The notes under the pieces: generated by a model | Databases searched by the model: none | What the model was told of the DNA's origin: nothing | The model's input: the letters and a program-made list of their open reading frames with translations, nothing else | Translations under genes and position numbers: made by a program | Shown: positions 1 through 45,250 of the stretch, in pieces | Layout of the letters: each line of letters begins with the position of its first letter | Position numbering within the stretch: position 1 is the first letter of the stretch | Source of the DNA: Alphaproteobacteria bacterium | GTDB taxonomy: Bacteria; Pseudomonadota; Alphaproteobacteria; UBA2966 | DNA length: 45,250 nt | Direction: 5' to 3' | NCBI GenBank assembly: GCA_030740435.1 | Contig: JASLXG010000151.1 | Coordinates: 1-45,250, forward strand

Positions 1-290
1 GATCTTCCAGCGCACGGACAGCTTCTTCCAATTCGTTTCGTAGGGGCAAAGGTGCGGCAAGGGGATCGATACCCGGGTAGCGGAACACCGCGGCCCAGTC
101 GGTAATCTACGCTGGCGCCGTGGAAATAGCGGCCGCGGATATCGAAAGCCTCTCCTCCAGCCTCGATGCGGTGCTGGACGGTGCGGACGGAGTGTCTGAA
201 ACAGGGGATGTCGTGGGTTCCGTCTTCGTGGAAACCGACCCTACGGACGCCGATGAAGATCCGCTGAGCGACGATTTCATCGTCTAGATC
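1..290 (-). pseudogene. Damaged coding remnant, possible HEPN-like C-terminus, runs off left edge
   Basis: No intact gene is present, but two minus-strand frames look protein-like. From about 290 down to about 100 one frame reads a polar, His/Arg-rich stretch with strongly GC-rich third codon positions (it includes RGRYFHGASVDYR). From about 108 to the edge a different frame reads ITDWAAVFRYPG and then a Leu/Glu helix, which resembles the C-terminus of HEPN-domain proteins. An in-frame TAG precedes ITDW in its own frame, so joining the two needs a frame change near 95-115. A short acidic plus-strand frame (GTG at 120 to TAG at 287) is also open, but its codon use is poorer. The HEPN reading is a guess from a few residues, and the remnant could also be two unrelated gene ends. 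Confidence 0.3.
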
Positions 291-302
291 GGAGTTTGAC
301 TG

Positions 303-328
303 GGCGGTTTTCTGAAGAGAGAACCGCC
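303..328. terminator. Hairpin between left-edge remnant and TPR gene
   Basis: GGCGGTTTTCT and AGAGAACCGCC form an 11-bp stem with one G-U pair around a GAAG loop. It lies 17 bp beyond the stop codon of the minus-strand TPR gene. A short T-rich stretch follows on the plus side (331-339) and none on the minus side, so it may stop plus-strand transcription better, or only shape the 3' end of the TPR mRNA. Confidence 0.45.
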
Positions 329-344
329 TGATTTTCCTTCGATA

Positions 345-1136
345 TCAGCGCACCAGCCCCGCGGCATGGGCGGTGATGCGGATGCGGCTGTCGTCGGGCG
401 CCAGGCGGTAGGCTTGGGCGAAGTCGGCTTTGGCCAGTTCGGCGTCACCCTTGGCCTGGTGCGAAAAGCCCCGGTTGTGGAAGGCCTGGGCGTATTCCGG
501 CGCAATCTCGATGGCCCGGCTGAAGTTGGCCACGGCCTCGTCGAAGCGGCGCAATTGATAGTAGCTGAGCCCCAGATTGTAATGCGCGCTGGTGTGGTTG
601 GGGGTGATCCTCAGGGTGGCCTCGAAGTCCGAGCTGGCGCGTTCCAGCTTGCCTTTGAGAAAATTCGCCAGACCGCGGTTGTAGTAGGCGTTGGCGTCGT
701 CCTTCGTCAGTTCGAGAACGCGGTCGAACATTCTGATGGCCCGGCCGTATTTGCGGCCCTGGGCCAAGAGCAGGCCGCGATAGAAGAACACCGAGGCGCT
801 GTCGGGCACGCGCAGGCGCTTTATGGCGCTCTCGAACTCCTCCATGGTGATGCTGAAGGCGGTGTCGAAGTCCTTGTCGGCGCGGGCGAACAGCCGCTTG
901 CCTTCATAGGCCACGCGGCGGTTGGTCAGCACCTCGATCTCCTGGCTGGGCGCCAGATCGCCCGAGCGCAGCGCCTTGGTGCAGTAATGGATGGCGATGT
1001 CGAAATAGCCCTGCTCGGCGGCCTGAAAGCCGCGGATGCAGTTCTCGAAGTCGTTGGCCAGTGCGCGGCCGGGAGCCAGGGTGCCGCCACAGAGCGCCAC
1101 CAGCAACAATAGGGCCATGCCTGGACCGCGTTTCAT
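345..1136 (-). CDS. Exported tetratricopeptide-repeat (TPR) protein
   Basis: This 263-residue protein begins MKRGPGMALLLLVALCGG and has an ALA cleavage site near residue 27, a typical Sec signal peptide, so it should act in the periplasm or envelope. The rest is helical TPR repeats. Three clear consecutive 34-residue units lie in the C-terminal half (YYNRGLANFLKGKLERA, HYNLGLSYYQLRRFDEA, FHNRGFSHQAKGDAELA), each followed by an A/R-I-x-P type ending. TPRs bind other proteins; no enzymatic domain is visible. A TTG start nine codons upstream is possible, but the ATG at 1136 starts a normal signal peptide. The gene stands alone and is divergent from the receiver/pentapeptide gene across an AT-richer gap (1164-1240) that probably holds both promoters. 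The partner is unknown. Confidence 0.85.
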   Translation of the reverse strand: MKRGPGMALLLLVALCGGTLAPGRALANDFENCIRGFQAAEQGYFDIAIHYCTKALRSGDLAPSQEIEVLTNRRVAYEGKRLFARADKDFDTAFSITMEEFESAIKRLRVPDSASVFFYRGLLLAQGRKYGRAIRMFDRVLELTKDDANAYYNRGLANFLKGKLERASSDFEATLRITPNHTSAHYNLGLSYYQLRRFDEAVANFSRAIEIAPEYAQAFHNRGFSHQAKGDAELAKADFAQAYRLAPDDSRIRITAHAAGLVR

Positions 1137-1381
1137 CTCGTCTGGCGCCGCTCGTGATGCCAATCAAAGCGCTATATCATTGCATATAAACGCAAAATCT
1201 TGGTTAAAAACGAAAGCCTTTCCGAGCCGGCAAATGAGTGGCGAACCAAGGCCCTTTTTGGGCCCCGCGAATCCGTTGCCCTGGGTCTCCGATTGCCCCA
1301 TTATCGGGCTGCCCGCCGAGGCCGCGAGACGACGGCCGGGGGAGGGCTGTCACTGGGGCAAGGAGTGGGTCTGACGTCGCC

Positions 1382-2713
1382 ATGGCGGGATTGGACTGGT
1401 CAAAACAGCGCATACTCATAGCCGAACACGACGGTGCCATCGCGGGGCGGATCGAAGACCTGCTCAAGCGCCTCGGCGTCGGCGCCTTGCGTTCGGTGGC
1501 GTCCGGCCGGGAAGTCACCGAGGCGCTTTCCAGCTTCGTCCCCAGCTTGATGCTGCTGGAGGTCAACCTGACCGGCATGAGTGGCCTCGATGTTACGCGC
1601 TGGGTGCGTAGCAACCCCAAAAGCCCCAATCCCGACATACCCATCGTCGTCATGGCGGCGGCGGCCGACACCGACGCGCTGAGGCGTATGTGTGGCATCG
1701 GCATCGAAAGTTTCATCCGCAAGCCCATCGATCCGGAAAAACTGGTGCGCCGGGTGGCAAAGACCATCGCCAAACCATCGCGCTTCATCAGCACGCTGGA
1801 CTATTTCGGCCCCGACCGGCGCCGCCCAAAGCCCCCCGACTATCGCTATCGCGGTGCCGAACGCCGCCGTCCGGTCGCGGTGAAGCCCAAGGTCGAAGCC
1901 GTGGCGCCGCCACCCCCGGCCAAGGCCAAACCGGCGGCTCCACCGCCGCCCCGGCCCGCCCAACTGAGTGACGAGGAAAAGCGCCAACGCGACGCCGAAT
2001 GGCAGATCGCCGCCGCCGAGGAGAGCACTGCCCCGCCCGAGCCCGAGCCTGAGAGCGACAGCGGTGAGGACTGGCAGGCCGCCCTGGGGGATCAGGAAAA
2101 ACCGGCCAAGCGGGACTCGAGCGCCGAATGGCAGCAAGCGGTGGCGGAGGAGGACAAGCGCCGCGCCGAGGCGGCGGCCGAGCCCGAGGTGGCCGACCCC
2201 GGCGTGCTGCTGTCGAACGCCGTCGAGGAGCACGTCAAGTGGCTGCGCTCGGGCGGCAGCGAGGGCGCCAAGGCCGCTCTCGCCGGCCAGGACCTGGCTG
2301 GCGCCGAGTGTCCAGAGGCCGACCTGACCAACACCAACCTCAGGGGCATCGATCTTTCCGGTGCCAATCTGCGCGGCGCCACCTTGCAGGGCGCCGACCT
2401 GCGCGGTGCCAACCTGTCGGGAACCGACCTCAGCGAGGGCGACCTGGCCAGCGCCAAAATGCGCCATGCCAACCTAACCATCAGCCGGCTCGGTGGTACC
2501 AAGCTGGTCGATGCCGATCTCGCCGGTGCCACCTTCAAGGGTGCCGCCATGGAGGACACCGATCTGCGCGGCGCCAATCTCCTGGGCGCCAACCTGCAAG
2601 GCGCCGATCTGCGCCAGACGGCGGGGCTGGTGCAGACCCAGATCGACAAGGCCATGGCCGATCGTGAAACCCGCCTGCCGCCCGGCCTGCACCCGCCCCT
2701 CGAGGACGAATAG
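1382..2713 (+). CDS. Degenerate receiver domain fused to pentapeptide repeats
   Basis: The protein has 443 residues. Residues about 9-125 form a CheY-like receiver fold (RILIAEHDGAI, LMLLEVNLTGMSGLD, PIVVMAAAAD, FIRKPID). Next comes a DYFGPDRRR/RGAERRR segment also found after receiver domains in related bacteria, then a Pro/Ala- and Glu-rich linker (about 170-300), then tandem A(D/N)LxG pentapeptide repeats (about 305-410) that should fold as a right-handed beta-helix. The phosphoacceptor Asp is Glu60, the acidic pair is Glu15/His16, and the switch Thr/Ser is Ala92; only Lys114 is kept. It is therefore probably not phosphorylated in the usual way. An ATG at 1382 begins the receiver directly, whereas the longer open frame upstream has no recognisable sequence. 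The succinate/fumarate operon starts 33 bp downstream. Function unknown. Confidence 0.85.
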   Translation: MAGLDWSKQRILIAEHDGAIAGRIEDLLKRLGVGALRSVASGREVTEALSSFVPSLMLLEVNLTGMSGLDVTRWVRSNPKSPNPDIPIVVMAAAADTDALRRMCGIGIESFIRKPIDPEKLVRRVAKTIAKPSRFISTLDYFGPDRRRPKPPDYRYRGAERRRPVAVKPKVEAVAPPPPAKAKPAAPPPPRPAQLSDEEKRQRDAEWQIAAAEESTAPPEPEPESDSGEDWQAALGDQEKPAKRDSSAEWQQAVAEEDKRRAEAAAEPEVADPGVLLSNAVEEHVKWLRSGGSEGAKAALAGQDLAGAECPEADLTNTNLRGIDLSGANLRGATLQGADLRGANLSGTDLSEGDLASAKMRHANLTISRLGGTKLVDADLAGATFKGAAMEDTDLRGANLLGANLQGADLRQTAGLVQTQIDKAMADRETRLPPGLHPPLEDE

Positions 2714-2746
2714 CCCGGCGGGTTGGCGCCGGCGGGGAACCAAGAC

Positions 2747-3457
2747 ATGGAGTTGGTGGTCGATATTTGGCGCGGCGGTGCCGACGGGGCTTACCAGAGC
2801 TATGCCGTGACGGCGCGGCCGGGGCAGACCGTTCTCGATCTGGTGGTCCACGTGCAGCGCCATCTCGACAGCACGCTGGCCTACCGCTATGCCTGCCGCG
2901 TCGGCATGTGCGGCAGTTGCGCCATGACGGTAAACGGCGTGCCGCGCTGGACCTGCCGCACCCGTATCGGCACGGTGGCCAAGGGCGGCAGGCTGGTGCT
3001 GGCACCGCTACGCAACCTGCCGCACATCAAAGACCTGGCTTGCGACATGAATCCCTTCTTCGACAAGCTGGCCGCGGCCCGGGGCTGCTTCGTGCCGGGC
3101 CGCGAGGGCGCCAGCGATTTCGCTCCGGTCGACCCCGCCGGCCGGCGCCGCCGTGCCGTCGACGCGGCCATCGAGTGCATCGGCTGCGGCGTCTGCTATG
3201 CCGCCTGCGACGTGGTCGCCTGGCGCCCGGACTACCTCGGCCCGGCGGCCCTCAATCGGGTCTGGACGCTGGTCAACGACGAACGCGACGGCGACCGTTC
3301 CGGCCATCTGGCGACGGTGGCGGGTGAGGCCGGCTGTCAGGTCTGCCACAGCCAGCAGAACTGTGCCCAACACTGCCCCAAGGCGCTCGACCCGACGGCC
3401 TCGATCGCCGGCCTCAAGCGGGCCACCACTCTGGCGGCGCTGCGGGGCGAGCTGTGA
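2747..3457 (+). CDS. Fumarate reductase/succinate dehydrogenase iron-sulfur subunit
   Basis: This 236-residue electron-transfer subunit links the flavoprotein to the quinone site in the membrane. The [2Fe-2S] ligands lie in CRVGMCGSCAMTVNGVPRWTC order (Cys-x4-Cys-x2-Cys-x11-Cys), the [4Fe-4S] ligands in CIGCGVCYAAC, and the [3Fe-4S] ligands in CHSQQNC...CP. The second motif and the following LGPAAL resemble FrdB of quinol:fumarate reductases more than SdhB. The usual Pro after the [4Fe-4S] motif is Asp here, and there is an extra Cys (CQVC) before the third cluster. The ATG at 2747 begins the ferredoxin fold; an upstream TTG is less likely. It is the first gene of a run of overlapping genes (FeS, anchor, anchor, flavoprotein, fumarase alpha and beta), so co-expression is near certain. 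The direction of the reaction in vivo cannot be read from sequence. Confidence 0.93.
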   Translation: MELVVDIWRGGADGAYQSYAVTARPGQTVLDLVVHVQRHLDSTLAYRYACRVGMCGSCAMTVNGVPRWTCRTRIGTVAKGGRLVLAPLRNLPHIKDLACDMNPFFDKLAAARGCFVPGREGASDFAPVDPAGRRRRAVDAAIECIGCGVCYAACDVVAWRPDYLGPAALNRVWTLVNDERDGDRSGHLATVAGEAGCQVCHSQQNCAQHCPKALDPTASIAGLKRATTLAALRGEL

Positions 3458-3789
3458 GCGGGCGCGTAGAGATCTGGCTCTTCATCATTCAGCGCCTGGC
3501 GGCGGCGGTGCTGGCGCCGCTGGTGCTGGTCCACTTCGCCACCATCGTCTACGCCTTCCAGGACGGCCTCAGCGCCGCCGAGATCCTCTCCCGCACCCAG
3601 GGCAGTGCCGCCTTGGCGGTTTTTTATGGGCTCTTCGTGGTGGCTGCCGCATTGCATGGAACCATCGGCCTCAGGGCCATCCTGCGCGAACACACGGCCT
3701 GGCGCTGGGCCAACGTCAACACGGCGGCGACGGCCTTTTTGGTGATGGTGCTCTGGCTCGGTCTGGGCGCCGTCGCGGCGGTGACATGA
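3454..3789 (+). CDS. Fumarate reductase/succinate dehydrogenase membrane anchor, first subunit
   Basis: A 111-residue integral membrane protein with three hydrophobic segments (about 8-30, 48-72 and 85-110). It starts with GTG inside the stop of the FeS gene (GTGA overlap). It contains IIQRLAAAVLAPLVLVHFATI and ALHGTIGLR, where the His residues sit as in haem-binding SdhC/SdhD-type anchors. With the next gene it should form the two-subunit anchor that carries quinone and possibly haem b. Anchor subunits diverge rapidly, so the family is assigned mainly from position, size and membrane pattern. Whether it binds haem needs measurement. Confidence 0.85.
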   Translation: MSGRVEIWLFIIQRLAAAVLAPLVLVHFATIVYAFQDGLSAAEILSRTQGSAALAVFYGLFVVAAALHGTIGLRAILREHTAWRWANVNTAATAFLVMVLWLGLGAVAAVT

Positions 3790-4121
3790 GCGCGCGCAAT
3801 CACCCGGCCTACTGGGCCTTCGTGGTGCACCGGGTTTCCGGCCTGGCGCTGGCCGCCTTCGTGCCGCTGCACCTCTACGTGCTGTCGCTGGCGCTGGAGC
3901 AGACGGCGACGCTGGACCGCTTCCTGGCCTGGAGCACGGCACCCCTGGTCAAGCTGGCCGAGACCGCCCTGGTGGTGCTGCTGGCGGTCCATCTGGCCGG
4001 CGGCATCCGGCTGCTGGCGCTGGAGTTCCTGCCCGGGCCGCGGGGCCAGACGCCGCTGATCGCGCTGGCCGGCGGGGTGGCCCTGGCGGCCGGGCTCTTC
4101 TTCCTCCTCAACGCGGCCTGA
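3786..4121 (+). CDS. Fumarate reductase/succinate dehydrogenase cytochrome b-like anchor, second subunit
   Basis: A 111-residue protein with three membrane segments, whose ATG overlaps the stop of the previous gene (ATGA). The N-terminal HRVSGLALAAFVPLHLYVL matches the HRxSG motif of SdhC-type cytochrome b subunits, and VHLAGGIRLLALEF matches the second conserved His/GIR region near the quinone site. Two hydrophobic anchors of this kind give a four-subunit enzyme. The flavoprotein gene follows after 4 bp. The order FeS-anchor-anchor-flavoprotein differs from the common C-D-A-B order of alphaproteobacterial sdh operons, which suggests this is not the housekeeping succinate dehydrogenase. Confidence 0.87.
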   Translation: MSARNHPAYWAFVVHRVSGLALAAFVPLHLYVLSLALEQTATLDRFLAWSTAPLVKLAETALVVLLAVHLAGGIRLLALEFLPGPRGQTPLIALAGGVALAAGLFFLLNAA

Positions 4122-4125
4122 GACC

Positions 4126-5850
4126 ATGGACGTCGAACGCCTCGAGAGCGACATTCTCATCCTGGGCAGCGGCGGGGCCGGGCTCTTTGCCGCGCTGCAT
4201 GCCAAGCGGGCGGCACCGGAGCTCGAGGTCACGGTGGCGGTCAAGGGCCTGCTCGGCAAGTCGGGCTGCACGCGAATGGTGCAGGGCGGCTACAACGTTG
4301 CCATAGCCGAGGGCGATTCGCTCGAGCGACATTTCATGGACACCATCAACGGCGGCCAATGGATCAACGACCAGGATCTGGCCTGGACCCTGGTCGAGGG
4401 CGCCGTCGAACGCATCCATGAGCTGGAGAACGAGATCGGTTGTTTTTTCGATCGCAACCCCGACGGCTCGGTGCACCAAAAGGCCTTCGCCGGCCAGACC
4501 TTCGACCGCACCGTGCACAAGGGCGACCTCACCGGTATCGAGATCATCAACCGCCTGGCCGAGCAGGTCTGGGCTCGTGATATCAGGCGCCTGGAGGAAC
4601 ACCGCGCCGTGGCCCTGGTGCCCAGCGCCGACGCGAGCCGCCTCGCCGGCGTGCTGCTGGTCGACTTGCGTTCGGGCGCCTTTCGTTTCGTGGCCGCCCG
4701 GGCCGTGCTGCTGGCCACCGGCGGCGGCCCCACCATGTACCGCTACAACACGCCGTCGGCCGACAAGAGCTGCGACGGCATGGCCTTGGCCTTGCGCGCC
4801 GGGCTCGAGCTTCGCGACATGGAGATGGTGCAGTTCCACCCCACCGGACTGGTGGCCGGCGCCGATACCCGCATCACCGGCACCATCATCGAAGAAGGCC
4901 TGCGCGGCGCCGGCGGCCAGCTGCTCGACGGTGCCGAGCGCCGCTTCATGACCGACTACGACGAACGCGGCGAACGGGCCACCCGCGACATCGTCAGCCG
5001 CGCCATGTTCGCCGAGATGCGGGCCGGCCGCACCGGACCCAACGGCGGCCTCTACATCACCATGCGCGAGCTTGATCCGACGCTGGTACGCGGCCAGTTC
5101 AAGGGCATGGTGGAACGTTGCGCCGACTGCGGCTTCGATCTGGTCGGCGGCCTGGTGGAGGTGGTGCCGACGGCGCACTACATGATGGGCGGCCTGATCT
5201 TTGAGAGCGACTGCCGCACCGCGCTGCCCGGTCTTTATGCCGCCGGCGAGGATACCGGCGGCGTCCACGGCGCCAACCGCCTGGGCGGCAACGGCGTGGC
5301 CAACTCGACGGTCTTCGGCGGCATCGCCGGCGACAGCATGGCGGCGGGCCTGGAGGCCACCATCGCCGAGCCCGACGAGGCGGCGCTGGGGGCGGCCGTC
5401 GCCGCTTGCACCAGGCCCTTCGGCCGGCCGCCCGGCGACCTCGAGGCACTGCGCCAGGACCTTCAGGACATGATGTGGCAGGACGTGGGCATCATGCGTA
5501 CCCGCGACGGCCTGCAAGGCGCGCTCGGCGCCCTCGAGGAAATGGCCGAAACCCTCGAAGGCTGCGGCCTGGCGGATTCGGGCCGGGCCTTCGACATGGC
5601 CTGGCAGGACTGGCTCAACCTGGAAAGCCAGATCATCGTCAGCCGCGCCGTGGCCACGGCGGCGCTGGCCCGGGAGAACTCCTGCGGCGCCCATTTCCGC
5701 GAGGATTTTCCCGACCCGGCGCCGGCCGAAACGGCTTTCAACACCGTGGTCCGATTGCAAGACGGGGAACTCCGGGCCGAGACCCGGCCGGCCCGCTTCA
5801 GCCGCGTGCGTCCGGGCGCCAGCCTGCTGGTCGAGGACGAAACCCCATGA
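4126..5850 (+). CDS. Fumarate reductase/succinate dehydrogenase flavoprotein subunit
   Basis: The catalytic subunit (574 residues) interconverts fumarate and succinate on FAD. It starts with the Rossmann dinucleotide motif ILGSGGAGL (12-20). Substrate residues of the family are present: QFHPTG, the Arg in ATRDIVSRAM, TAHYMMGG and GANRLGGNG. The helical and C-terminal domains complete a normal-length protein. The unusual point is at residues 46-49: SGCT stands where most SdhA/FrdA have the RSHT His that holds FAD covalently, so Cys48 replaces that His and the flavin may be bound non-covalently. L-aspartate oxidase also lacks the His, but the FeS and anchor partners here rule out NadB. The next gene starts inside its stop codon. 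Confidence 0.92.
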   Translation: MDVERLESDILILGSGGAGLFAALHAKRAAPELEVTVAVKGLLGKSGCTRMVQGGYNVAIAEGDSLERHFMDTINGGQWINDQDLAWTLVEGAVERIHELENEIGCFFDRNPDGSVHQKAFAGQTFDRTVHKGDLTGIEIINRLAEQVWARDIRRLEEHRAVALVPSADASRLAGVLLVDLRSGAFRFVAARAVLLATGGGPTMYRYNTPSADKSCDGMALALRAGLELRDMEMVQFHPTGLVAGADTRITGTIIEEGLRGAGGQLLDGAERRFMTDYDERGERATRDIVSRAMFAEMRAGRTGPNGGLYITMRELDPTLVRGQFKGMVERCADCGFDLVGGLVEVVPTAHYMMGGLIFESDCRTALPGLYAAGEDTGGVHGANRLGGNGVANSTVFGGIAGDSMAAGLEATIAEPDEAALGAAVAACTRPFGRPPGDLEALRQDLQDMMWQDVGIMRTRDGLQGALGALEEMAETLEGCGLADSGRAFDMAWQDWLNLESQIIVSRAVATAALARENSCGAHFREDFPDPAPAETAFNTVVRLQDGELRAETRPARFSRVRPGASLLVEDETP

Positions 5851-6773
5851 TCGCCGCCCGGGCCATCGAGGAGGCCGGCCTCGAGCTCATGCGCCGCGCC
5901 GCCATCGACATTCCCGAGGATTTCCGCGCCGGTATCGTTGAGCTGCTGGCCAACGAGAAAAACGAGCTCAGCCGGTTCGTTTTGGAATCCCAGATCGAGA
6001 ACTGGGCCGCGGCCAGCCAGGACCGCCGCGCCATGTGCGCCGACACCGGGCTGCCACGCTTTTTCGTCAAGCTGGGCAACGAGGCCGCCGTCGAAGGCGG
6101 TCTAATCGCACTGGAACGCGCACTGCGCCGCGCCACCGCCGAGGCCACGGCGGAGGTGCCGCTGAGGCCCAACCGGGTGCATCCGCTGAGCCGCACCGAC
6201 AGCAACAACAACGTCGGCATTCGGGCCCCCGAGATCGACTATTCCGTGGAGCCGGGCGGTGACTGGATCGACATCACGGCGGTGCACAAGGGGGGGCTTT
6301 TCGGCAGCGACTATCGCATGCTCTTTCCCGGCGACGGCCTGGGCGGCATCAAACGTTTCTTCCTCGACGTCATGGTGCAGTTCGGGCGGCGCGGCCTGGC
6401 CTGCCAGCCGGCCATCGTCGGGCTGGGCATCGGCGGCAGCAAGGACACCTGCATGACGCTGGGCAAGCAGGCGGCCTGCCTGCGCCTGGTGGGCCAAGCC
6501 AACCCCGATCCCGAGATCGCCGCCCTGGAAGACGAATTGAAGGAGCTGGGCAATTCCATCGGGCTTGGGCCCATGGGCTTTGGCGGCTCCTCGGCCGTGG
6601 TCGACTGCCACATCGAAGTGGCTCACACCCACACCGGCGGCATGCCCGTGAGCGTCCACAGCTTTTGCCTCTCGTCGCGCCGCGCCGTGGCGCGCATCAG
6701 CCCACAGGGCGTCGAATACCGCAGCGATCCCCGCTGGTTCACCGACTACCACCGCAGGGACGGCGTGGAATGA
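5847..6773 (+). CDS. Class I fumarate hydratase, alpha (N-terminal) half
   Basis: A 308-residue alpha subunit of the two-subunit, [4Fe-4S]-dependent fumarase/tartrate dehydratase family, which catalyses reversible hydration of fumarate to malate or of close analogues. Cluster-ligand cysteines are plausible in MCADTGLP (about residue 64), in GGSKDTCMTLG (about 203) and in VDCHIEVAHTHTGG (about 254). The ATG overlaps the flavoprotein stop (ATGA). Placement directly after fumarate reductase suggests a fumarate-malate-succinate module. Other members of this family act on tartrate or mesaconate, so the exact substrate is inferred from context. Confidence 0.9.
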   Translation: MIAARAIEEAGLELMRRAAIDIPEDFRAGIVELLANEKNELSRFVLESQIENWAAASQDRRAMCADTGLPRFFVKLGNEAAVEGGLIALERALRRATAEATAEVPLRPNRVHPLSRTDSNNNVGIRAPEIDYSVEPGGDWIDITAVHKGGLFGSDYRMLFPGDGLGGIKRFFLDVMVQFGRRGLACQPAIVGLGIGGSKDTCMTLGKQAACLRLVGQANPDPEIAALEDELKELGNSIGLGPMGFGGSSAVVDCHIEVAHTHTGGMPVSVHSFCLSSRRAVARISPQGVEYRSDPRWFTDYHRRDGVE

Positions 6774-7429
6774 AGACGATGAGGTTGAAGCTGCCGCTGC
6801 GGCAGGGTGACCTCGACGGGCTCGAGCTCGGCACCGTGGTCCATCTCGACGGCGTGCTCTATACCGGCCGCGAAGGTCTTTACCGCCGCCTGCTCGACGA
6901 AGGTCAGGCCCCGCCGGTCGATCTTAAGAGCCTCTCCAACGCCAATTTCCATTGCTCCCCGGCGGCCGCCCGGGCGCCCGACGGCAGCTACCGGGTGGGG
7001 GCGGTGACGGGCACCGCCAGCTTCCGCTTTTCCCACTGGCTGGAGCGCTGGTTCGAGATCTCGGACTGCCGCCTGATCATCGGCAAGGGCGGCATGGCGG
7101 CCAGCGACTATCGCCAGCACTTCGTGCCCCGGGGAGCGATTTATCTCACCACCGTGGGCTACGGCACGGGCGCGCTGCTGGGCCGTGGCGTGAAGCGCGT
7201 GGTCGACGTCCATTGGCTCGAGGAACTGGGCCTGGCCCAGGCGCTCTGGGTGCTGGAGGTGGAGAATTTTGGCCCCTTCCTGGTCGAAAGCGACCTTCAG
7301 GGCAATAGCCTGCTCGAAGCCGCCGGTGAGAGCGTCAACCAGCGCCTCGAGCAGCTTTACGCCGGTCTCAAGCCGCCGGCGCTGGGGCGCTACGGCGAAA
7401 CCACCTCGCGCGACGACGAGGTAATCTAG
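6770..7429 (+). CDS. Class I fumarate hydratase, beta (C-terminal) half
   Basis: A 219-residue beta subunit that pairs with the preceding alpha subunit to complete the hydratase active site. The swivelling-domain signatures are VTGTASFRFSHWLERW (where the family has a Gly-Pro-Thr-Thr-Ser-like turn) and IIGKGGM. The ATG at 6770 overlaps the alpha stop (ATGA). The open frame extends further upstream, but that part is antisense-like filler with no family similarity. The order FeS/anchors/flavoprotein/fumarase alpha/fumarase beta is compact, with no gap above 5 bp, so these six genes are probably one transcriptional and functional unit. Confidence 0.9.
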   Translation: MKTMRLKLPLRQGDLDGLELGTVVHLDGVLYTGREGLYRRLLDEGQAPPVDLKSLSNANFHCSPAAARAPDGSYRVGAVTGTASFRFSHWLERWFEISDCRLIIGKGGMAASDYRQHFVPRGAIYLTTVGYGTGALLGRGVKRVVDVHWLEELGLAQALWVLEVENFGPFLVESDLQGNSLLEAAGESVNQRLEQLYAGLKPPALGRYGETTSRDDEVI

Positions 7430-7438
7430 GATTTGCCC

Positions 7439-9694
7439 ATGACCGCCGAGCCCACAGAACCCATTGCCGCCGAACTTCTGGGCCATGCGACGCTCGAACC
7501 CGGCGGCCGTTTCGAGGCCGGCTGCCATGCCTCGTTCAGCCTGACCTACACGGCCGGCTACTACGGCATCGACGACAGCGGCAGCCTGCGCATCTGCTTT
7601 CGTTTCGCGGCCGACCACTCCAGGCCCCAGTTCGACGATCCCCAGGCGCCCGGCTACACAACCATTTCCGCCAGCAACAACGCCGTGCTGGAATACCGCT
7701 ACGATCCCAAGGGCAACGTGCGGCCCTGGGACCGCACCGTCTACATCAAGGTGGTGCACGGGTTCTTGCAGGAAGGCGACAGCATTACCGTGCGCTTTGG
7801 CGACCAGAGCCAGGGCTCGCCGGGCATGCGGCTGCAAACCTTCTGCGAGGAAACCTACGAATTCCGGGTCCTGGTCGACCCCATCGCGACCTATACCTAC
7901 CAGGCGCTGCCCGACCAGCCCACCATCGCCATCGTGCCCGGCCCGCCCGAGCGCTGGCAGGCAGTGCTGCCGACGCTCTGCCGCACGGGCCAGGAGTTTC
8001 GCCTCTGCCTCAAGGCCGAGGACGCCTGGGGCAATCCCAGCGATCAGGTAGACGGCCGGCTTGAACTGCGCGCCAGCGGCGCCATCGGCGGCCTGCCCGA
8101 AGCCGTGGCATTCGAGCCTGGTCGTTTTGCCCTCGAAATAGGCGGTCTGAGGGCCGAGGCACCCGGCGACTATTCAATCGAGGTTCTGCTTGAGGGCCAA
8201 GTCGTTGCCGTCTCGAACCCCTTGCGCATCGTCGAGGTCGCCGAGCGGCTGCCTTATTGGGGCGACATGCATGGCCAGAGCGAGGAAACCATCGGCAGCA
8301 ACAGTGCGCGGGAATATTTCGCCTTCGCCCGCGACCGCGCTTGTCTTGACGTGGTCGGCCACCAGGGCAACGATTTCCAGGTTACGCCCGAGCTCTGGAC
8401 CCGGCTCGAGGGGCTTACCGCCGAGTTCAACCAGCCCGGCCGTTTCGTCACCCTGCCGGGCTACGAATGGTCGGGCAACACCGGCCTCGGTGGTGATCGC
8501 AACATCTATTTCAGCGGCGAAGGGCAGCAGATCCGGCGCTCATCCCATGCCCTGATCGCCGACAAGAGCGAGCTCGAGACCGATTGCGCCACCGCCGCCG
8601 AACTCTTCGCCGCCCTGGTGGCGGACGGCAACGGCGCACTGGCCTTTGCCCATTGCGGCGGGCGCTACGCCGACGTGGCGCTGGCCCACGACGGCCGGGT
8701 CGAGCGCTCGATGGAGATCCATTCCTCGTGGGGCAGCTTCGAATGGCTTCTCCAGGACGCGCTCAAGGCGGGCTACCGGGTCGGCATCGTGGCCAACAGC
8801 GACGGCCACAAGGGGCGGCCCGGCGCGAGCTATCCCGGAGCCTCGCAGTTCGGCGCCATCGGCGGCCTGACCTGCCTGATGCTGCCCGAGCTGAGCCGAG
8901 AGGCGGTGTTCGATTGTCTGCGGGCGCGCCGCCACTACGCCACCACGGGATGTCGCATGCATCTCTCGGTGGCGGCCGAATTCGCCGCGGGCACGCTCTA
9001 TGACGACGACCCTTTGCTGGGCGAGACGGACAGCCGGCCGGCCACCTCGGCCACCATGGGCGACATCGTGGCCGTGCCCGAGGGCGAGGTGGTGTTGCAT
9101 GTCGAAGCGCTGGGCTCGGCGCCCATCGAGCGCGTCGAGGTCTTCAACGGCTTTGACCTGGTCGAGACCTTCCGGCCCTATGGGCCCGAAGATCTGGGCG
9201 CGCGCATCCGCGTGATCTGGGAGGGCGCCGCCTACCGCGGACGCTTCCGCCAGGTGATCTGGGACGGCCGGGCGAGCTTTGCCGGCAACCGCATCACGGC
9301 CAGCCGGCCCATCAATTTCTTCAACCGCGACAAGACGCTGGTCCAGGAGGGAGACGATTGCCTGGCCTGGCAGGCCCTGACGACGGGCAACCGAGGCGGT
9401 TTCGATGCCTGGCTGGCCGAGCCCGACGCCGGCACGCTGAAATTGGAAACCAAACCGATCTCGTTCGAGCTGGCGCTTGACGAGATCGGTTACGAGGACC
9501 GGGTCTATGCCCTCGACGGGGCCTTGCCCAGGCATGTCCGCGTCTTCCGCCTGCCCGAGCACAACCCGCACCGGGCGGTGCGCTTCGACTGGCGGCTAAC
9601 GCGTCCCCACGCCGGCGACAATCCGTTGTATGTTCGGGTGACTCAGGAGGACGGGCACCTGGCTTGGTCCAGTCCGATCTACGTCATCCGCTGA
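7439..9694 (+). CDS. Large PHP/DUF3604-like metal-dependent hydrolase
   Basis: This 751-residue protein has no signal peptide. The first roughly 270 residues look beta-rich (immunoglobulin-like). The PHP-type metal motifs follow: PYWGDMHGQSEE (normally GDLHxH; the second His is Gln here), VVGHQGNDF, ALAFAHCGG, MEIHSSWGSFEW and VANSDGHKGRPG. The roughly 150-residue C-terminal region is again beta-rich. The layout fits DUF3604/PHP proteins, a poorly known hydrolase group. The ATG at 7439 is 9 bp after the fumarase beta stop, so it belongs to the same operon, and an aldolase follows 23 bp later. Substrate unknown; phosphoester or cyclic-ester hydrolysis would fit the fold only in general terms. 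Confidence 0.75.
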   Translation: MTAEPTEPIAAELLGHATLEPGGRFEAGCHASFSLTYTAGYYGIDDSGSLRICFRFAADHSRPQFDDPQAPGYTTISASNNAVLEYRYDPKGNVRPWDRTVYIKVVHGFLQEGDSITVRFGDQSQGSPGMRLQTFCEETYEFRVLVDPIATYTYQALPDQPTIAIVPGPPERWQAVLPTLCRTGQEFRLCLKAEDAWGNPSDQVDGRLELRASGAIGGLPEAVAFEPGRFALEIGGLRAEAPGDYSIEVLLEGQVVAVSNPLRIVEVAERLPYWGDMHGQSEETIGSNSAREYFAFARDRACLDVVGHQGNDFQVTPELWTRLEGLTAEFNQPGRFVTLPGYEWSGNTGLGGDRNIYFSGEGQQIRRSSHALIADKSELETDCATAAELFAALVADGNGALAFAHCGGRYADVALAHDGRVERSMEIHSSWGSFEWLLQDALKAGYRVGIVANSDGHKGRPGASYPGASQFGAIGGLTCLMLPELSREAVFDCLRARRHYATTGCRMHLSVAAEFAAGTLYDDDPLLGETDSRPATSATMGDIVAVPEGEVVLHVEALGSAPIERVEVFNGFDLVETFRPYGPEDLGARIRVIWEGAAYRGRFRQVIWDGRASFAGNRITASRPINFFNRDKTLVQEGDDCLAWQALTTGNRGGFDAWLAEPDAGTLKLETKPISFELALDEIGYEDRVYALDGALPRHVRVFRLPEHNPHRAVRFDWRLTRPHAGDNPLYVRVTQEDGHLAWSSPIYVIR

Positions 9695-9717
9695 AGTCTG
9701 GTTCGAGGAGGGCCGGC

Positions 9718-10482
9718 ATGCACGAAAATCCGCTGCGCGCGCTGTGGCGCGACGACAAGACCGCGGTCAACGGCTGGGTCACCATACCCAGCGGTTTCGC
9801 CGCCGAGGTGATGGCCCGGCAGGATTGGGATTCGGTGACCGTCGACATGCAGCACGGTCAAATAGGCTACCAGGCCGCCGTCGAATGCCTCACCGCCATC
9901 AGTACTACGGATAAGGTGCCACTGGTGCGGGTGCCCTGGAACGAACCCAGCATCATCATGCGTATGCTCGATGCCGGGGCGCTCGGCGTCATCTGTCCCA
10001 TGGTCAACACGCGCCAGCAGGCCGAGGATCTGGTCTCGGCGTGCCGCTATCCGCCCGACGGCGGGCGCTCCATCGGGCCGGTGCGGCCGCTGCTGACAAT
10101 GGGCCCGGAATACGTCTCGCGGGCCAATGAGTTGGTGCAGGTGTTCGCCATGATCGAAACCCCCGAGGCCATGGAGAACCTCGACGACATCATGTCGACG
10201 CCGGGTCTCGACGGCATCTACATCGGGCCTTCGGATCTCGCCATGGGGCTCGGTTTTCCGCCCGCCTTCGATCCCGAGAACACCACAGTCATGCAGGCCA
10301 TCGACAGCATCCTCGGCACGGCCGAAAAACACGGCCTGGTACCCGGCATCCACTGCCCCTCGGGCCGCGTGGCCTGGACCATGAGCCGCAACGGATTTCG
10401 TTTGGTCAGCGTGGCCAATGACTGGCGCATTCTGAGCACTGCCGTGCAAGGCGAAATCGCTGCCGCCCGCGGCGGGGATTAA
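9718..10482 (+). CDS. HpcH/HpaI family aldolase
   Basis: A 254-residue TIM-barrel class II aldolase of the 2,4-dihydroxyhept-2-ene-1,7-dioate/2-keto-3-deoxy-sugar-acid type, which reversibly splits a 4-hydroxy-2-oxo acid to pyruvate and an aldehyde. Family signatures are TVDMQHGQIGY (base region), MIETPEAMENLDDI (metal Glu) and GIYIGPSDLAMGLG (metal Asp). A GAGGAGG ribosome site lies just before the ATG at 9718. It is the last gene of the operon that begins with fumarate reductase. Pyruvate or oxaloacetate chemistry links it loosely to C4-dicarboxylates, but the aldehyde partner is unknown. Its TAA stop is shared with the opposing acyl-CoA synthetase (TTAA). Confidence 0.88.
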   Translation: MHENPLRALWRDDKTAVNGWVTIPSGFAAEVMARQDWDSVTVDMQHGQIGYQAAVECLTAISTTDKVPLVRVPWNEPSIIMRMLDAGALGVICPMVNTRQQAEDLVSACRYPPDGGRSIGPVRPLLTMGPEYVSRANELVQVFAMIETPEAMENLDDIMSTPGLDGIYIGPSDLAMGLGFPPAFDPENTTVMQAIDSILGTAEKHGLVPGIHCPSGRVAWTMSRNGFRLVSVANDWRILSTAVQGEIAAARGGD

Positions 10483-12593
10483 GAGGGCGTCGGGGCGCCC
10501 ATCACGATCAGCGCGTCAGCCACCAGGCAGCCCTGGCCGCGCGGCCCGACCATTAGCGGGTTGACGTCGAGTTCCTCGATCCAGGCCGCCCGGGCGCCGA
10601 GCTGCGAAAGCGCCACGATGGCCTCGATCACCGCCTGGATGTCAGAGGGCTCACTGCCGCGGCTGCCCTCGAGCAGCGCGTAGCCCGCCAGATCCTCTAG
10701 CATTTCGGCCGCCGTGGCGTGGTCGACGGGGGCGTGGCGTAGCGCCACGTCGCGCATCACCTCGGCCTGGATGCCGCCGAGCCCGCAGAGCACCATGGAG
10801 CCGAACACGAGATCGCGCTTGAGGCCGAGGATGAGCTCGAGCCCCGACGCCATCTCCTGCACCAGCACGTTGGCGACGCCGGTGCCGGCCACGATGGTGT
10901 CGTAAGCGGCGCGCACGGCGGCTTCATCGGTCAGGCCAAGCTGCACGCCGCCGACCTCGGTCTTGTGCTGGATCTCGGCCGACAACACCTTGAGCGCCAC
11001 GGGAAAGCCGATCTCGGTGGCCCGGGCCACGGCTTCCTCGGCGCTGGCCGCCACGGCTTCACGGGTGACGGTCAGTCCGTGGCGGGCCAGGAAGGATTTG
11101 GCCAAGTCTTCCGTCGCCACGGGCTCAGGCGCGATGGGGGTGAGTTCCAGCGCCGCCGTCTCGTCCAGCCGGGCCAGCAGAGCCGGCCGGCGCTCGGCGT
11201 AGTGGGCCAGCGCCGCCACCGCCGCCACCGCCCGGCTGGGGTCCTGGAAGGTGGGGATGCCGGCGGCGTCGAGGATTTCGCCGGCAGCACTGCCGGCGCT
11301 CAGCGCCACCATGACGAAGGGTTTTCCGCTCTGGCGTGCGGCCTCGACGGTCCTCTCGGCCATAGTGATGCCGAACTCGCGGGCATAGCCGATCATGTGG
11401 GCGAAGAAGACGATGAAGGTGTCGAAATCGCCCTCTGCCAGCATCAAATCGAGAAACTCGCCGTAGCGTTCGGGCTCGTTCAGCACCTGGGCCGTGAAAT
11501 CGACCGGGTTGGAGACCCCGGCGAAGGGGATCACCTCTTTCATGCGGGCCTGCACGGTTGTCGACAGTTCCGGCACCTCGAGGCCATGCGCCTCGCAGTC
11601 GTCGGCCATCAGCACGCCGCCGCCGCCCGACATGCTCAAGAGGCCGATGCGGCGTCCGGCCGGCAGGAATCCCGATTGCACCAGGCGCGCCGTGTCGAGC
11701 ATGGCGTCGACCGTGGGCGCCGTGACCACGCCCAATTGGCGGAACACGGCCCGGTAGGCGGCGTCTGTGCCGGCCAGAGAGCCGGTGTGCGAAAGTGCCG
11801 CCCGGGCCCCGCTTTGGCTGCGCCCGACCTTGACCGCCAGCAGCGGGCAAGCGCGCTCGAGGGCACGCTGGGCCGAGGCGCGGAAGGCGTCGCCGTCGCG
11901 CAGCCCCTCGATGTAGCTCAGCACGGCCCGGGTGTCGCGGTTGGCGGCGGCGAAGCCGATCAACTCGCCAAGCTCCAGGTCGGCCTCGTTGCCCGTCGAG
12001 GCCAGCAGACCGATCCCCAGGCCGAGCTCGCGGCCCTGGGCCAGGATGTAGGAGCCGTAGGCGCCGCTTTGCGTCACCAGAGCCAGCGGCCCGGCCTCGT
12101 GGTGGCGTTCGAAAACGGTGCTGAAGGTGGCCAGCAGGCCGTTGTGCAGGTTCATGCAGCCCATGGAATTGGGTCCCACCAGGCGCACGCCGCCGGCTTT
12201 GGCCTGGTCCGCCAGGCGGGCTTGCGCAGCCTTGCCCTCGGGGCCGGTTTCGGAAAAGCCCGATGAGTACACCACCACCGTCGGCACGCCGCGCGCGATG
12301 CAGGCCTCGAGCACCTCGGGCGCGCGTTTGGCGGCAACCGCGATGATGGCCAGGTCGACCGGCCCCGGGACCTCGGCCAGCGAGGCGTAGCAGGGATAGC
12401 CGGCGACCTCGTCGTAGCGCGGCGAGACCGGGTAGACGGTGCCTGCGAAACCGGCCTCGCGCATGTAGCGGATGGGCCGGCCGCCGATCGAATCGAGGTT
12501 CTGCGAAGCGCCGATCACCGCCACCGAGCGGGGCTCGAAGAGGGCTGTCAGGGGATCGATGGGGGTGTCGGCGGGGGGCGCTTTGTCGGTCAT
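10479..12593 (-). CDS. NDP-forming acyl-CoA synthetase (fused alpha and beta)
   Basis: A 704-residue enzyme that interconverts acyl-CoA + ADP/GDP + Pi with acid + CoA + nucleoside triphosphate. The order is a CoA-binding Rossmann domain (about 12-140, VAVIGASQNLDSIGG), succinyl-CoA-ligase-like flavodoxin domains (about 150-460, with VTQSGAYGS and SHTGSLAGTD, where the His is the likely phospho-His of the family), and a C-terminal ATP-grasp domain (about 485-700, GFPVALKVLSAEIQHKTEVGGV, DVNPLM). The ATG at 12593 begins the conserved region; the upstream extension of the frame is not protein-like. It is transcribed away from the thiolase cluster, with a shared divergent region holding a palindrome at 12639. 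Acid substrate unknown; acetate or other short or aromatic acids are all possible. Confidence 0.9.
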   Translation of the reverse strand: MTDKAPPADTPIDPLTALFEPRSVAVIGASQNLDSIGGRPIRYMREAGFAGTVYPVSPRYDEVAGYPCYASLAEVPGPVDLAIIAVAAKRAPEVLEACIARGVPTVVVYSSGFSETGPEGKAAQARLADQAKAGGVRLVGPNSMGCMNLHNGLLATFSTVFERHHEAGPLALVTQSGAYGSYILAQGRELGLGIGLLASTGNEADLELGELIGFAAANRDTRAVLSYIEGLRDGDAFRASAQRALERACPLLAVKVGRSQSGARAALSHTGSLAGTDAAYRAVFRQLGVVTAPTVDAMLDTARLVQSGFLPAGRRIGLLSMSGGGGVLMADDCEAHGLEVPELSTTVQARMKEVIPFAGVSNPVDFTAQVLNEPERYGEFLDLMLAEGDFDTFIVFFAHMIGYAREFGITMAERTVEAARQSGKPFVMVALSAGSAAGEILDAAGIPTFQDPSRAVAAVAALAHYAERRPALLARLDETAALELTPIAPEPVATEDLAKSFLARHGLTVTREAVAASAEEAVARATEIGFPVALKVLSAEIQHKTEVGGVQLGLTDEAAVRAAYDTIVAGTGVANVLVQEMASGLELILGLKRDLVFGSMVLCGLGGIQAEVMRDVALRHAPVDHATAAEMLEDLAGYALLEGSRGSEPSDIQAVIEAIVALSQLGARAAWIEELDVNPLMVGPRGQGCLVADALIVMGAPTPS

Positions 12594-12638
12594 GCCGGGC
12601 GAGGCTAGCAGAACGTACGCGCGGGCGTCCACGGATGG

Positions 12639-12657
12639 CTTTTGTGCGGCGCAAAAG
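12639..12657. promoter_or_regulatory. Palindrome in divergent promoter region (candidate operator)
   Basis: CTTTTGTGCGGCGCAAAAG is a 19-bp palindrome with one mismatched pair and a central G. It lies between the acyl-CoA synthetase (minus) and the HMGS-like/DUF35 gene (plus), between a possible plus-strand -35 TTGTGC (12642) and an AT-rich -10-like AATATA (12664). The position suits a repressor site. No cognate regulator is adjacent, so its owner is unknown. Confidence 0.4.
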
Positions 12658-12746
12658 TGGTGCAATATAGGCGCCGCAGCAAACTCAAAGAAATTTGCCG
12701 CGGCTTTGGAGCCAAGCCTCCAGCGCGGCCGCAAGGGAGTGACGAA

Positions 12747-14213
12747 GTGGCAGGAATCAGTGCCTTCGGGGCCTTCATCCCCAGGCTCAGGCTGAGCCGC
12801 AAAAGCGTTGTCGAGGCCAACGCCTGGTTCAATTCAGGGCTCGGCGGCATGGCCAAGGGCGAGCGCGCCATGTGCAACTGGGACGAGGACAGCGTCACCA
12901 TGGCGGTGGCGGCGGCCCGTGACTGTCTGGCCGGCGAGGATCGGGGGGCGCTGAAGGGCGTGCAGTTGGCCTCCAACACCATGCCTTTTGCCGATCGCCA
13001 GAACTCAACCCTCATCGCCACGGCGCTGAACCTCGACGACAACATCTCCACCCTCGACCTGACGGCCTCGCAGCGCGTCGGCACTTCGGGCCTGGCGGCG
13101 GCGCTGGAAGCCATGTTCGGGTCGGCCGGCGGGCCCCTGCTGTTCCTGGCCGCCGACAAGCGCCGCACCAAGGCTGGTGCGGTGCAGGAGTTGCAGTTCG
13201 GCGACGGTGCCGCGGCGCTGTTGCTGGGCGCCGGCGACGGTGTGGCCAAGTATCTCGGCTCGCACAGCGTCTCGGTCGATTTCGTCGACCACTATCGCGG
13301 CGAAGGCCGTGCCTACGACTACAACTGGGAACAGCGCTGGATCCGCGACGAGGGCTACCTCAAGATCGTGCCCCAGGCGCTGGAGGGTCTGTTCGCCAGC
13401 ACCGGCGTGGCGCCCGGCGACGTCAGCCACTTCGTCATGCCCTGTGTGCTGGGCCGGGTGCCGGCCATGATTGCCAAAAAGATCGGCATCGACGAGGGCG
13501 CGTTGCGCGACACCCTGCACGGGGTGTGCGGCGAAACCGGCGTGGCCCATCCCCTGGTGATGCTGGTCGATGCCCTGCAAGAGGCCAAGGCGGGCGACAA
13601 GATCCTGGTGGTCGGCTTCGGCCAGGGCTGCGACGCGCTCTTGTTCGAGGCCACCAAGGGGCTGGCCAAGCTGGCCCCGCGGATGGGTGTCAAGGGCTCG
13701 CTCGCGCGGCGCCGCGAGGAGACCAACTATTCCAAGTACCTCTCGTTCAACGGCCTCATCGAGATGGAACGCGGCCTGCGGGCCGAGGCCGACAAGCAGA
13801 CGCCGCTGACCGCGCTTTATCGCAACAAGGACAAGGTGCTCGGCCTGATCGGTGGGCGCTGCAACGTTTGCGGCACGGTGCAGTTCCCCAAGACCAGGAT
13901 CTGCGTCAATCCCAATTGCCACGCCATGCACAGTCAGGATGACCAGCCCTTTGCCGACATGCCCGGTCGTGTGCTGACCTGGTCGGCGGATCACCTGACA
14001 TATTCGATGGATCCCCCGACCCACCACGGTATGGTACAATTCGAGGAAGGCGGCCGCTTTCATGCCGACTTCACGGATGTTGACGTGGGTCAGGTAGACG
14101 TCGCCATGGCGATGGAAATGGTGTTTCGTATCAAAGAGATAGACGCTGACCGCGGCTTCCGAAAATACTTCTGGAAGGCGGCTCCGGCGGCCTCTGTAAG
14201 CAAGGAGAACTAG
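12747..14213 (+). CDS. HMG-CoA-synthase-like protein fused to a DUF35 zinc-ribbon/OB domain
   Basis: A 488-residue fusion. Residues about 1-335 have the HMG-CoA synthase/KAS III thiolase fold. Residues about 365-475 are DUF35, with a four-Cys zinc ribbon (CNVC...CVNPNC) and an OB-like domain. The catalytic Cys position (ACxxxT in the family) reads SQRVGT, so it is Gln109. The catalytic His position (FHxP) reads FVMP, and the Glu base is also absent. The synthase part is therefore unlikely to do normal HMG-CoA synthesis. In archaea a thiolase, an HMG-CoA synthase and a DUF35 protein form one complex; here the last two are fused and the thiolase is next door (2 bp gap), which suggests a similar complex with a scaffold or altered role. 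The GTG at 12747 has GGGAG 7 bp upstream. Confidence 0.82.
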   Translation: MAGISAFGAFIPRLRLSRKSVVEANAWFNSGLGGMAKGERAMCNWDEDSVTMAVAAARDCLAGEDRGALKGVQLASNTMPFADRQNSTLIATALNLDDNISTLDLTASQRVGTSGLAAALEAMFGSAGGPLLFLAADKRRTKAGAVQELQFGDGAAALLLGAGDGVAKYLGSHSVSVDFVDHYRGEGRAYDYNWEQRWIRDEGYLKIVPQALEGLFASTGVAPGDVSHFVMPCVLGRVPAMIAKKIGIDEGALRDTLHGVCGETGVAHPLVMLVDALQEAKAGDKILVVGFGQGCDALLFEATKGLAKLAPRMGVKGSLARRREETNYSKYLSFNGLIEMERGLRAEADKQTPLTALYRNKDKVLGLIGGRCNVCGTVQFPKTRICVNPNCHAMHSQDDQPFADMPGRVLTWSADHLTYSMDPPTHHGMVQFEEGGRFHADFTDVDVGQVDVAMAMEMVFRIKEIDADRGFRKYFWKAAPAASVSKEN

Positions 14214-14215
14214 AC

Positions 14216-15418
14216 ATGGCCACGGGTATCAAGGACAAGGTTGCCGTTCTCGGCATGGGCTGTTCGAAGTTCGGCGAGCGCTGGGATTCCGACGCCGATG
14301 ACCTGATGATCGAAGCCTTCGAGGAATGCATCGCAGACGCCGGCATCGAGAAGAACGAGATCCAGGCGGCCTGGCTCGGCACCGCCTTCGAGGACGTAAA
14401 CATCGGCAAGTCGGGGACGCCGTTGTCGTTGGCTCTGCGTTTGCCGATGATCCCGGTGACGCGGGTGGAAAATTTTTGTGCCACCGGCACCGAGGCTTTT
14501 CGTGGCGCCGTCTATGCCGTGGCCTCCGGGGCCGTCGATATCGCCCTGGCCTTGGGCGTCGAAAAGCTCAAGGACACCGGCTACGGCGGCCTGCCCCAGC
14601 GCAGCCGCGGCGTCATGCAAAGCATGACCTGGGCCAACGCCTCGGCCCCGGGCTCGTTTGCCCAGCTCGCTTCGGCCTACACCGCCAAGCACGACATCTC
14701 GCCCGAGGACCTGAAGCGCGCCATCGCTCACGTCTCGGTCAAGAGCCACGACAACGGCACCAAGAACCCCAAGGCGCATCTGCAAAAGGCCGTCAGCATG
14801 GAGACCGTGCTGGCCGCCCCGATGATCGCCGAGCCGCTCGGGCTTTACGATTGCTGCGGCGTCAGCGACGGCTCGGCCTGCGCCATCGTGACTACGCCCG
14901 AGATTGCCAAGAGCATGGGCAAAAAGGATCTGGTCACCGTCAAGGCGCTGCAGCTCGCGGTTTCCAACGGCACCGAGGCCGGTCACAACTCCTGGGACGG
15001 CAGCTACTTCATGACCACGCGCGTCGCCAGCAAGCGGGCCTACGAAGAGGCCGGCATCAGCAATCCGCGTGAGGAAATTTCCATGACCGAGGTGCACGAC
15101 TGCTTCTCGATCACCGAGCTGGTGACCATGGAAGACCTTTTCCTTTCGGAGGAGGGCGGCGCCGTCAAGGACGTCATGGACGGGGTCTTCGATGCCGACG
15201 GCGAGGTGCCCTGCCAGATCGACGGCGGCCTCAAGTGCTTCGGCCATCCCATCGGCGCCTCGGGGCTGCGCATGCTCTATGAAAGCTACCTGCAGATGCT
15301 GGGCCGGGCCGACCAGCGCCAGCGCCAGGACCCGCGCTTTGCCCTGACCCACAATCTGGGAGGCTTTCCGCACATGAACGTCTCCAGCGTCTCGATCATC
15401 GGACGTCACGACGCCTAA
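14216..15418 (+). CDS. SCP-x-type thiolase (acetyl-CoA acetyltransferase family)
   Basis: A 400-residue thiolase of the sterol-carrier-protein-x group, which cleaves or forms 3-ketoacyl-CoA. The nucleophile Cys88 is in ENFCATGTEA. The later motifs EVHDCFSITEL and KCFGHPIGASGLR carry the active-site His residues, and THNLGG replaces the CxGGG of classical thiolases, as is normal in this group. AAGGAG lies 10 bp before the ATG, overlapping the end of the fused HMGS/DUF35 gene. Unlike its neighbour it looks fully catalytic. DUF35 partners are known to bind SCP-x thiolases and related aldolases, so the two products probably associate. The natural acyl chain is unknown. Confidence 0.9.
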   Translation: MATGIKDKVAVLGMGCSKFGERWDSDADDLMIEAFEECIADAGIEKNEIQAAWLGTAFEDVNIGKSGTPLSLALRLPMIPVTRVENFCATGTEAFRGAVYAVASGAVDIALALGVEKLKDTGYGGLPQRSRGVMQSMTWANASAPGSFAQLASAYTAKHDISPEDLKRAIAHVSVKSHDNGTKNPKAHLQKAVSMETVLAAPMIAEPLGLYDCCGVSDGSACAIVTTPEIAKSMGKKDLVTVKALQLAVSNGTEAGHNSWDGSYFMTTRVASKRAYEEAGISNPREEISMTEVHDCFSITELVTMEDLFLSEEGGAVKDVMDGVFDADGEVPCQIDGGLKCFGHPIGASGLRMLYESYLQMLGRADQRQRQDPRFALTHNLGGFPHMNVSSVSIIGRHDA

Positions 15419-15442
15419 AGCTTTGCCGGGGGAAGGACGGCC

Positions 15443-16324
15443 ATGAACCGTCCGGTCATCGTCACCTGCGCCGTGACCGGCGGCGGCGACACCGCCGACA
15501 AGTACGACGTGGTGCCGGTGACGCCGGCCGAAATCGCCGCCTCGGCGGTCGGGGCGGCCCAGGCCGGGGCGGCGGTGGTGCATATCCACGTGCGCGATCC
15601 CGAGACGGGCCGGCGCAGCATGGAACTCGCTCACTACCGCGAGACCATGGAGCGCATAAAGGACGCCGACCCGGACGTCATCATCAATCTTTCCACCGGT
15701 GCCGGCGGCCAGTTGATCTTCGACGATTCTGGCGGCACCGAACCCGATCCCGACAGTCTCTTCTGCACCGCCCAGGAGCGCGTCCGGCACATCGCCGAGC
15801 TCAAGCCCGACATCTGCAGCCTCGACATGGGCAGCCTGAACCGGCGCTTCGATCTCTTCGTCAACCTACCCCAGCACGTCGAGCTGATGGCCCGGGCCAT
15901 CATGGCAGCCGGCGTCAAGCCCGAGCTCGAAGTCTTCGATTCGGGCCACATCGCCATGACGCGAAGCTTGCTGGAACGCGGCGTCATCACCGACGAGCGC
16001 CCCTTCTTCCAGATCGTACTGGGCGCCGCCTGGGGCGCCGAGGCCACCACCGCGGCCATGCAGCACCTCTCCAGCCTGGTTCCCGCCAACGCCGTCTGGG
16101 CCGCCTTCGGCATCAGCCGCGCCCATTTCCCCATGGTGGCGCAAGCGCAGCTTCTGGGCGGCCACGTCCGCGTCGGCATCGAGGACAATCTTTATTTGGA
16201 GAAGGGCGTGGTGACGCCGAGCAACGCGGCGCTGGTGGAGAAAGCTGTCAATATCATCGAAATCCTCGGCGACCGCCCGGCCACGCCGGCCGAGGCGCGG
16301 GAGATATTGGAGTTGCCGATCTAA
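15443..16324 (+). CDS. Beta-keto acid cleavage enzyme (BKACE, DUF849)
   Basis: A 293-residue zinc-dependent TIM-barrel enzyme that condenses a beta-keto acid with acetyl-CoA to give acetoacetate and a new acyl-CoA; 3-keto-5-aminohexanoate and dehydrocarnitine cleavage are known examples. Zinc ligands are visible in VVHIHVRDP, and further family motifs in INLSTGAGG and HVRVGIEDN (conserved Glu). A GGGGGAAGGA ribosome site precedes the ATG. It follows the thiolase by 24 bp in the same direction, so acyl-CoA produced here could pass to the thiolase. The stop overlaps that of the opposing ThDP gene (CTAA). Substrate cannot be told from sequence; the BKACE family is broad. Confidence 0.9.
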   Translation: MNRPVIVTCAVTGGGDTADKYDVVPVTPAEIAASAVGAAQAGAAVVHIHVRDPETGRRSMELAHYRETMERIKDADPDVIINLSTGAGGQLIFDDSGGTEPDPDSLFCTAQERVRHIAELKPDICSLDMGSLNRRFDLFVNLPQHVELMARAIMAAGVKPELEVFDSGHIAMTRSLLERGVITDERPFFQIVLGAAWGAEATTAAMQHLSSLVPANAVWAAFGISRAHFPMVAQAQLLGGHVRVGIEDNLYLEKGVVTPSNAALVEKAVNIIEILGDRPATPAEAREILELPI

Positions 16325-18036
16325 CGCCGGCAGATGATGTTGACCAACGCCTGACGCCCCTCCCGGCGCACCACTTCGAGAGCGCGTTTAAGGGCGGCCG
16401 GCAGCTCGTTCGGGTCTTCGACCCGTTCCCCGTGGCCGTCGAAGGCGCGCACGATTTCCTCGAAGCGCGGCGACTGGCCCATGCCGACCATGGGGAAGTT
16501 GTCGGTCGTGACCGCCCAACCGTCGGGATGGACGTTGCGGGTGCTGTTCGACACTTCGTCCCAAGCACCATTGTTGAAGATGATCGTGAGGATCGGCAGG
16601 TCCGAGGCCCGCGCCACCTGGTGACAGGCGGTGGGCACGCTGAAAATATACGAGCCGTCGCCCAGCGTGGCGATCACGGTTTTGTCCGGGGCTCCGAGTT
16701 TGGCCCCAAGGGCCGCTCCGAATCCCCAGCCCAGGCCGCCGAAATGAGAGGCGCCCAGGTAGCTTCCCGCTTTCGGCGGCGGGGCATGGCGGAGATCCAA
16801 GGGGTACTCGTTGACCACGATGGTGTCCGGGCCCTGCAGCTCGCCCACACAGCGTGAGGCCCATTGGAAGCCGATCGGCAGGCGCTTGCTCTCGGCCCCT
16901 GCCGCCTTGTCCCAGGCCGCGCGCCGGGCGGCGTAGCGCTTGGCGAGGCGCTGGCGCCGCAGCCTCACGTCATCCTTGCCTGCGCGTCGCCTTACGGCCT
17001 TGGCCAGGGAATTAAGGGCCACCGTGGGGTCGGCGGCGATCGCCACATCGCAGCGGAAATTGCGGTTGGGATAGCGGGCAAAATGGGGGTCCGTGGCGAT
17101 ATGAACCACCCGGGTGCGGTCAGGCAGACTGAGGCGGGCGGGGAACCACGGTACGTCACACTCGAGAACCAGGATGGCATCGGCCTTGTCGATGTCGGGG
17201 TGGAGCTGCGAGCCAAACACGTAGCCGGCGTGACCATGGTGGGCGGCGGGAAAATTGACCTGCGTCGGACTGGCTTCCAGAACCTGCATTGCTCCGGCCT
17301 CGGCCAGCTTGACCAAGGCCGCCACCGCGCGGCTATCCTGGCCCGCTTCCGAAGCAATGACGAGAGGCCGCCGGGCCCGGGCAAGGATCTCGGCCGCCGC
17401 CTCGATATCCGCCGGATCGGGGAAAGCGCGGCCGGCCACTTGGCGCCGCGACGGCGAGGTGATCGTGATCTCCTGCAACGGCCGCGCGATAACATCCCGA
17501 GGCAGCGACAGGTAGACCGGACCGCGGGGCTCATCGAGGGCGAGCTCAAGGGCACGGTCGACGACCGCTTCCAGTTGCCCGGGATGGCGCAGTTCATAGT
17601 CCCACTTGAGGTATTCCCTCAGCATTCCCGCCTGGTCGAAGCTCTCCTGCGCCCATTGCACATGGATGTCGCGGGCTCCGGGCTGGCTGCCGTCATCCGT
17701 CAGCCCCGACCGGGCGGCCAGCACGATCATGGGTATTCGCGCCCGCGAGGCATTGATGATGGCGCCGGCCGCGTTGGCGGTGCCGGGGGTGGAATAGACG
17801 ATGGCGACCTGGGGCCGGCCGGTGGCGGCGTAGTAGCCGTGGGCCATGGCGATTGCCGCCTGTTCATGCGGCACCATCACCGGCCGCGGGGTCGACTTGC
17901 CCTCGGCCTCGAACTTGGCGAAGGCGTCGATGATCGAGGTAAAGGCGTTGCCGATGAGGCAATCCACCCCCCGCTCCCTGAGGATTTCGAGAAGGGCCTG
18001 CCCGACCGTTTCCACTTGAAGAGTTTTCGCTGCCAT
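16321..18036 (-). CDS. Thiamine-diphosphate-dependent enzyme, acetolactate synthase/benzoylformate decarboxylase type
   Basis: A 571-residue protein with the three ThDP-enzyme domains: PYR (1-170), central (about 195-330) and PP (about 375-545). Glu58 in VPHEQAAIAMAHGYY is the cofactor-activating glutamate, and LGDGSYIF...FNNGAW is the Mg/ThDP-binding GDG-NN motif. The family decarboxylates or ligates 2-keto acids. Glyoxylate carboligase is unlikely because that enzyme lacks the Glu. It is the last gene of the minus-strand arm behind TetR, 9 bp after the PuuD-like gene. With a CoA ligase and acyl-CoA dehydrogenase on the other arm, a role in carboxylic or aromatic acid breakdown is plausible but unproven. 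Confidence 0.85.
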   Translation of the reverse strand: MAAKTLQVETVGQALLEILRERGVDCLIGNAFTSIIDAFAKFEAEGKSTPRPVMVPHEQAAIAMAHGYYAATGRPQVAIVYSTPGTANAAGAIINASRARIPMIVLAARSGLTDDGSQPGARDIHVQWAQESFDQAGMLREYLKWDYELRHPGQLEAVVDRALELALDEPRGPVYLSLPRDVIARPLQEITITSPSRRQVAGRAFPDPADIEAAAEILARARRPLVIASEAGQDSRAVAALVKLAEAGAMQVLEASPTQVNFPAAHHGHAGYVFGSQLHPDIDKADAILVLECDVPWFPARLSLPDRTRVVHIATDPHFARYPNRNFRCDVAIAADPTVALNSLAKAVRRRAGKDDVRLRRQRLAKRYAARRAAWDKAAGAESKRLPIGFQWASRCVGELQGPDTIVVNEYPLDLRHAPPPKAGSYLGASHFGGLGWGFGAALGAKLGAPDKTVIATLGDGSYIFSVPTACHQVARASDLPILTIIFNNGAWDEVSNSTRNVHPDGWAVTTDNFPMVGMGQSPRFEEIVRAFDGHGERVEDPNELPAALKRALEVVRREGRQALVNIICRR

Positions 18037-18045
18037 TGGCTAGTC

Positions 18046-19200
18046 TCACTCCAGTCTTGCGCCTTGGTTCACCCAGCGCCCCAGCAGCTTGCGCTCGGCT
18101 GCCGTCATGCCGCTCTGGTGCCGGTTGGGCATGGTCAGGGAGTCGACGGCACGGGCCTTGATTCTGGCCGCATGCCGCTTGATGTCTTCCGGCCGGTCGA
18201 AGGCGATACCGGCCGCAAGGGGGCCGAAAGTACGGTCCGAGGGCACCGTCGAGTGACAGCTCAGGCAGCGCTCGATGACGATGCCGCGCACGGCGGCAAA
18301 TGATATGGCGTCTTCGCCCGCCGCCAGGCGGGGCGGCGGAACCGCCGATATCACGAAAGCGCCGAGGGCCAGTGCGGCAACGGGAGCCAGCGCCCGCTTG
18401 CCGGCCTTGCCCCCCACGACCACGTGCCGCAGCAGGACGAATGCCGCCGCCAAGAGGGCGATTATGAGCCAATTGAAATGATGGCCGTAGATCACCGGAT
18501 AGTGGTTGCCGAGCATCAGCACGACGGTGGGGAAAATCAGATAGCTGTTGTGCGTGGCGCGCATGCGGGCTTGCGGATCGATGCCTTGTGCTTCGCTCAT
18601 TTCTTTCAGGGCCGGCAGGATTCTGAACCAGACGTTGCCCATCATGATGGTGCCCAGGGTTGCGCCCAGCACGATGAAAACGGCCCGGCCCGAAAAGACC
18701 TGGGCCAGACCCCAGGCCAGCGCCACGAAAGCGGCGTACGAAACGGCTCCCGGCACAAGAGGCTGATCGGCCGGCGTGAGCCGCCAGCAGAGATCGTAGC
18801 AAACCCAGCCCAGGATCAACGGTGCGGCGATGAGTGCCGCTGCCACCAAGCCATCAAGCGGCTGTCCCTCAGCGCCGATGAGAAGGCCACCGCCGGGTAG
18901 TTGGGCGACCATAACGAGCAGCAGGATGCCGCTGACATAGGTCAGCGTGGTTTCGCGCTTGAACCAGGCGTGCGTCTTCACCAGCCCGTCGGGACCGAGC
19001 TTGAGCTTTTCCACCAGCAGGGAACCGGCCAGGTTGATGAGCCAGGGCTCGCCGTGCTCGCCCTTCGCCGCCCGCTCGGGACTTGCCAGGATGCGGTCGA
19101 GCCAAAGGAGGTAGAGCGAGCCGCCGATCCAGGATATCCCCGCCATGACGTGAAACCAGCGCAGTACGAGGTCAACCCAGTCGATAGCGTTCCAGACCAT
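18046..19200 (-). CDS. puuD: PuuD-like membrane urate hydroxylase homologue with C-terminal cytochrome c
   Basis: A 384-residue protein. About eight hydrophobic segments cover residues 10-290 and carry conserved His and Trp residues (WFHVMAGISWIGG, THAWFKRE, ATHNSYLIFP, NHYPVIYGHHFNW). A periplasmic monohaem cytochrome c follows, with CLSCH at 312-316 and a later Met (MPNRHQSGM) as likely axial ligand. This is the architecture of PuuD, a membrane oxidase that hydroxylates urate and passes electrons to cytochrome c. No other purine-catabolism gene (5-hydroxyisourate hydrolase, OHCU decarboxylase, allantoinase) is in the window. It sits in a TetR cluster with a hydrolase, a ThDP enzyme, a CoA ligase and an acyl-CoA dehydrogenase, so it may act on another substrate. 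Family assignment is firm; urate as substrate is not. Confidence 0.85.
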   Translation of the reverse strand: MVWNAIDWVDLVLRWFHVMAGISWIGGSLYLLWLDRILASPERAAKGEHGEPWLINLAGSLLVEKLKLGPDGLVKTHAWFKRETTLTYVSGILLLVMVAQLPGGGLLIGAEGQPLDGLVAAALIAAPLILGWVCYDLCWRLTPADQPLVPGAVSYAAFVALAWGLAQVFSGRAVFIVLGATLGTIMMGNVWFRILPALKEMSEAQGIDPQARMRATHNSYLIFPTVVLMLGNHYPVIYGHHFNWLIIALLAAAFVLLRHVVVGGKAGKRALAPVAALALGAFVISAVPPPRLAAGEDAISFAAVRGIVIERCLSCHSTVPSDRTFGPLAAGIAFDRPEDIKRHAARIKARAVDSLTMPNRHQSGMTAAERKLLGRWVNQGARLE

Positions 19201-19233
19201 TGCCGAACTCCTTTGCGCTAACCCGTATTCCGC

Positions 19234-20046
19234 TCACTGCCCGTGCTTCAAGAGAAATTCGCGAACCGTCGCGTCGAAAAGCTCGGGCTGCTCGAGGTTG
19301 ATCAGGTGACCGGCCCTGGGGATGACGACGAACTCCGCGCCTGGGATCCGATCGGCCATCCGCCGGCCCTTTTCCGGCTGCGTCAGGGGGTCGTTTTCGC
19401 CGTAGACAAGCAGGGTGGGCACATCGATCGAACCCAGCTCCTGACTTCGATCGAACATCGTCGTCACCTCGACCGTCTTGATGTAGCTCTCCTTGTGGAG
19501 CGCGGCGATACTGGCGACCAGGCGCCGGTACTGCGCCTCCGTGGCAAAGGGGCCGAGCAGCGATCGGGCGACCAGCGGAGCGATATCGGCCGGCTGCTTT
19601 CCCTCTTCGACCAAGGGCTTGCGGCGAAGGTCGATGAATCTTTGGCGCTCTTCGGGCGTGAAGTCCTGAAAGCTCGAATGTGTCGCGACCAGCGTCAGCG
19701 TTTTCACCCGCTCCGGGAACAGGGCGAAAAAGTCCTGGGCGATCCGGCCGCCCATGGACAAGCCGACGATATGGCCTTTGTCGACGTCGAAATGATCGAG
19801 CACACGGCCGAGGTCCCGCGCGAAGTCACTGAAGTCCAGAGGCCCGTCGTAGTCGTCGCTGGCGCCATAGCCCCGGGCGTCCCAGGCCGCGGTGTGAAAG
19901 TCGCGGGAAAAGGCTTCGACCTGTTCGGTCCAGTTGCTGCGGTTGCCGCCTATGCCATGCAGGAAGATCAGGAACTCACCTTCGCCCGCCCGATCGATGG
20001 CGATCGCAGGATCGGCGAAGAGGCGCTCCGTGACGATGCTAGCCAT
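19234..20046 (-). CDS. Alpha/beta hydrolase (3-oxoadipate enol-lactonase-like)
   Basis: A 270-residue alpha/beta-fold hydrolase. The oxyanion region is FLHGIGGNRSNW, the nucleophile Ser is in VGLSMGG, the acid is probably Asp in YGENDPLT, and the His is in RAGHLINLEQP. AWDARGYGASD and the overall length resemble enol-lactonases and C-C hydrolases of ring-cleavage pathways. The ATG at 20046 lies inside the end of the TetR gene (8 bp overlap), so the two are translated from one mRNA; the PuuD-like gene follows 33 bp later. It could open a lactone made after oxidation by its neighbours, but that is inference. Confidence 0.88.
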   Translation of the reverse strand: MASIVTERLFADPAIAIDRAGEGEFLIFLHGIGGNRSNWTEQVEAFSRDFHTAAWDARGYGASDDYDGPLDFSDFARDLGRVLDHFDVDKGHIVGLSMGGRIAQDFFALFPERVKTLTLVATHSSFQDFTPEERQRFIDLRRKPLVEEGKQPADIAPLVARSLLGPFATEAQYRRLVASIAALHKESYIKTVEVTTMFDRSQELGSIDVPTLLVYGENDPLTQPEKGRRMADRIPGAEFVVIPRAGHLINLEQPELFDATVREFLLKHGQ

Positions 20047-20665
20047 CGCAATCAGCCCCCGCGTTCGCAGGCGAGGGCACGACAATCAGGTCGACGAACT
20101 CGTGCAGCCGCCGCCGCCGTCTGGCCTTGGCCTCGCGCCGGACGATGGCTCCCTGCGAGAGATTGAGCGAATAAAGGAATATCGCCTTGGTCGTGGCTGC
20201 CTCGGGGGCAAGTCCCAGCTCGTCGAGAATGCCTTCGAGATAATTGATCCTCCTGGCATCGACCCGCTTCACGGCGGCCGCGGCCAAACGGTCATTGCGG
20301 GCCCAATGGCGGATCGCCAGTTCGGCCGAGAAATCGAACCGCTCGGAAAGTCCCTCTCGCAACAACGACAGGATGCGCTCGCGCGGCGTGCCTCCGGCGG
20401 CGTCGACACGCTCGATAATCGCCTGCGTGGCCTGGTATTCCCAATACTCCAGCAGGCCGCCGAGAAACGCCTTACGGTCCGTGAAATGCCAATAGAAACT
20501 GCCCTTCGTGACGCCGAGCCGGGCGCACATGGCATCGATGCGAATGGCGGCCGGACCGCCCTGGCCCAGCATGTCCATGCCGCCGGCCAGCCAGTCCTCT
20601 CGCAACAGCCGACCGTTTCGCCGGCCCGCTCGTCGTTGGGAATTTGCCCTGGCCGGGGCCGTCAT
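20039..20665 (-). CDS. TetR-family transcriptional regulator
   Basis: A 208-residue regulator. The N-terminal helix-turn-helix (about residues 17-62: IDAMCARLGVTKGSFYWHF, then KAFLGGLLEYWE) is a textbook TetR DNA-binding domain. The C-terminal ligand domain is not assignable. Two in-frame ATGs exist, at 20710 and 20665. The first would lie upstream of the likely transcription start within the inverted repeat at 20695-20724, so 20665 is preferred. The gene is divergent from the acyl-CoA dehydrogenase and heads the hydrolase/PuuD/ThDP arm. Auto-repression and control of both arms by an acyl-CoA or aromatic ligand is the usual pattern. Confidence 0.88.
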   Translation of the reverse strand: MTAPARANSQRRAGRRNGRLLREDWLAGGMDMLGQGGPAAIRIDAMCARLGVTKGSFYWHFTDRKAFLGGLLEYWEYQATQAIIERVDAAGGTPRERILSLLREGLSERFDFSAELAIRHWARNDRLAAAAVKRVDARRINYLEGILDELGLAPEAATTKAIFLYSLNLSQGAIVRREAKARRRRRLHEFVDLIVVPSPANAGADCDG

Positions 20666-20683
20666 CCTGGTGCGTTCCAAACC

Positions 20684-20725
20684 ATACCAAATAGTATTGA
20701 CAGTGTGCATCGGCCTAGTCAATAT
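20684..20725. promoter_or_regulatory. Overlapping divergent promoters with TetR-type inverted repeat
   Basis: TATTGAC (20695-20701) and GTCAATA (20718-20724) form a perfect inverted repeat 16 bp apart. On the plus strand TTGACA (20697) is followed after 17 bp by CAATAT (20720), a promoter for the acyl-CoA dehydrogenase. On the minus strand TTGACT (rc 20717-20722) is followed after 18 bp by AATACT (rc 20693-20698), a promoter for TetR. Each -35 overlaps the opposite -10, so one bound repressor could silence both. A second short repeat, ATAC-N6-GTAT, lies at 20684-20697. Confidence 0.6.
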
Positions 20726-20761
20726 GAGAAATGGGCAGTGGCAGATGAGGCTCCGATAAAC

Positions 20762-21907
20762 ATGACCCTGGGCATCCCGCGTACGGTCTATTCGCCTGAG
20801 CACGAGTTGTTTCGCGACACCGTCAGGCAGTTCCTCGAAGCGGAGGTCATGCCGCACTATTCGGACTGGGAAGACGAGGGCAGGACGCCGCCGGAAATCT
20901 GGCGGCGGGCGGGGGAGGTCGGGCTCTTGGGCACCAGCATTCCCGAGGCTTACGGCGGTGCCGAGGCGGGCTTTCTTTATGATGCCATCGTAATCGAGGA
21001 ACTGGGCCGTGCCGGTCTGGCGGCGCCGGCCTGGGACATGCATGCCCACATCGTGGCGCCCTTCATCGTCGAGTTCGGCAGCGACAGCCAGAAAAAGCAA
21101 TGGCTGCCGAAAATGGCGGCGGGTGAGGCCATAGCCAGTATCGGCCTGACCGAACCCAACGGCGGCAGCGATCTCCAGAACATCCGAACGATGGCCCGTC
21201 GCGACGGCGAGCACTACGTGATCAATGGCTCGAAGACCTTCATCACCAACGGCATCATCGGCGATCTCATACTGCTGGGGGCGCAAACCAGCCCGGGCAA
21301 GGGAGCCAAGGGCATCTCCTTGTTCCTCGTCGATACCACGACGCCGGGCTACAAAAGGGGACGAAATCTCAAGAAGATCGGCAACAAGGCCCAGGATACC
21401 GCCGAGCTCTTTTTCGAGGATATGCGGGTTCCGGCCGAGGCGATGCTGGGTTCCGAGGATGCGAGCTGGCGCATTCTGATGCATGGGCTGGCGCAGGAAA
21501 GACTGGTTGTGGCCGTCCGTTCGATGGTCATTTGCGAAACCGCGATTGCCCAAACGGTCGATTACACGAAGAACCGCAAGGCTTTCGGGCAGCATGTTTT
21601 CGAGTTCCAGAACACGCAGTTCAAGCTCGCCGAAGCGGCAACGGCGACGGTCGCGACCCGGCCCTTCGTCGACAAATGCATCGAGCTGCACGGCCGTGGC
21701 GAGTTGTCGGCGGAAACCGCGGCCATGGCGAAACTCTGGACCACGGAATTGCAGGATCAGATCCTCGACGACTGTCTTCAGCTCTTTGGCGGCAACGGAT
21801 ACATGTGGGAATACCCGATCGCCAGGGCCTGGGTGGACGCCAGGGTGCATCGTATCTATGCCGGTACCAATGAGATCATGAAATACATAATCGGCCGGGC
21901 CTTGTGA
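20762..21907 (+). CDS. Acyl-CoA dehydrogenase
   Basis: A 381-residue FAD enzyme that introduces the alpha,beta double bond into an acyl-CoA. Signature motifs are IGLTEPNGGSDLQNI (FAD/substrate loop), FITNGIIGDL, RKAFGQHVFEFQ, DDCLQLFGGNGYMWEYPIAR and VHRIYAGTNEIMKYII near the C-terminus. In the last motif the Glu of AGTNEIM is in the place of the usual catalytic base of short/medium-chain members. GAGG lies 11 bp before the ATG. Transcription probably starts at the TTGACA promoter at 20697 under TetR control. The CoA ligase gene starts inside its stop codon (GTGA), so acid activation and dehydrogenation are coupled. Confidence 0.92.
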   Translation: MTLGIPRTVYSPEHELFRDTVRQFLEAEVMPHYSDWEDEGRTPPEIWRRAGEVGLLGTSIPEAYGGAEAGFLYDAIVIEELGRAGLAAPAWDMHAHIVAPFIVEFGSDSQKKQWLPKMAAGEAIASIGLTEPNGGSDLQNIRTMARRDGEHYVINGSKTFITNGIIGDLILLGAQTSPGKGAKGISLFLVDTTTPGYKRGRNLKKIGNKAQDTAELFFEDMRVPAEAMLGSEDASWRILMHGLAQERLVVAVRSMVICETAIAQTVDYTKNRKAFGQHVFEFQNTQFKLAEAATATVATRPFVDKCIELHGRGELSAETAAMAKLWTTELQDQILDDCLQLFGGNGYMWEYPIARAWVDARVHRIYAGTNEIMKYIIGRAL

Positions 21908-23436
21908 TCCCATCGCTCGGTATCGCCGGGGTTTTCGAGCAGGCCTGCAGGTGGAAGGGTGAGCAGCCCTTTCTGCTGGACAGCTACGTTCGCTGGACGG
22001 GACGCGAGGCCTGGCGGCAGGCCCGGACCGTGGCCTCGGCACTGCGCGCCAAGGGCGTCGCAAAGGGCAGCGTCGTCGGCTTTTTCTGCCTGCCCTCGGC
22101 CCGTCATGCCGTGGCCTTCTTTGCCTGCCAGATGCTTGGCGCCGTTTGCTGCGCTTTGCACACCAAGGACACGGATTTACGGCTGCAAAAAGCGCTGGGG
22201 CGAATCGGCGCCGAGGTCCTGATCGGCGACAGCGACCAGTCTCGGCGGCTCTCCGGCATTGCCGGCGCCGCGGCCAAAGCGCCGCTGATCGTTCACCTCG
22301 ATCGGTCGCAGCCCGGGAGTGACGACCTGGCGGCTTCGGACGACATGGCGTCAAGCCTGGAAACCACCCCGATATCGCCAAACGATACCGCCGTCCTTTT
22401 CTTTTCCTCGGGCTCCACGGGCGATCCGAAGTGTGTTGTCCACAGCCAGAAGACCGTCCTGGAGACCGCATTCGCCGGCTCCCTCGTCTACGGCGTAAGC
22501 GATCCCTCGGACGGCGTCTCCATCCCCATGTCACCGTCGTTCGCCGCCTGGCTGCACACCGTGTTGCCCTTTGTCGCCCTGCGCGGAAAGATCTTCTTCC
22601 ACGATGCTTTCGACCCGCTCGACTACCTCGAGACGCTGGCCGCCGAAGGCATGACGGTTGCGGCCCTGGTTCCCAGCGTTTGGAACATGGTGCTGGGCCA
22701 GGAGTTCTCCGGCGATATGACCCGCCTGCGGATGGCCTTTTATTCCGGCGAAAAAGGCTCGACGAAATTGATTCGGGAACTGGCGGCCTTCGCGCCAGCG
22801 GTGCGCACGGCCTATCTCGCCACGGAGGGCGGCTGCGCGGCGGGCATCGTGGCGCCCCACGAGGTGCTTGTGGGCAGGGATCTTCCGACGGCGGTGGGAC
22901 AACCGATCCCCGGCGCCGACCTCAAATTGATCGATCCCGAGGGCGGTTTCGACGATGTCGTGGCCCCTGGCCAAACCGGCGAGGTCGCCATCAGCGGTGG
23001 CTCCTTGGCGCTTGGCTACCTGGGCGACGACCTTCTCACGCGCGCGCAGTTTCACGACGGCTGGTGGCGATCGGGTGATCTTGGGGTTCTCGACGAGCAG
23101 GGTCTGCTGACCATCCGGGGACGCAAGGACAACAGGATCAACACCGGCGGCATCAAGGTCCATGCCGAGGAAATCGAGAACGTGTTGCTCTCTCATCCGG
23201 CCGTCCGCGGTGCCGCGGTCATCGGCGCCGAGGATGCGGAATTTGGCCAACGCATCGAGGCCCATCTCGTCGTCGACGACGCCAGCGTCACGCCATCGGA
23301 CGTTCTCAGCTATTGCGAAAGATCAAGGATGCTGCCCAGGGCGCTGCTGCCCAAGGCCATTCATTTCCATCCCGAACTGCCGACCAGCCCGACTGGCAAG
23401 CTCTATAGAAAAGGCTTGAGCAAGTCCGAAGCCTAG
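21904..23436 (+). CDS. AMP-forming acyl-CoA synthetase/CoA ligase
   Basis: A 510-residue member of the ANL adenylating superfamily that makes an acyl-CoA from a carboxylic acid, ATP and CoA. The phosphate loop is LFFSSGSTGDPKCVVHSQ, the middle motif YLATEGG, and the hinge and C-domain GWWRSGDLG...IRGRKDNRINTGGIKVHAEEIE. The catalytic Lys is in SPTGKLYRKG at the C-terminus. The start is GTG overlapping the dehydrogenase stop. The order dehydrogenase-ligase and the TetR control suggest catabolism of one particular acid. The substrate pocket cannot be read reliably, so the acid is unknown. Confidence 0.92.
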   Translation: MIPSLGIAGVFEQACRWKGEQPFLLDSYVRWTGREAWRQARTVASALRAKGVAKGSVVGFFCLPSARHAVAFFACQMLGAVCCALHTKDTDLRLQKALGRIGAEVLIGDSDQSRRLSGIAGAAAKAPLIVHLDRSQPGSDDLAASDDMASSLETTPISPNDTAVLFFSSGSTGDPKCVVHSQKTVLETAFAGSLVYGVSDPSDGVSIPMSPSFAAWLHTVLPFVALRGKIFFHDAFDPLDYLETLAAEGMTVAALVPSVWNMVLGQEFSGDMTRLRMAFYSGEKGSTKLIRELAAFAPAVRTAYLATEGGCAAGIVAPHEVLVGRDLPTAVGQPIPGADLKLIDPEGGFDDVVAPGQTGEVAISGGSLALGYLGDDLLTRAQFHDGWWRSGDLGVLDEQGLLTIRGRKDNRINTGGIKVHAEEIENVLLSHPAVRGAAVIGAEDAEFGQRIEAHLVVDDASVTPSDVLSYCERSRMLPRALLPKAIHFHPELPTSPTGKLYRKGLSKSEA

Positions 23437-23478
23437 CCCGCATTTCTCGCCGGGTCACGGCCCGGATATTTCAAAACC

Positions 23479-23499
23479 GGTCCCTATTCTCCCGAATTA
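23479..23499. repeat. Degenerate copy of the GGTCCCTGTCCCC repeat
   Basis: The stretch from 23479 starts GGTCCCTATTCTCCCGAATT, close to the three GGTCCCTGTCCCCGAA-type copies at 31522-31639. It covers the stop codon of the GST gene. A weaker match (GTGTCCCCGGAA) lies at 24140-24151 upstream of the same gene, so the GST is bordered on both sides. Confidence 0.4.
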
Positions 23500-24105
23500 T
23501 TCCGGCGGCGCTGCGCTGTCGCGCATCGAGGGCCGGGCCGCGAAATGTTCGTACCAGGCGGCAAGCGCCGGCCGGCCGAGCGGCCATTGGCCCTCGGACC
23601 AGCGCCGCTCGGCGTAGGCCAGGGCGCAGGCGATGGTGAGCGTGCCCAGGTTCGCCTCGGGCCACAGCCTGGCGCTCTTGGCCTCGGCCTCCAGCGCCTC
23701 GAAGGTCCGCCGGGCCTCGGTTTCTTTCTTGGTGATCAACGCCCGCGACTGTTGGTTTGCTGGACGGAGCATCTCGTGAAAGCGAAGATGGATGGTGTCG
23801 ATCATGCCGTGGCCAAGCGCATGATGGCGCAAGACCAGCCAGCGCGCCGGCCCGGGCGGCGGCAGCAGGCCGCATCCGGCGCGGTGGTCGAGATATTCCA
23901 TGATCACGAACGAATCGTAGAGCACCGTGCCGTCGTCCGTGATCAGGGTCGGGATCTGGCCCAGGGGATTGTCGCCACGCACATCCTCGATGACCGTCTC
24001 AACGGTTGTCGGCAGGAGTTCGAGTTGGTCCATCAGGCCGCATTCGTGGGCCACCAGCATGACCTTGTGGACGTAAGGCGAATCCCAAGCGTAGTGCAGC
24101 TTCAT
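23497..24105 (-). CDS. Glutathione S-transferase family protein
   Basis: A 202-residue protein with an N-terminal thioredoxin-like GST domain (MKLHYAWDSPYVHKVMLVAHE, NPLGQIPTLITDDGTVLYDSFVIMEYL, where the IPTL cis-Pro and DS motif bind glutathione) and a C-terminal helical domain (about 85-200, with LTIACALAYAERRW). It resembles bacterial YfcF/GstA-type enzymes used in detoxification. The ATG at 24105 begins the GST fold; the open frame continues upstream but has no family match. It is single, convergent with the CoA ligase and divergent from DUF2161. Its stop lies in a repeat. Substrate unknown. Confidence 0.88.
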   Translation of the reverse strand: MKLHYAWDSPYVHKVMLVAHECGLMDQLELLPTTVETVIEDVRGDNPLGQIPTLITDDGTVLYDSFVIMEYLDHRAGCGLLPPPGPARWLVLRHHALGHGMIDTIHLRFHEMLRPANQQSRALITKKETEARRTFEALEAEAKSARLWPEANLGTLTIACALAYAERRWSEGQWPLGRPALAAWYEHFAARPSMRDSAAPPE

Positions 24106-24204
24106 TTTCTGGCCGATGCGTGCTGTTACCCGGGAACCGTGTCCCCGGAACCCAAACGGGCGCTGGGTCTTTGAGAACAGCCGCTTCCTACGGTATAGAC
24201 GACA

Positions 24205-24915
24205 ATGAACGCAAATGGATTCCGAGAGGCCGATCTCTATCGGCCCATCAAGGAGTTGCTCGAGGGGCAGGGCTATGAGGTAAAGGGTGAAGTCGGGGCG
24301 GCGGACGTCGTCGCCGTGCGCGGCCAGGAAGAGCCGATAGTTGTGGAGCTCAAATCCGGTTTCTCCCTGGCATTGTTTCATCAGGCAATTGAGCGGCAGG
24401 GAATAACGCATTCCGTATATGTAGCCGTACCTTTCGGCACGACCAAGGCCTTCACGAAATCACTTAAGCACAACAAGGCTCTGTGCCGGCGCCTCGGCCT
24501 TGGCTTGATCACGGTTCGCCTACGGGATGAATTCGTCCAGATCCACTGCGATCCGGCGCCTTATCGACCTCGTCGAATGACGCAAAAAAAGGTCCGCCTG
24601 TTGCGCGAGTTCGCCAGACTTGTCGGAGACCCCAACACCGGCGGCACAATGCGGACAGGCCTGATAACGGCATACCGTCAGGATGCCTTGCGATGCCTAA
24701 AAGTCCTGCATTCCCTCGGTCCCACCAAGGCCGCAGAGGTCGCCAAAATCGCCAATGTCGAAAAGGCGCGGCGCTTGATGGCGGATGACCACTACGGTTG
24801 GTTCGAACGGACAGAAGTCGGCATCTATGCCCTCAGCCTGAAGGGTGAAAAGGCCTTCGCCGAGTATGCAGTTGAAATCCGGAAACTCTCGCTGGGGACA
24901 AGGGAAACACAGTAG
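24205..24915 (+). CDS. DUF2161 family PD-(D/E)xK nuclease-like protein
   Basis: A 236-residue protein. The N-terminal half has the DUF2161 core: FREADLYRPIKELLEGQGYEVKGEV, then the D-x(n)-ExK pattern in AADVVAVRGQEEPIVVELKSG and a Gln helix (HQAIERQG), the arrangement of PD-(D/E)xK nucleases. The C-terminal part has a winged-helix look (TKAAEVAKIANVEKARRLM...YALSLKGEKAF). The family is widespread in alphaproteobacteria with no established role; DNA repair or restriction-like function is possible. Its base composition and codon use look less GC-rich than the neighbours, and repeats lie on the left flank, which may indicate acquisition. It converges with the amidase (10 bp apart). Confidence 0.8.
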   Translation: MNANGFREADLYRPIKELLEGQGYEVKGEVGAADVVAVRGQEEPIVVELKSGFSLALFHQAIERQGITHSVYVAVPFGTTKAFTKSLKHNKALCRRLGLGLITVRLRDEFVQIHCDPAPYRPRRMTQKKVRLLREFARLVGDPNTGGTMRTGLITAYRQDALRCLKVLHSLGPTKAAEVAKIANVEKARRLMADDHYGWFERTEVGIYALSLKGEKAFAEYAVEIRKLSLGTRETQ

Positions 24916-24925
24916 ATCGAGGGAT

Positions 24926-26503
24926 TCATGCCGGCGCTGCCAACCCGGGATAGTCATCCCCCTGGCGGAACTTTCCTTCCAGTGCCGCCATCACCGCCAG
25001 CACCTGGTCCTCGCGCCAGGGAGCTGCCGCCACCTGGACGCCGACAGGCAGGCCGGCGCTGTCCTTTTCACAGGCCAGTGCCACCCGCTCCGCCTTGTCC
25101 CGGCTGGCGGCGCGGTCGCTTTCTTCGCCCGGCCGCACCCGGGTCGCCGCCACCACGCCGGCCGGGAAGCCGGTGAGGTTGAACAGCGCGGCATAGCTGG
25201 CGGCGCCGAACAGCTCCGTCGTCGTGCCGTGCAATGGCGCCGCGGTGCCGAAAGGCGGGCACAGCAGGACATCGACGCCAGCGCCGGCCATCTCGCCTAG
25301 CAGGCCCAGGCGATAGGCGTCGCAGGCGCTTACCAGATCCAAATACCGCGGCGACGGGCAGGTGCCGCCATGGCTGACGATCAAGGATGCCGTGTCCTGG
25401 CTCAGTCCCGATAGCACGGACGATAGCAACATCCGCATCGGCCGGGGCATGGCGGCGCCCTGCTGGATCGGCTTCAGCAAATGATTGGCGGCATCGGGCC
25501 CCAGGGCCCGCTTGGTGGCGCGGCCGCCATCGGCCGTGACGATATCGAGAAACAATCCCAGGGCTGCCCGGGCATCGGGGGCCGGGAATTCGACCACGCT
25601 GGCGCCCAGATCGGCGAGATGGCCGGCTGCCTCGCGCACGGCACGACGAACTGCCGGCGAGGGCCGGAAGAAGCCGTTGTCGTCGAAAACGCCGATGCGC
25701 AGGCTTGAGACGTCGATCCCCTCGGGTCCGGCCCAGGGCACCGGCGGCACCCGGTCGAGCAAGGGCTCGTCATAGGGCCCGGCCAGGATCGACATGGCCA
25801 GGACCAGATCATCGACCGTGCGCGCCATCGGTCCGGGCTGGGGAATGATGGCCTGCTGGCCCATCTCGAAAAAATCCATCACCGGGGTGTCGTCGTTGGG
25901 CAGGCGCCGGGCCGTCGGCTTGAGACCGTGGATGCCGCAAAAATGTGCCGGTATGCGGATGCTGCCGCCAAAATCGCCGCCCATGCCCAGCGGCATCCCG
26001 GTCGCGATCAAGGCGCCTTCACCGCCGCTGCTGCCTCCTGGCGTGCGGGCCGTGTTCCAGGGATTGTTGCTGCGGCCATAAAGCGGATTGTCGCTTTCGT
26101 AGCCCAACAGCATTTGCATGATGTTGCTTTTGCCCACGATGATGGCGCCGGCCCGGCGCAGGCGGGCGATCAGGGGTCCGTCGGCGGGGTCGATGCCGCC
26201 CTGCCGATGCAGCAAGCCCATGGTGGTTTCGCTGCCTGCCACCAGGAATTGGGCCTTGATGGTGATGGGCACGCCGTGCAGCGGTCCCAATTCGGCCCCG
26301 GCCGCGCGCGCCTCGTCGGCCGCCTTGGCCGCCTCCCGTGCTTGCTCGAACAACGGCAGGACCATGGCGTGCAGGCGCTCATGCTGGGCTTCGATTTGGT
26401 CGATATGCGCCGCCACGACCTCGACACTCGACAATGCGCCAGCGCGAATCCCGGCCGCCAGTTGGCCGGCCGATTGGCCGATGACGGTTACTTGATCTGC
26501 CAT
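24926..26503 (-). CDS. Amidase signature family hydrolase
   Basis: A 525-residue amidase that hydrolyses a carboxamide to acid plus ammonia or amine. The Ser-cisSer-Lys triad is complete: Lys in GVPITIKAQF, the cis-Ser in TPGGSSGGEGALIA and the nucleophile Ser in GGDFGGSIRIPAHFCGIHGLKPT. Length and the C-terminal GFPAGVV/GLPVGVQVAA motifs match FAAH-like and bacterial aryl/acyl amidases rather than GatA, whose GatB/GatC partners are absent. A GGGGGAGGG ribosome site precedes the ATG at 26503; the frame opens 8 codons earlier. It is a single gene, with the long hairpin repeat just upstream. Substrate unknown. Confidence 0.9.
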   Translation of the reverse strand: MADQVTVIGQSAGQLAAGIRAGALSSVEVVAAHIDQIEAQHERLHAMVLPLFEQAREAAKAADEARAAGAELGPLHGVPITIKAQFLVAGSETTMGLLHRQGGIDPADGPLIARLRRAGAIIVGKSNIMQMLLGYESDNPLYGRSNNPWNTARTPGGSSGGEGALIATGMPLGMGGDFGGSIRIPAHFCGIHGLKPTARRLPNDDTPVMDFFEMGQQAIIPQPGPMARTVDDLVLAMSILAGPYDEPLLDRVPPVPWAGPEGIDVSSLRIGVFDDNGFFRPSPAVRRAVREAAGHLADLGASVVEFPAPDARAALGLFLDIVTADGGRATKRALGPDAANHLLKPIQQGAAMPRPMRMLLSSVLSGLSQDTASLIVSHGGTCPSPRYLDLVSACDAYRLGLLGEMAGAGVDVLLCPPFGTAAPLHGTTTELFGAASYAALFNLTGFPAGVVAATRVRPGEESDRAASRDKAERVALACEKDSAGLPVGVQVAAAPWREDQVLAVMAALEGKFRQGDDYPGLAAPA

Positions 26504-26546
26504 GTTTGACACCCTCCCCCTGGGCATTCTAACTGCAGGGAATGCC

Positions 26547-26597
26547 GGGGACAGACATCTTAATGCCTACCTTTTGAGCATTAAGGTGTGTGTCCCC
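26547..26597. repeat. Long imperfect palindrome, CTGTCCCC-type repeat
   Basis: The left arm 26547-26566 (GGGGACAGACATC...) and the right arm 26578-26597 (...GTGTGTGTCCCC) pair over 20 bp with two imperfect positions around an 11-bp loop. The GGGGACAG end is the reverse complement of the CTGTCCCC core repeated at 31522-31639. It lies between the amidase start and the LysR stop. It resembles the palindromic repeats mobilised by REP-associated (Y1) transposases, but no transposase gene is in the window. Confidence 0.65.
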
Positions 26598-26607
26598 CCT
26601 CTCAAAA

Positions 26608-27543
26608 TTAAGAAATGTTAACGGCGGGTGCCGCCCGCTCGAGTGCCGCTTCGCGCAGCACCCATTCGCGGAAGGCGGCGATCTTGGGCTTGCCGGCGTC
26701 GGCTTCGGCGCACACCAGGTAGTAGCTGTGGGGTGCCGGTGCGGCAATTTCAAACGGTGCGACCAGGCGCCCGGCGGTCAGGTCCATGGAAACGAAGGGC
26801 CGGTTGGTGACGGCCACGCCCAGGCCCTCGATGGCGGCCTGGATGGCCAGGTAGGAATAATCGAAGCGGTGCGCGTGTTCGAGCTTGAGGCCGCTGACCC
26901 CGGCCACCTGCAACCAGCGCTGCCAGTCGTTCTGGCGCTGCGGCACGTTGACCTGCAAGAGCTCAAAGCGGTCGAGGTCGGCGGGCCGGCGCAACGGCCT
27001 CGAGCCGTCCCTTAGTTCCGGGCTGCAGACCGGCAACAGGTCGCTGTCCATCAGCCACCACGAGCGCAGGCCGGGCCACGGCCCCTCGCTGTAATGAAAG
27101 GCCAGGTCGATGTCCTTGCCCAGGCCGCGCCAGACGCTGACTTGGTCGTAATCGGCGACATAGGGCGCGCTGGCGATGTTGACCTGGACGTCGGGGTGGT
27201 CGCGGCGAAAGCGCGGCAGCCGCGGCAGCAGCCACTTCAGCGCCAGCGTCGCCATGGCGCCGACGGTGAGCACGGTGCGCGCCGGACTGCCGAAGATCTC
27301 GGCCGTGGCGGCGTCGACGCGGTCCAGGGCTTCCGAAAGGATGGCCAGGTAGGTGCGGCCCTCGCCCGTCAGCTCGAGGCCGGTGCTGCCGCGCAGGAAG
27401 ACGCGCACGCCGAGCCGGCTTTCGAGCTTGCGCACCTGCTGGCTGATCGCCGACTGGCTGACGCGCAGCTCCTCCGCCGCCTTGGTGAAGCTCAAGTGCC
27501 GGGCCGCCGCCTCGAAGGCGCGCAGCGCGTTGAGTGGGGGCAG
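26608..27543 (-). CDS. LysR-family regulator of GcvA type, with damaged start
   Basis: About 311 residues: an N-terminal winged helix (LSFTKAAEELRVSQSAISQQVRKLESRLG) and a LysR substrate-binding domain (about 95-300). The family N-terminus LPPLNALRAFEAAARH is fully encoded, but its only plausible ATG (27552, with GGAG upstream) is followed at once by TGA (27547-27549) before AACCTG. A one-base change would restore an M-x-N-LPPLNALRAF start. As written, translation would need the CTG at 27543 or a TTG at 27495 that cuts into the helix-turn-helix. It is divergent from the PEP mutase-like gene and TRAP operon, which it probably controls through the direct repeat at 27567. Confidence 0.82.
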   Translation of the reverse strand: MPPLNALRAFEAAARHLSFTKAAEELRVSQSAISQQVRKLESRLGVRVFLRGSTGLELTGEGRTYLAILSEALDRVDAATAEIFGSPARTVLTVGAMATLALKWLLPRLPRFRRDHPDVQVNIASAPYVADYDQVSVWRGLGKDIDLAFHYSEGPWPGLRSWWLMDSDLLPVCSPELRDGSRPLRRPADLDRFELLQVNVPQRQNDWQRWLQVAGVSGLKLEHAHRFDYSYLAIQAAIEGLGVAVTNRPFVSMDLTAGRLVAPFEIAAPAPHSYYLVCAEADAGKPKIAAFREWVLREAALERAAPAVNIS

Positions 27544-27566
27544 GTTTCACATCCCGGGCTCCGTCT

Positions 27567-27595
27567 ATATTAGAAAATCTACTGCGAAATATTAG
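27567..27595. promoter_or_regulatory. Direct repeat, candidate LysR binding site
   Basis: ATATTAG occurs at 27567-27573 and again at 27589-27595, exactly 22 bp apart (two helical turns), in the AT-rich gap between LysR and the divergent enzyme gene. TTCTAAT at 27663-27669 is the inverse of ATTAGAA at 27569-27575. Repeated half-sites on one DNA face suit a LysR tetramer. Confidence 0.45.
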
Positions 27596-27708
27596 CATTT
27601 CCCGCTTGCACCGTCGCTTCACAGGCTCAATTGTGGATCTGCTGTGGCCATTGCAAGTGAAATTCTAATGATCATCGCCGGTCCAGGCCCAACCCTTTGG
27701 CTCCTGCC

Positions 27709-28608
27709 ATGACCCTGGCGCGGCGCTTCCGCGAGCTCGTCCTGGCGCCCGAGATCCTCGTCCTGCCCGGCATCCACGACGCGCTCAGCGCCCGCATCAT
27801 GGCCCAGGCCGGCTTTGCCGCCGCCACCGCCGGCGGCTACAGCGCCAGTGCCACGCTGCTGGCGGCACCCGACGTCTCGCTGCTCTCGCTGGCCGAGATG
27901 GCCGAGCAATACGCCCGCCTGGTCGAGGCCGGCGGCCTGCCGCTGCTGGTCGATGGCGATACCGGCTTCGGCAACGCCAGCAACGCGGTGCGCATGGTGC
28001 AAAGCTTCGAACGTGCCGGCGTGGCGGCGCTGTTCATCGAGGACCAGGTCTTTCCCAAGCGCTGCGGCCACACCCCGGGCAAGGCCGTGATCCCGGCCGC
28101 CGAAATGGTCGAGAAGCTGATGGCCGCCCTCGATGCCCGGCGCGATCCCGACATGATGATCATGGCCCGCACCGACGCCCTGGCGCTCAATGGCCTCGAC
28201 GATGCCATCGAACGGGCCCAGCTCTATCGCCAGGCCGGTGCCGACCTGATCTTCGTCGAGGCCCTGCAAACGCCTGAACAGATGCGCCGGGTCTGCCGCG
28301 TGATCGAGGCGCCGGTACTGGCCACGCGCATGAACGGCGGCCAGACCCCCGAGCTCAGCGCCGCCGAGTTCGCCGAGCTCGGCTTTGCCGCGCTGGCCCT
28401 GCCGGCAGTGGCGACCTATGCTGTGGCCCAGACGCTGAGGCGGGTAATGACGGTCTTGGCCAGGGACGACAGTGACCCCGAGATCGCCGGCCACATGATG
28501 GACTTCGACGAATTCAACGAACTCATCGGCTTGGGCGACTTGCGGGCTAGAGAGAGGGATTACCAGGATCGGGCCGGGCGCTTGGCGCCGGCAGCCGATA
28601 AGAAGTGA
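27709..28608 (+). CDS. Isocitrate lyase/PEP mutase superfamily enzyme (oxaloacetate decarboxylase-like)
   Basis: A 299-residue (beta/alpha)8 enzyme. Mg-binding and active-site motifs are DGDTGFGN, IEDQVFPKRCGH (the KKCGH gating loop of lyases, with Arg for the second Lys) and MIMARTDA. The family includes methylisocitrate lyase, oxaloacetate decarboxylase, phosphonopyruvate hydrolase and PEP mutase. The Cys-containing loop favours a lyase or decarboxylase of a 2-hydroxy- or 2-oxo-diacid over PEP mutase. It is divergent from LysR and followed 38 bp later by a TRAP transporter for organic acids, so it may process the imported acid. The ATG at 27709 gives the normal N-terminus. Confidence 0.85.
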   Translation: MTLARRFRELVLAPEILVLPGIHDALSARIMAQAGFAAATAGGYSASATLLAAPDVSLLSLAEMAEQYARLVEAGGLPLLVDGDTGFGNASNAVRMVQSFERAGVAALFIEDQVFPKRCGHTPGKAVIPAAEMVEKLMAALDARRDPDMMIMARTDALALNGLDDAIERAQLYRQAGADLIFVEALQTPEQMRRVCRVIEAPVLATRMNGGQTPELSAAEFAELGFAALALPAVATYAVAQTLRRVMTVLARDDSDPEIAGHMMDFDEFNELIGLGDLRARERDYQDRAGRLAPAADKK

Positions 28609-28646
28609 CGGAAACGAAAAAGCTAAACCGCGAAAGGGAGAACGTC

Positions 28647-29639
28647 ATGAAACGCTTGTTGGGAATAACGCTTGCCGTTGCCATGCTCTGTGGGCTGGGC
28701 TTGGGGCAAGCCCGGGCCGAAACCGTGATGCGGGTCAGCCATCAGCTGCCGCCGCGCCACCACATGGCCAAGCTGGTCGAGGCCTGGGCGGCCGACGTGG
28801 AGAAGTTCTCGGGGGGCGCCATCGACGTCCAGACCTTCCCCGCCAACCAGGCCTTCGGGGCCAAGGAGAACTTTCCCGCCGTGGCCCGAGGGAAAATCGA
28901 ATCGGCGCTCTCGGTCAACTTCCAGTGGGGCAAGACGATTCCCGAGATGAACGTCACGGCCATGCCCTACACCTTCACCGATTTGACGCTGTTGAGCCGC
29001 TTCCCGGGCTCGCCGGTGGCCAAGTTCCTGGAACAGAAACTGGAATCCAAGGGCGTGCGCAACATCGCCTGGCTCTTTGTCACCAACACCTCGATCTACA
29101 CCTCGGGCGACAAGCCGCTGATCAAGCCGGCCGATTTCAAGGGCGTCAAGATCCGCGGCCTCAACAAGCTCGTCGATTCGGGGCTGCGCGCGCTCGGTGC
29201 GGCGCCCAGCGCCATGTCCGGCTCCAAGGTCTACCAGGCGCTGCAGACCGGCGTCATCGATGCCGGACTGACCGACGTCTCGGCCGCCTTTAGCCGCAAG
29301 TACTACGAGGTGCAGAAGTTTGGCACCGTGTCGCAGCTCTTCAGCGTCTACTTCCACCTCTACGTCAATCCCAAATGGTGGGACGGCCTCGACGCCGCGG
29401 CTCGCGAGGCCATCTCCAAGGCCAGCGCCAAGGCCGAGAAAAGTGCCATGCAGAGAACCGAGAGCACCGCGGCCGCAGCACCCGACCAATTGCGCGGCAA
29501 GGGCATGACCATCCACATCCACTCGGCCGCCGAGGCCGAGACCATGCGCCGTGTCATGATCGGCCCCTTCACCGATGCCTTCCTCGAGGCCTCGGGCGAT
29601 GACGGCAAGAAGATCCTCGAGCTGATCAAGAACCTGTAG
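28647..29639 (+). CDS. dctP: TRAP transporter substrate-binding protein DctP
   Basis: A 330-residue periplasmic receptor. Signal peptide MKRLLGITLAVAMLCGL...ARA is cleaved near residue 24; AAAGGGAG precedes the ATG at 28647. The DctP fold shows VMRVSHQLPPRHHMAKLVEAW at the start, the conserved helix hinge LIKPADFKGVKIRG and the Arg that usually clamps a ligand carboxylate. It delivers an organic acid to the DctQM permease encoded next. Ligand unknown; the PEP mutase/isocitrate lyase-family neighbour suggests a di- or hydroxy-/oxo-carboxylate. Confidence 0.92.
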   Translation: MKRLLGITLAVAMLCGLGLGQARAETVMRVSHQLPPRHHMAKLVEAWAADVEKFSGGAIDVQTFPANQAFGAKENFPAVARGKIESALSVNFQWGKTIPEMNVTAMPYTFTDLTLLSRFPGSPVAKFLEQKLESKGVRNIAWLFVTNTSIYTSGDKPLIKPADFKGVKIRGLNKLVDSGLRALGAAPSAMSGSKVYQALQTGVIDAGLTDVSAAFSRKYYEVQKFGTVSQLFSVYFHLYVNPKWWDGLDAAAREAISKASAKAEKSAMQRTESTAAAAPDQLRGKGMTIHIHSAAEAETMRRVMIGPFTDAFLEASGDDGKKILELIKNL

Positions 29640-29678
29640 TGTGGCCAAGCCGGATCGTATCGAGCCACAGGTCCGGCC

Positions 29679-30224
29679 ATGAATGATCGGAATCAGGGCG
29701 TCCGCCAAATTCTGGCGGGCGCCCCTTTCCGCTTCTTATCACGCCTGCTGGCGGCGGCCACGGCCGCCGGCCTGATGGTCGGCGCCCTGCTGGTGTTGGC
29801 GCTGACCGGCATCGTCGGCTACAGCGTCGGCATGCGCTATTTGCTGGGCCAGCCCCAGACCTGGAGCGACGAGCTGGTGGGCTACCTGATGGTCAGCATG
29901 GTCATGCTGGGGGCGGCCGAAGTGATGCGCCGGGGCGAGCACATCGAGGTCGATCTGCTGACCGAACGCCTGGCGCCACGCTGGCGCCGGTTGACAAGGA
30001 TTTGGGGCCAAGCGGCCACCGCTTTCGTGGCCGCCGTGCTGATGGTGGCGGGTTTCGAGATGGTGTTCTTTTCGGCCTCCGTCGGGCTCTTGTCGGACGG
30101 CTACCTGGAAGTGCCCATGTGGATACCCCAGCTGGCCGTGCCAGTGGGCGCCGCCCTTTTGCTGCTGACGGCGCTGGGCGGCCTCATTCGGCTGTTGTTC
30201 GAGCCGCCGGAGGGCGGGCCATGA
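29679..30224 (+). CDS. dctQ: TRAP transporter small permease DctQ
   Basis: A 181-residue membrane protein with four hydrophobic segments (about 22-50, 63-80, 107-130, 148-170) and the DctQ signature WSDELVGYLMVSMVMLGAAEVMRRGEHIEVD. It supports the large permease DctM in Na-coupled uptake. It begins 39 bp after dctP and its stop overlaps the dctM start (ATGA), the usual P-Q-M order. Confidence 0.92.
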   Translation: MNDRNQGVRQILAGAPFRFLSRLLAAATAAGLMVGALLVLALTGIVGYSVGMRYLLGQPQTWSDELVGYLMVSMVMLGAAEVMRRGEHIEVDLLTERLAPRWRRLTRIWGQAATAFVAAVLMVAGFEMVFFSASVGLLSDGYLEVPMWIPQLAVPVGAALLLLTALGGLIRLLFEPPEGGP

Positions 30225-31507
30225 TCACCCTGATCGTGATCCTGATCGGCATGCTCTTGCTGCTGCTCACCGGGGTGCCGGTGTTCGCCGGCCTGGGTGC
30301 CGCCGCCATGGCCATCCTTTACGTTGCCGAGGGCCAGATCGGCAGCATCGGCGAGTTGGTATACGGCAAACTCGAGATCTACATGCTGGCGGCGATTCCC
30401 TTGTTCGCCTTCATGGCCCACATCATGATTCATGCCCGCGTCGTCGACGACCTCTATACCGCCATGCACACCTTGGTGCGGCACTGGCCCGGCGGCCTCA
30501 GCGTGGCGACCATCTTGTCCTGCACTGTCTTTGCCGCCATCTCTGGCTCCTCGGCCGCCACGGCCCTGACCATCGGCGCCATCGCCATCCCCCAGATGAC
30601 CCGCTTCGGCTATTCGCCACGCGTCGCCTATGGCGCCGTCGCCGCCGGCGGCACGCTGGGTATTCTTATCCCGCCATCGGGGCCGATGATCCTCTTTGGC
30701 GTGGTCGCCGATGCCTCGATCGGTGGCCTCTTCATCGGTGGCATCCTACCGGGCCTGGCCGTGGCGGCGCTGTTTAGCGCCTACTGCTCCATCCAGGCCG
30801 TCTGGGGCGGCAACTACGAGCGCCAGCCCCGGGCCTCGCTGGGCGAGATCGCCACGGCGCTGCGCCGCGCCATGTGGCCGATGTTGCTGCCGCCGCTGAT
30901 TCTCGGTGGCATGTACATGGGCGTTTTCACGGCCACCGAGGGCGCCGCCGCCGGTGCCCTGGCGGCGCTCTTCATCGCCGGCGTGGTCTACCGCCGGCTG
31001 ACCGTCGAGACGCTCTACCAGGCGGCGCTGGAGGCGGCGCGGCTGACCAGTATGCTTTTCATGATCCTCATCGCGGCGTCGCTTTTCAGCCACGTCATGA
31101 CCATCCTCAGGCTGCCCGCCCAGCTTGTCGAACAGGTCACCGAGCTGGGTCTGGGGCCGATCGGCTTTTTGCTGGTGGTGATGGCCGTGGTCTTCGTGCT
31201 GGGCATGTTCCTCGAGACCATCTCGATCATCCTGGTGACCACGCCCATCGTGCTGCCGGTGCTGGATGCGCTGGAGATCAATCTGGTGTGGTACGGCGTG
31301 TTGCTGATGGTCAACCTCGAGATGGCCCTGATCACGCCGCCGGTGGGCATGAACCTTTTCGTCATCCGCGGCATCGTCGATGCGCCGATCCGCGAGATCA
31401 TGGCCGGGGCCTTGCCCTACGTGCTGCTGATGACGGTGGGCCTGGTGCTGGTGCTGCTGTGGCCCGACCTGGTGCTGTGGCTGCCCGGCACGATGGGGTT
31501 CAAGTGA
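30221..31507 (+). CDS. dctM: TRAP transporter large permease DctM
   Basis: A 428-residue permease with about a dozen membrane segments from the N-terminus (MITLIVILIGMLLLLLTGVP) to the end. Conserved regions include FAAISGSSAATALTIG, GTLGILIPPSGPMILFGVV, FTATEGAAAGA and NLEMALITPPVGMNLFVI, which line the sodium and substrate path in TRAP permeases. It forms the transport channel with DctQ and takes ligand from DctP. The three genes appear complete, so the transporter should be functional. Repeats follow immediately downstream. Confidence 0.93.
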   Translation: MITLIVILIGMLLLLLTGVPVFAGLGAAAMAILYVAEGQIGSIGELVYGKLEIYMLAAIPLFAFMAHIMIHARVVDDLYTAMHTLVRHWPGGLSVATILSCTVFAAISGSSAATALTIGAIAIPQMTRFGYSPRVAYGAVAAGGTLGILIPPSGPMILFGVVADASIGGLFIGGILPGLAVAALFSAYCSIQAVWGGNYERQPRASLGEIATALRRAMWPMLLPPLILGGMYMGVFTATEGAAAGALAALFIAGVVYRRLTVETLYQAALEAARLTSMLFMILIAASLFSHVMTILRLPAQLVEQVTELGLGPIGFLLVVMAVVFVLGMFLETISIILVTTPIVLPVLDALEINLVWYGVLLMVNLEMALITPPVGMNLFVIRGIVDAPIREIMAGALPYVLLMTVGLVLVLLWPDLVLWLPGTMGFK

Positions 31508-31521
31508 GCGGATCGAAAATA

Positions 31522-31639
31522 GGTCCCTGTCCCCGAAACTTTCTTAACGAAACCCCCTCTTAGAGTATCGGTCCCTGTCCCCCTATCTCGCTAAGTAACT
31601 GTCGTAAAATAAGATTTCTGGAAACTGGTCCCTGTCCCC
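31522..31639. repeat. Three direct copies of GGTCCCTGTCCCC
   Basis: GGTCCCTGTCCCC occurs at 31522-31534, 31570-31582 and 31627-31639, each followed by an AT-richer variable stretch (CGAAACTTTC, CTATCTCGC, CGAAATTAGG). Spacing of 48 and 57 bp is irregular and the spacers differ, so this is not a CRISPR. It fills the gap between dctM and the convergent dehydrogenase. Its CTGTCCCC core also ends the palindrome at 26547-26597. It is probably a decayed array of a palindromic mobile repeat. Confidence 0.65.
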
Positions 31640-31704
31640 GAAATTAGGGAATATTACCTGTGGGCGGGAGTCGGCAGGGATCTCTCGAGCGCCACCTGGG
31701 CCGC

Positions 31705-32553
31705 TTATTGGTCTTTCACGAAGGGAAATATGCGCGTGAAGTCGGCGTCCGGCTGGGCCGCGTGGAAGTCGCGCCAGAGCGCCACCAGGTTCTCGCCGAG
31801 GCGCCGGGGCGTGCCGGATTTCTGAACACCTGCAAGGTAGAGCTCGAGATCTTTTTTCAAGAGCGTGTTGGTGAAGCCTGCGTCGTATTTGCCGGGGATG
31901 ATGCGGTTGGGGAACTTGTCCGCCGTCGCCATGTTCTGGCCCGACGAGGCGTTGAGGATCTCGACCATCAGCGAAGGATCGAGGCCCGCCGAGAGGCCAA
32001 AAGAAATCGCCTCGCTGGTGGCCGCCATGGCGGTGGCCGAGAGGTAGTTGTTGAGAAGCTTCATGGCCTGGCCCTGGCCCGCTTCAGCACCCACGTAGAA
32101 GGGGTTGCCCATGGCCGCAAGGGGCTCGGTCAGGGAATCGAAGATGGCCCGCGGTCCCGAGAACATGATGGCCACGGTGCCGGCCTTGGCGCCCGCCGTG
32201 CCGCCCGAGACCGGGGCGTCGCAAAAACCGATGCCGGCGCCGTCGAGCTCCCGCCAGATGCTCTGGGCTGCCTCCACGCCGATCGTCGAGGTATCGATCA
32301 CGGCCGTGGTGCGGCGTTGGTTGCTGGCCGCGATCTCGGCCGCCACGGCCGCCACCACGGGGCCATCGGGCAGGCTGAGGAAGACCGTCTCGGCGGCCGT
32401 CACCTCGGCCAGCGAAGCCGCCTGGATGGCACCTTCGGGCGCCCGTTCCGCCGTTCCCGCCTTGTCGTAGACGATCGGCTGGCAGCCAGTGGCGGCCAGG
32501 TTGGCAGCCATCGGCGCGCCCATGTTGCCGAGCCCGATGAAGCCGCACTTCAC
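31705..32553 (-). CDS. 3-hydroxyisobutyrate dehydrogenase-family NAD(P)-dependent oxidoreductase
   Basis: A 282-residue beta-hydroxyacid dehydrogenase. NAD(P) motif GFIGLGNMGAPMA at the N-terminus, substrate motif DAPVSGGTAGAKAGT (about 118-132) and catalytic Lys in GQAMKLLNNYL. The family oxidises 3-hydroxyisobutyrate, tartronate semialdehyde, gamma-hydroxybutyrate and similar acids. The start is a GTG at 32553 with GAGGAGG about 10 bp upstream, 2 bp after the stop of the carboxymuconolactone decarboxylase-like gene, so the two are co-translated. Substrate unknown. Confidence 0.9.
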   Translation of the reverse strand: MKCGFIGLGNMGAPMAANLAATGCQPIVYDKAGTAERAPEGAIQAASLAEVTAAETVFLSLPDGPVVAAVAAEIAASNQRRTTAVIDTSTIGVEAAQSIWRELDGAGIGFCDAPVSGGTAGAKAGTVAIMFSGPRAIFDSLTEPLAAMGNPFYVGAEAGQGQAMKLLNNYLSATAMAATSEAISFGLSAGLDPSLMVEILNASSGQNMATADKFPNRIIPGKYDAGFTNTLLKKDLELYLAGVQKSGTPRRLGENLVALWRDFHAAQPDADFTRIFPFVKDQ

Positions 32554-32555
32554 GG

Positions 32556-32942
32556 CTACTTGCCCTCCTCCTCGAGCTCGGCCAGGCACTGCCGGGCGAT
32601 GCGAAAACTCTCGACGCCGGCCGGGATGCCGCAATAGACGGCGATCTGGTGCAACACCTCTTTGAGTTCGTCCTGGCTCAGGCCGTTCTTGATGGCGCCT
32701 TTGAAATGGAGCCCGAATTCGTGGCTGCGGCCGAGCGCCGCCAGCATGCCGAGATTGAGGATCGAGCGCTGCTGTTTCGACAGGCGGTCGTTGCCCCAGG
32801 TGCTGCCCCAGCAGTACTCCGTCACCATGTCCTGGAATTCACGGTTGAAGTCGTCGGCGTTCTGCATCGCCTTGTCGACGTATTCGGCGCCCAGCACCTC
32901 TTTGCGGACTTTCATTCCGGCGTCGTAGCGTTGCTGGTCCAT
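32556..32942 (-). CDS. Carboxymuconolactone decarboxylase family protein
   Basis: A 128-residue all-helical protein of the CMD/AhpD fold. Family features are STWGNDRLSKQQRSILNLGMLAALG, EFGLHFKGAIKNGLSQDELKEVLHQIAVYCGIPAG and a C-terminal helix. Length matches PcaC-like 4-carboxymuconolactone decarboxylases, but with a single Cys and no CxxC it is not a classical AhpD peroxidase. It lies between the biotin carrier and the hydroxyacid dehydrogenase on one minus-strand mRNA. The ATG at 32942 has GGAGGG upstream. Other pca genes are absent, so the pathway is unclear. Confidence 0.88.
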   Translation of the reverse strand: MDQQRYDAGMKVRKEVLGAEYVDKAMQNADDFNREFQDMVTEYCWGSTWGNDRLSKQQRSILNLGMLAALGRSHEFGLHFKGAIKNGLSQDELKEVLHQIAVYCGIPAGVESFRIARQCLAELEEEGK

Positions 32943-32958
32943 GGCTGTCCCTCCGTTC

Positions 32959-33180
32959 TCAGATTTCGATAACGGCCACGTCCTGACCCTCGGCCACCTC
33001 GTCGCCTTCACCGACCAGGAACTTGCCCAGCTTGCCGGCCACCGGGGCCGTCACCGGGATTTCCATTTTCATGGATTCGAGGATGATGATCTCTTCGTCC
33101 TCGGCCACGCTGGCACCGACCTCGACGTTGAGCTTCCATACCTTGCCGGTCATTTCGGACTGAACCGTTTCCTTCGCCAC
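32959..33180 (-). CDS. Stand-alone biotin/lipoyl carrier protein
   Basis: A 73-residue single biotinyl domain. ESMKMEIPV holds the biotinylated Lys38 (MKM), with matching flanking turns (GASVAEDEEI and GEGDEV). The usual location of such a domain is the C-terminus of a carboxylase subunit, but no carboxylase or biotin ligase gene is nearby. The ATG at 33186 touches AAGGAG with no spacing, while the in-frame GTG at 33180 has 6 bp, so GTG is preferred. It heads the operon with the CMD-like and dehydrogenase genes. It may serve a carboxylase encoded elsewhere. Confidence 0.87.
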   Translation of the reverse strand: MAKETVQSEMTGKVWKLNVEVGASVAEDEEIIILESMKMEIPVTAPVAGKLGKFLVGEGDEVAEGQDVAVIEI

Positions 33181-33365
33181 GCGCATCTCCTTCGGATTCT
33201 CTGACTGTCGTTAGGCCTCCGTTCTGCCCTTCCCGGCCTCCGCCGTCAAGCACCACGGCCGGGCGGCAGCTGGCCGTCAAATCGGCCCATGATGATATTC
33301 CCGTGCCGATGCCAGGGGGGCGGTGTAGGGTTCGGTCTCTGTCAGGCCGTCTCGGGAGATGCATC

Positions 33366-34070
33366 ATGGGGTCCACACCGGCGCTCAATGAGGAAGAGCT
33401 CGCAGCCCTCAGGGCGCTCGATACGCCCACCGTCTGCAACGCCCTCGAGCTGGTCGACCCCGAGCGCCGCGGCCGGGGTTTCAGCAGCCAGCCGATATTC
33501 TGCCTCGATCCCACCCTGCCGCCGCTGGTGGGCTATGCCAAGACCCTGACCATCCGCTCGACCGAGCCGCCGAGCGGCAATGCCCTCGAATCCCGTCTCG
33601 AATACTATCGCCAGCTCGAAAGCGGCCCCCAGCCCGCCATCGCGGTAATCCAGGACCTCGACGGCGAGCGCGCCGGCTTCGGCTCCTTCTGGGGCGAGGT
33701 CAACTCGAACATCCACCGGGCGCTGGGCGTGGCCGGCGTCATCACCGACGGCAGCACCCGCGATCTCGACGACATCGCGCCCGGCTTCCAGATCCTGGCG
33801 GCCAAGGTCGTGCCCTCGCACGCCTGGGTGCATCCCGTCGAGATCGGCGTCCCGGTCGAGGTTTTCGGCATGAATGTGGCGCCCGGCGATCTGCTGCACG
33901 CCGACCGTCACGGCGCCGTGGTGGTGCCCCACGAAGCGGCTCGCGAGATCCCGGCGGCGGCGGCGTTGGTGGGCCGCCGCGAGGCCGTCATCATCAAAGC
34001 CTGCGCCGAGCCCGGATTCTGCGTCGAACGCCTGGTCCAAGCCATGGGGCAGGCGGCCAAACTGAGCTGA
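33366..34070 (+). CDS. RraA-family protein (HMG/CHA aldolase-like)
   Basis: A 234-residue protein of the RraA/demethylmenaquinone methyltransferase-like family, whose characterised members include 4-hydroxy-4-methyl-2-oxoglutarate aldolase and RNase E regulator RraA. Motifs: DTPTVCNALELV at the start, GSFWGEVNSNIHRALGVAGVITDGSTRDL (the Gly-rich substrate loop with Arg-Asp of the aldolases) and HADRHGAVVVPHE. GGGAG lies 8 bp before the ATG at 33366. It is divergent from the biotin carrier operon and not co-transcribed with other genes. An aldolase role is more likely than RNase regulation, because of the RD pair, but is not proven. Confidence 0.85.
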   Translation: MGSTPALNEEELAALRALDTPTVCNALELVDPERRGRGFSSQPIFCLDPTLPPLVGYAKTLTIRSTEPPSGNALESRLEYYRQLESGPQPAIAVIQDLDGERAGFGSFWGEVNSNIHRALGVAGVITDGSTRDLDDIAPGFQILAAKVVPSHAWVHPVEIGVPVEVFGMNVAPGDLLHADRHGAVVVPHEAAREIPAAAALVGRREAVIIKACAEPGFCVERLVQAMGQAAKLS

Positions 34071-34086
34071 CGTCAACCCGCCGGTG

Positions 34087-34668
34087 CTATTTCGAGGTTC
34101 CCTCGATCTCGACAAACAGCGTGATCTCGTCGCCGATGCCGCCCAGCGCGTACTTCATGCCGAAGTCGGAGCGCTTGATCTTGCCGCGGGCCGAGAAGCC
34201 GGCGGTCAGGGCCTTGCTTCTGGGGTTGGGCGCCATCTTGTTGAAGCTGACGTCGAGCGTTATCGACCGGGTGACGCCCAGCATGGTGACCTCGCCGGTA
34301 ACCTTGCCGGTCTTTGCGCCGGTCACGGTCACCTTGGTGGTGCTGAAGGTGATTTCGGGAAATTCCTTGACGTTGAAGAAGTCGGGTGAACGCAGATGGC
34401 CATCGCGCCGGTCAAGGTTGGTGTCCACCGAGGCGGCGTCGATGACCAGTCTGGCGCTGCTCTGCTCCGGCGCGGCGGGGTCGAATTCGAAGCTGCCGCT
34501 GATCTTGCCGAAGTGGCCGATCATGTTGGAATAGCCAAGATGTCCGACCAGGAAGGCGGCAGAGCTATGGAGGCTGTCGATCCTGAAGGACGCCGCCGGG
34601 GCCGGCACGGCGCCGAGGCCGACGGCGGCGGCCAGAATTCCTGCAACGACCAAACTGCGTGCGTTCAT
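34087..34668 (-). CDS. YceI-family periplasmic lipid-binding protein
   Basis: A 193-residue protein. Signal peptide MNARSLVVAGILAAAVGLG...APA, cleaved near residue 25, followed by the YceI lipocalin-like barrel: FRIDSLHSSAAFLVGHLG, GHFGKISGSFEFDP, SVDTNLDRRDGHLRSPDFFNVKEFPEITF, GEVTMLGVTRSI and SDFGMKYALGGIGDEI. The fold binds polyisoprenoid or quinone-like lipids. AAAAAGGAG precedes the ATG. It is often found with cytochrome b561 genes; here the upstream neighbour is a frameshifted membrane protein of unknown kind. Confidence 0.92.
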   Translation of the reverse strand: MNARSLVVAGILAAAVGLGAVPAPAASFRIDSLHSSAAFLVGHLGYSNMIGHFGKISGSFEFDPAAPEQSSARLVIDAASVDTNLDRRDGHLRSPDFFNVKEFPEITFSTTKVTVTGAKTGKVTGEVTMLGVTRSITLDVSFNKMAPNPRSKALTAGFSARGKIKRSDFGMKYALGGIGDEITLFVEIEGTSK

Positions 34669-34702
34669 GACTTGCTCCTTTTTGCCTGGGCGAAAGGTCG
34701 GT

Positions 34703-35553
34703 TCAATAGCTTGGCTCCCTCGAGGCCAAGGCAAGCCCGATGCCAATGGCGAGCGCCGCCGGTACCAGGGCCACCACTCCCGTGGCCAGCGGTGCCAGCA
34801 CGTCGCCGCTCGGGCCCGCCGGCAGCTTGAGGCGCCGGGCGGCGAGCGGCGAGGCGACCACCAGGGTCGCGATGGCGAGCCCCAGCCGACTGGCCTCGGA
34901 AAAGAGAAGCATCTGGCCACCCAGCGCCAGCAGGATGCCGAAGGCGGCAAAGACGCCGAGGCCGGCGAAAGGAAAGCGCTGGCTGGGCCAGTTGAGGATC
35001 AGTCCGCCACCCAGCGCCGCCGCCAGGGCGAAGGCAAGCTGGGCCGTCGAGGCCGTGCGGCCCAAGAGCGCCAGCGCACCCAGCGCCAGGGCCAGGACCA
35101 GCGCCACGGCCGGAGCCTCGAGGCCGCGCCGGCCGGCCTCGGGCGGCTGCCCATAGGCCAGCAAGACGGCGCTGCCGGCCACCACCAGGGCGGCAACGGC
35201 GGCGAAGCTCGTGCCCTCGCCCCGGGCCAGCCCACGCCAGCCCAGCCAGATGCCGATGACCAGCGGCAGTGCCAGCGCCAGCCCCGGGCGCAGCAGCCGG
35301 AAGCGCGCCGCGCCGATTTCCACCGCCAATCCGGCGCCGGCCGCCAGCAGGGCCAGATAGGGCAGCTTCTGGGCCGAGCCGCGCGGCGCCAGCGGCGGCA
35401 GGCCCATATGATCAGCCAATAGGCCGCGAGAAAGCCCAGCACCAGCCCCAGGGCGGCGTAACGGCGATTGAGCGCGAATGCCAGCAAGGCCGTCGCCAGC
35501 GCGACCACGAACGGCAGCGCGGCGGTTTCGATGATGAGGTCGGCGATATCCAC
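34703..35553 (-). pseudogene. Multi-pass membrane protein broken by a frameshift
   Basis: The first part (35553 to about 35410) encodes VDIADLIIETAALPFVVALA...GFLAAYWLI, two membrane helices. It then runs out of frame. The continuation, GLPPLAPRGSAQKLPYLALLAAG and six or more further hydrophobic segments to 34703, lies in the neighbouring frame. The frames join if two bases are removed, or one added, at the ATAT of 35406-35409. The product would be about 280 residues with 8-9 helices. GTG at 35553 is the probable start, without a good ribosome site. Function unknown; it precedes YceI in the same direction. It may be a sequencing error rather than a true pseudogene. Confidence 0.7.
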
Positions 35554-35612
35554 GGAAGGGAAAGTTCCGAGCCCATCCGGAGCCCCGCCAGCCGGGGCTC
35601 CGGCAGGTCCGG

Positions 35613-35852
35613 CTAGAGGTCCTTGTGGCTGCCGTCGCAGAGCGGCGACTTGCCGGTCTTCTTGCAACCACAGAAATAGACGGTCTTGGTCTCAGGGGCC
35701 TCCCAGGCCAAAGGCGTAAAGCTGGTTTCCTTGTGCGTGCCGTCGCACAGCGGTTGCTTGCTGCTGCGGCCACAAGTGCACCAGTAATATTTTTCGCCGG
35801 CTGTTACGTCTGTCGCATAGGGAGATTTTTGGGCAACTACAACTTCATCCAT
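35613..35852 (-). CDS. Twin CDGSH iron-sulfur domain protein
   Basis: A 79-residue protein with two CDGSH [2Fe-2S] motifs, each three Cys plus one His: CTCGRSSKQPLCDGTH and CGCKKTGKSPLCDGSH. Bacterial members of this size fold as a single unit with two clusters and act in redox or iron handling. GAGGAGG lies about 8 bp before the ATG. It is divergent from an HxlR regulator across a gap with palindromes, which suggests redox-responsive control. It is the clearest small stress gene in the window. Confidence 0.93.
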   Translation of the reverse strand: MDEVVVAQKSPYATDVTAGEKYYWCTCGRSSKQPLCDGTHKETSFTPLAWEAPETKTVYFCGCKKTGKSPLCDGSHKDL

Positions 35853-35919
35853 TTAGGTATTCCTCCTCGCTGCAAATAATTCCGGCGGACTTGCCAAACC
35901 CGGCGTGCCGGACCATAGT

Positions 35920-35972
35920 CGGTTACCTAGCAAAACCGGTTACGGAATAAAAGTAGGTACTTTCAGGTAACC
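35920..35972. promoter_or_regulatory. Palindromes between CDGSH and HxlR genes (candidate HxlR operators)
   Basis: AAAGTAGGTACTTT (35950-35963) has perfect 6-bp arms around GG. It is framed by GGTTACCT (35921-35928) and AGGTAACC (35965-35972), an inverted repeat. CGGTTAC is also directly repeated at 35920 and 35937. HxlR-family regulators bind short palindromes of this TAnnnTA kind next to their own gene, and the site would control both divergent genes. Confidence 0.55.
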
Positions 35973-35996
35973 ACCAGCTTTCTTTCGGACACCAGC

Positions 35997-36386
35997 ATGA
36001 ACGAATTGGCCAAGCCCATGACCCTGCCGGCGAGTCCCATGGGGTGCCCGGTGGATTCGCTGCTGCGGTTGTTGATGGGGCCGTGGACGACCTACATCCT
36101 CTACACCCTGCAACACCAGGGACCGACGCGCTTCGGAGCGCTGCGGCGCCTGATCCCGGGCATCTCGGCCAAGGTGCTTTCCGAACGCCTGAAGATGCTG
36201 GAGCACGCCGGAGTCATTTTCCGCGAGCAAAAATCCAGCATCCCGCCCCAGGTCACTTATGGCCTGACCGTTCGGGGCGAGGAGTTGCGCTCCGTCATCG
36301 ATGCTCTCGAAGATGTCGCCCGGCGCTGGGCCGCCGAGGATGCCGGCGGGATGATTGCCGCGACCGAAGCCGCCGCCGCCGAATAG
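35997..36386 (+). CDS. HxlR-family transcriptional regulator
   Basis: A 129-residue winged-helix regulator. MGCPVDSLLRLLMGPWTTYIL holds the conserved N-terminal Cys (Cys17) that in YodB/HypR-type members senses electrophiles or disulfide stress. The recognition part is RFGALRRLIPGISAKVLSERLKMLEHAGVI, and SIPPQVTYGLTVRGEEL completes the wing. It is divergent from the twin CDGSH gene with palindromes between, so the CDGSH protein and itself are likely targets. It converges with the PNPOx-like gene (1 bp between stops). Confidence 0.9.
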   Translation: MNELAKPMTLPASPMGCPVDSLLRLLMGPWTTYILYTLQHQGPTRFGALRRLIPGISAKVLSERLKMLEHAGVIFREQKSSIPPQVTYGLTVRGEELRSVIDALEDVARRWAAEDAGGMIAATEAAAAE

Positions 36387-36387
36387 A

Positions 36388-36948
36388 TCAATCTCCGGAA
36401 TCGAGTGCTTCCAGGGTCGGCAGGCCGTCGATGCTGGTGGCGATGTGTTTCTGCGTGAAGGCGGCAATGCCCTCGGGGCCCTTGCGTTCGGCCCAACGCA
36501 GCAACTGGTCGCGCTCCTCCACAAATTCGTAAAGCGGTACGCCGAAGCCGCAGGAATCGCCGATCCGTGTCACCTCGAGACGAATGATCGTTCGCGTGCT
36601 TAGGCGTTCGGGAAAGCGTCCCGCGAGTTCGCCGAAGTCGGCGTGCGTGGGCTCCAGAACTTCGCCGCGGCCGTAGAGTCTCAAGATACGCGGCGGCCCG
36701 GCGAAAGCGCAGAACATGATGGTCAGGCGGCCGTTCTGGCGTACATGGGCGATGGTCTCGGCGCCGCTGCCGGCCAGATCCTGATAGGCCACCGTGTGGC
36801 TGTCGAGGACGCGTAGTGCATCCAGGCCTTTGGGCGAGAGATTGACATGGCCGGCATCGCCCGAAGGCGCGCTGGCCACGAAGAAGACCTGCTGCGCCTC
36901 GATGAATTCGATCAGCCGTTCATCCAAGGCCTCGAATGTCTTGCCCAT
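36388..36948 (-). CDS. Pyridoxamine 5'-phosphate oxidase-family flavin-binding protein
   Basis: A 186-residue split-barrel protein. Motifs: FFVASAPSGDAGHVNLSPKGLDALRVLD, TVAYQDLAGSGAETIAHVRQNGRLTIMFCAFAGPPRILRLYGRGEV, matching the PNPOx-like group that binds FMN, F420 or haem rather than true PdxH. TGAGGAG precedes the ATG at 36948. It is third in a minus-strand operon with rhodanese and GNAT genes. Role unknown; oxidoreductase or cofactor binding is likely. Confidence 0.87.
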   Translation of the reverse strand: MGKTFEALDERLIEFIEAQQVFFVASAPSGDAGHVNLSPKGLDALRVLDSHTVAYQDLAGSGAETIAHVRQNGRLTIMFCAFAGPPRILRLYGRGEVLEPTHADFGELAGRFPERLSTRTIIRLEVTRIGDSCGFGVPLYEFVEERDQLLRWAERKGPEGIAAFTQKHIATSIDGLPTLEALDSGD

Positions 36949-36958
36949 CAATGTCTCC

Positions 36959-37450
36959 TCAGAGTTCGTCGGCCGTTGCCGCCAGGGCAGCTATGGCGGC
37001 GGCGTCGAGCCGGTAAGGCAGCCACTCGGCCAGATGCCGTCCGCCCAGACGGAGATAGAAATCCCGCGTCGGGTTCCAATCGAGCACGTTGAGATCGAGG
37101 CGCCGGCAGCCACGGGCCGCAGCGATTTTCGCCACTGCCGCCATCAGCCGGCGGCCGAGTCCATGGCCGCGGGCGCGATCCTCGACGAAAAGATCCTCGA
37201 TGTAGAGCCCCGGCCGTCCCTCCCAGGTCGAATAGTTGGGGAAGAACAGCACGAAGCCCACCACCTCGCTCTCCCACTCGGCCAATACTACCTCGAAACA
37301 GGGAGGTTCGCCGAAGCCGTCGCGGCGCACGTCGTCGGCGCTCAGGCGAACGCTTTCCTCGGGCTCGTGCTCGTAGGCCGCCAGCGCCTTGACCAGCCGC
37401 ACCACGTGGTCGGCATCGTCGGGTCGGGCCCAGCGGATGGTGGCGCTCAT
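36959..37450 (-). CDS. GNAT-family N-acetyltransferase
   Basis: A 163-residue acetyltransferase. The acetyl-CoA motif A is GLYIEDLFVEDRARGHGLGRRLMAAVAKIA (RGxGxG/A in HGLGRR), followed by LDLNVLDWNPTRDFYLRLGG, typical of the spermidine/spermine (SAT)-like group including the N-terminal ADDVRRDGFGEPPCFEVV. It could acetylate a polyamine or thialysine-type amine. The start overlaps the rhodanese stop (ATGA). Confidence 0.9.
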   Translation of the reverse strand: MSATIRWARPDDADHVVRLVKALAAYEHEPEESVRLSADDVRRDGFGEPPCFEVVLAEWESEVVGFVLFFPNYSTWEGRPGLYIEDLFVEDRARGHGLGRRLMAAVAKIAAARGCRRLDLNVLDWNPTRDFYLRLGGRHLAEWLPYRLDAAAIAALAATADEL

Positions 37451-37851
37451 TTTGGCGGCTTGCGCTCCTTTTCGACCATCGGCGCGCCGGCTTCCTTCCA
37501 GGCGTCGAAGCCGCCCTCGATGTGGGCCACGGGCTCGAGGCCCATGCCCTGCAGCTGCTGCGTGGCCAGGGCCGAGCGCAGGCCGCCGGCACAGAAGAAG
37601 ACGAACTTCTTGCCCGAGCCGAAGAGCTCGCGGTAGTAGGGACTCTCGGGATCGACCCAGAACTCCAGCATGCCGCGCGGCGCATGAACCGATCCCGGCA
37701 CGGTGCCCTCGCGCCAGAGCTCGCGGATGTCGCGGATGTCGATGATCTCGACCTCTGGATCCTCGATCAGTTCGACGGCCTGGGCCACGGTCAAGGTCTC
37801 GATTTCGGCCTCGGCCTCGGCACAGAGTTGTTTATAGCCCTTGGTGATCAT
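37447..37851 (-). CDS. Rhodanese-like sulfurtransferase
   Basis: A 134-residue single rhodanese domain. The active-site loop is FCAGGLRSALA, with the catalytic Cys at about residue 95 followed by GGxRS; EIIDIRDIRELWREGTVPGSVHAPRG is the conserved N-terminal half. It carries persulfide sulfur to acceptors. The ATG at 37851 begins the domain; the upstream frame is not conserved. First gene of the rhodanese-GNAT-PNPOx operon, divergent from the DUF427 gene. Confidence 0.92.
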   Translation of the reverse strand: MITKGYKQLCAEAEAEIETLTVAQAVELIEDPEVEIIDIRDIRELWREGTVPGSVHAPRGMLEFWVDPESPYYRELFGSGKKFVFFCAGGLRSALATQQLQGMGLEPVAHIEGGFDAWKEAGAPMVEKERKPPK

Positions 37852-37931
37852 GGTGTTTCCGGCGGCAGTTGAGGGGATGCGATTGGCGGCTATTTGTCCC
37901 ACAATGCGCCGGAGCAGTCGAGGAAGTAACG

Positions 37932-38339
37932 ATGAGCGGCAACAAAGGCGAACGCCGGTCGGCTTGGGCCGCGCATCCCGACTACCGCGTCGGCTTCGAG
38001 CCCACGAAAAAGCGCGTGCGCGTCCAATTCAACGGCCAGACCGTGGCCGACAGCAGCCGTGCCCGCATCATGTTGGAAACCCGGCACAAGCCGGTTTACT
38101 ACCTGCCGCGGGCCGACGTAGCTATGGAGTTCGCCCAGCGCAGCGATCACGAGAGCTTCTGCCCCTTCAAGGGCCAGGCCTCGTACTGGACGCTGGTGGT
38201 CGACGGGCGGAGTAGCGAAAACGCCATGTGGAGCTACGAGCAGCCCTTCGCCGAGGTCGCCGGCATTCGCGACTACATGGCCTTTTACGGGGATCGCGTG
38301 GATGCTCTCTGCGTCGGCGACGAGAGGGTCGGGTGGTAG
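37932..38339 (+). CDS. DUF427 family protein
   Basis: A 135-residue protein of the widespread DUF427 family: KRVRVQFNGQTVADSSRARIMLETRHKPVYYLPRADVAME, FCPFKGQASYWTLVVDG and MWSYEQPF...YMAFYGDRVD. The FCPFKG...YW region is the most conserved part. No function is established for the family. GAGGAAG lies 7 bp before the ATG at 37932. It converges with the phosphoramidate cluster (3 bp between stops) and is not part of it. Confidence 0.88.
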   Translation: MSGNKGERRSAWAAHPDYRVGFEPTKKRVRVQFNGQTVADSSRARIMLETRHKPVYYLPRADVAMEFAQRSDHESFCPFKGQASYWTLVVDGRSSENAMWSYEQPFAEVAGIRDYMAFYGDRVDALCVGDERVGW

Positions 38340-38342
38340 CGG

Positions 38343-38903
38343 CTATTCCCGTTCGGCCGGCGCGGCGTCCGCCGCGGCGATGATGGTGGCGGCGATTTCG
38401 CCGACGTCTTCGCGGTTTTCGTTGTTGTCGATCACCAGATGCGCGATTTGCGGCTCCTCGACGGCGATGTCGAGGCCGACCACGTTCTCCTCCTGGCCAC
38501 TGTCGGCGCGCAGGTAGAGGTCCTTGGGGTCGCGCCGGCGCAGCGTCTCGAGGTCGACTTTGAGAAAGACCTCGAAGTAGCCGGGCAGGTTTTTGCGGTT
38601 CCAGTAGTGGATGCGGTGGAAGAGCGACATGGTGGCGACCACCGCTGTCTCGCCGCGCTTTGTCGCTTGGCGGGCTAGTTCACCGACCCGGTAGGCGTTT
38701 TCCAGACGGCCTTCGCGGTCGTGACCGAGCGGTGCATCGGCATAGGCTTGGCGCACGGTGTCGCCGTCGATCAGCAAGACCGTCGTACCGGCGGCGCGCA
38801 ATTGCCGCGCGATCTCGTTCGCTATGGTGCTTTTGCCGGCGCCCGAAAGTCCAGTGATCCAAATCACCTGGCCCGAAGATGGCGCTGGCGGATTGCCTAC
38901 CAT
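38343..38903 (-). CDS. APS-kinase-like kinase, probable cytidine diphosphoramidate kinase (Cj1415-like)
   Basis: A 186-residue P-loop kinase. Walker A GLSGAGKST (18-26), LIDGDTVRQAYAD, GHDREGRLENAYRVGELA and DLYLRADSGQEENVVG match the CysC fold. By sequence it would be called adenylylsulfate kinase, but no sulfate-activation gene (CysN/CysD) is near. Instead it is last in the gene order of Campylobacter Cj1418-Cj1415, where Cj1415 phosphorylates the 3' hydroxyl of cytidine diphosphoramidate. That role is inferred from the neighbours. The ATG at 38903 overlaps the end of the nucleotidyltransferase by 7 bp. Confidence 0.82.
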   Translation of the reverse strand: MVGNPPAPSSGQVIWITGLSGAGKSTIANEIARQLRAAGTTVLLIDGDTVRQAYADAPLGHDREGRLENAYRVGELARQATKRGETAVVATMSLFHRIHYWNRKNLPGYFEVFLKVDLETLRRRDPKDLYLRADSGQEENVVGLDIAVEEPQIAHLVIDNNENREDVGEIAATIIAAADAAPAERE

Positions 38904-39649
38904 CGCCAGTCGTGGCTCCAGGCCTCGGCGGCGGCGATTTTTTCCTGGTAGAACCTGAGGTCGGTTTCACTGTCGACCTCGCACCAGGAGCCCTCGACCG
39001 CCACCGCGCCGATAGCCGTGCCGGCCGCCAGCAAGCGCGACAGCAGGGCCGTCATGTCGAGGCGGTCGCGCTCGGCCTCGGCCAGGCCGGCCAAGAGCTC
39101 GCTCACCCCCTGCCAGCCCGCCGGCGTGAACTTCAAGAGCCCCATGTACTGGCCCTCGATCTCGTCGGCGCGGGCGGTGCGGGCGCCGATCTCGAGAAGC
39201 CGCCCGCGGCGCTGGCGAAAAATTTCGGCATCGGCCAGGGGATCTTCGAAGCGCCCTTGCCAAAGTGCCTGCCAGTGGCGATCGTAAGCGATGGCCACAT
39301 CGTGGCGATCCGCGGCCAGGGCGCACACGGCGTCGGGGTGGTAGACGATGTCGGAATAGGAGACCAGGCAATCGTCGCGCCGCAGCACGTCGTCGGCGGC
39401 GGTCAATGTCACCACCATGTTGCTATCGGCCCAGCGTTCGTTGTCCCGCACATCGTAGCCGGGCCCCGAAAGTGCCTCGCGGTAGTAGCCGCGCACTACC
39501 ACGATTTGCTCGATGCCGGCGGCGCCCAGCGCGGTCAATTGCCAATCCAACAAGCTGCGGCCGGCCAGCTCGGTCAGGCACTTGGGCTGGTTGTCGGTCA
39601 ATGATCCCATGCGCGAGCCGCGGCCGGCGGCCAGGATGATGCCGATCAT
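38897..39649 (-). CDS. Nucleotidyltransferase, probable CTP:phosphoglutamine cytidylyltransferase (Cj1416-like)
   Basis: A 250-residue LicC/RmlA-type nucleotidyltransferase. The phosphate-binding loop LAAGRGSRMGSLT is followed by QPKCLTELAGRSLLDWQL; DCLVSYSDIVYHPDAV carries a metal Asp and GSWCEVDSETDL the second. In Campylobacter the counterpart Cj1416 joins CTP and N-phosphoglutamine to give CDP-L-glutamine. Here it stands between the glutamine amidotransferase-like and CysC-like genes, as there (10 bp and -7 bp spacing). Sugar or phosphocholine activation is the alternative, but no sugar or choline gene is present. Confidence 0.83.
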   Translation of the reverse strand: MIGIILAAGRGSRMGSLTDNQPKCLTELAGRSLLDWQLTALGAAGIEQIVVVRGYYREALSGPGYDVRDNERWADSNMVVTLTAADDVLRRDDCLVSYSDIVYHPDAVCALAADRHDVAIAYDRHWQALWQGRFEDPLADAEIFRQRRGRLLEIGARTARADEIEGQYMGLLKFTPAGWQGVSELLAGLAEAERDRLDMTALLSRLLAAGTAIGAVAVEGSWCEVDSETDLRFYQEKIAAAEAWSHDWRW

Positions 39650-39659
39650 GACGATACCC

Positions 39660-40304
39660 TCAATTGCCGCCCAGCCCGAACAGGTGGCGCACCAGGGCGC
39701 GGTCGAGATCGGCCGGCTGGGCCTCGCGCTCCGGGTGCCACATCACCGCGATCAGCGGCCGCTCGGGGCAATGACAGGCCTCGACCCAGCCGTCGGCGGT
39801 AACGGCCAGGGCCTCCAGCGGCGGCGCCAGGGTCTCGGCCCTGATGCCCACGGTGTGGAAGGAATTGACCTCGGTCATGGCCGGCAGTCCGGGGCAGGGT
39901 TGGGCCACAAGGGATACCTGGTGGCGCTGGGCCACGTGTTCCTCGCGCCGGCAGTCTCCCAGCGGCCCGCCCAGGACGCTCTGCACGAACTGCATGCCGC
40001 GGCAGACGCCAAACAACGGCAGGTGGGCCTGCCAGGCGTGCTTGAAAAGCGCCCGTTCGGTGGTGTCGCGCGCCGGCGCCGCGCCGATATCGTCGCCGCC
40101 GGTGAGGATCAGACCGTCGAGCTCCCAGTCGCGGATGAACTCGCTGGCCTGGGTGCCGGCGTTGGGCAGCGGCAGCCAGGCTGCCTCGGGCAGCACCGCG
40201 GCCATGAAGGCGAGCCAGTCGCGGGCCAGGGCGTCGCGTTCCTCGACGTAAGCGACGGCGTCAGAGGTGCGCATGCTGAGGCCGAGGCGTCGGGTTTTGA
40301 CCAT
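39660..40304 (-). CDS. Class I glutamine amidotransferase-like hydrolase, probable gamma-glutamyl-CDP-amidate hydrolase (Cj1417-like)
   Basis: A 214-residue peptidase C26/PuuD-hydrolase-type protein. Catalytic Cys101 in LFGVCRGMQ and His190/Glu192 in MWHPE complete the triad; LDGLILTGGDDIG is the family's oxyanion region. Counterparts in gamma-Glu-GABA hydrolysis release glutamate from a gamma-glutamyl amide. In Campylobacter Cj1417 cleaves CDP-L-glutamine to cytidine diphosphoramidate and glutamate, which fits the flanking genes. The ATG at 40304 begins the conserved VKTRRLGLS strand; the longer frame runs into the preceding gene. Function is inferred from fold plus order. Confidence 0.84.
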   Translation of the reverse strand: MVKTRRLGLSMRTSDAVAYVEERDALARDWLAFMAAVLPEAAWLPLPNAGTQASEFIRDWELDGLILTGGDDIGAAPARDTTERALFKHAWQAHLPLFGVCRGMQFVQSVLGGPLGDCRREEHVAQRHQVSLVAQPCPGLPAMTEVNSFHTVGIRAETLAPPLEALAVTADGWVEACHCPERPLIAVMWHPEREAQPADLDRALVRHLFGLGGN

Positions 40305-40323
40305 GCCGCTGTGCCGGGGCTTC

Positions 40324-42714
40324 TCAGGCCGCGTCCAGCCGGCGCAGCAGGCGGTCGGCACAGTTGAGTTCGACCCGGCGGGCCGAGGCCATCAGCTCGA
40401 AGGTGCGTTCGCCGCAGCCGATGGCGGCGGGCAAACCGAACTCGGCGCAGCGGATCGCCATGTGGGAGTTGGTGCCGCCGAACTTGGTGATCAGGCCCTG
40501 GATGCCCTTGGTGAATATCCAGTCGTAGCCAGGGTCGGCGTTTTCTATGCAGACGATCTTGCCATAAAGGTTGGTGCCGGCGGAGGCCAGGGAATCGAGC
40601 AGTATGGGCTGACCCTCGATGCGGCCCGAGCCGATGAAATTGGGAGCAGAGCGGTGCAGCGGCACGACGTATATGTCCTTGGCGTCACTGATCAGGTAGT
40701 TGAGCTTGAGCGCGGCGCTCAGTTCCATGGCCCGGCGGCCGCCCTCGGCCAAATCCAGAAAGTGGAGGTCGGTATCGTCGAGCACCGCATCGGTCAGGGT
40801 ATCGAGCATGGCGTTGACCTCGATGTAGGAGAGGTCGTCGCGGCCCAGGCCGAGGATCTCGCCCCAACGCCCGATGGCCGCCAGGGCGTCGGAAAGGCTG
40901 CGGGTGAAGACGAACTTGGCGTCTTCGCGGCCGGCGATGGCGCGCCGAGCGTAGCTCACCAGGCCTTCGGCGTCGATGTTTGTGAGCCCGCTTTCAGCCA
41001 GCAGCTTGTCCACGGCGGCCTGTTCGGCGGCGCTGAGCGCAAAGCTCGCGGGTGCCACTTCCTCGGGCGGCAGGCTGTCGGAAAAAAGATCGTCGCGCTC
41101 GTCGTAGCGTGGCGACAGGATGTCGTAGGTGCCGGGGCGCAGGTGGCCATAACGCAGCATGAAGGCCTGCGGGCCCAGTTGGCCGCGGCAGACGGCGGCG
41201 AAATCCGACGTAAGCTCGCCCGAGACCGTGCGCACCGAGCGGCGCAATTCCGCCAGCCGCTCCGGCGCGATGGCGCCGCGGGCCACGGCCGAGCGCAGCA
41301 GGGCCTCGGCGATGAAGGCGTGGCGGGCGATGATCGAGAACGGCAGGGTGCCCGAAGTCCGGCATTCCTGCAGATAATCGGCGGCCGCCAGCAGGGGTTC
41401 GATCTCGTGTTGGTCCTGGCTCGTTTTGCGGCGCTGGCGCTGCTTGTCCGAGAGCGTGTCAACCACCGTGCGGGCCAGTTCCAGCGTGCCATTACGGCCC
41501 AGCTCGAGGCAGGAATTGGTCAAGCTGGCCAGGTGCTCGCGGAAGCTGGCCAAGTCGTCGGCGCCGAGCAGGCCGCCGTAGCGCGCCGAAAAATTCTCAT
41601 CGAAGGTGAAGTCGAGGCAGGTCTGGGCGACCTCGAATTCGACCTTGTCGTGGAGTTCCGGGTGTCCGCTCAGGCGGTCGAGCCAGGCGTCCACCAGGGC
41701 CTCGGCGATAGTGCCGTCGAGGCCCTCGGGCAGCAGCGAATTGAAGCTGTTGCGCACGTCGATGAAGGGGTGGCCGCCGACCGTGACCATGAGTTCCTCG
41801 GAGGGCAGCCGGCGGTAGCCCATGCGTTCGCGGGCCAGCCGCCAGACGTCGCGGGTGATCAATTCGCGATAGAGCGAGGCGGCCAGCGGCCTCGGCGTGG
41901 TGCCGATGATCTCGGCCGGGTTCCAGTCCGGCATGACGCCGAGCACGGTGCGCGAGCCGGCCAGGCCGGCCCGGGGCCGGGAGCGGTTCTCGACGAATCG
42001 CTCGATGTATTCCAGGCGCTTCGAGACCCGGTTCTGGGTGCCCGCCAGCCAGCGCCGCTGCAGGCTGATGCGCCGCACCTGGAAGAGCACGACGCGGCCA
42101 TCGTGGGTTATGCCGAACTCGATATCCAAGGGTACCGGGCCGCAAATTTCCTCCAGGTCGCGGGCCAGGACAAGCATGCTGAGGACACGCTCGGATTGCA
42201 GGTACTTGTCGTCGCAGCCGCGAAACACCAGCACCGCCTTGTTGACGTGGGTGCCGCCGGTGATCGAGTCGGTCTTGCCCGATTCGTCGTCGTATTCGAT
42301 GACGTAGAAGGGCGAGCCGCGCTGCAAATCGTGGGTCATGATGACGCCACTTAGCGCCACGTCGTCAAGCATGGGCTGGACCAGGACCTGATCGTTGGGA
42401 TTGCCGGAATAGGAGGCAACGACGTCGGCGATGGCGCTTTGCAGGGCCTGGCGGTTGCCGCCATCGACGCCCAGCCGGCTCATGAAAGCACCGGCCATTG
42501 AACCTTCCGCGCTGTCCTCGCCAGTGGCGCTGGAGCGCACCGCCAAGATCTGCTCGCCGTAGTCCGCGGCCAGGCGCTCGAGCACGGCGTCGGGGTCGGC
42601 CAGCCAATCGGAGACCGGGAAATAGGTCAGATCGAGGACCTCGGCCCGTCGCACCAGCGGCGCCAGCCGCTCCAGCGTCTCGGCCTTGGTGCCGAAGGAA
42701 AAATCAGTCGCCAT
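40324..42714 (-). CDS. PEP-synthase-like kinase, probable L-glutamine kinase (Cj1418-like)
   Basis: A 796-residue protein. An N-terminal ATP-grasp (PPDK_N-like) domain shows AVRSSATGEDS (58-68) and VLVQPML; a long helical middle follows (about 270-680). The C-terminal swivelling phosphohistidine domain has TKFGGTNSHMAIRCAEFGLPA with the transfer His751. True PEP synthase also needs a PEP/pyruvate-binding TIM barrel, which is missing, so PEP is not the product. In Campylobacter Cj1418 the same layout phosphorylates the amide nitrogen of glutamine. The start is ATG at 42714, sharing one base with the methyltransferase stop (TGATG). The ATP-grasp and His domains are intact. Confidence 0.85.
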   Translation of the reverse strand: MATDFSFGTKAETLERLAPLVRRAEVLDLTYFPVSDWLADPDAVLERLAADYGEQILAVRSSATGEDSAEGSMAGAFMSRLGVDGGNRQALQSAIADVVASYSGNPNDQVLVQPMLDDVALSGVIMTHDLQRGSPFYVIEYDDESGKTDSITGGTHVNKAVLVFRGCDDKYLQSERVLSMLVLARDLEEICGPVPLDIEFGITHDGRVVLFQVRRISLQRRWLAGTQNRVSKRLEYIERFVENRSRPRAGLAGSRTVLGVMPDWNPAEIIGTTPRPLAASLYRELITRDVWRLARERMGYRRLPSEELMVTVGGHPFIDVRNSFNSLLPEGLDGTIAEALVDAWLDRLSGHPELHDKVEFEVAQTCLDFTFDENFSARYGGLLGADDLASFREHLASLTNSCLELGRNGTLELARTVVDTLSDKQRQRRKTSQDQHEIEPLLAAADYLQECRTSGTLPFSIIARHAFIAEALLRSAVARGAIAPERLAELRRSVRTVSGELTSDFAAVCRGQLGPQAFMLRYGHLRPGTYDILSPRYDERDDLFSDSLPPEEVAPASFALSAAEQAAVDKLLAESGLTNIDAEGLVSYARRAIAGREDAKFVFTRSLSDALAAIGRWGEILGLGRDDLSYIEVNAMLDTLTDAVLDDTDLHFLDLAEGGRRAMELSAALKLNYLISDAKDIYVVPLHRSAPNFIGSGRIEGQPILLDSLASAGTNLYGKIVCIENADPGYDWIFTKGIQGLITKFGGTNSHMAIRCAEFGLPAAIGCGERTFELMASARRVELNCADRLLRRLDAA

Positions 42715-43466
42715 CAATTGCGCAACCCGGCCAGCCAGACCTGGGTGGTATAGGGAATGTCGATGACCGCGAGGCCGCTCTCTCGCAGTACCGCCTCGAT
42801 ATCGCCAATGACGGCCTCGAACTGCTGGCCCGCCTGGCGGTGCAGCGTGCCGTGGCTGCGCCAGGCCTCGAGGCAGTCCTGCAAGGATTGTTGGTGTGTG
42901 ATGCCGCCCGAGATGCGGCTCACCTCGCCAAACAGGCCGCTGGCTTCGATCGCCACCGTCTGGTCCTCGCGCCGTCTGCCGTAGGCGTAGTCCGGTATGC
43001 GGGCGGCAATGGCGCTTTCGATGGCGGCCTGCAGTGGGTCATCGAGGTCGCGGTGGTTCCACATGCAGGCGAACCAGCCCTGCGGCTTGAGGATGCGGGA
43101 CGATTCGCGGAGCGCCGCCGCTTGGTCGACGACGTTGAAAGACGAGCCGAAGGTGACCAGATCGAAAGCGTCGTCGGGTTGTTGGGTGTGCTCGCCGGTG
43201 CCTTCGACCCAGCTCACCCGGGGCCAGGCGGCGGTGCGCTTCTGGCCGCGGGCACGCATCTCGTCGTTGGGCTCGACCGGGCTTACCTCGAGGCCGCGTT
43301 GCAGCAGTTTCAGCGTCAGGTGCGCCACCCCGGCACCGACGTCGCAGACCCGCGCCCCGGCTTCCAGCCCGGTGCTTGCCAGCAGCTCGTCGATGGCGGC
43401 ATCGGAATAGTCCGGCCGTTGCAGGTAGGCCTCGGCAAGGTCGGAATAGTCCCATTCCGTTTTCAT
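42714..43466 (-). CDS. SAM-dependent methyltransferase in phosphoramidate cluster (Cj1419/Cj1420-like position)
   Basis: A 250-residue class I methyltransferase. Motif I VCDVGAGVAHLTLKLL (SAM glycine loop), acidic VEPNDEM after strand 2, FDLVTFGSSFNVVD for motif IV and LKPQGWFACMWNHRD for motif VI. The N-terminal WDYSDLAEAYLQRPDYSDAAI is typical of small-molecule methyltransferases. Campylobacter has two methyltransferases at this place, assigned to O-methylation of the phosphoramidate; only one is present here. GGAG lies 9 bp before the ATG. The downstream kinase starts within its stop codon. Confidence 0.85.
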   Translation of the reverse strand: MKTEWDYSDLAEAYLQRPDYSDAAIDELLASTGLEAGARVCDVGAGVAHLTLKLLQRGLEVSPVEPNDEMRARGQKRTAAWPRVSWVEGTGEHTQQPDDAFDLVTFGSSFNVVDQAAALRESSRILKPQGWFACMWNHRDLDDPLQAAIESAIAARIPDYAYGRRREDQTVAIEASGLFGEVSRISGGITHQQSLQDCLEAWRSHGTLHRQAGQQFEAVIGDIEAVLRESGLAVIDIPYTTQVWLAGLRN

Positions 43467-43536
43467 ATCTCAAGCTCCACTGCTGCTTCGGCCAGCGATC
43501 GCTTTGGGCCGCGTTTTTCTTACCTGTCGGCGCCGA

Positions 43537-44826
43537 TCAAAGCAACTCGATCAGTGCTTCGCGGCGCCGCCAGCCGCGCCACCAACGGCCCACCACATGG
43601 CGGCGCAGGGCCAGGTATTCGGTCCCCATGGCGCCCACGGTGCGGCCATCCCAGGGCCGCCGCCGGCGCCACAGCCGGGTCTCGAAGCGAAAGGGCCAGA
43701 GCCACAGCATAAAGGCCGCCAGCCTGAGCGGCGTTAGCAGGAAAGGCCAGCCGATATCATAGCCCCAGGCGGCGTACTTGTCGGCCAACAGGAACTTCAA
43801 ACGCAGCCGGTCGAAGGGCGTCACGATGTCGCCGTGGCGCTTGGCGATGGTTTGGCTCTGAAAGCCCTGGACCACGGTATCGCCGCTACGCCAGGTCCAG
43901 AGCTTGCCGTCGAAGGTGCTGTGCATGAGATTTTCGTGCCACTCGATGCCGATCCAGGCAGCGATTTTTGCCAAGGTCTCGCGGGGCTTCATATGCAGGT
44001 CCTCGAGCCGTACGGCACGGCTCTCGTTGCCCTCGAAGGCGGTCTCGCCGGGGGGGCTGCGCTGCGCCATGGGCGTGGCGTAGTCGAGGCTTTGCAAAAT
44101 CAGGCGCCTGGGCAGGTCGAGGTGCAGCCATTGTTCCGAACGCCCGCTTCCCTGGTAGTGCGAGGCCAGGGTCTGGACCGGTTCGCGCACGGTGTGGAGG
44201 AACTTGACGCGGCCCGGGAAATCTTGGGCCAGGGGGCGCAGTTTGTCCGGTTCGGGAACATGTCCCTGGAAGACCAGCAAGGGCCGGCCAGCCCCGAGCT
44301 TACGTCCCAGAACCTCGGCGTAGGCGGCGTGTACGGCCTTAAAGAAGTAGCGCCCCGGTAGCGGCTGGCTTTGGAAGTCCTCGATCACCAGGGCGAGCTT
44401 GCGCAACAGGGCGTCGCTGAAGGCGCCCTTGTCCAGGCCCAGTCGCTGGTCGCCCTCGGTGCCCATGCGGTCGAGGCCGTAGCTGGTTCCCAGCGAGGTA
44501 TCGCCAACCTCGGCGCCGGGATCGAAGAAGACCTCGTAGGCGTCGAGAAAATAGCCCAGCGCGGTTATCGCCGGCAGCTCGCGGATGCTTTCCCAGAAGG
44601 CGTAGAAGCCGACCAGATAGATCGCCGGCAGCGTCACCACCTGGGGATGGTTGTCCAACAGGCTGTGCAAAAAGACAGAGCCGGAACGGCCATAGTAATG
44701 GATCGAGATGACGTGCTCGAACTGGGTGGCATCGATGGCCGGGGTATCGGGTGGCGCCACGGTGTGATCTGCGGCTCGCTCTGTCAGGGTGCTCCAGAGC
44801 TTAATCCGGAATGTTCGCCGGGTCAC
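43537..44826 (-). CDS. Sulfotransferase-fold protein, candidate phosphoramidoyl transferase
   Basis: A roughly 429-residue protein. HYYGRSGSVFLHSLLDNHP is a 5'-phosphosulfate loop of PAPS sulfotransferases and HTVREPVQTLASHY the 3'-phosphate-binding motif (R-x-P-x5-S). The region after residue 330 is basic and hydrophobic and could contact a membrane or glycan acceptor. It is first in the minus-strand run, 70 bp ahead of the methyltransferase. The neighbouring CysC-like kinase makes a 3'-phosphonucleotide, so this fold may transfer phosphoramidate instead of sulfate; that is inference. Start GTG 44826 has GAGG upstream; GTG 44883 is possible but would face the divergent gene more closely. Confidence 0.75.
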   Translation of the reverse strand: MTRRTFRIKLWSTLTERAADHTVAPPDTPAIDATQFEHVISIHYYGRSGSVFLHSLLDNHPQVVTLPAIYLVGFYAFWESIRELPAITALGYFLDAYEVFFDPGAEVGDTSLGTSYGLDRMGTEGDQRLGLDKGAFSDALLRKLALVIEDFQSQPLPGRYFFKAVHAAYAEVLGRKLGAGRPLLVFQGHVPEPDKLRPLAQDFPGRVKFLHTVREPVQTLASHYQGSGRSEQWLHLDLPRRLILQSLDYATPMAQRSPPGETAFEGNESRAVRLEDLHMKPRETLAKIAAWIGIEWHENLMHSTFDGKLWTWRSGDTVVQGFQSQTIAKRHGDIVTPFDRLRLKFLLADKYAAWGYDIGWPFLLTPLRLAAFMLWLWPFRFETRLWRRRRPWDGRTVGAMGTEYLALRRHVVGRWWRGWRRREALIELL

Positions 44827-44889
44827 GGCCTGCCTCACGTCCAGCCGGCGGTCCGGGGGCGGCCAAAAGCGTGCTACGATCACCCTCTG

Positions 44890-45204
44890 ATGCCGCTTCG
44901 CACCACCCTTGTCGGCGCTCTCCCCAAGGCCGATTTCTCGCCCAAGCTGGTGGGTCATAACGCCTTCAGCGTCAAGCCCACCTATGCCGCGGAAGTCGGC
45001 CGCTTTTTGGAAAGATTCGACGTCGGCGGCTACTTCGAGGTGCAGACCCTGCAGGCCGTGCTGCAACAGCTCGAGTTGGGCCTCGACATCCTCACCGAGG
45101 GCGAGCTCAGCCGGGTCGATTACTGGCGCTACAACTGCTTCTATCTCGACGGCCTGGAAGCCGACGGCGACGATATCGTGGTGACCGGGGGCCTGTGTCG
45201 CTGA
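44890..45204 (+). CDS. MetE-like cobalamin-independent methyltransferase, N-terminal part with frameshift
   Basis: The ATG at 44890 begins LRTTLVGALPKADFSPKL, and AVLQQLELGLDILTEGELSRVDYWRYN follows, matching the methionine-synthase C-terminal (UROD-like) barrel: zinc/methyl-transfer family with ILTEGE-R-DY. The frame stops at 45204 after VVTGGLCR. One extra G in the run at 45187-45191 would continue as VTGGPVSLSEPVLHHDFSRAQAYT, which fits the family, to the window edge. It is therefore a partial gene with an apparent one-base loss. It is divergent from the sulfotransferase-like gene. The full enzyme would be about 340-380 residues. Substrate unknown. Confidence 0.75.
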   Translation: MPLRTTLVGALPKADFSPKLVGHNAFSVKPTYAAEVGRFLERFDVGGYFEVQTLQAVLQQLELGLDILTEGELSRVDYWRYNCFYLDGLEADGDDIVVTGGLCR

Positions 45205-45250
45205 GCGAGCCGGTGCTGCACCACGATTTCAGCCGGGCCCAGGCCTACAC

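Follow-up and report, generated by a model that had tools for sequence, protein, structure and literature searches.

A run of six minus-strand genes in an alphaproteobacterial genome probably constitutes an operon for phosphoramidate biosynthesis and transfer, homologous to cj1415–cj1418 of Campylobacter jejuni and in the same order; we put the probability of this reading at roughly 0.8. The operon lies within the window, that is, the whole 45,250-nucleotide stretch of DNA analysed here. In C. jejuni, Cj1415–Cj1418 make CDP-phosphoramidate 3'-phosphate (PMC11800397), which is an analogue of PAPS. The link to these four enzymes rests on gene order, on NCBIfam models and on biochemistry from the literature, without a direct comparison with Campylobacter sequences. 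The four core steps are inferred from homology to the C. jejuni enzymes, and the roles of the methyltransferase and the transferase are likewise inferences.

In the proposed pathway, a glutamine kinase would supply phosphoglutamine to a nucleotidyltransferase, which would join it to CMP from CTP to give CDP-glutamine; a hydrolase would remove glutamate to yield cytidine diphosphoramidate, and a CysC-like kinase would phosphorylate its ribose 3'-OH. The methyltransferase would then O-methylate the phosphoramidate, and a sulfotransferase-fold protein would move the (methyl)phosphoramidate group from the PAPS-like 3'-phosphonucleotide onto a hydroxyl acceptor of unknown identity, leaving 3'-phospho-CMP, which a CysQ-type phosphatase could recycle. 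If the same pathway does operate in many phyla, decoration with phosphoramidate would be widespread and has so far been overlooked, and there would be candidates for two open steps in Campylobacter, namely the enzyme that adds the O-methyl group and the departure of the group from the 3'-phosphonucleotide.

Operon layout and gene order

Five adjacent minus-strand genes were found where a preliminary description of this locus had placed them, with Pfam domains that agree: a SAM-dependent methyltransferase (MT, 42714–43466, Methyltransf_11), a glutamine-kinase-like protein (KIN, 40324–42717, PPDK_N and PEP-utilizers), a C26/class-I glutamine-amidotransferase-like hydrolase (GAT, 39660–40304, Peptidase_C26), a LicC-like nucleotidyltransferase (NT, 38897–39649, NTP_transf_3) and a CysC-like kinase (CysC, 38343–38903, APS_kinase). 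Their tight packing was also borne out. MT and KIN overlap, KIN having a likely ATG start at 42714; 19 bp separate KIN from GAT and 10 bp GAT from NT, and NT and CysC overlap by 7 bp. The first of these gaps depends on the GAT start, for which we chose the ATG at 40304 within the mechanical open reading frame 39660–40361, a choice that fits a 214-residue orthologue of the same genus. All five genes stand, but the description overlooked a sixth on the same strand, 70 bp upstream of MT, which encodes a sulfotransferase-fold protein (ST, 43537–44883, Sulfotransfer_3). Its start is uncertain (GTG at 44883, 44838, 44826 or 44760), and its conserved domain occupies 43537–44760.

No capsule genes were found near the operon, and the flanking genes in the window belong to ordinary metabolism. 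A DUF427 gene (37869–38339, plus strand) is convergent with the operon on its downstream side and was seen again only in the sister species. In that sister species of the genus (L172, genome G001), the same genes adjoin one another, with 80–92% identity. This second cluster, together with the presence of all five families in 55 of the best 80 of at least 567 loci, which were fetched by the kinase alone, indicates that the gene set is more than a chance assembly.

The order of the window genes matches cj1422/1421-1420-...-1416-1415, in which the MeOPN transferase genes cj1421/cj1422 lie upstream of cj1420 (PMC3907429), and ST at the head of the operon fits their position. No function has been assigned to Cj1419 or Cj1420 (PMC11800397). 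The two systems agree in the kinds and order of these four enzymes; in both, a methyltransferase lies upstream and a candidate transferase gene comes first. They differ in that the window operon lies outside a capsule locus, its GAT misses the equivalog cut-off, and its transferase candidate belongs to a sulfotransferase-fold family, homology to Cj1421/1422 being undetermined.

Core enzymes

Judged by its profile match, KIN is a full-length member of the PRK05849 (NF004508) family, scoring 902 bits against a cut-off of 501, with residues 4–794 aligned to model positions 7–788; NCBIfam still names this family a hypothetical protein. the best score from a PEP synthase model is 48 bits, in a match confined to the last 90 residues, and the two types of enzyme overlap only in the ATP-binding and mobile phosphohistidine domains. 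On these scores we reject a PEP synthase reading, and the preliminary description was right to set the kinase apart from that family. KIN consists of an ATP-binding domain, a helical middle and a C-terminal phosphohistidine domain, and Pfam gives no TIM barrel domain. The catalytic-type His752 (codon 40462–40464, minus strand; numbering from the TTG start), in the motif GGTNSHMAIR, is conserved without exception in two alignments of diverse members (11 and 16 proteins), and a large set of residues is invariant across the aligned members.

The predicted structure of KIN (pLDDT 84.7, pTM 0.82) was searched against known folds, and rifampin phosphotransferase ranked first, with low TM-scores (0.27–0.35). 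This closest solved architecture resembles KIN in its ATP-binding domain, substrate domain, swivelling His domain and lack of a TIM barrel, but shares only 15% identity and has another middle domain and another substrate. By sequence, only short stretches were matched in the PDB, in PEP synthases and rifampin phosphotransferase, and these searches with KIN found no solved glutamine kinase. We propose that KIN is glutamine-kinase-like; glutamine phosphorylation is inferred without an enzyme assay, and membership of Cj1418 in NF004508 is unverified.

The nearest solved structure to NT is the CTP:phosphocholine cytidylyltransferase LicC (1jyk). The family fits the proposed function as a CTP:phosphoglutamine cytidylyltransferase, although the substrate is inferred. 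For GAT, a putative gamma-glutamyl-CDP-amidate hydrolase, the best NCBIfam model is the one for that activity, NF045546, at 83.8 bits; it is well ahead of PuuD, and we therefore rejected a PuuD reading. The class-I/C26 catalytic Cys-His-Glu is present (residues 120, 209 and 211, GTG numbering). The family assignment made in the preliminary description holds, but the score falls far short of the 250-bit equivalog cut-off for the specific hydrolase.

CysC passes the cut-off of NF004041 (175.5 versus 127 bits) and misses that of the apsK equivalog TIGR00455 (122 versus 138.7 bits). A branch supported at 100/100 divides a 106-protein tree into 75 CysCs linked to clusters, that of the window among them, and 31 canonical APS kinases, an outcome in line with the original interpretation of the gene. 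The canonical sample is narrow, with 30 proteins from the class of the window genome and one found near a cluster. CysC lacks the canonical FTG and SP(Y/F) motifs and carries the cluster-type VVG, SLF, WNR and Y107 instead. No sulfate adenylyltransferase was found within the cluster; elsewhere the window genome has a complete CysN/C, a fusion that contains a separate, canonical APS kinase (G000:C186, 256 bits). Because CysC falls outside the 31 canonical enzymes and misses the apsK cut-off, we reject an APS kinase reading: by its sequence, and within the limits of that narrow sample, it is not an APS kinase. Activity as a cytidine diphosphoramidate 3'-kinase is proposed from homology.

The window genome holds a second cluster-type CysC-like gene (G000:C29, L176:9607–11578, plus strand), followed by a gene for a 191-residue protein and a formyltransferase-like reading frame. 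This trio recurs near the kinase clusters L032, L035, L037, L072, L079, L086 and L097, and the 191-residue type has no Pfam match.

Distribution and co-occurrence

A scan of GTDB returned at least 589 pattern matches, at least 567 of them encoding a kinase relative. Family membership was checked only in 80 loci, the best 80 of at least 567, which were picked by similarity to the kinase of one complete cluster and are hence biased. The kinase relatives come from Pseudomonadota, Acidobacteriota, Verrucomicrobiota, Bacteroidota, Planctomycetota, Bacillota, Cyanobacteria-related and other lineages. Plasmid copies were seen in Azospirillum, Vibrio, Cupriavidus, Allorhizobium and others. Among the best 80 of at least 567 loci, GAT is present in 77, NT in 75, CysC in 70, MT in 59 and ST in 22; KIN, GAT, NT and CysC occur together in 66, and with MT in 55, in many different orders. 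Eight loci encode a CysC–KIN fusion with CysC at the N-terminal end (963–1060 residues; six acidobacterial and two gammaproteobacterial MAGs), and L029 encodes a KIN–GAT fusion. The latter (L029:652–3687, 1011 residues) lies on a contig from human faeces that is catalogued as bacteriophage and looks bacterial by eye, with thioredoxin-reductase-like, murC-like and prs-like neighbours.

The set had been put forward as one found outside Campylobacter; it is indeed present here, but it is no lone outlier, being scattered over many phyla. Phosphoramidate in LPS was already known chemically outside Campylobacter, from Xanthomonas campestris and a Shewanella (PMC3907429). A 2022 review treated the P-N-forming glutamine kinase as specific to C. 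jejuni (PMC9561416), and according to a 2025 paper Borg elements have genes of the MeOPN type (PMC12660748), so that their presence outside Campylobacter has been remarked on at least in passing. The predicted scattering of the genes by automatic annotation is met in Azospirillum lipoferum, where they are named adenylyl-sulfate kinase, methyltransferase, PEP-utilizing enzyme, gamma-glutamyl-gamma-aminobutyrate hydrolase and phosphocholine cytidylyltransferase. On plasmid AZO_p6 of A. lipoferum 4B (L023), CysC, MT, KIN, GAT and NT form one run with sulfotransferase-domain genes close by, as in the window, but there the CysC sequence belongs to a larger open reading frame and comes before MT, and KIN is only about 40% identical.

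A less biased sample comprised 398 Pseudomonadota genomes, 15 of which, spread over 12 genera, encode KIN above its cut-off. Cluster-type CysC (at least 140 bits; canonical enzymes score at most 135) was present in 11 of these 15 versus 1 of the 383 genomes without KIN (Fisher, 2e-17). The corresponding counts were 11/15 versus 0/383 for the MT subfamily (>220 bits; 1.6e-18) and 8/15 versus 2/383 for the ST subfamily (234 bits or more, against 84 for the next match; 2e-11). The P values assume independent genomes, which phylogenetically they are not, and the profiles used for CysC, MT and ST derive from kinase-linked copies. CysC and MT lie side by side on a contig other than that of KIN in G129 and G188, and about 20 kb from KIN in G254; the unlinked pairs in G129 and G188 leave the association unexplained by linkage alone. 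Two KIN-positive genomes among the 398 (G441 and G418) yielded no cluster-type CysC, MT or ST, which counts against the operon reading. Whole-genome co-occurrence and gene fusions both indicate that the five genes belong together and, with the 902-bit PRK05849 match and the CysC tree, support the initial reading of the locus as a P-N biosynthesis set.

MT (METHYLTRANSFERASE) shares 54–62% identity with 12 of 13 cluster MTs from several phyla and is better conserved across phyla than KIN (33–39% to its own panel). Since acceptors probably differ, such strong conservation is most simply read as a shared substrate, phosphoramidate itself, and we infer that MT O-methylates it. In C. jejuni, phosphoramidate is found with and without the methyl group (PMC9561416).

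Clusters without CysC occur on plasmids of Pseudohalocynthiibacter (L025:8155–11364) and Vibrio alfacsensis (L026:8341–11349), where KIN has an extra N-terminal domain weakly similar to cytidylyltransferase; the V. alfacsensis cluster adjoins cysN/cysD on the opposite strand (L026:5449–7854). A rule drawn from L025, L026 and L028, by which clusters lacking CysC would carry CDP-alcohol or glycerophosphotransferases, was rejected as a general one because most Glyphos_transf loci carry CysC. In Pseudomonas (L036, L049 and L159), the cluster lies beside flagellar genes (flgI, flgK and flgL by eye), an adjacency that suggests modification of a flagellin glycan.

The transferase candidate and rival readings

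The AlphaFold model of ST (pTM 0.79) has sulfotransferases as its best PDB matches, several with bound PAP, at TM-scores of about 0.5 by target length, a moderate similarity. Both the PAPS-dependent sulfotransferase fold and the Arg and Ser that bind the 3'-phosphate are present, and the subfamily retains the nucleotide loop YYGRSGSVFLHSLLDNHP and the 3'-phosphate motif REPVQTLAS. ST is the most frequent family among the other genes near KIN (35 loci). Kinase-linked STs mostly score 180–440 bits against their own profile, versus at most 31 bits for other sulfotransferases in the same genomes; the exceptions above 31 bits are unlinked copies of the subfamily. Three such copies (C85, C91 and C183) are in the window genome, which has four transferase genes of this subfamily. 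In the sister genome, the kinase-linked orthologue is split into two reading frames (L172:12031–13350), a point against the operon reading, though a second copy nearby is intact (14381–15742).

Enzymes of the CysQ family strip 3'-phosphates off nucleotides. CysQ-type genes lie within eight clusters; in the three that we checked, CysQ was the best model each time and was above its cut-off once. From the fold and 3'-phosphate motif, the PAPS-like product of Cj1415–Cj1418 and the CysQ-type genes in clusters, we infer that the STs transfer phosphoramidate. As in the PAPS system, a CysC-family kinase would produce a nucleotide donor bearing a 3'-phosphate, the transferase candidate has a sulfotransferase fold, and CysQ is present in some clusters. 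The proposed nucleotide here differs in being a cytidine one with phosphoramidate in place of sulfate, and the window CysC lacks the APS-kinase motifs. We lean, at slightly better than even odds, towards a distinct sulfotransferase-fold subfamily of phosphoramidate transferases that would use 3'-phospho-CDP-(methyl)phosphoramidate as PAPS is used, inside a complete P-N cycle (glutamine kinase, cytidylyltransferase, glutaminase, 3'-kinase, methyltransferase, transferase and CysQ-type recycling) across many phyla.

It is possible, though we doubt it, that the core four enzymes make 3'-phospho-CDP-phosphoramidate while ST is no more than a neighbouring PAPS sulfotransferase of the ordinary kind, transfer being left to an unlinked enzyme. 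Sulfation is likely in the window organism, whose genome encodes PAPS synthesis (canonical CysN/C at C186) and yields 13 matches to Sulfotransfer_3; 7 of the 15 kinase-positive genomes lack an ST of this type, and Glyphos_transf or CDP-alcohol transferase genes are found in other clusters. Yet the kinase-linked STs stand sharply apart as a subfamily (mostly 180–440 versus at most 31 bits), and over the 398 genomes scores fall from 234 to 84 bits, with KIN in 8 of the 10 genomes above that gap. A different departure, with the same logic but another substrate, would have KIN phosphorylate some other amide and the nucleotide carry some other P-N group. This is improbable, even if COG1213 cytidylyltransferases take varied phospho-substrates (PMC12275187) and distant KIN members are only 33–46% identical to that of the window: the invariant residue set in KIN is large, and GAT, a glutaminase-type hydrolase that fits a gamma-glutamyl amide, is present in 77 of the best 80 of at least 567 loci.

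Hardly tenable is a chance patch of sulfate assimilation and central metabolism, made up of a PEP synthase relative, a PuuD-like hydrolase, a sugar nucleotidyltransferase and an APS kinase. That is how automatic annotation names the genes in A. lipoferum and others, but many lineages conserve the set, with its genes rearranged and in places fused. CysC, moreover, was checked both for its place outside the APS kinases and for its co-occurrence with KIN, and both results run against a chance patch; the cluster has no sulfate adenylyltransferase, a complete CysN/C lying elsewhere.

Counting against the operon reading, ST-type genes also occur in two genomes without the kinase. In one of them (G100, L200:6518–9693), a CysC-like gene directly precedes an ST-type gene with an N-terminal extension, a pair that possibly uses a different nucleotide donor or is a remnant.

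Follow-up and report, generated by a model that had tools for sequence, protein, structure and literature searches.

We analyzed a window of 45,250 nucleotides (the whole stretch of DNA presented here, contig JASLXG010000151.1 of an alphaproteobacterium of the GTDB group UBA2966), in which the gene for a sulfotransferase-fold protein, hereafter ST, is the first of a minus-strand operon and is followed by a methyltransferase gene and by homologues of Cj1418, Cj1417, Cj1416 and Cj1415. The features of this operon are as follows.

43537..44826, minus strand: ST, candidate phosphoramidoyl transferase, 429 aa, GTG start (Pfam, structural model and profile; tracks Cj1418 in the order)
44668..44691, minus strand: 5' phosphate loop GRSGSVFL of ST, residues 46-53, with a hydrophobic residue where RSG[ST] is otherwise followed by Thr/Ser
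44161..44190, minus strand: 3'-phosphate motif VREPVQTLAS of ST, residues 213-222, including Arg214 and Ser222 (profile alignment, conservation)
42714..43466, minus strand: class I SAM methyltransferase, candidate for the O-methyl group of methyl phosphoramidate (PF08241, E=7.4e-16)
40324..42717, minus strand: Cj1418-type L-glutamine kinase, PEP-synthase-like (NF004508, 902 bits, cut-off 501)
39660..40361, likely start near 40304, minus strand: Cj1417-type glutamine amidotransferase-fold hydrolase (PF07722, E=1.5e-23)
38897..39649, minus strand: Cj1416-type cytidylyltransferase (PF12804, E=2e-18; CTP:phosphocholine cytidylyltransferase 1jyk, E=1.2e-8)
38343..38903, minus strand: Cj1415-type CDP-amidate 3'-kinase, APS-kinase fold (PF01583, 119 bits)

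Several junctions within the operon overlap or are only a few bases apart, the gap between ST and the methyltransferase gene is about 70 bases, and ST is the only candidate transferase that the operon contains. The methyl phosphoramidate pathway of Campylobacter jejuni, whose donor is known from capsules, comprises Cj1415-Cj1418 and the transferases Cj1421 and Cj1422 (PMC3907429, PMC12096443). Its donor-making genes are all present in the window operon too, together with the methyltransferase and the one candidate transferase. An earlier reading of this DNA (the sequence-only reading) held that the cluster makes 3'-phospho-CDP-amidate, which agrees with the presence of four donor-gene homologues (for the glutamine kinase, the hydrolase, the cytidylyltransferase and the 3'-kinase) in a single operon. 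The best NCBIfam match of the Cj1417-type protein was gamma-glutamyl-CDP-amidate hydrolase (NF045546, E=1.6e-23, under its cut-off), and the Cj1415-type kinase scored under the cut-off of TIGR00455 (apsK) and over that of NF004041. The PF01583 score of this kinase falls within the range of Cj1415-type kinases at other loci (about 90-143 bits), whereas true APS kinases scored 174-240 bits. Homologues of the operon methyltransferase were found in other Cj1418 loci and also beside the Cj1415-type kinase of the genome G190.

A cobalamin-independent methionine-synthase-like ORF (44890-45250, plus strand) lies divergent from ST; it is frameshifted near 45196, some 50 bases short of the contig end, and its counterpart in the genome G313 is intact (350 aa). 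Elsewhere in the window genome (G000), a second Cj1415-type kinase (G000:C29:12850-13299, locus L011) lies beside a module of an epimerase, a protein of ~200 aa and a formyltransferase-like ORF. This module also separates Cj1415 from Cj1418 at loci of Pseudomonas and Alteromonas.

ST passes the Pfam model Sulfotransfer_3 (PF13469, 34.9 bits against a cut-off of 27, E=2.4e-8). We compared an AlphaFold model of ST (pLDDT 75, pTM 0.78) with known structures, and the best match was the olefin-synthase sulfotransferase 4gox (Z 15.5, 243 residues, rmsd 4.5), with the tyrosylprotein sulfotransferase TPST2 (3ap1) scoring similarly (Z 15.2); in a Foldseek search, 18 of the 18 top matches were sulfotransferases. 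Moreover, a profile built from 14 ST relatives found human TPST1 (E=1.3e-16), with both nucleotide motifs aligned. ST is thus a member of the sulfotransferase superfamily by its Pfam model, its fold and its 3'-phosphonucleotide residues, and the claim of the sequence-only reading that 43537-44826 encodes a sulfotransferase-type protein with a 5' loop and a 3' motif was confirmed for the ORF, for both motifs, by Pfam and by the fold. With PAPS sulfotransferases (TPST1/2, the CurM and olefin-synthase domains, and other PF13469 proteins), ST has in common the fold (Z about 15), the position of the 5' loop, an LDxHP motif and the Arg...Ser motif for the 3'-phosphate; unlike in the setting of these enzymes, the operon of ST is predicted to supply 3'-phospho-CDP-amidate, not PAPS.

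In the family-profile alignment, the 5' loop of ST (GRSGSVFLHSLL, beginning at residue 46) is the counterpart of the 5'-phosphosulfate loop of TPST1 (PRSGTTLMRAMLDAHPD), and REPVQTLAS (residues 214-222) aligns with the 3'-phosphate motif VRDGRASVHS of TPST1. Two loop residues, Arg47 and Gly49, do not vary among the 14 ST relatives; in the 3' motif, Ser222 is likewise invariant and Arg214 nearly so. In known sulfotransferases, the equivalents of these Arg, Gly and Ser residues bind the 5' group and the 3'-phosphate; therefore, the conservation of these residues makes a 3'-phosphorylated nucleotide the likely class of donor for ST. In the subfamily of the window ST, Val, Ile, Phe or Leu takes the place of the second Thr/Ser in the 5' loop. 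Two further regions differ from TPST, in which Tyr of VHYEQL and Glu of CGEET play a role: the Tyr is Leu in ST (VRLEDL), and the Glu region reads TLPAI. We considered the TLP motif and the replacement of Tyr by Leu as donor-specific marks and rejected them, since LEDL and TLP also occur in TPR-sulfotransferases of genomes without Cj1418, and accordingly no residue yet separates the donors.

These TPR-sulfotransferases, which unlike ST carry an N-terminal TPR domain, are the nearest homologues of ST outside its own group (32-36% identity), and were found in the genomes G184, G059 and G196, in two cases near flagellar genes. All three genomes, which belong to the class, lack Cj1418 but carry a true APS kinase; in two of them, moreover, a sulfurylase adjoins a second kinase. 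Closer relatives include an orthologue 79% identical to ST in the sister genome G313, at locus L039 (G313:C196:14133-15371, L039:3135-4454), which contains one in-frame stop codon and is either a pseudogene or an assembly error; a second ST copy of that genome, beyond the metE-like gene, is intact. The presence of five ST members in G313 suggests several acceptors. Three more ST paralogues of the window genome (on G000:C85, C91 and C183; loci L006, L007 and L008) show 39-49% identity and stand singly among unrelated genes, the one on C183 being split over two frames.

The main alternative to a role in phosphoramidate transfer is that ST is an ordinary PAPS-dependent sulfotransferase, acting on the same surface glycan or on a different acceptor, while the rest of its operon makes phosphoramidate. 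The fold and motifs described above are the same as those of PAPS sulfotransferases, and the closest outside homologues occur, as stated, in genomes with an APS kinase and without Cj1418. Several further PF13469 genes are present in the window genome, as is a CysN/CysC-type APS kinase on another contig (G000:C186, 226 bits); judging from this gene, the organism is able to make PAPS. The sequence-only reading had pointed out that no PAPS-making gene is present in the window. Indeed, no APS kinase lies within it, but this observation is uninformative because the same genome carries one elsewhere. We rejected the observation as evidence on the donor. A different case is offered by G190 (98% complete), in which an ST (PF00685, E=2.6e-6) lies inside the Cj1418 operon. 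This genome has a single member of the APS-kinase family, a Cj1415-type kinase adjoining a methyltransferase that resembles the one in the window. The combination of an operon-borne ST and no true APS kinase argues against PAPS as the donor, although the case is weakened by a TagF-like gene at the same Cj1418 locus. In addition, Cj1415-like kinases adjoin an ATP-sulfurylase-like gene at L188 and L189 (G059:C1 and G184:C33), in genomes without Cj1418, and therefore a Cj1415-like score alone is no proof of a CDP-amidate kinase.

We compared the distributions of ST and Cj1418 among 15 genomes of the window's order, counting window-type STs at E values up to 1e-6 and detecting Cj1418 with NF004508. 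Window-type STs were present in all three genomes with Cj1418 (G000, G313 and G314) and in none of the 12 genomes without it. Such a match has a probability of 1/455 if the genomes are independent; because the genomes are related, G000 and G313 belonging to the same genus, the test amounts to roughly two independent gains. G314 has both ST and Cj1418, and its congeners G315 and G316 have neither. In G314, ST is located mid-contig and on a different contig from Cj1418, so that neighborhood or linkage alone does not explain the match. A true APS kinase was found in 7/7 genomes of the window's family, and four of these genomes that belong to the 12 without Cj1418 (G194, G287, G315 and G316) have this kinase without a window-type ST. 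Since ST matches Cj1418 within the order while APS kinase occurs without ST, the gene tracks the phosphoramidate pathway and not the PAPS supply, contrary to what would be expected of an ordinary PAPS-dependent enzyme. Strict family-level co-occurrence did not extend across the class, given the distant homologues in the Cj1418-less genomes G184, G059 and G196.

We further analyzed Cj1418-type loci from other bacteria. A search with 14 aligned Cj1418 homologues yielded 80 named loci, with no Campylobacter among them; these, 13 loci from members of the class and the window, minus two duplicates, gave 92 mapped loci. At 24 of the 92, a sulfotransferase gene of one of several ST lineages was located within 6.5 kb of Cj1418, and most of the weak calls among them were confirmed by Pfam. 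The hosts belong to several phyla, and include Verrucomicrobia, Desulfovibrio, Omnitrophota, Planctomycetota, KSB1 and Nitrospina. Thus, the co-occurrence of this family with Cj1418 homologues, which the sequence-only reading had named as a check, turned out favorably, both in the order (3/3 against 0/12) and in the ST-superfamily genes beside clusters of several phyla. At some loci the association is close: the gene order at L052 is Cj1418-Cj1417-Cj1416-ST-methyltransferase-Cj1415-ST, the Cj1415 and ST genes share a 4 bp overlap at L030, and ST lies between Cj1417 and Cj1418 at L038. In 14 genomes, seven PF13469 matches were observed near the cluster against about 0.23 expected from their density, a figure uncorrected for the preference of both gene classes for glycan loci. 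STs and phosphoramidate genes could simply be neighbors in surface-glycan loci. An extra ST-like ORF at L045, noticed on visual inspection and weakly similar to the L026 ST, has no Pfam match and is not counted among the 24.

In one ST subfamily, well supported in the tree, the PAPS loop gives way to a Walker-A-like loop, GxxRxGK[ST/M]. The members found (4/4) all lie beside Cj1418-type clusters in different phyla; the hosts are Omnitrophota, Magnetovibrio and a gammaproteobacterium, and the structural model of this subfamily likewise shows the sulfotransferase fold (TPST1, Z 16.5). The four members are the following.

L052:16609-17598, ST with Walker-A-like loop
L093:8880-9857, ST with Walker-A-like loop
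L107:16036-16998, ST with Walker-A-like loop
L112:8961-9938, ST with Walker-A-like loop

On the poorly resolved ST tree, cluster-linked labels group more than shuffled labels do; a single monophyletic clade of cluster-linked STs was rejected, as the labels need seven changes. A fusion of ST to a pathway enzyme was likewise rejected, the long ORFs at L061 and L084 being TPR fusions and other long ORFs having over-extended starts. Two other families were noted at these loci: a 606-aa family at L091, with no Pfam or PDB match, and a family of ~410 aa with no Pfam match, 3' of the Cj1415 gene (L077:14353-15648, L089:14491-15738 and L106:12905-14116), which by eye may be SGNH-hydrolase-like.

Genes of a different family, the CDP-glycerol:poly(glycerophosphate) glycerophosphotransferases (TagF-like, PF04464), stand in the transferase position at other Cj1418-type loci. 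They were found near the cluster at 23 of the 92 loci, mostly directly before Cj1415. A TagF-like gene directly upstream of the Cj1415 gene was seen at L049, L050, L053-L055, L057, L058, L103 and others, which are loci of the flagellin-glycosylation type. ST and TagF-like genes occurred together at only one locus, whereas about six were expected (hypergeometric P about 0.003). This near-exclusion is the pattern of alternative transferases, with taxonomy partly behind it, and it again speaks against ST being a PAPS-dependent sulfotransferase, as does the fact that the donor of the operon would then be left without a transferase. Taking both sides together, we regard the PAPS-dependent alternative as less likely than phosphoramidate transfer. 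It is less likely still that an unlinked enzyme, TagF-like or Cj1421/Cj1422-like, moves the phosphoramidate while ST acts otherwise, e.g. by binding or hydrolyzing the nucleotide: the TagF-like genes, and the 46 of 92 loci that lack both classes within 6.5 kb (some of these contigs are short), imply that other kinds of transferase exist, but the operon holds no other transferase and window-type STs were gained or kept along with Cj1418.

We therefore consider ST the best candidate for a phosphoramidoyl transferase that uses 3'-phospho-CDP-amidate to attach phosphoramidate to an acceptor, with a probability of roughly 0.6. The genes, the fold, the conserved motif, the operon linkage and the co-occurrence form the observed basis of this reading. 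The proposal of the sequence-only reading, that ST moves phosphoramidate from a PAPS analogue, thus holds as far as the fold, the operon, the 3'-phosphate residues and the co-occurrence are concerned; it is tempered by the genome's capacity to make PAPS, by the nearest homologues in Cj1418-less genomes and by the presence of ST at only 24 of the 92 loci. We infer the donor, the chemistry, the acceptor and the order of methylation. In the proposed mechanism, the homologues of Cj1418, Cj1417, Cj1416 and Cj1415 would convert glutamine, ATP and CTP to 3'-phospho-CDP-amidate, which ST would bind in the way that other sulfotransferases bind PAPS, with Arg214 and Ser222 gripping the 3'-phosphate and loop residues 46-53 the 5' diphosphate. 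ST would then transfer H2N-PO2, whose shape and charge are nearly those of SO3, to a hydroxyl of the acceptor, leaving cytidine 3',5'-bisphosphate, and the neighboring methyltransferase would add the O-methyl group.

In Campylobacter jejuni, Cj1421 and Cj1422 were assigned as methyl phosphoramidate transferases by genetics, and some Campylobacter species with the donor genes have no recognisable transferases (PMC3907429). The literature searched, from which subscription papers are mostly absent, contains no mention of sulfotransferases in the setting of a phosphoramidate pathway. We know of no sulfotransferase-fold enzyme that moves a non-sulfate group from a non-adenine donor, and ST would be the first if our reading is true. 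More tentatively, and at slightly less than even odds, several ST lineages, including the one with the Walker-A-like loop, may independently be phosphoramidoyl transferases, 3'-phospho-CDP-amidate may be a cytidine mimic of PAPS, and the 3'-phosphate step may exist because sulfotransferase folds read the donor. The Cj1415-type kinase 3'-phosphorylates CDP-amidate without a stated reason, and if our reading is true, recognition of the 3'-phosphate by a sulfotransferase fold would give this step a purpose. Phosphoramidate-modified glycans or other acceptors would then be predicted across many bacterial phyla.
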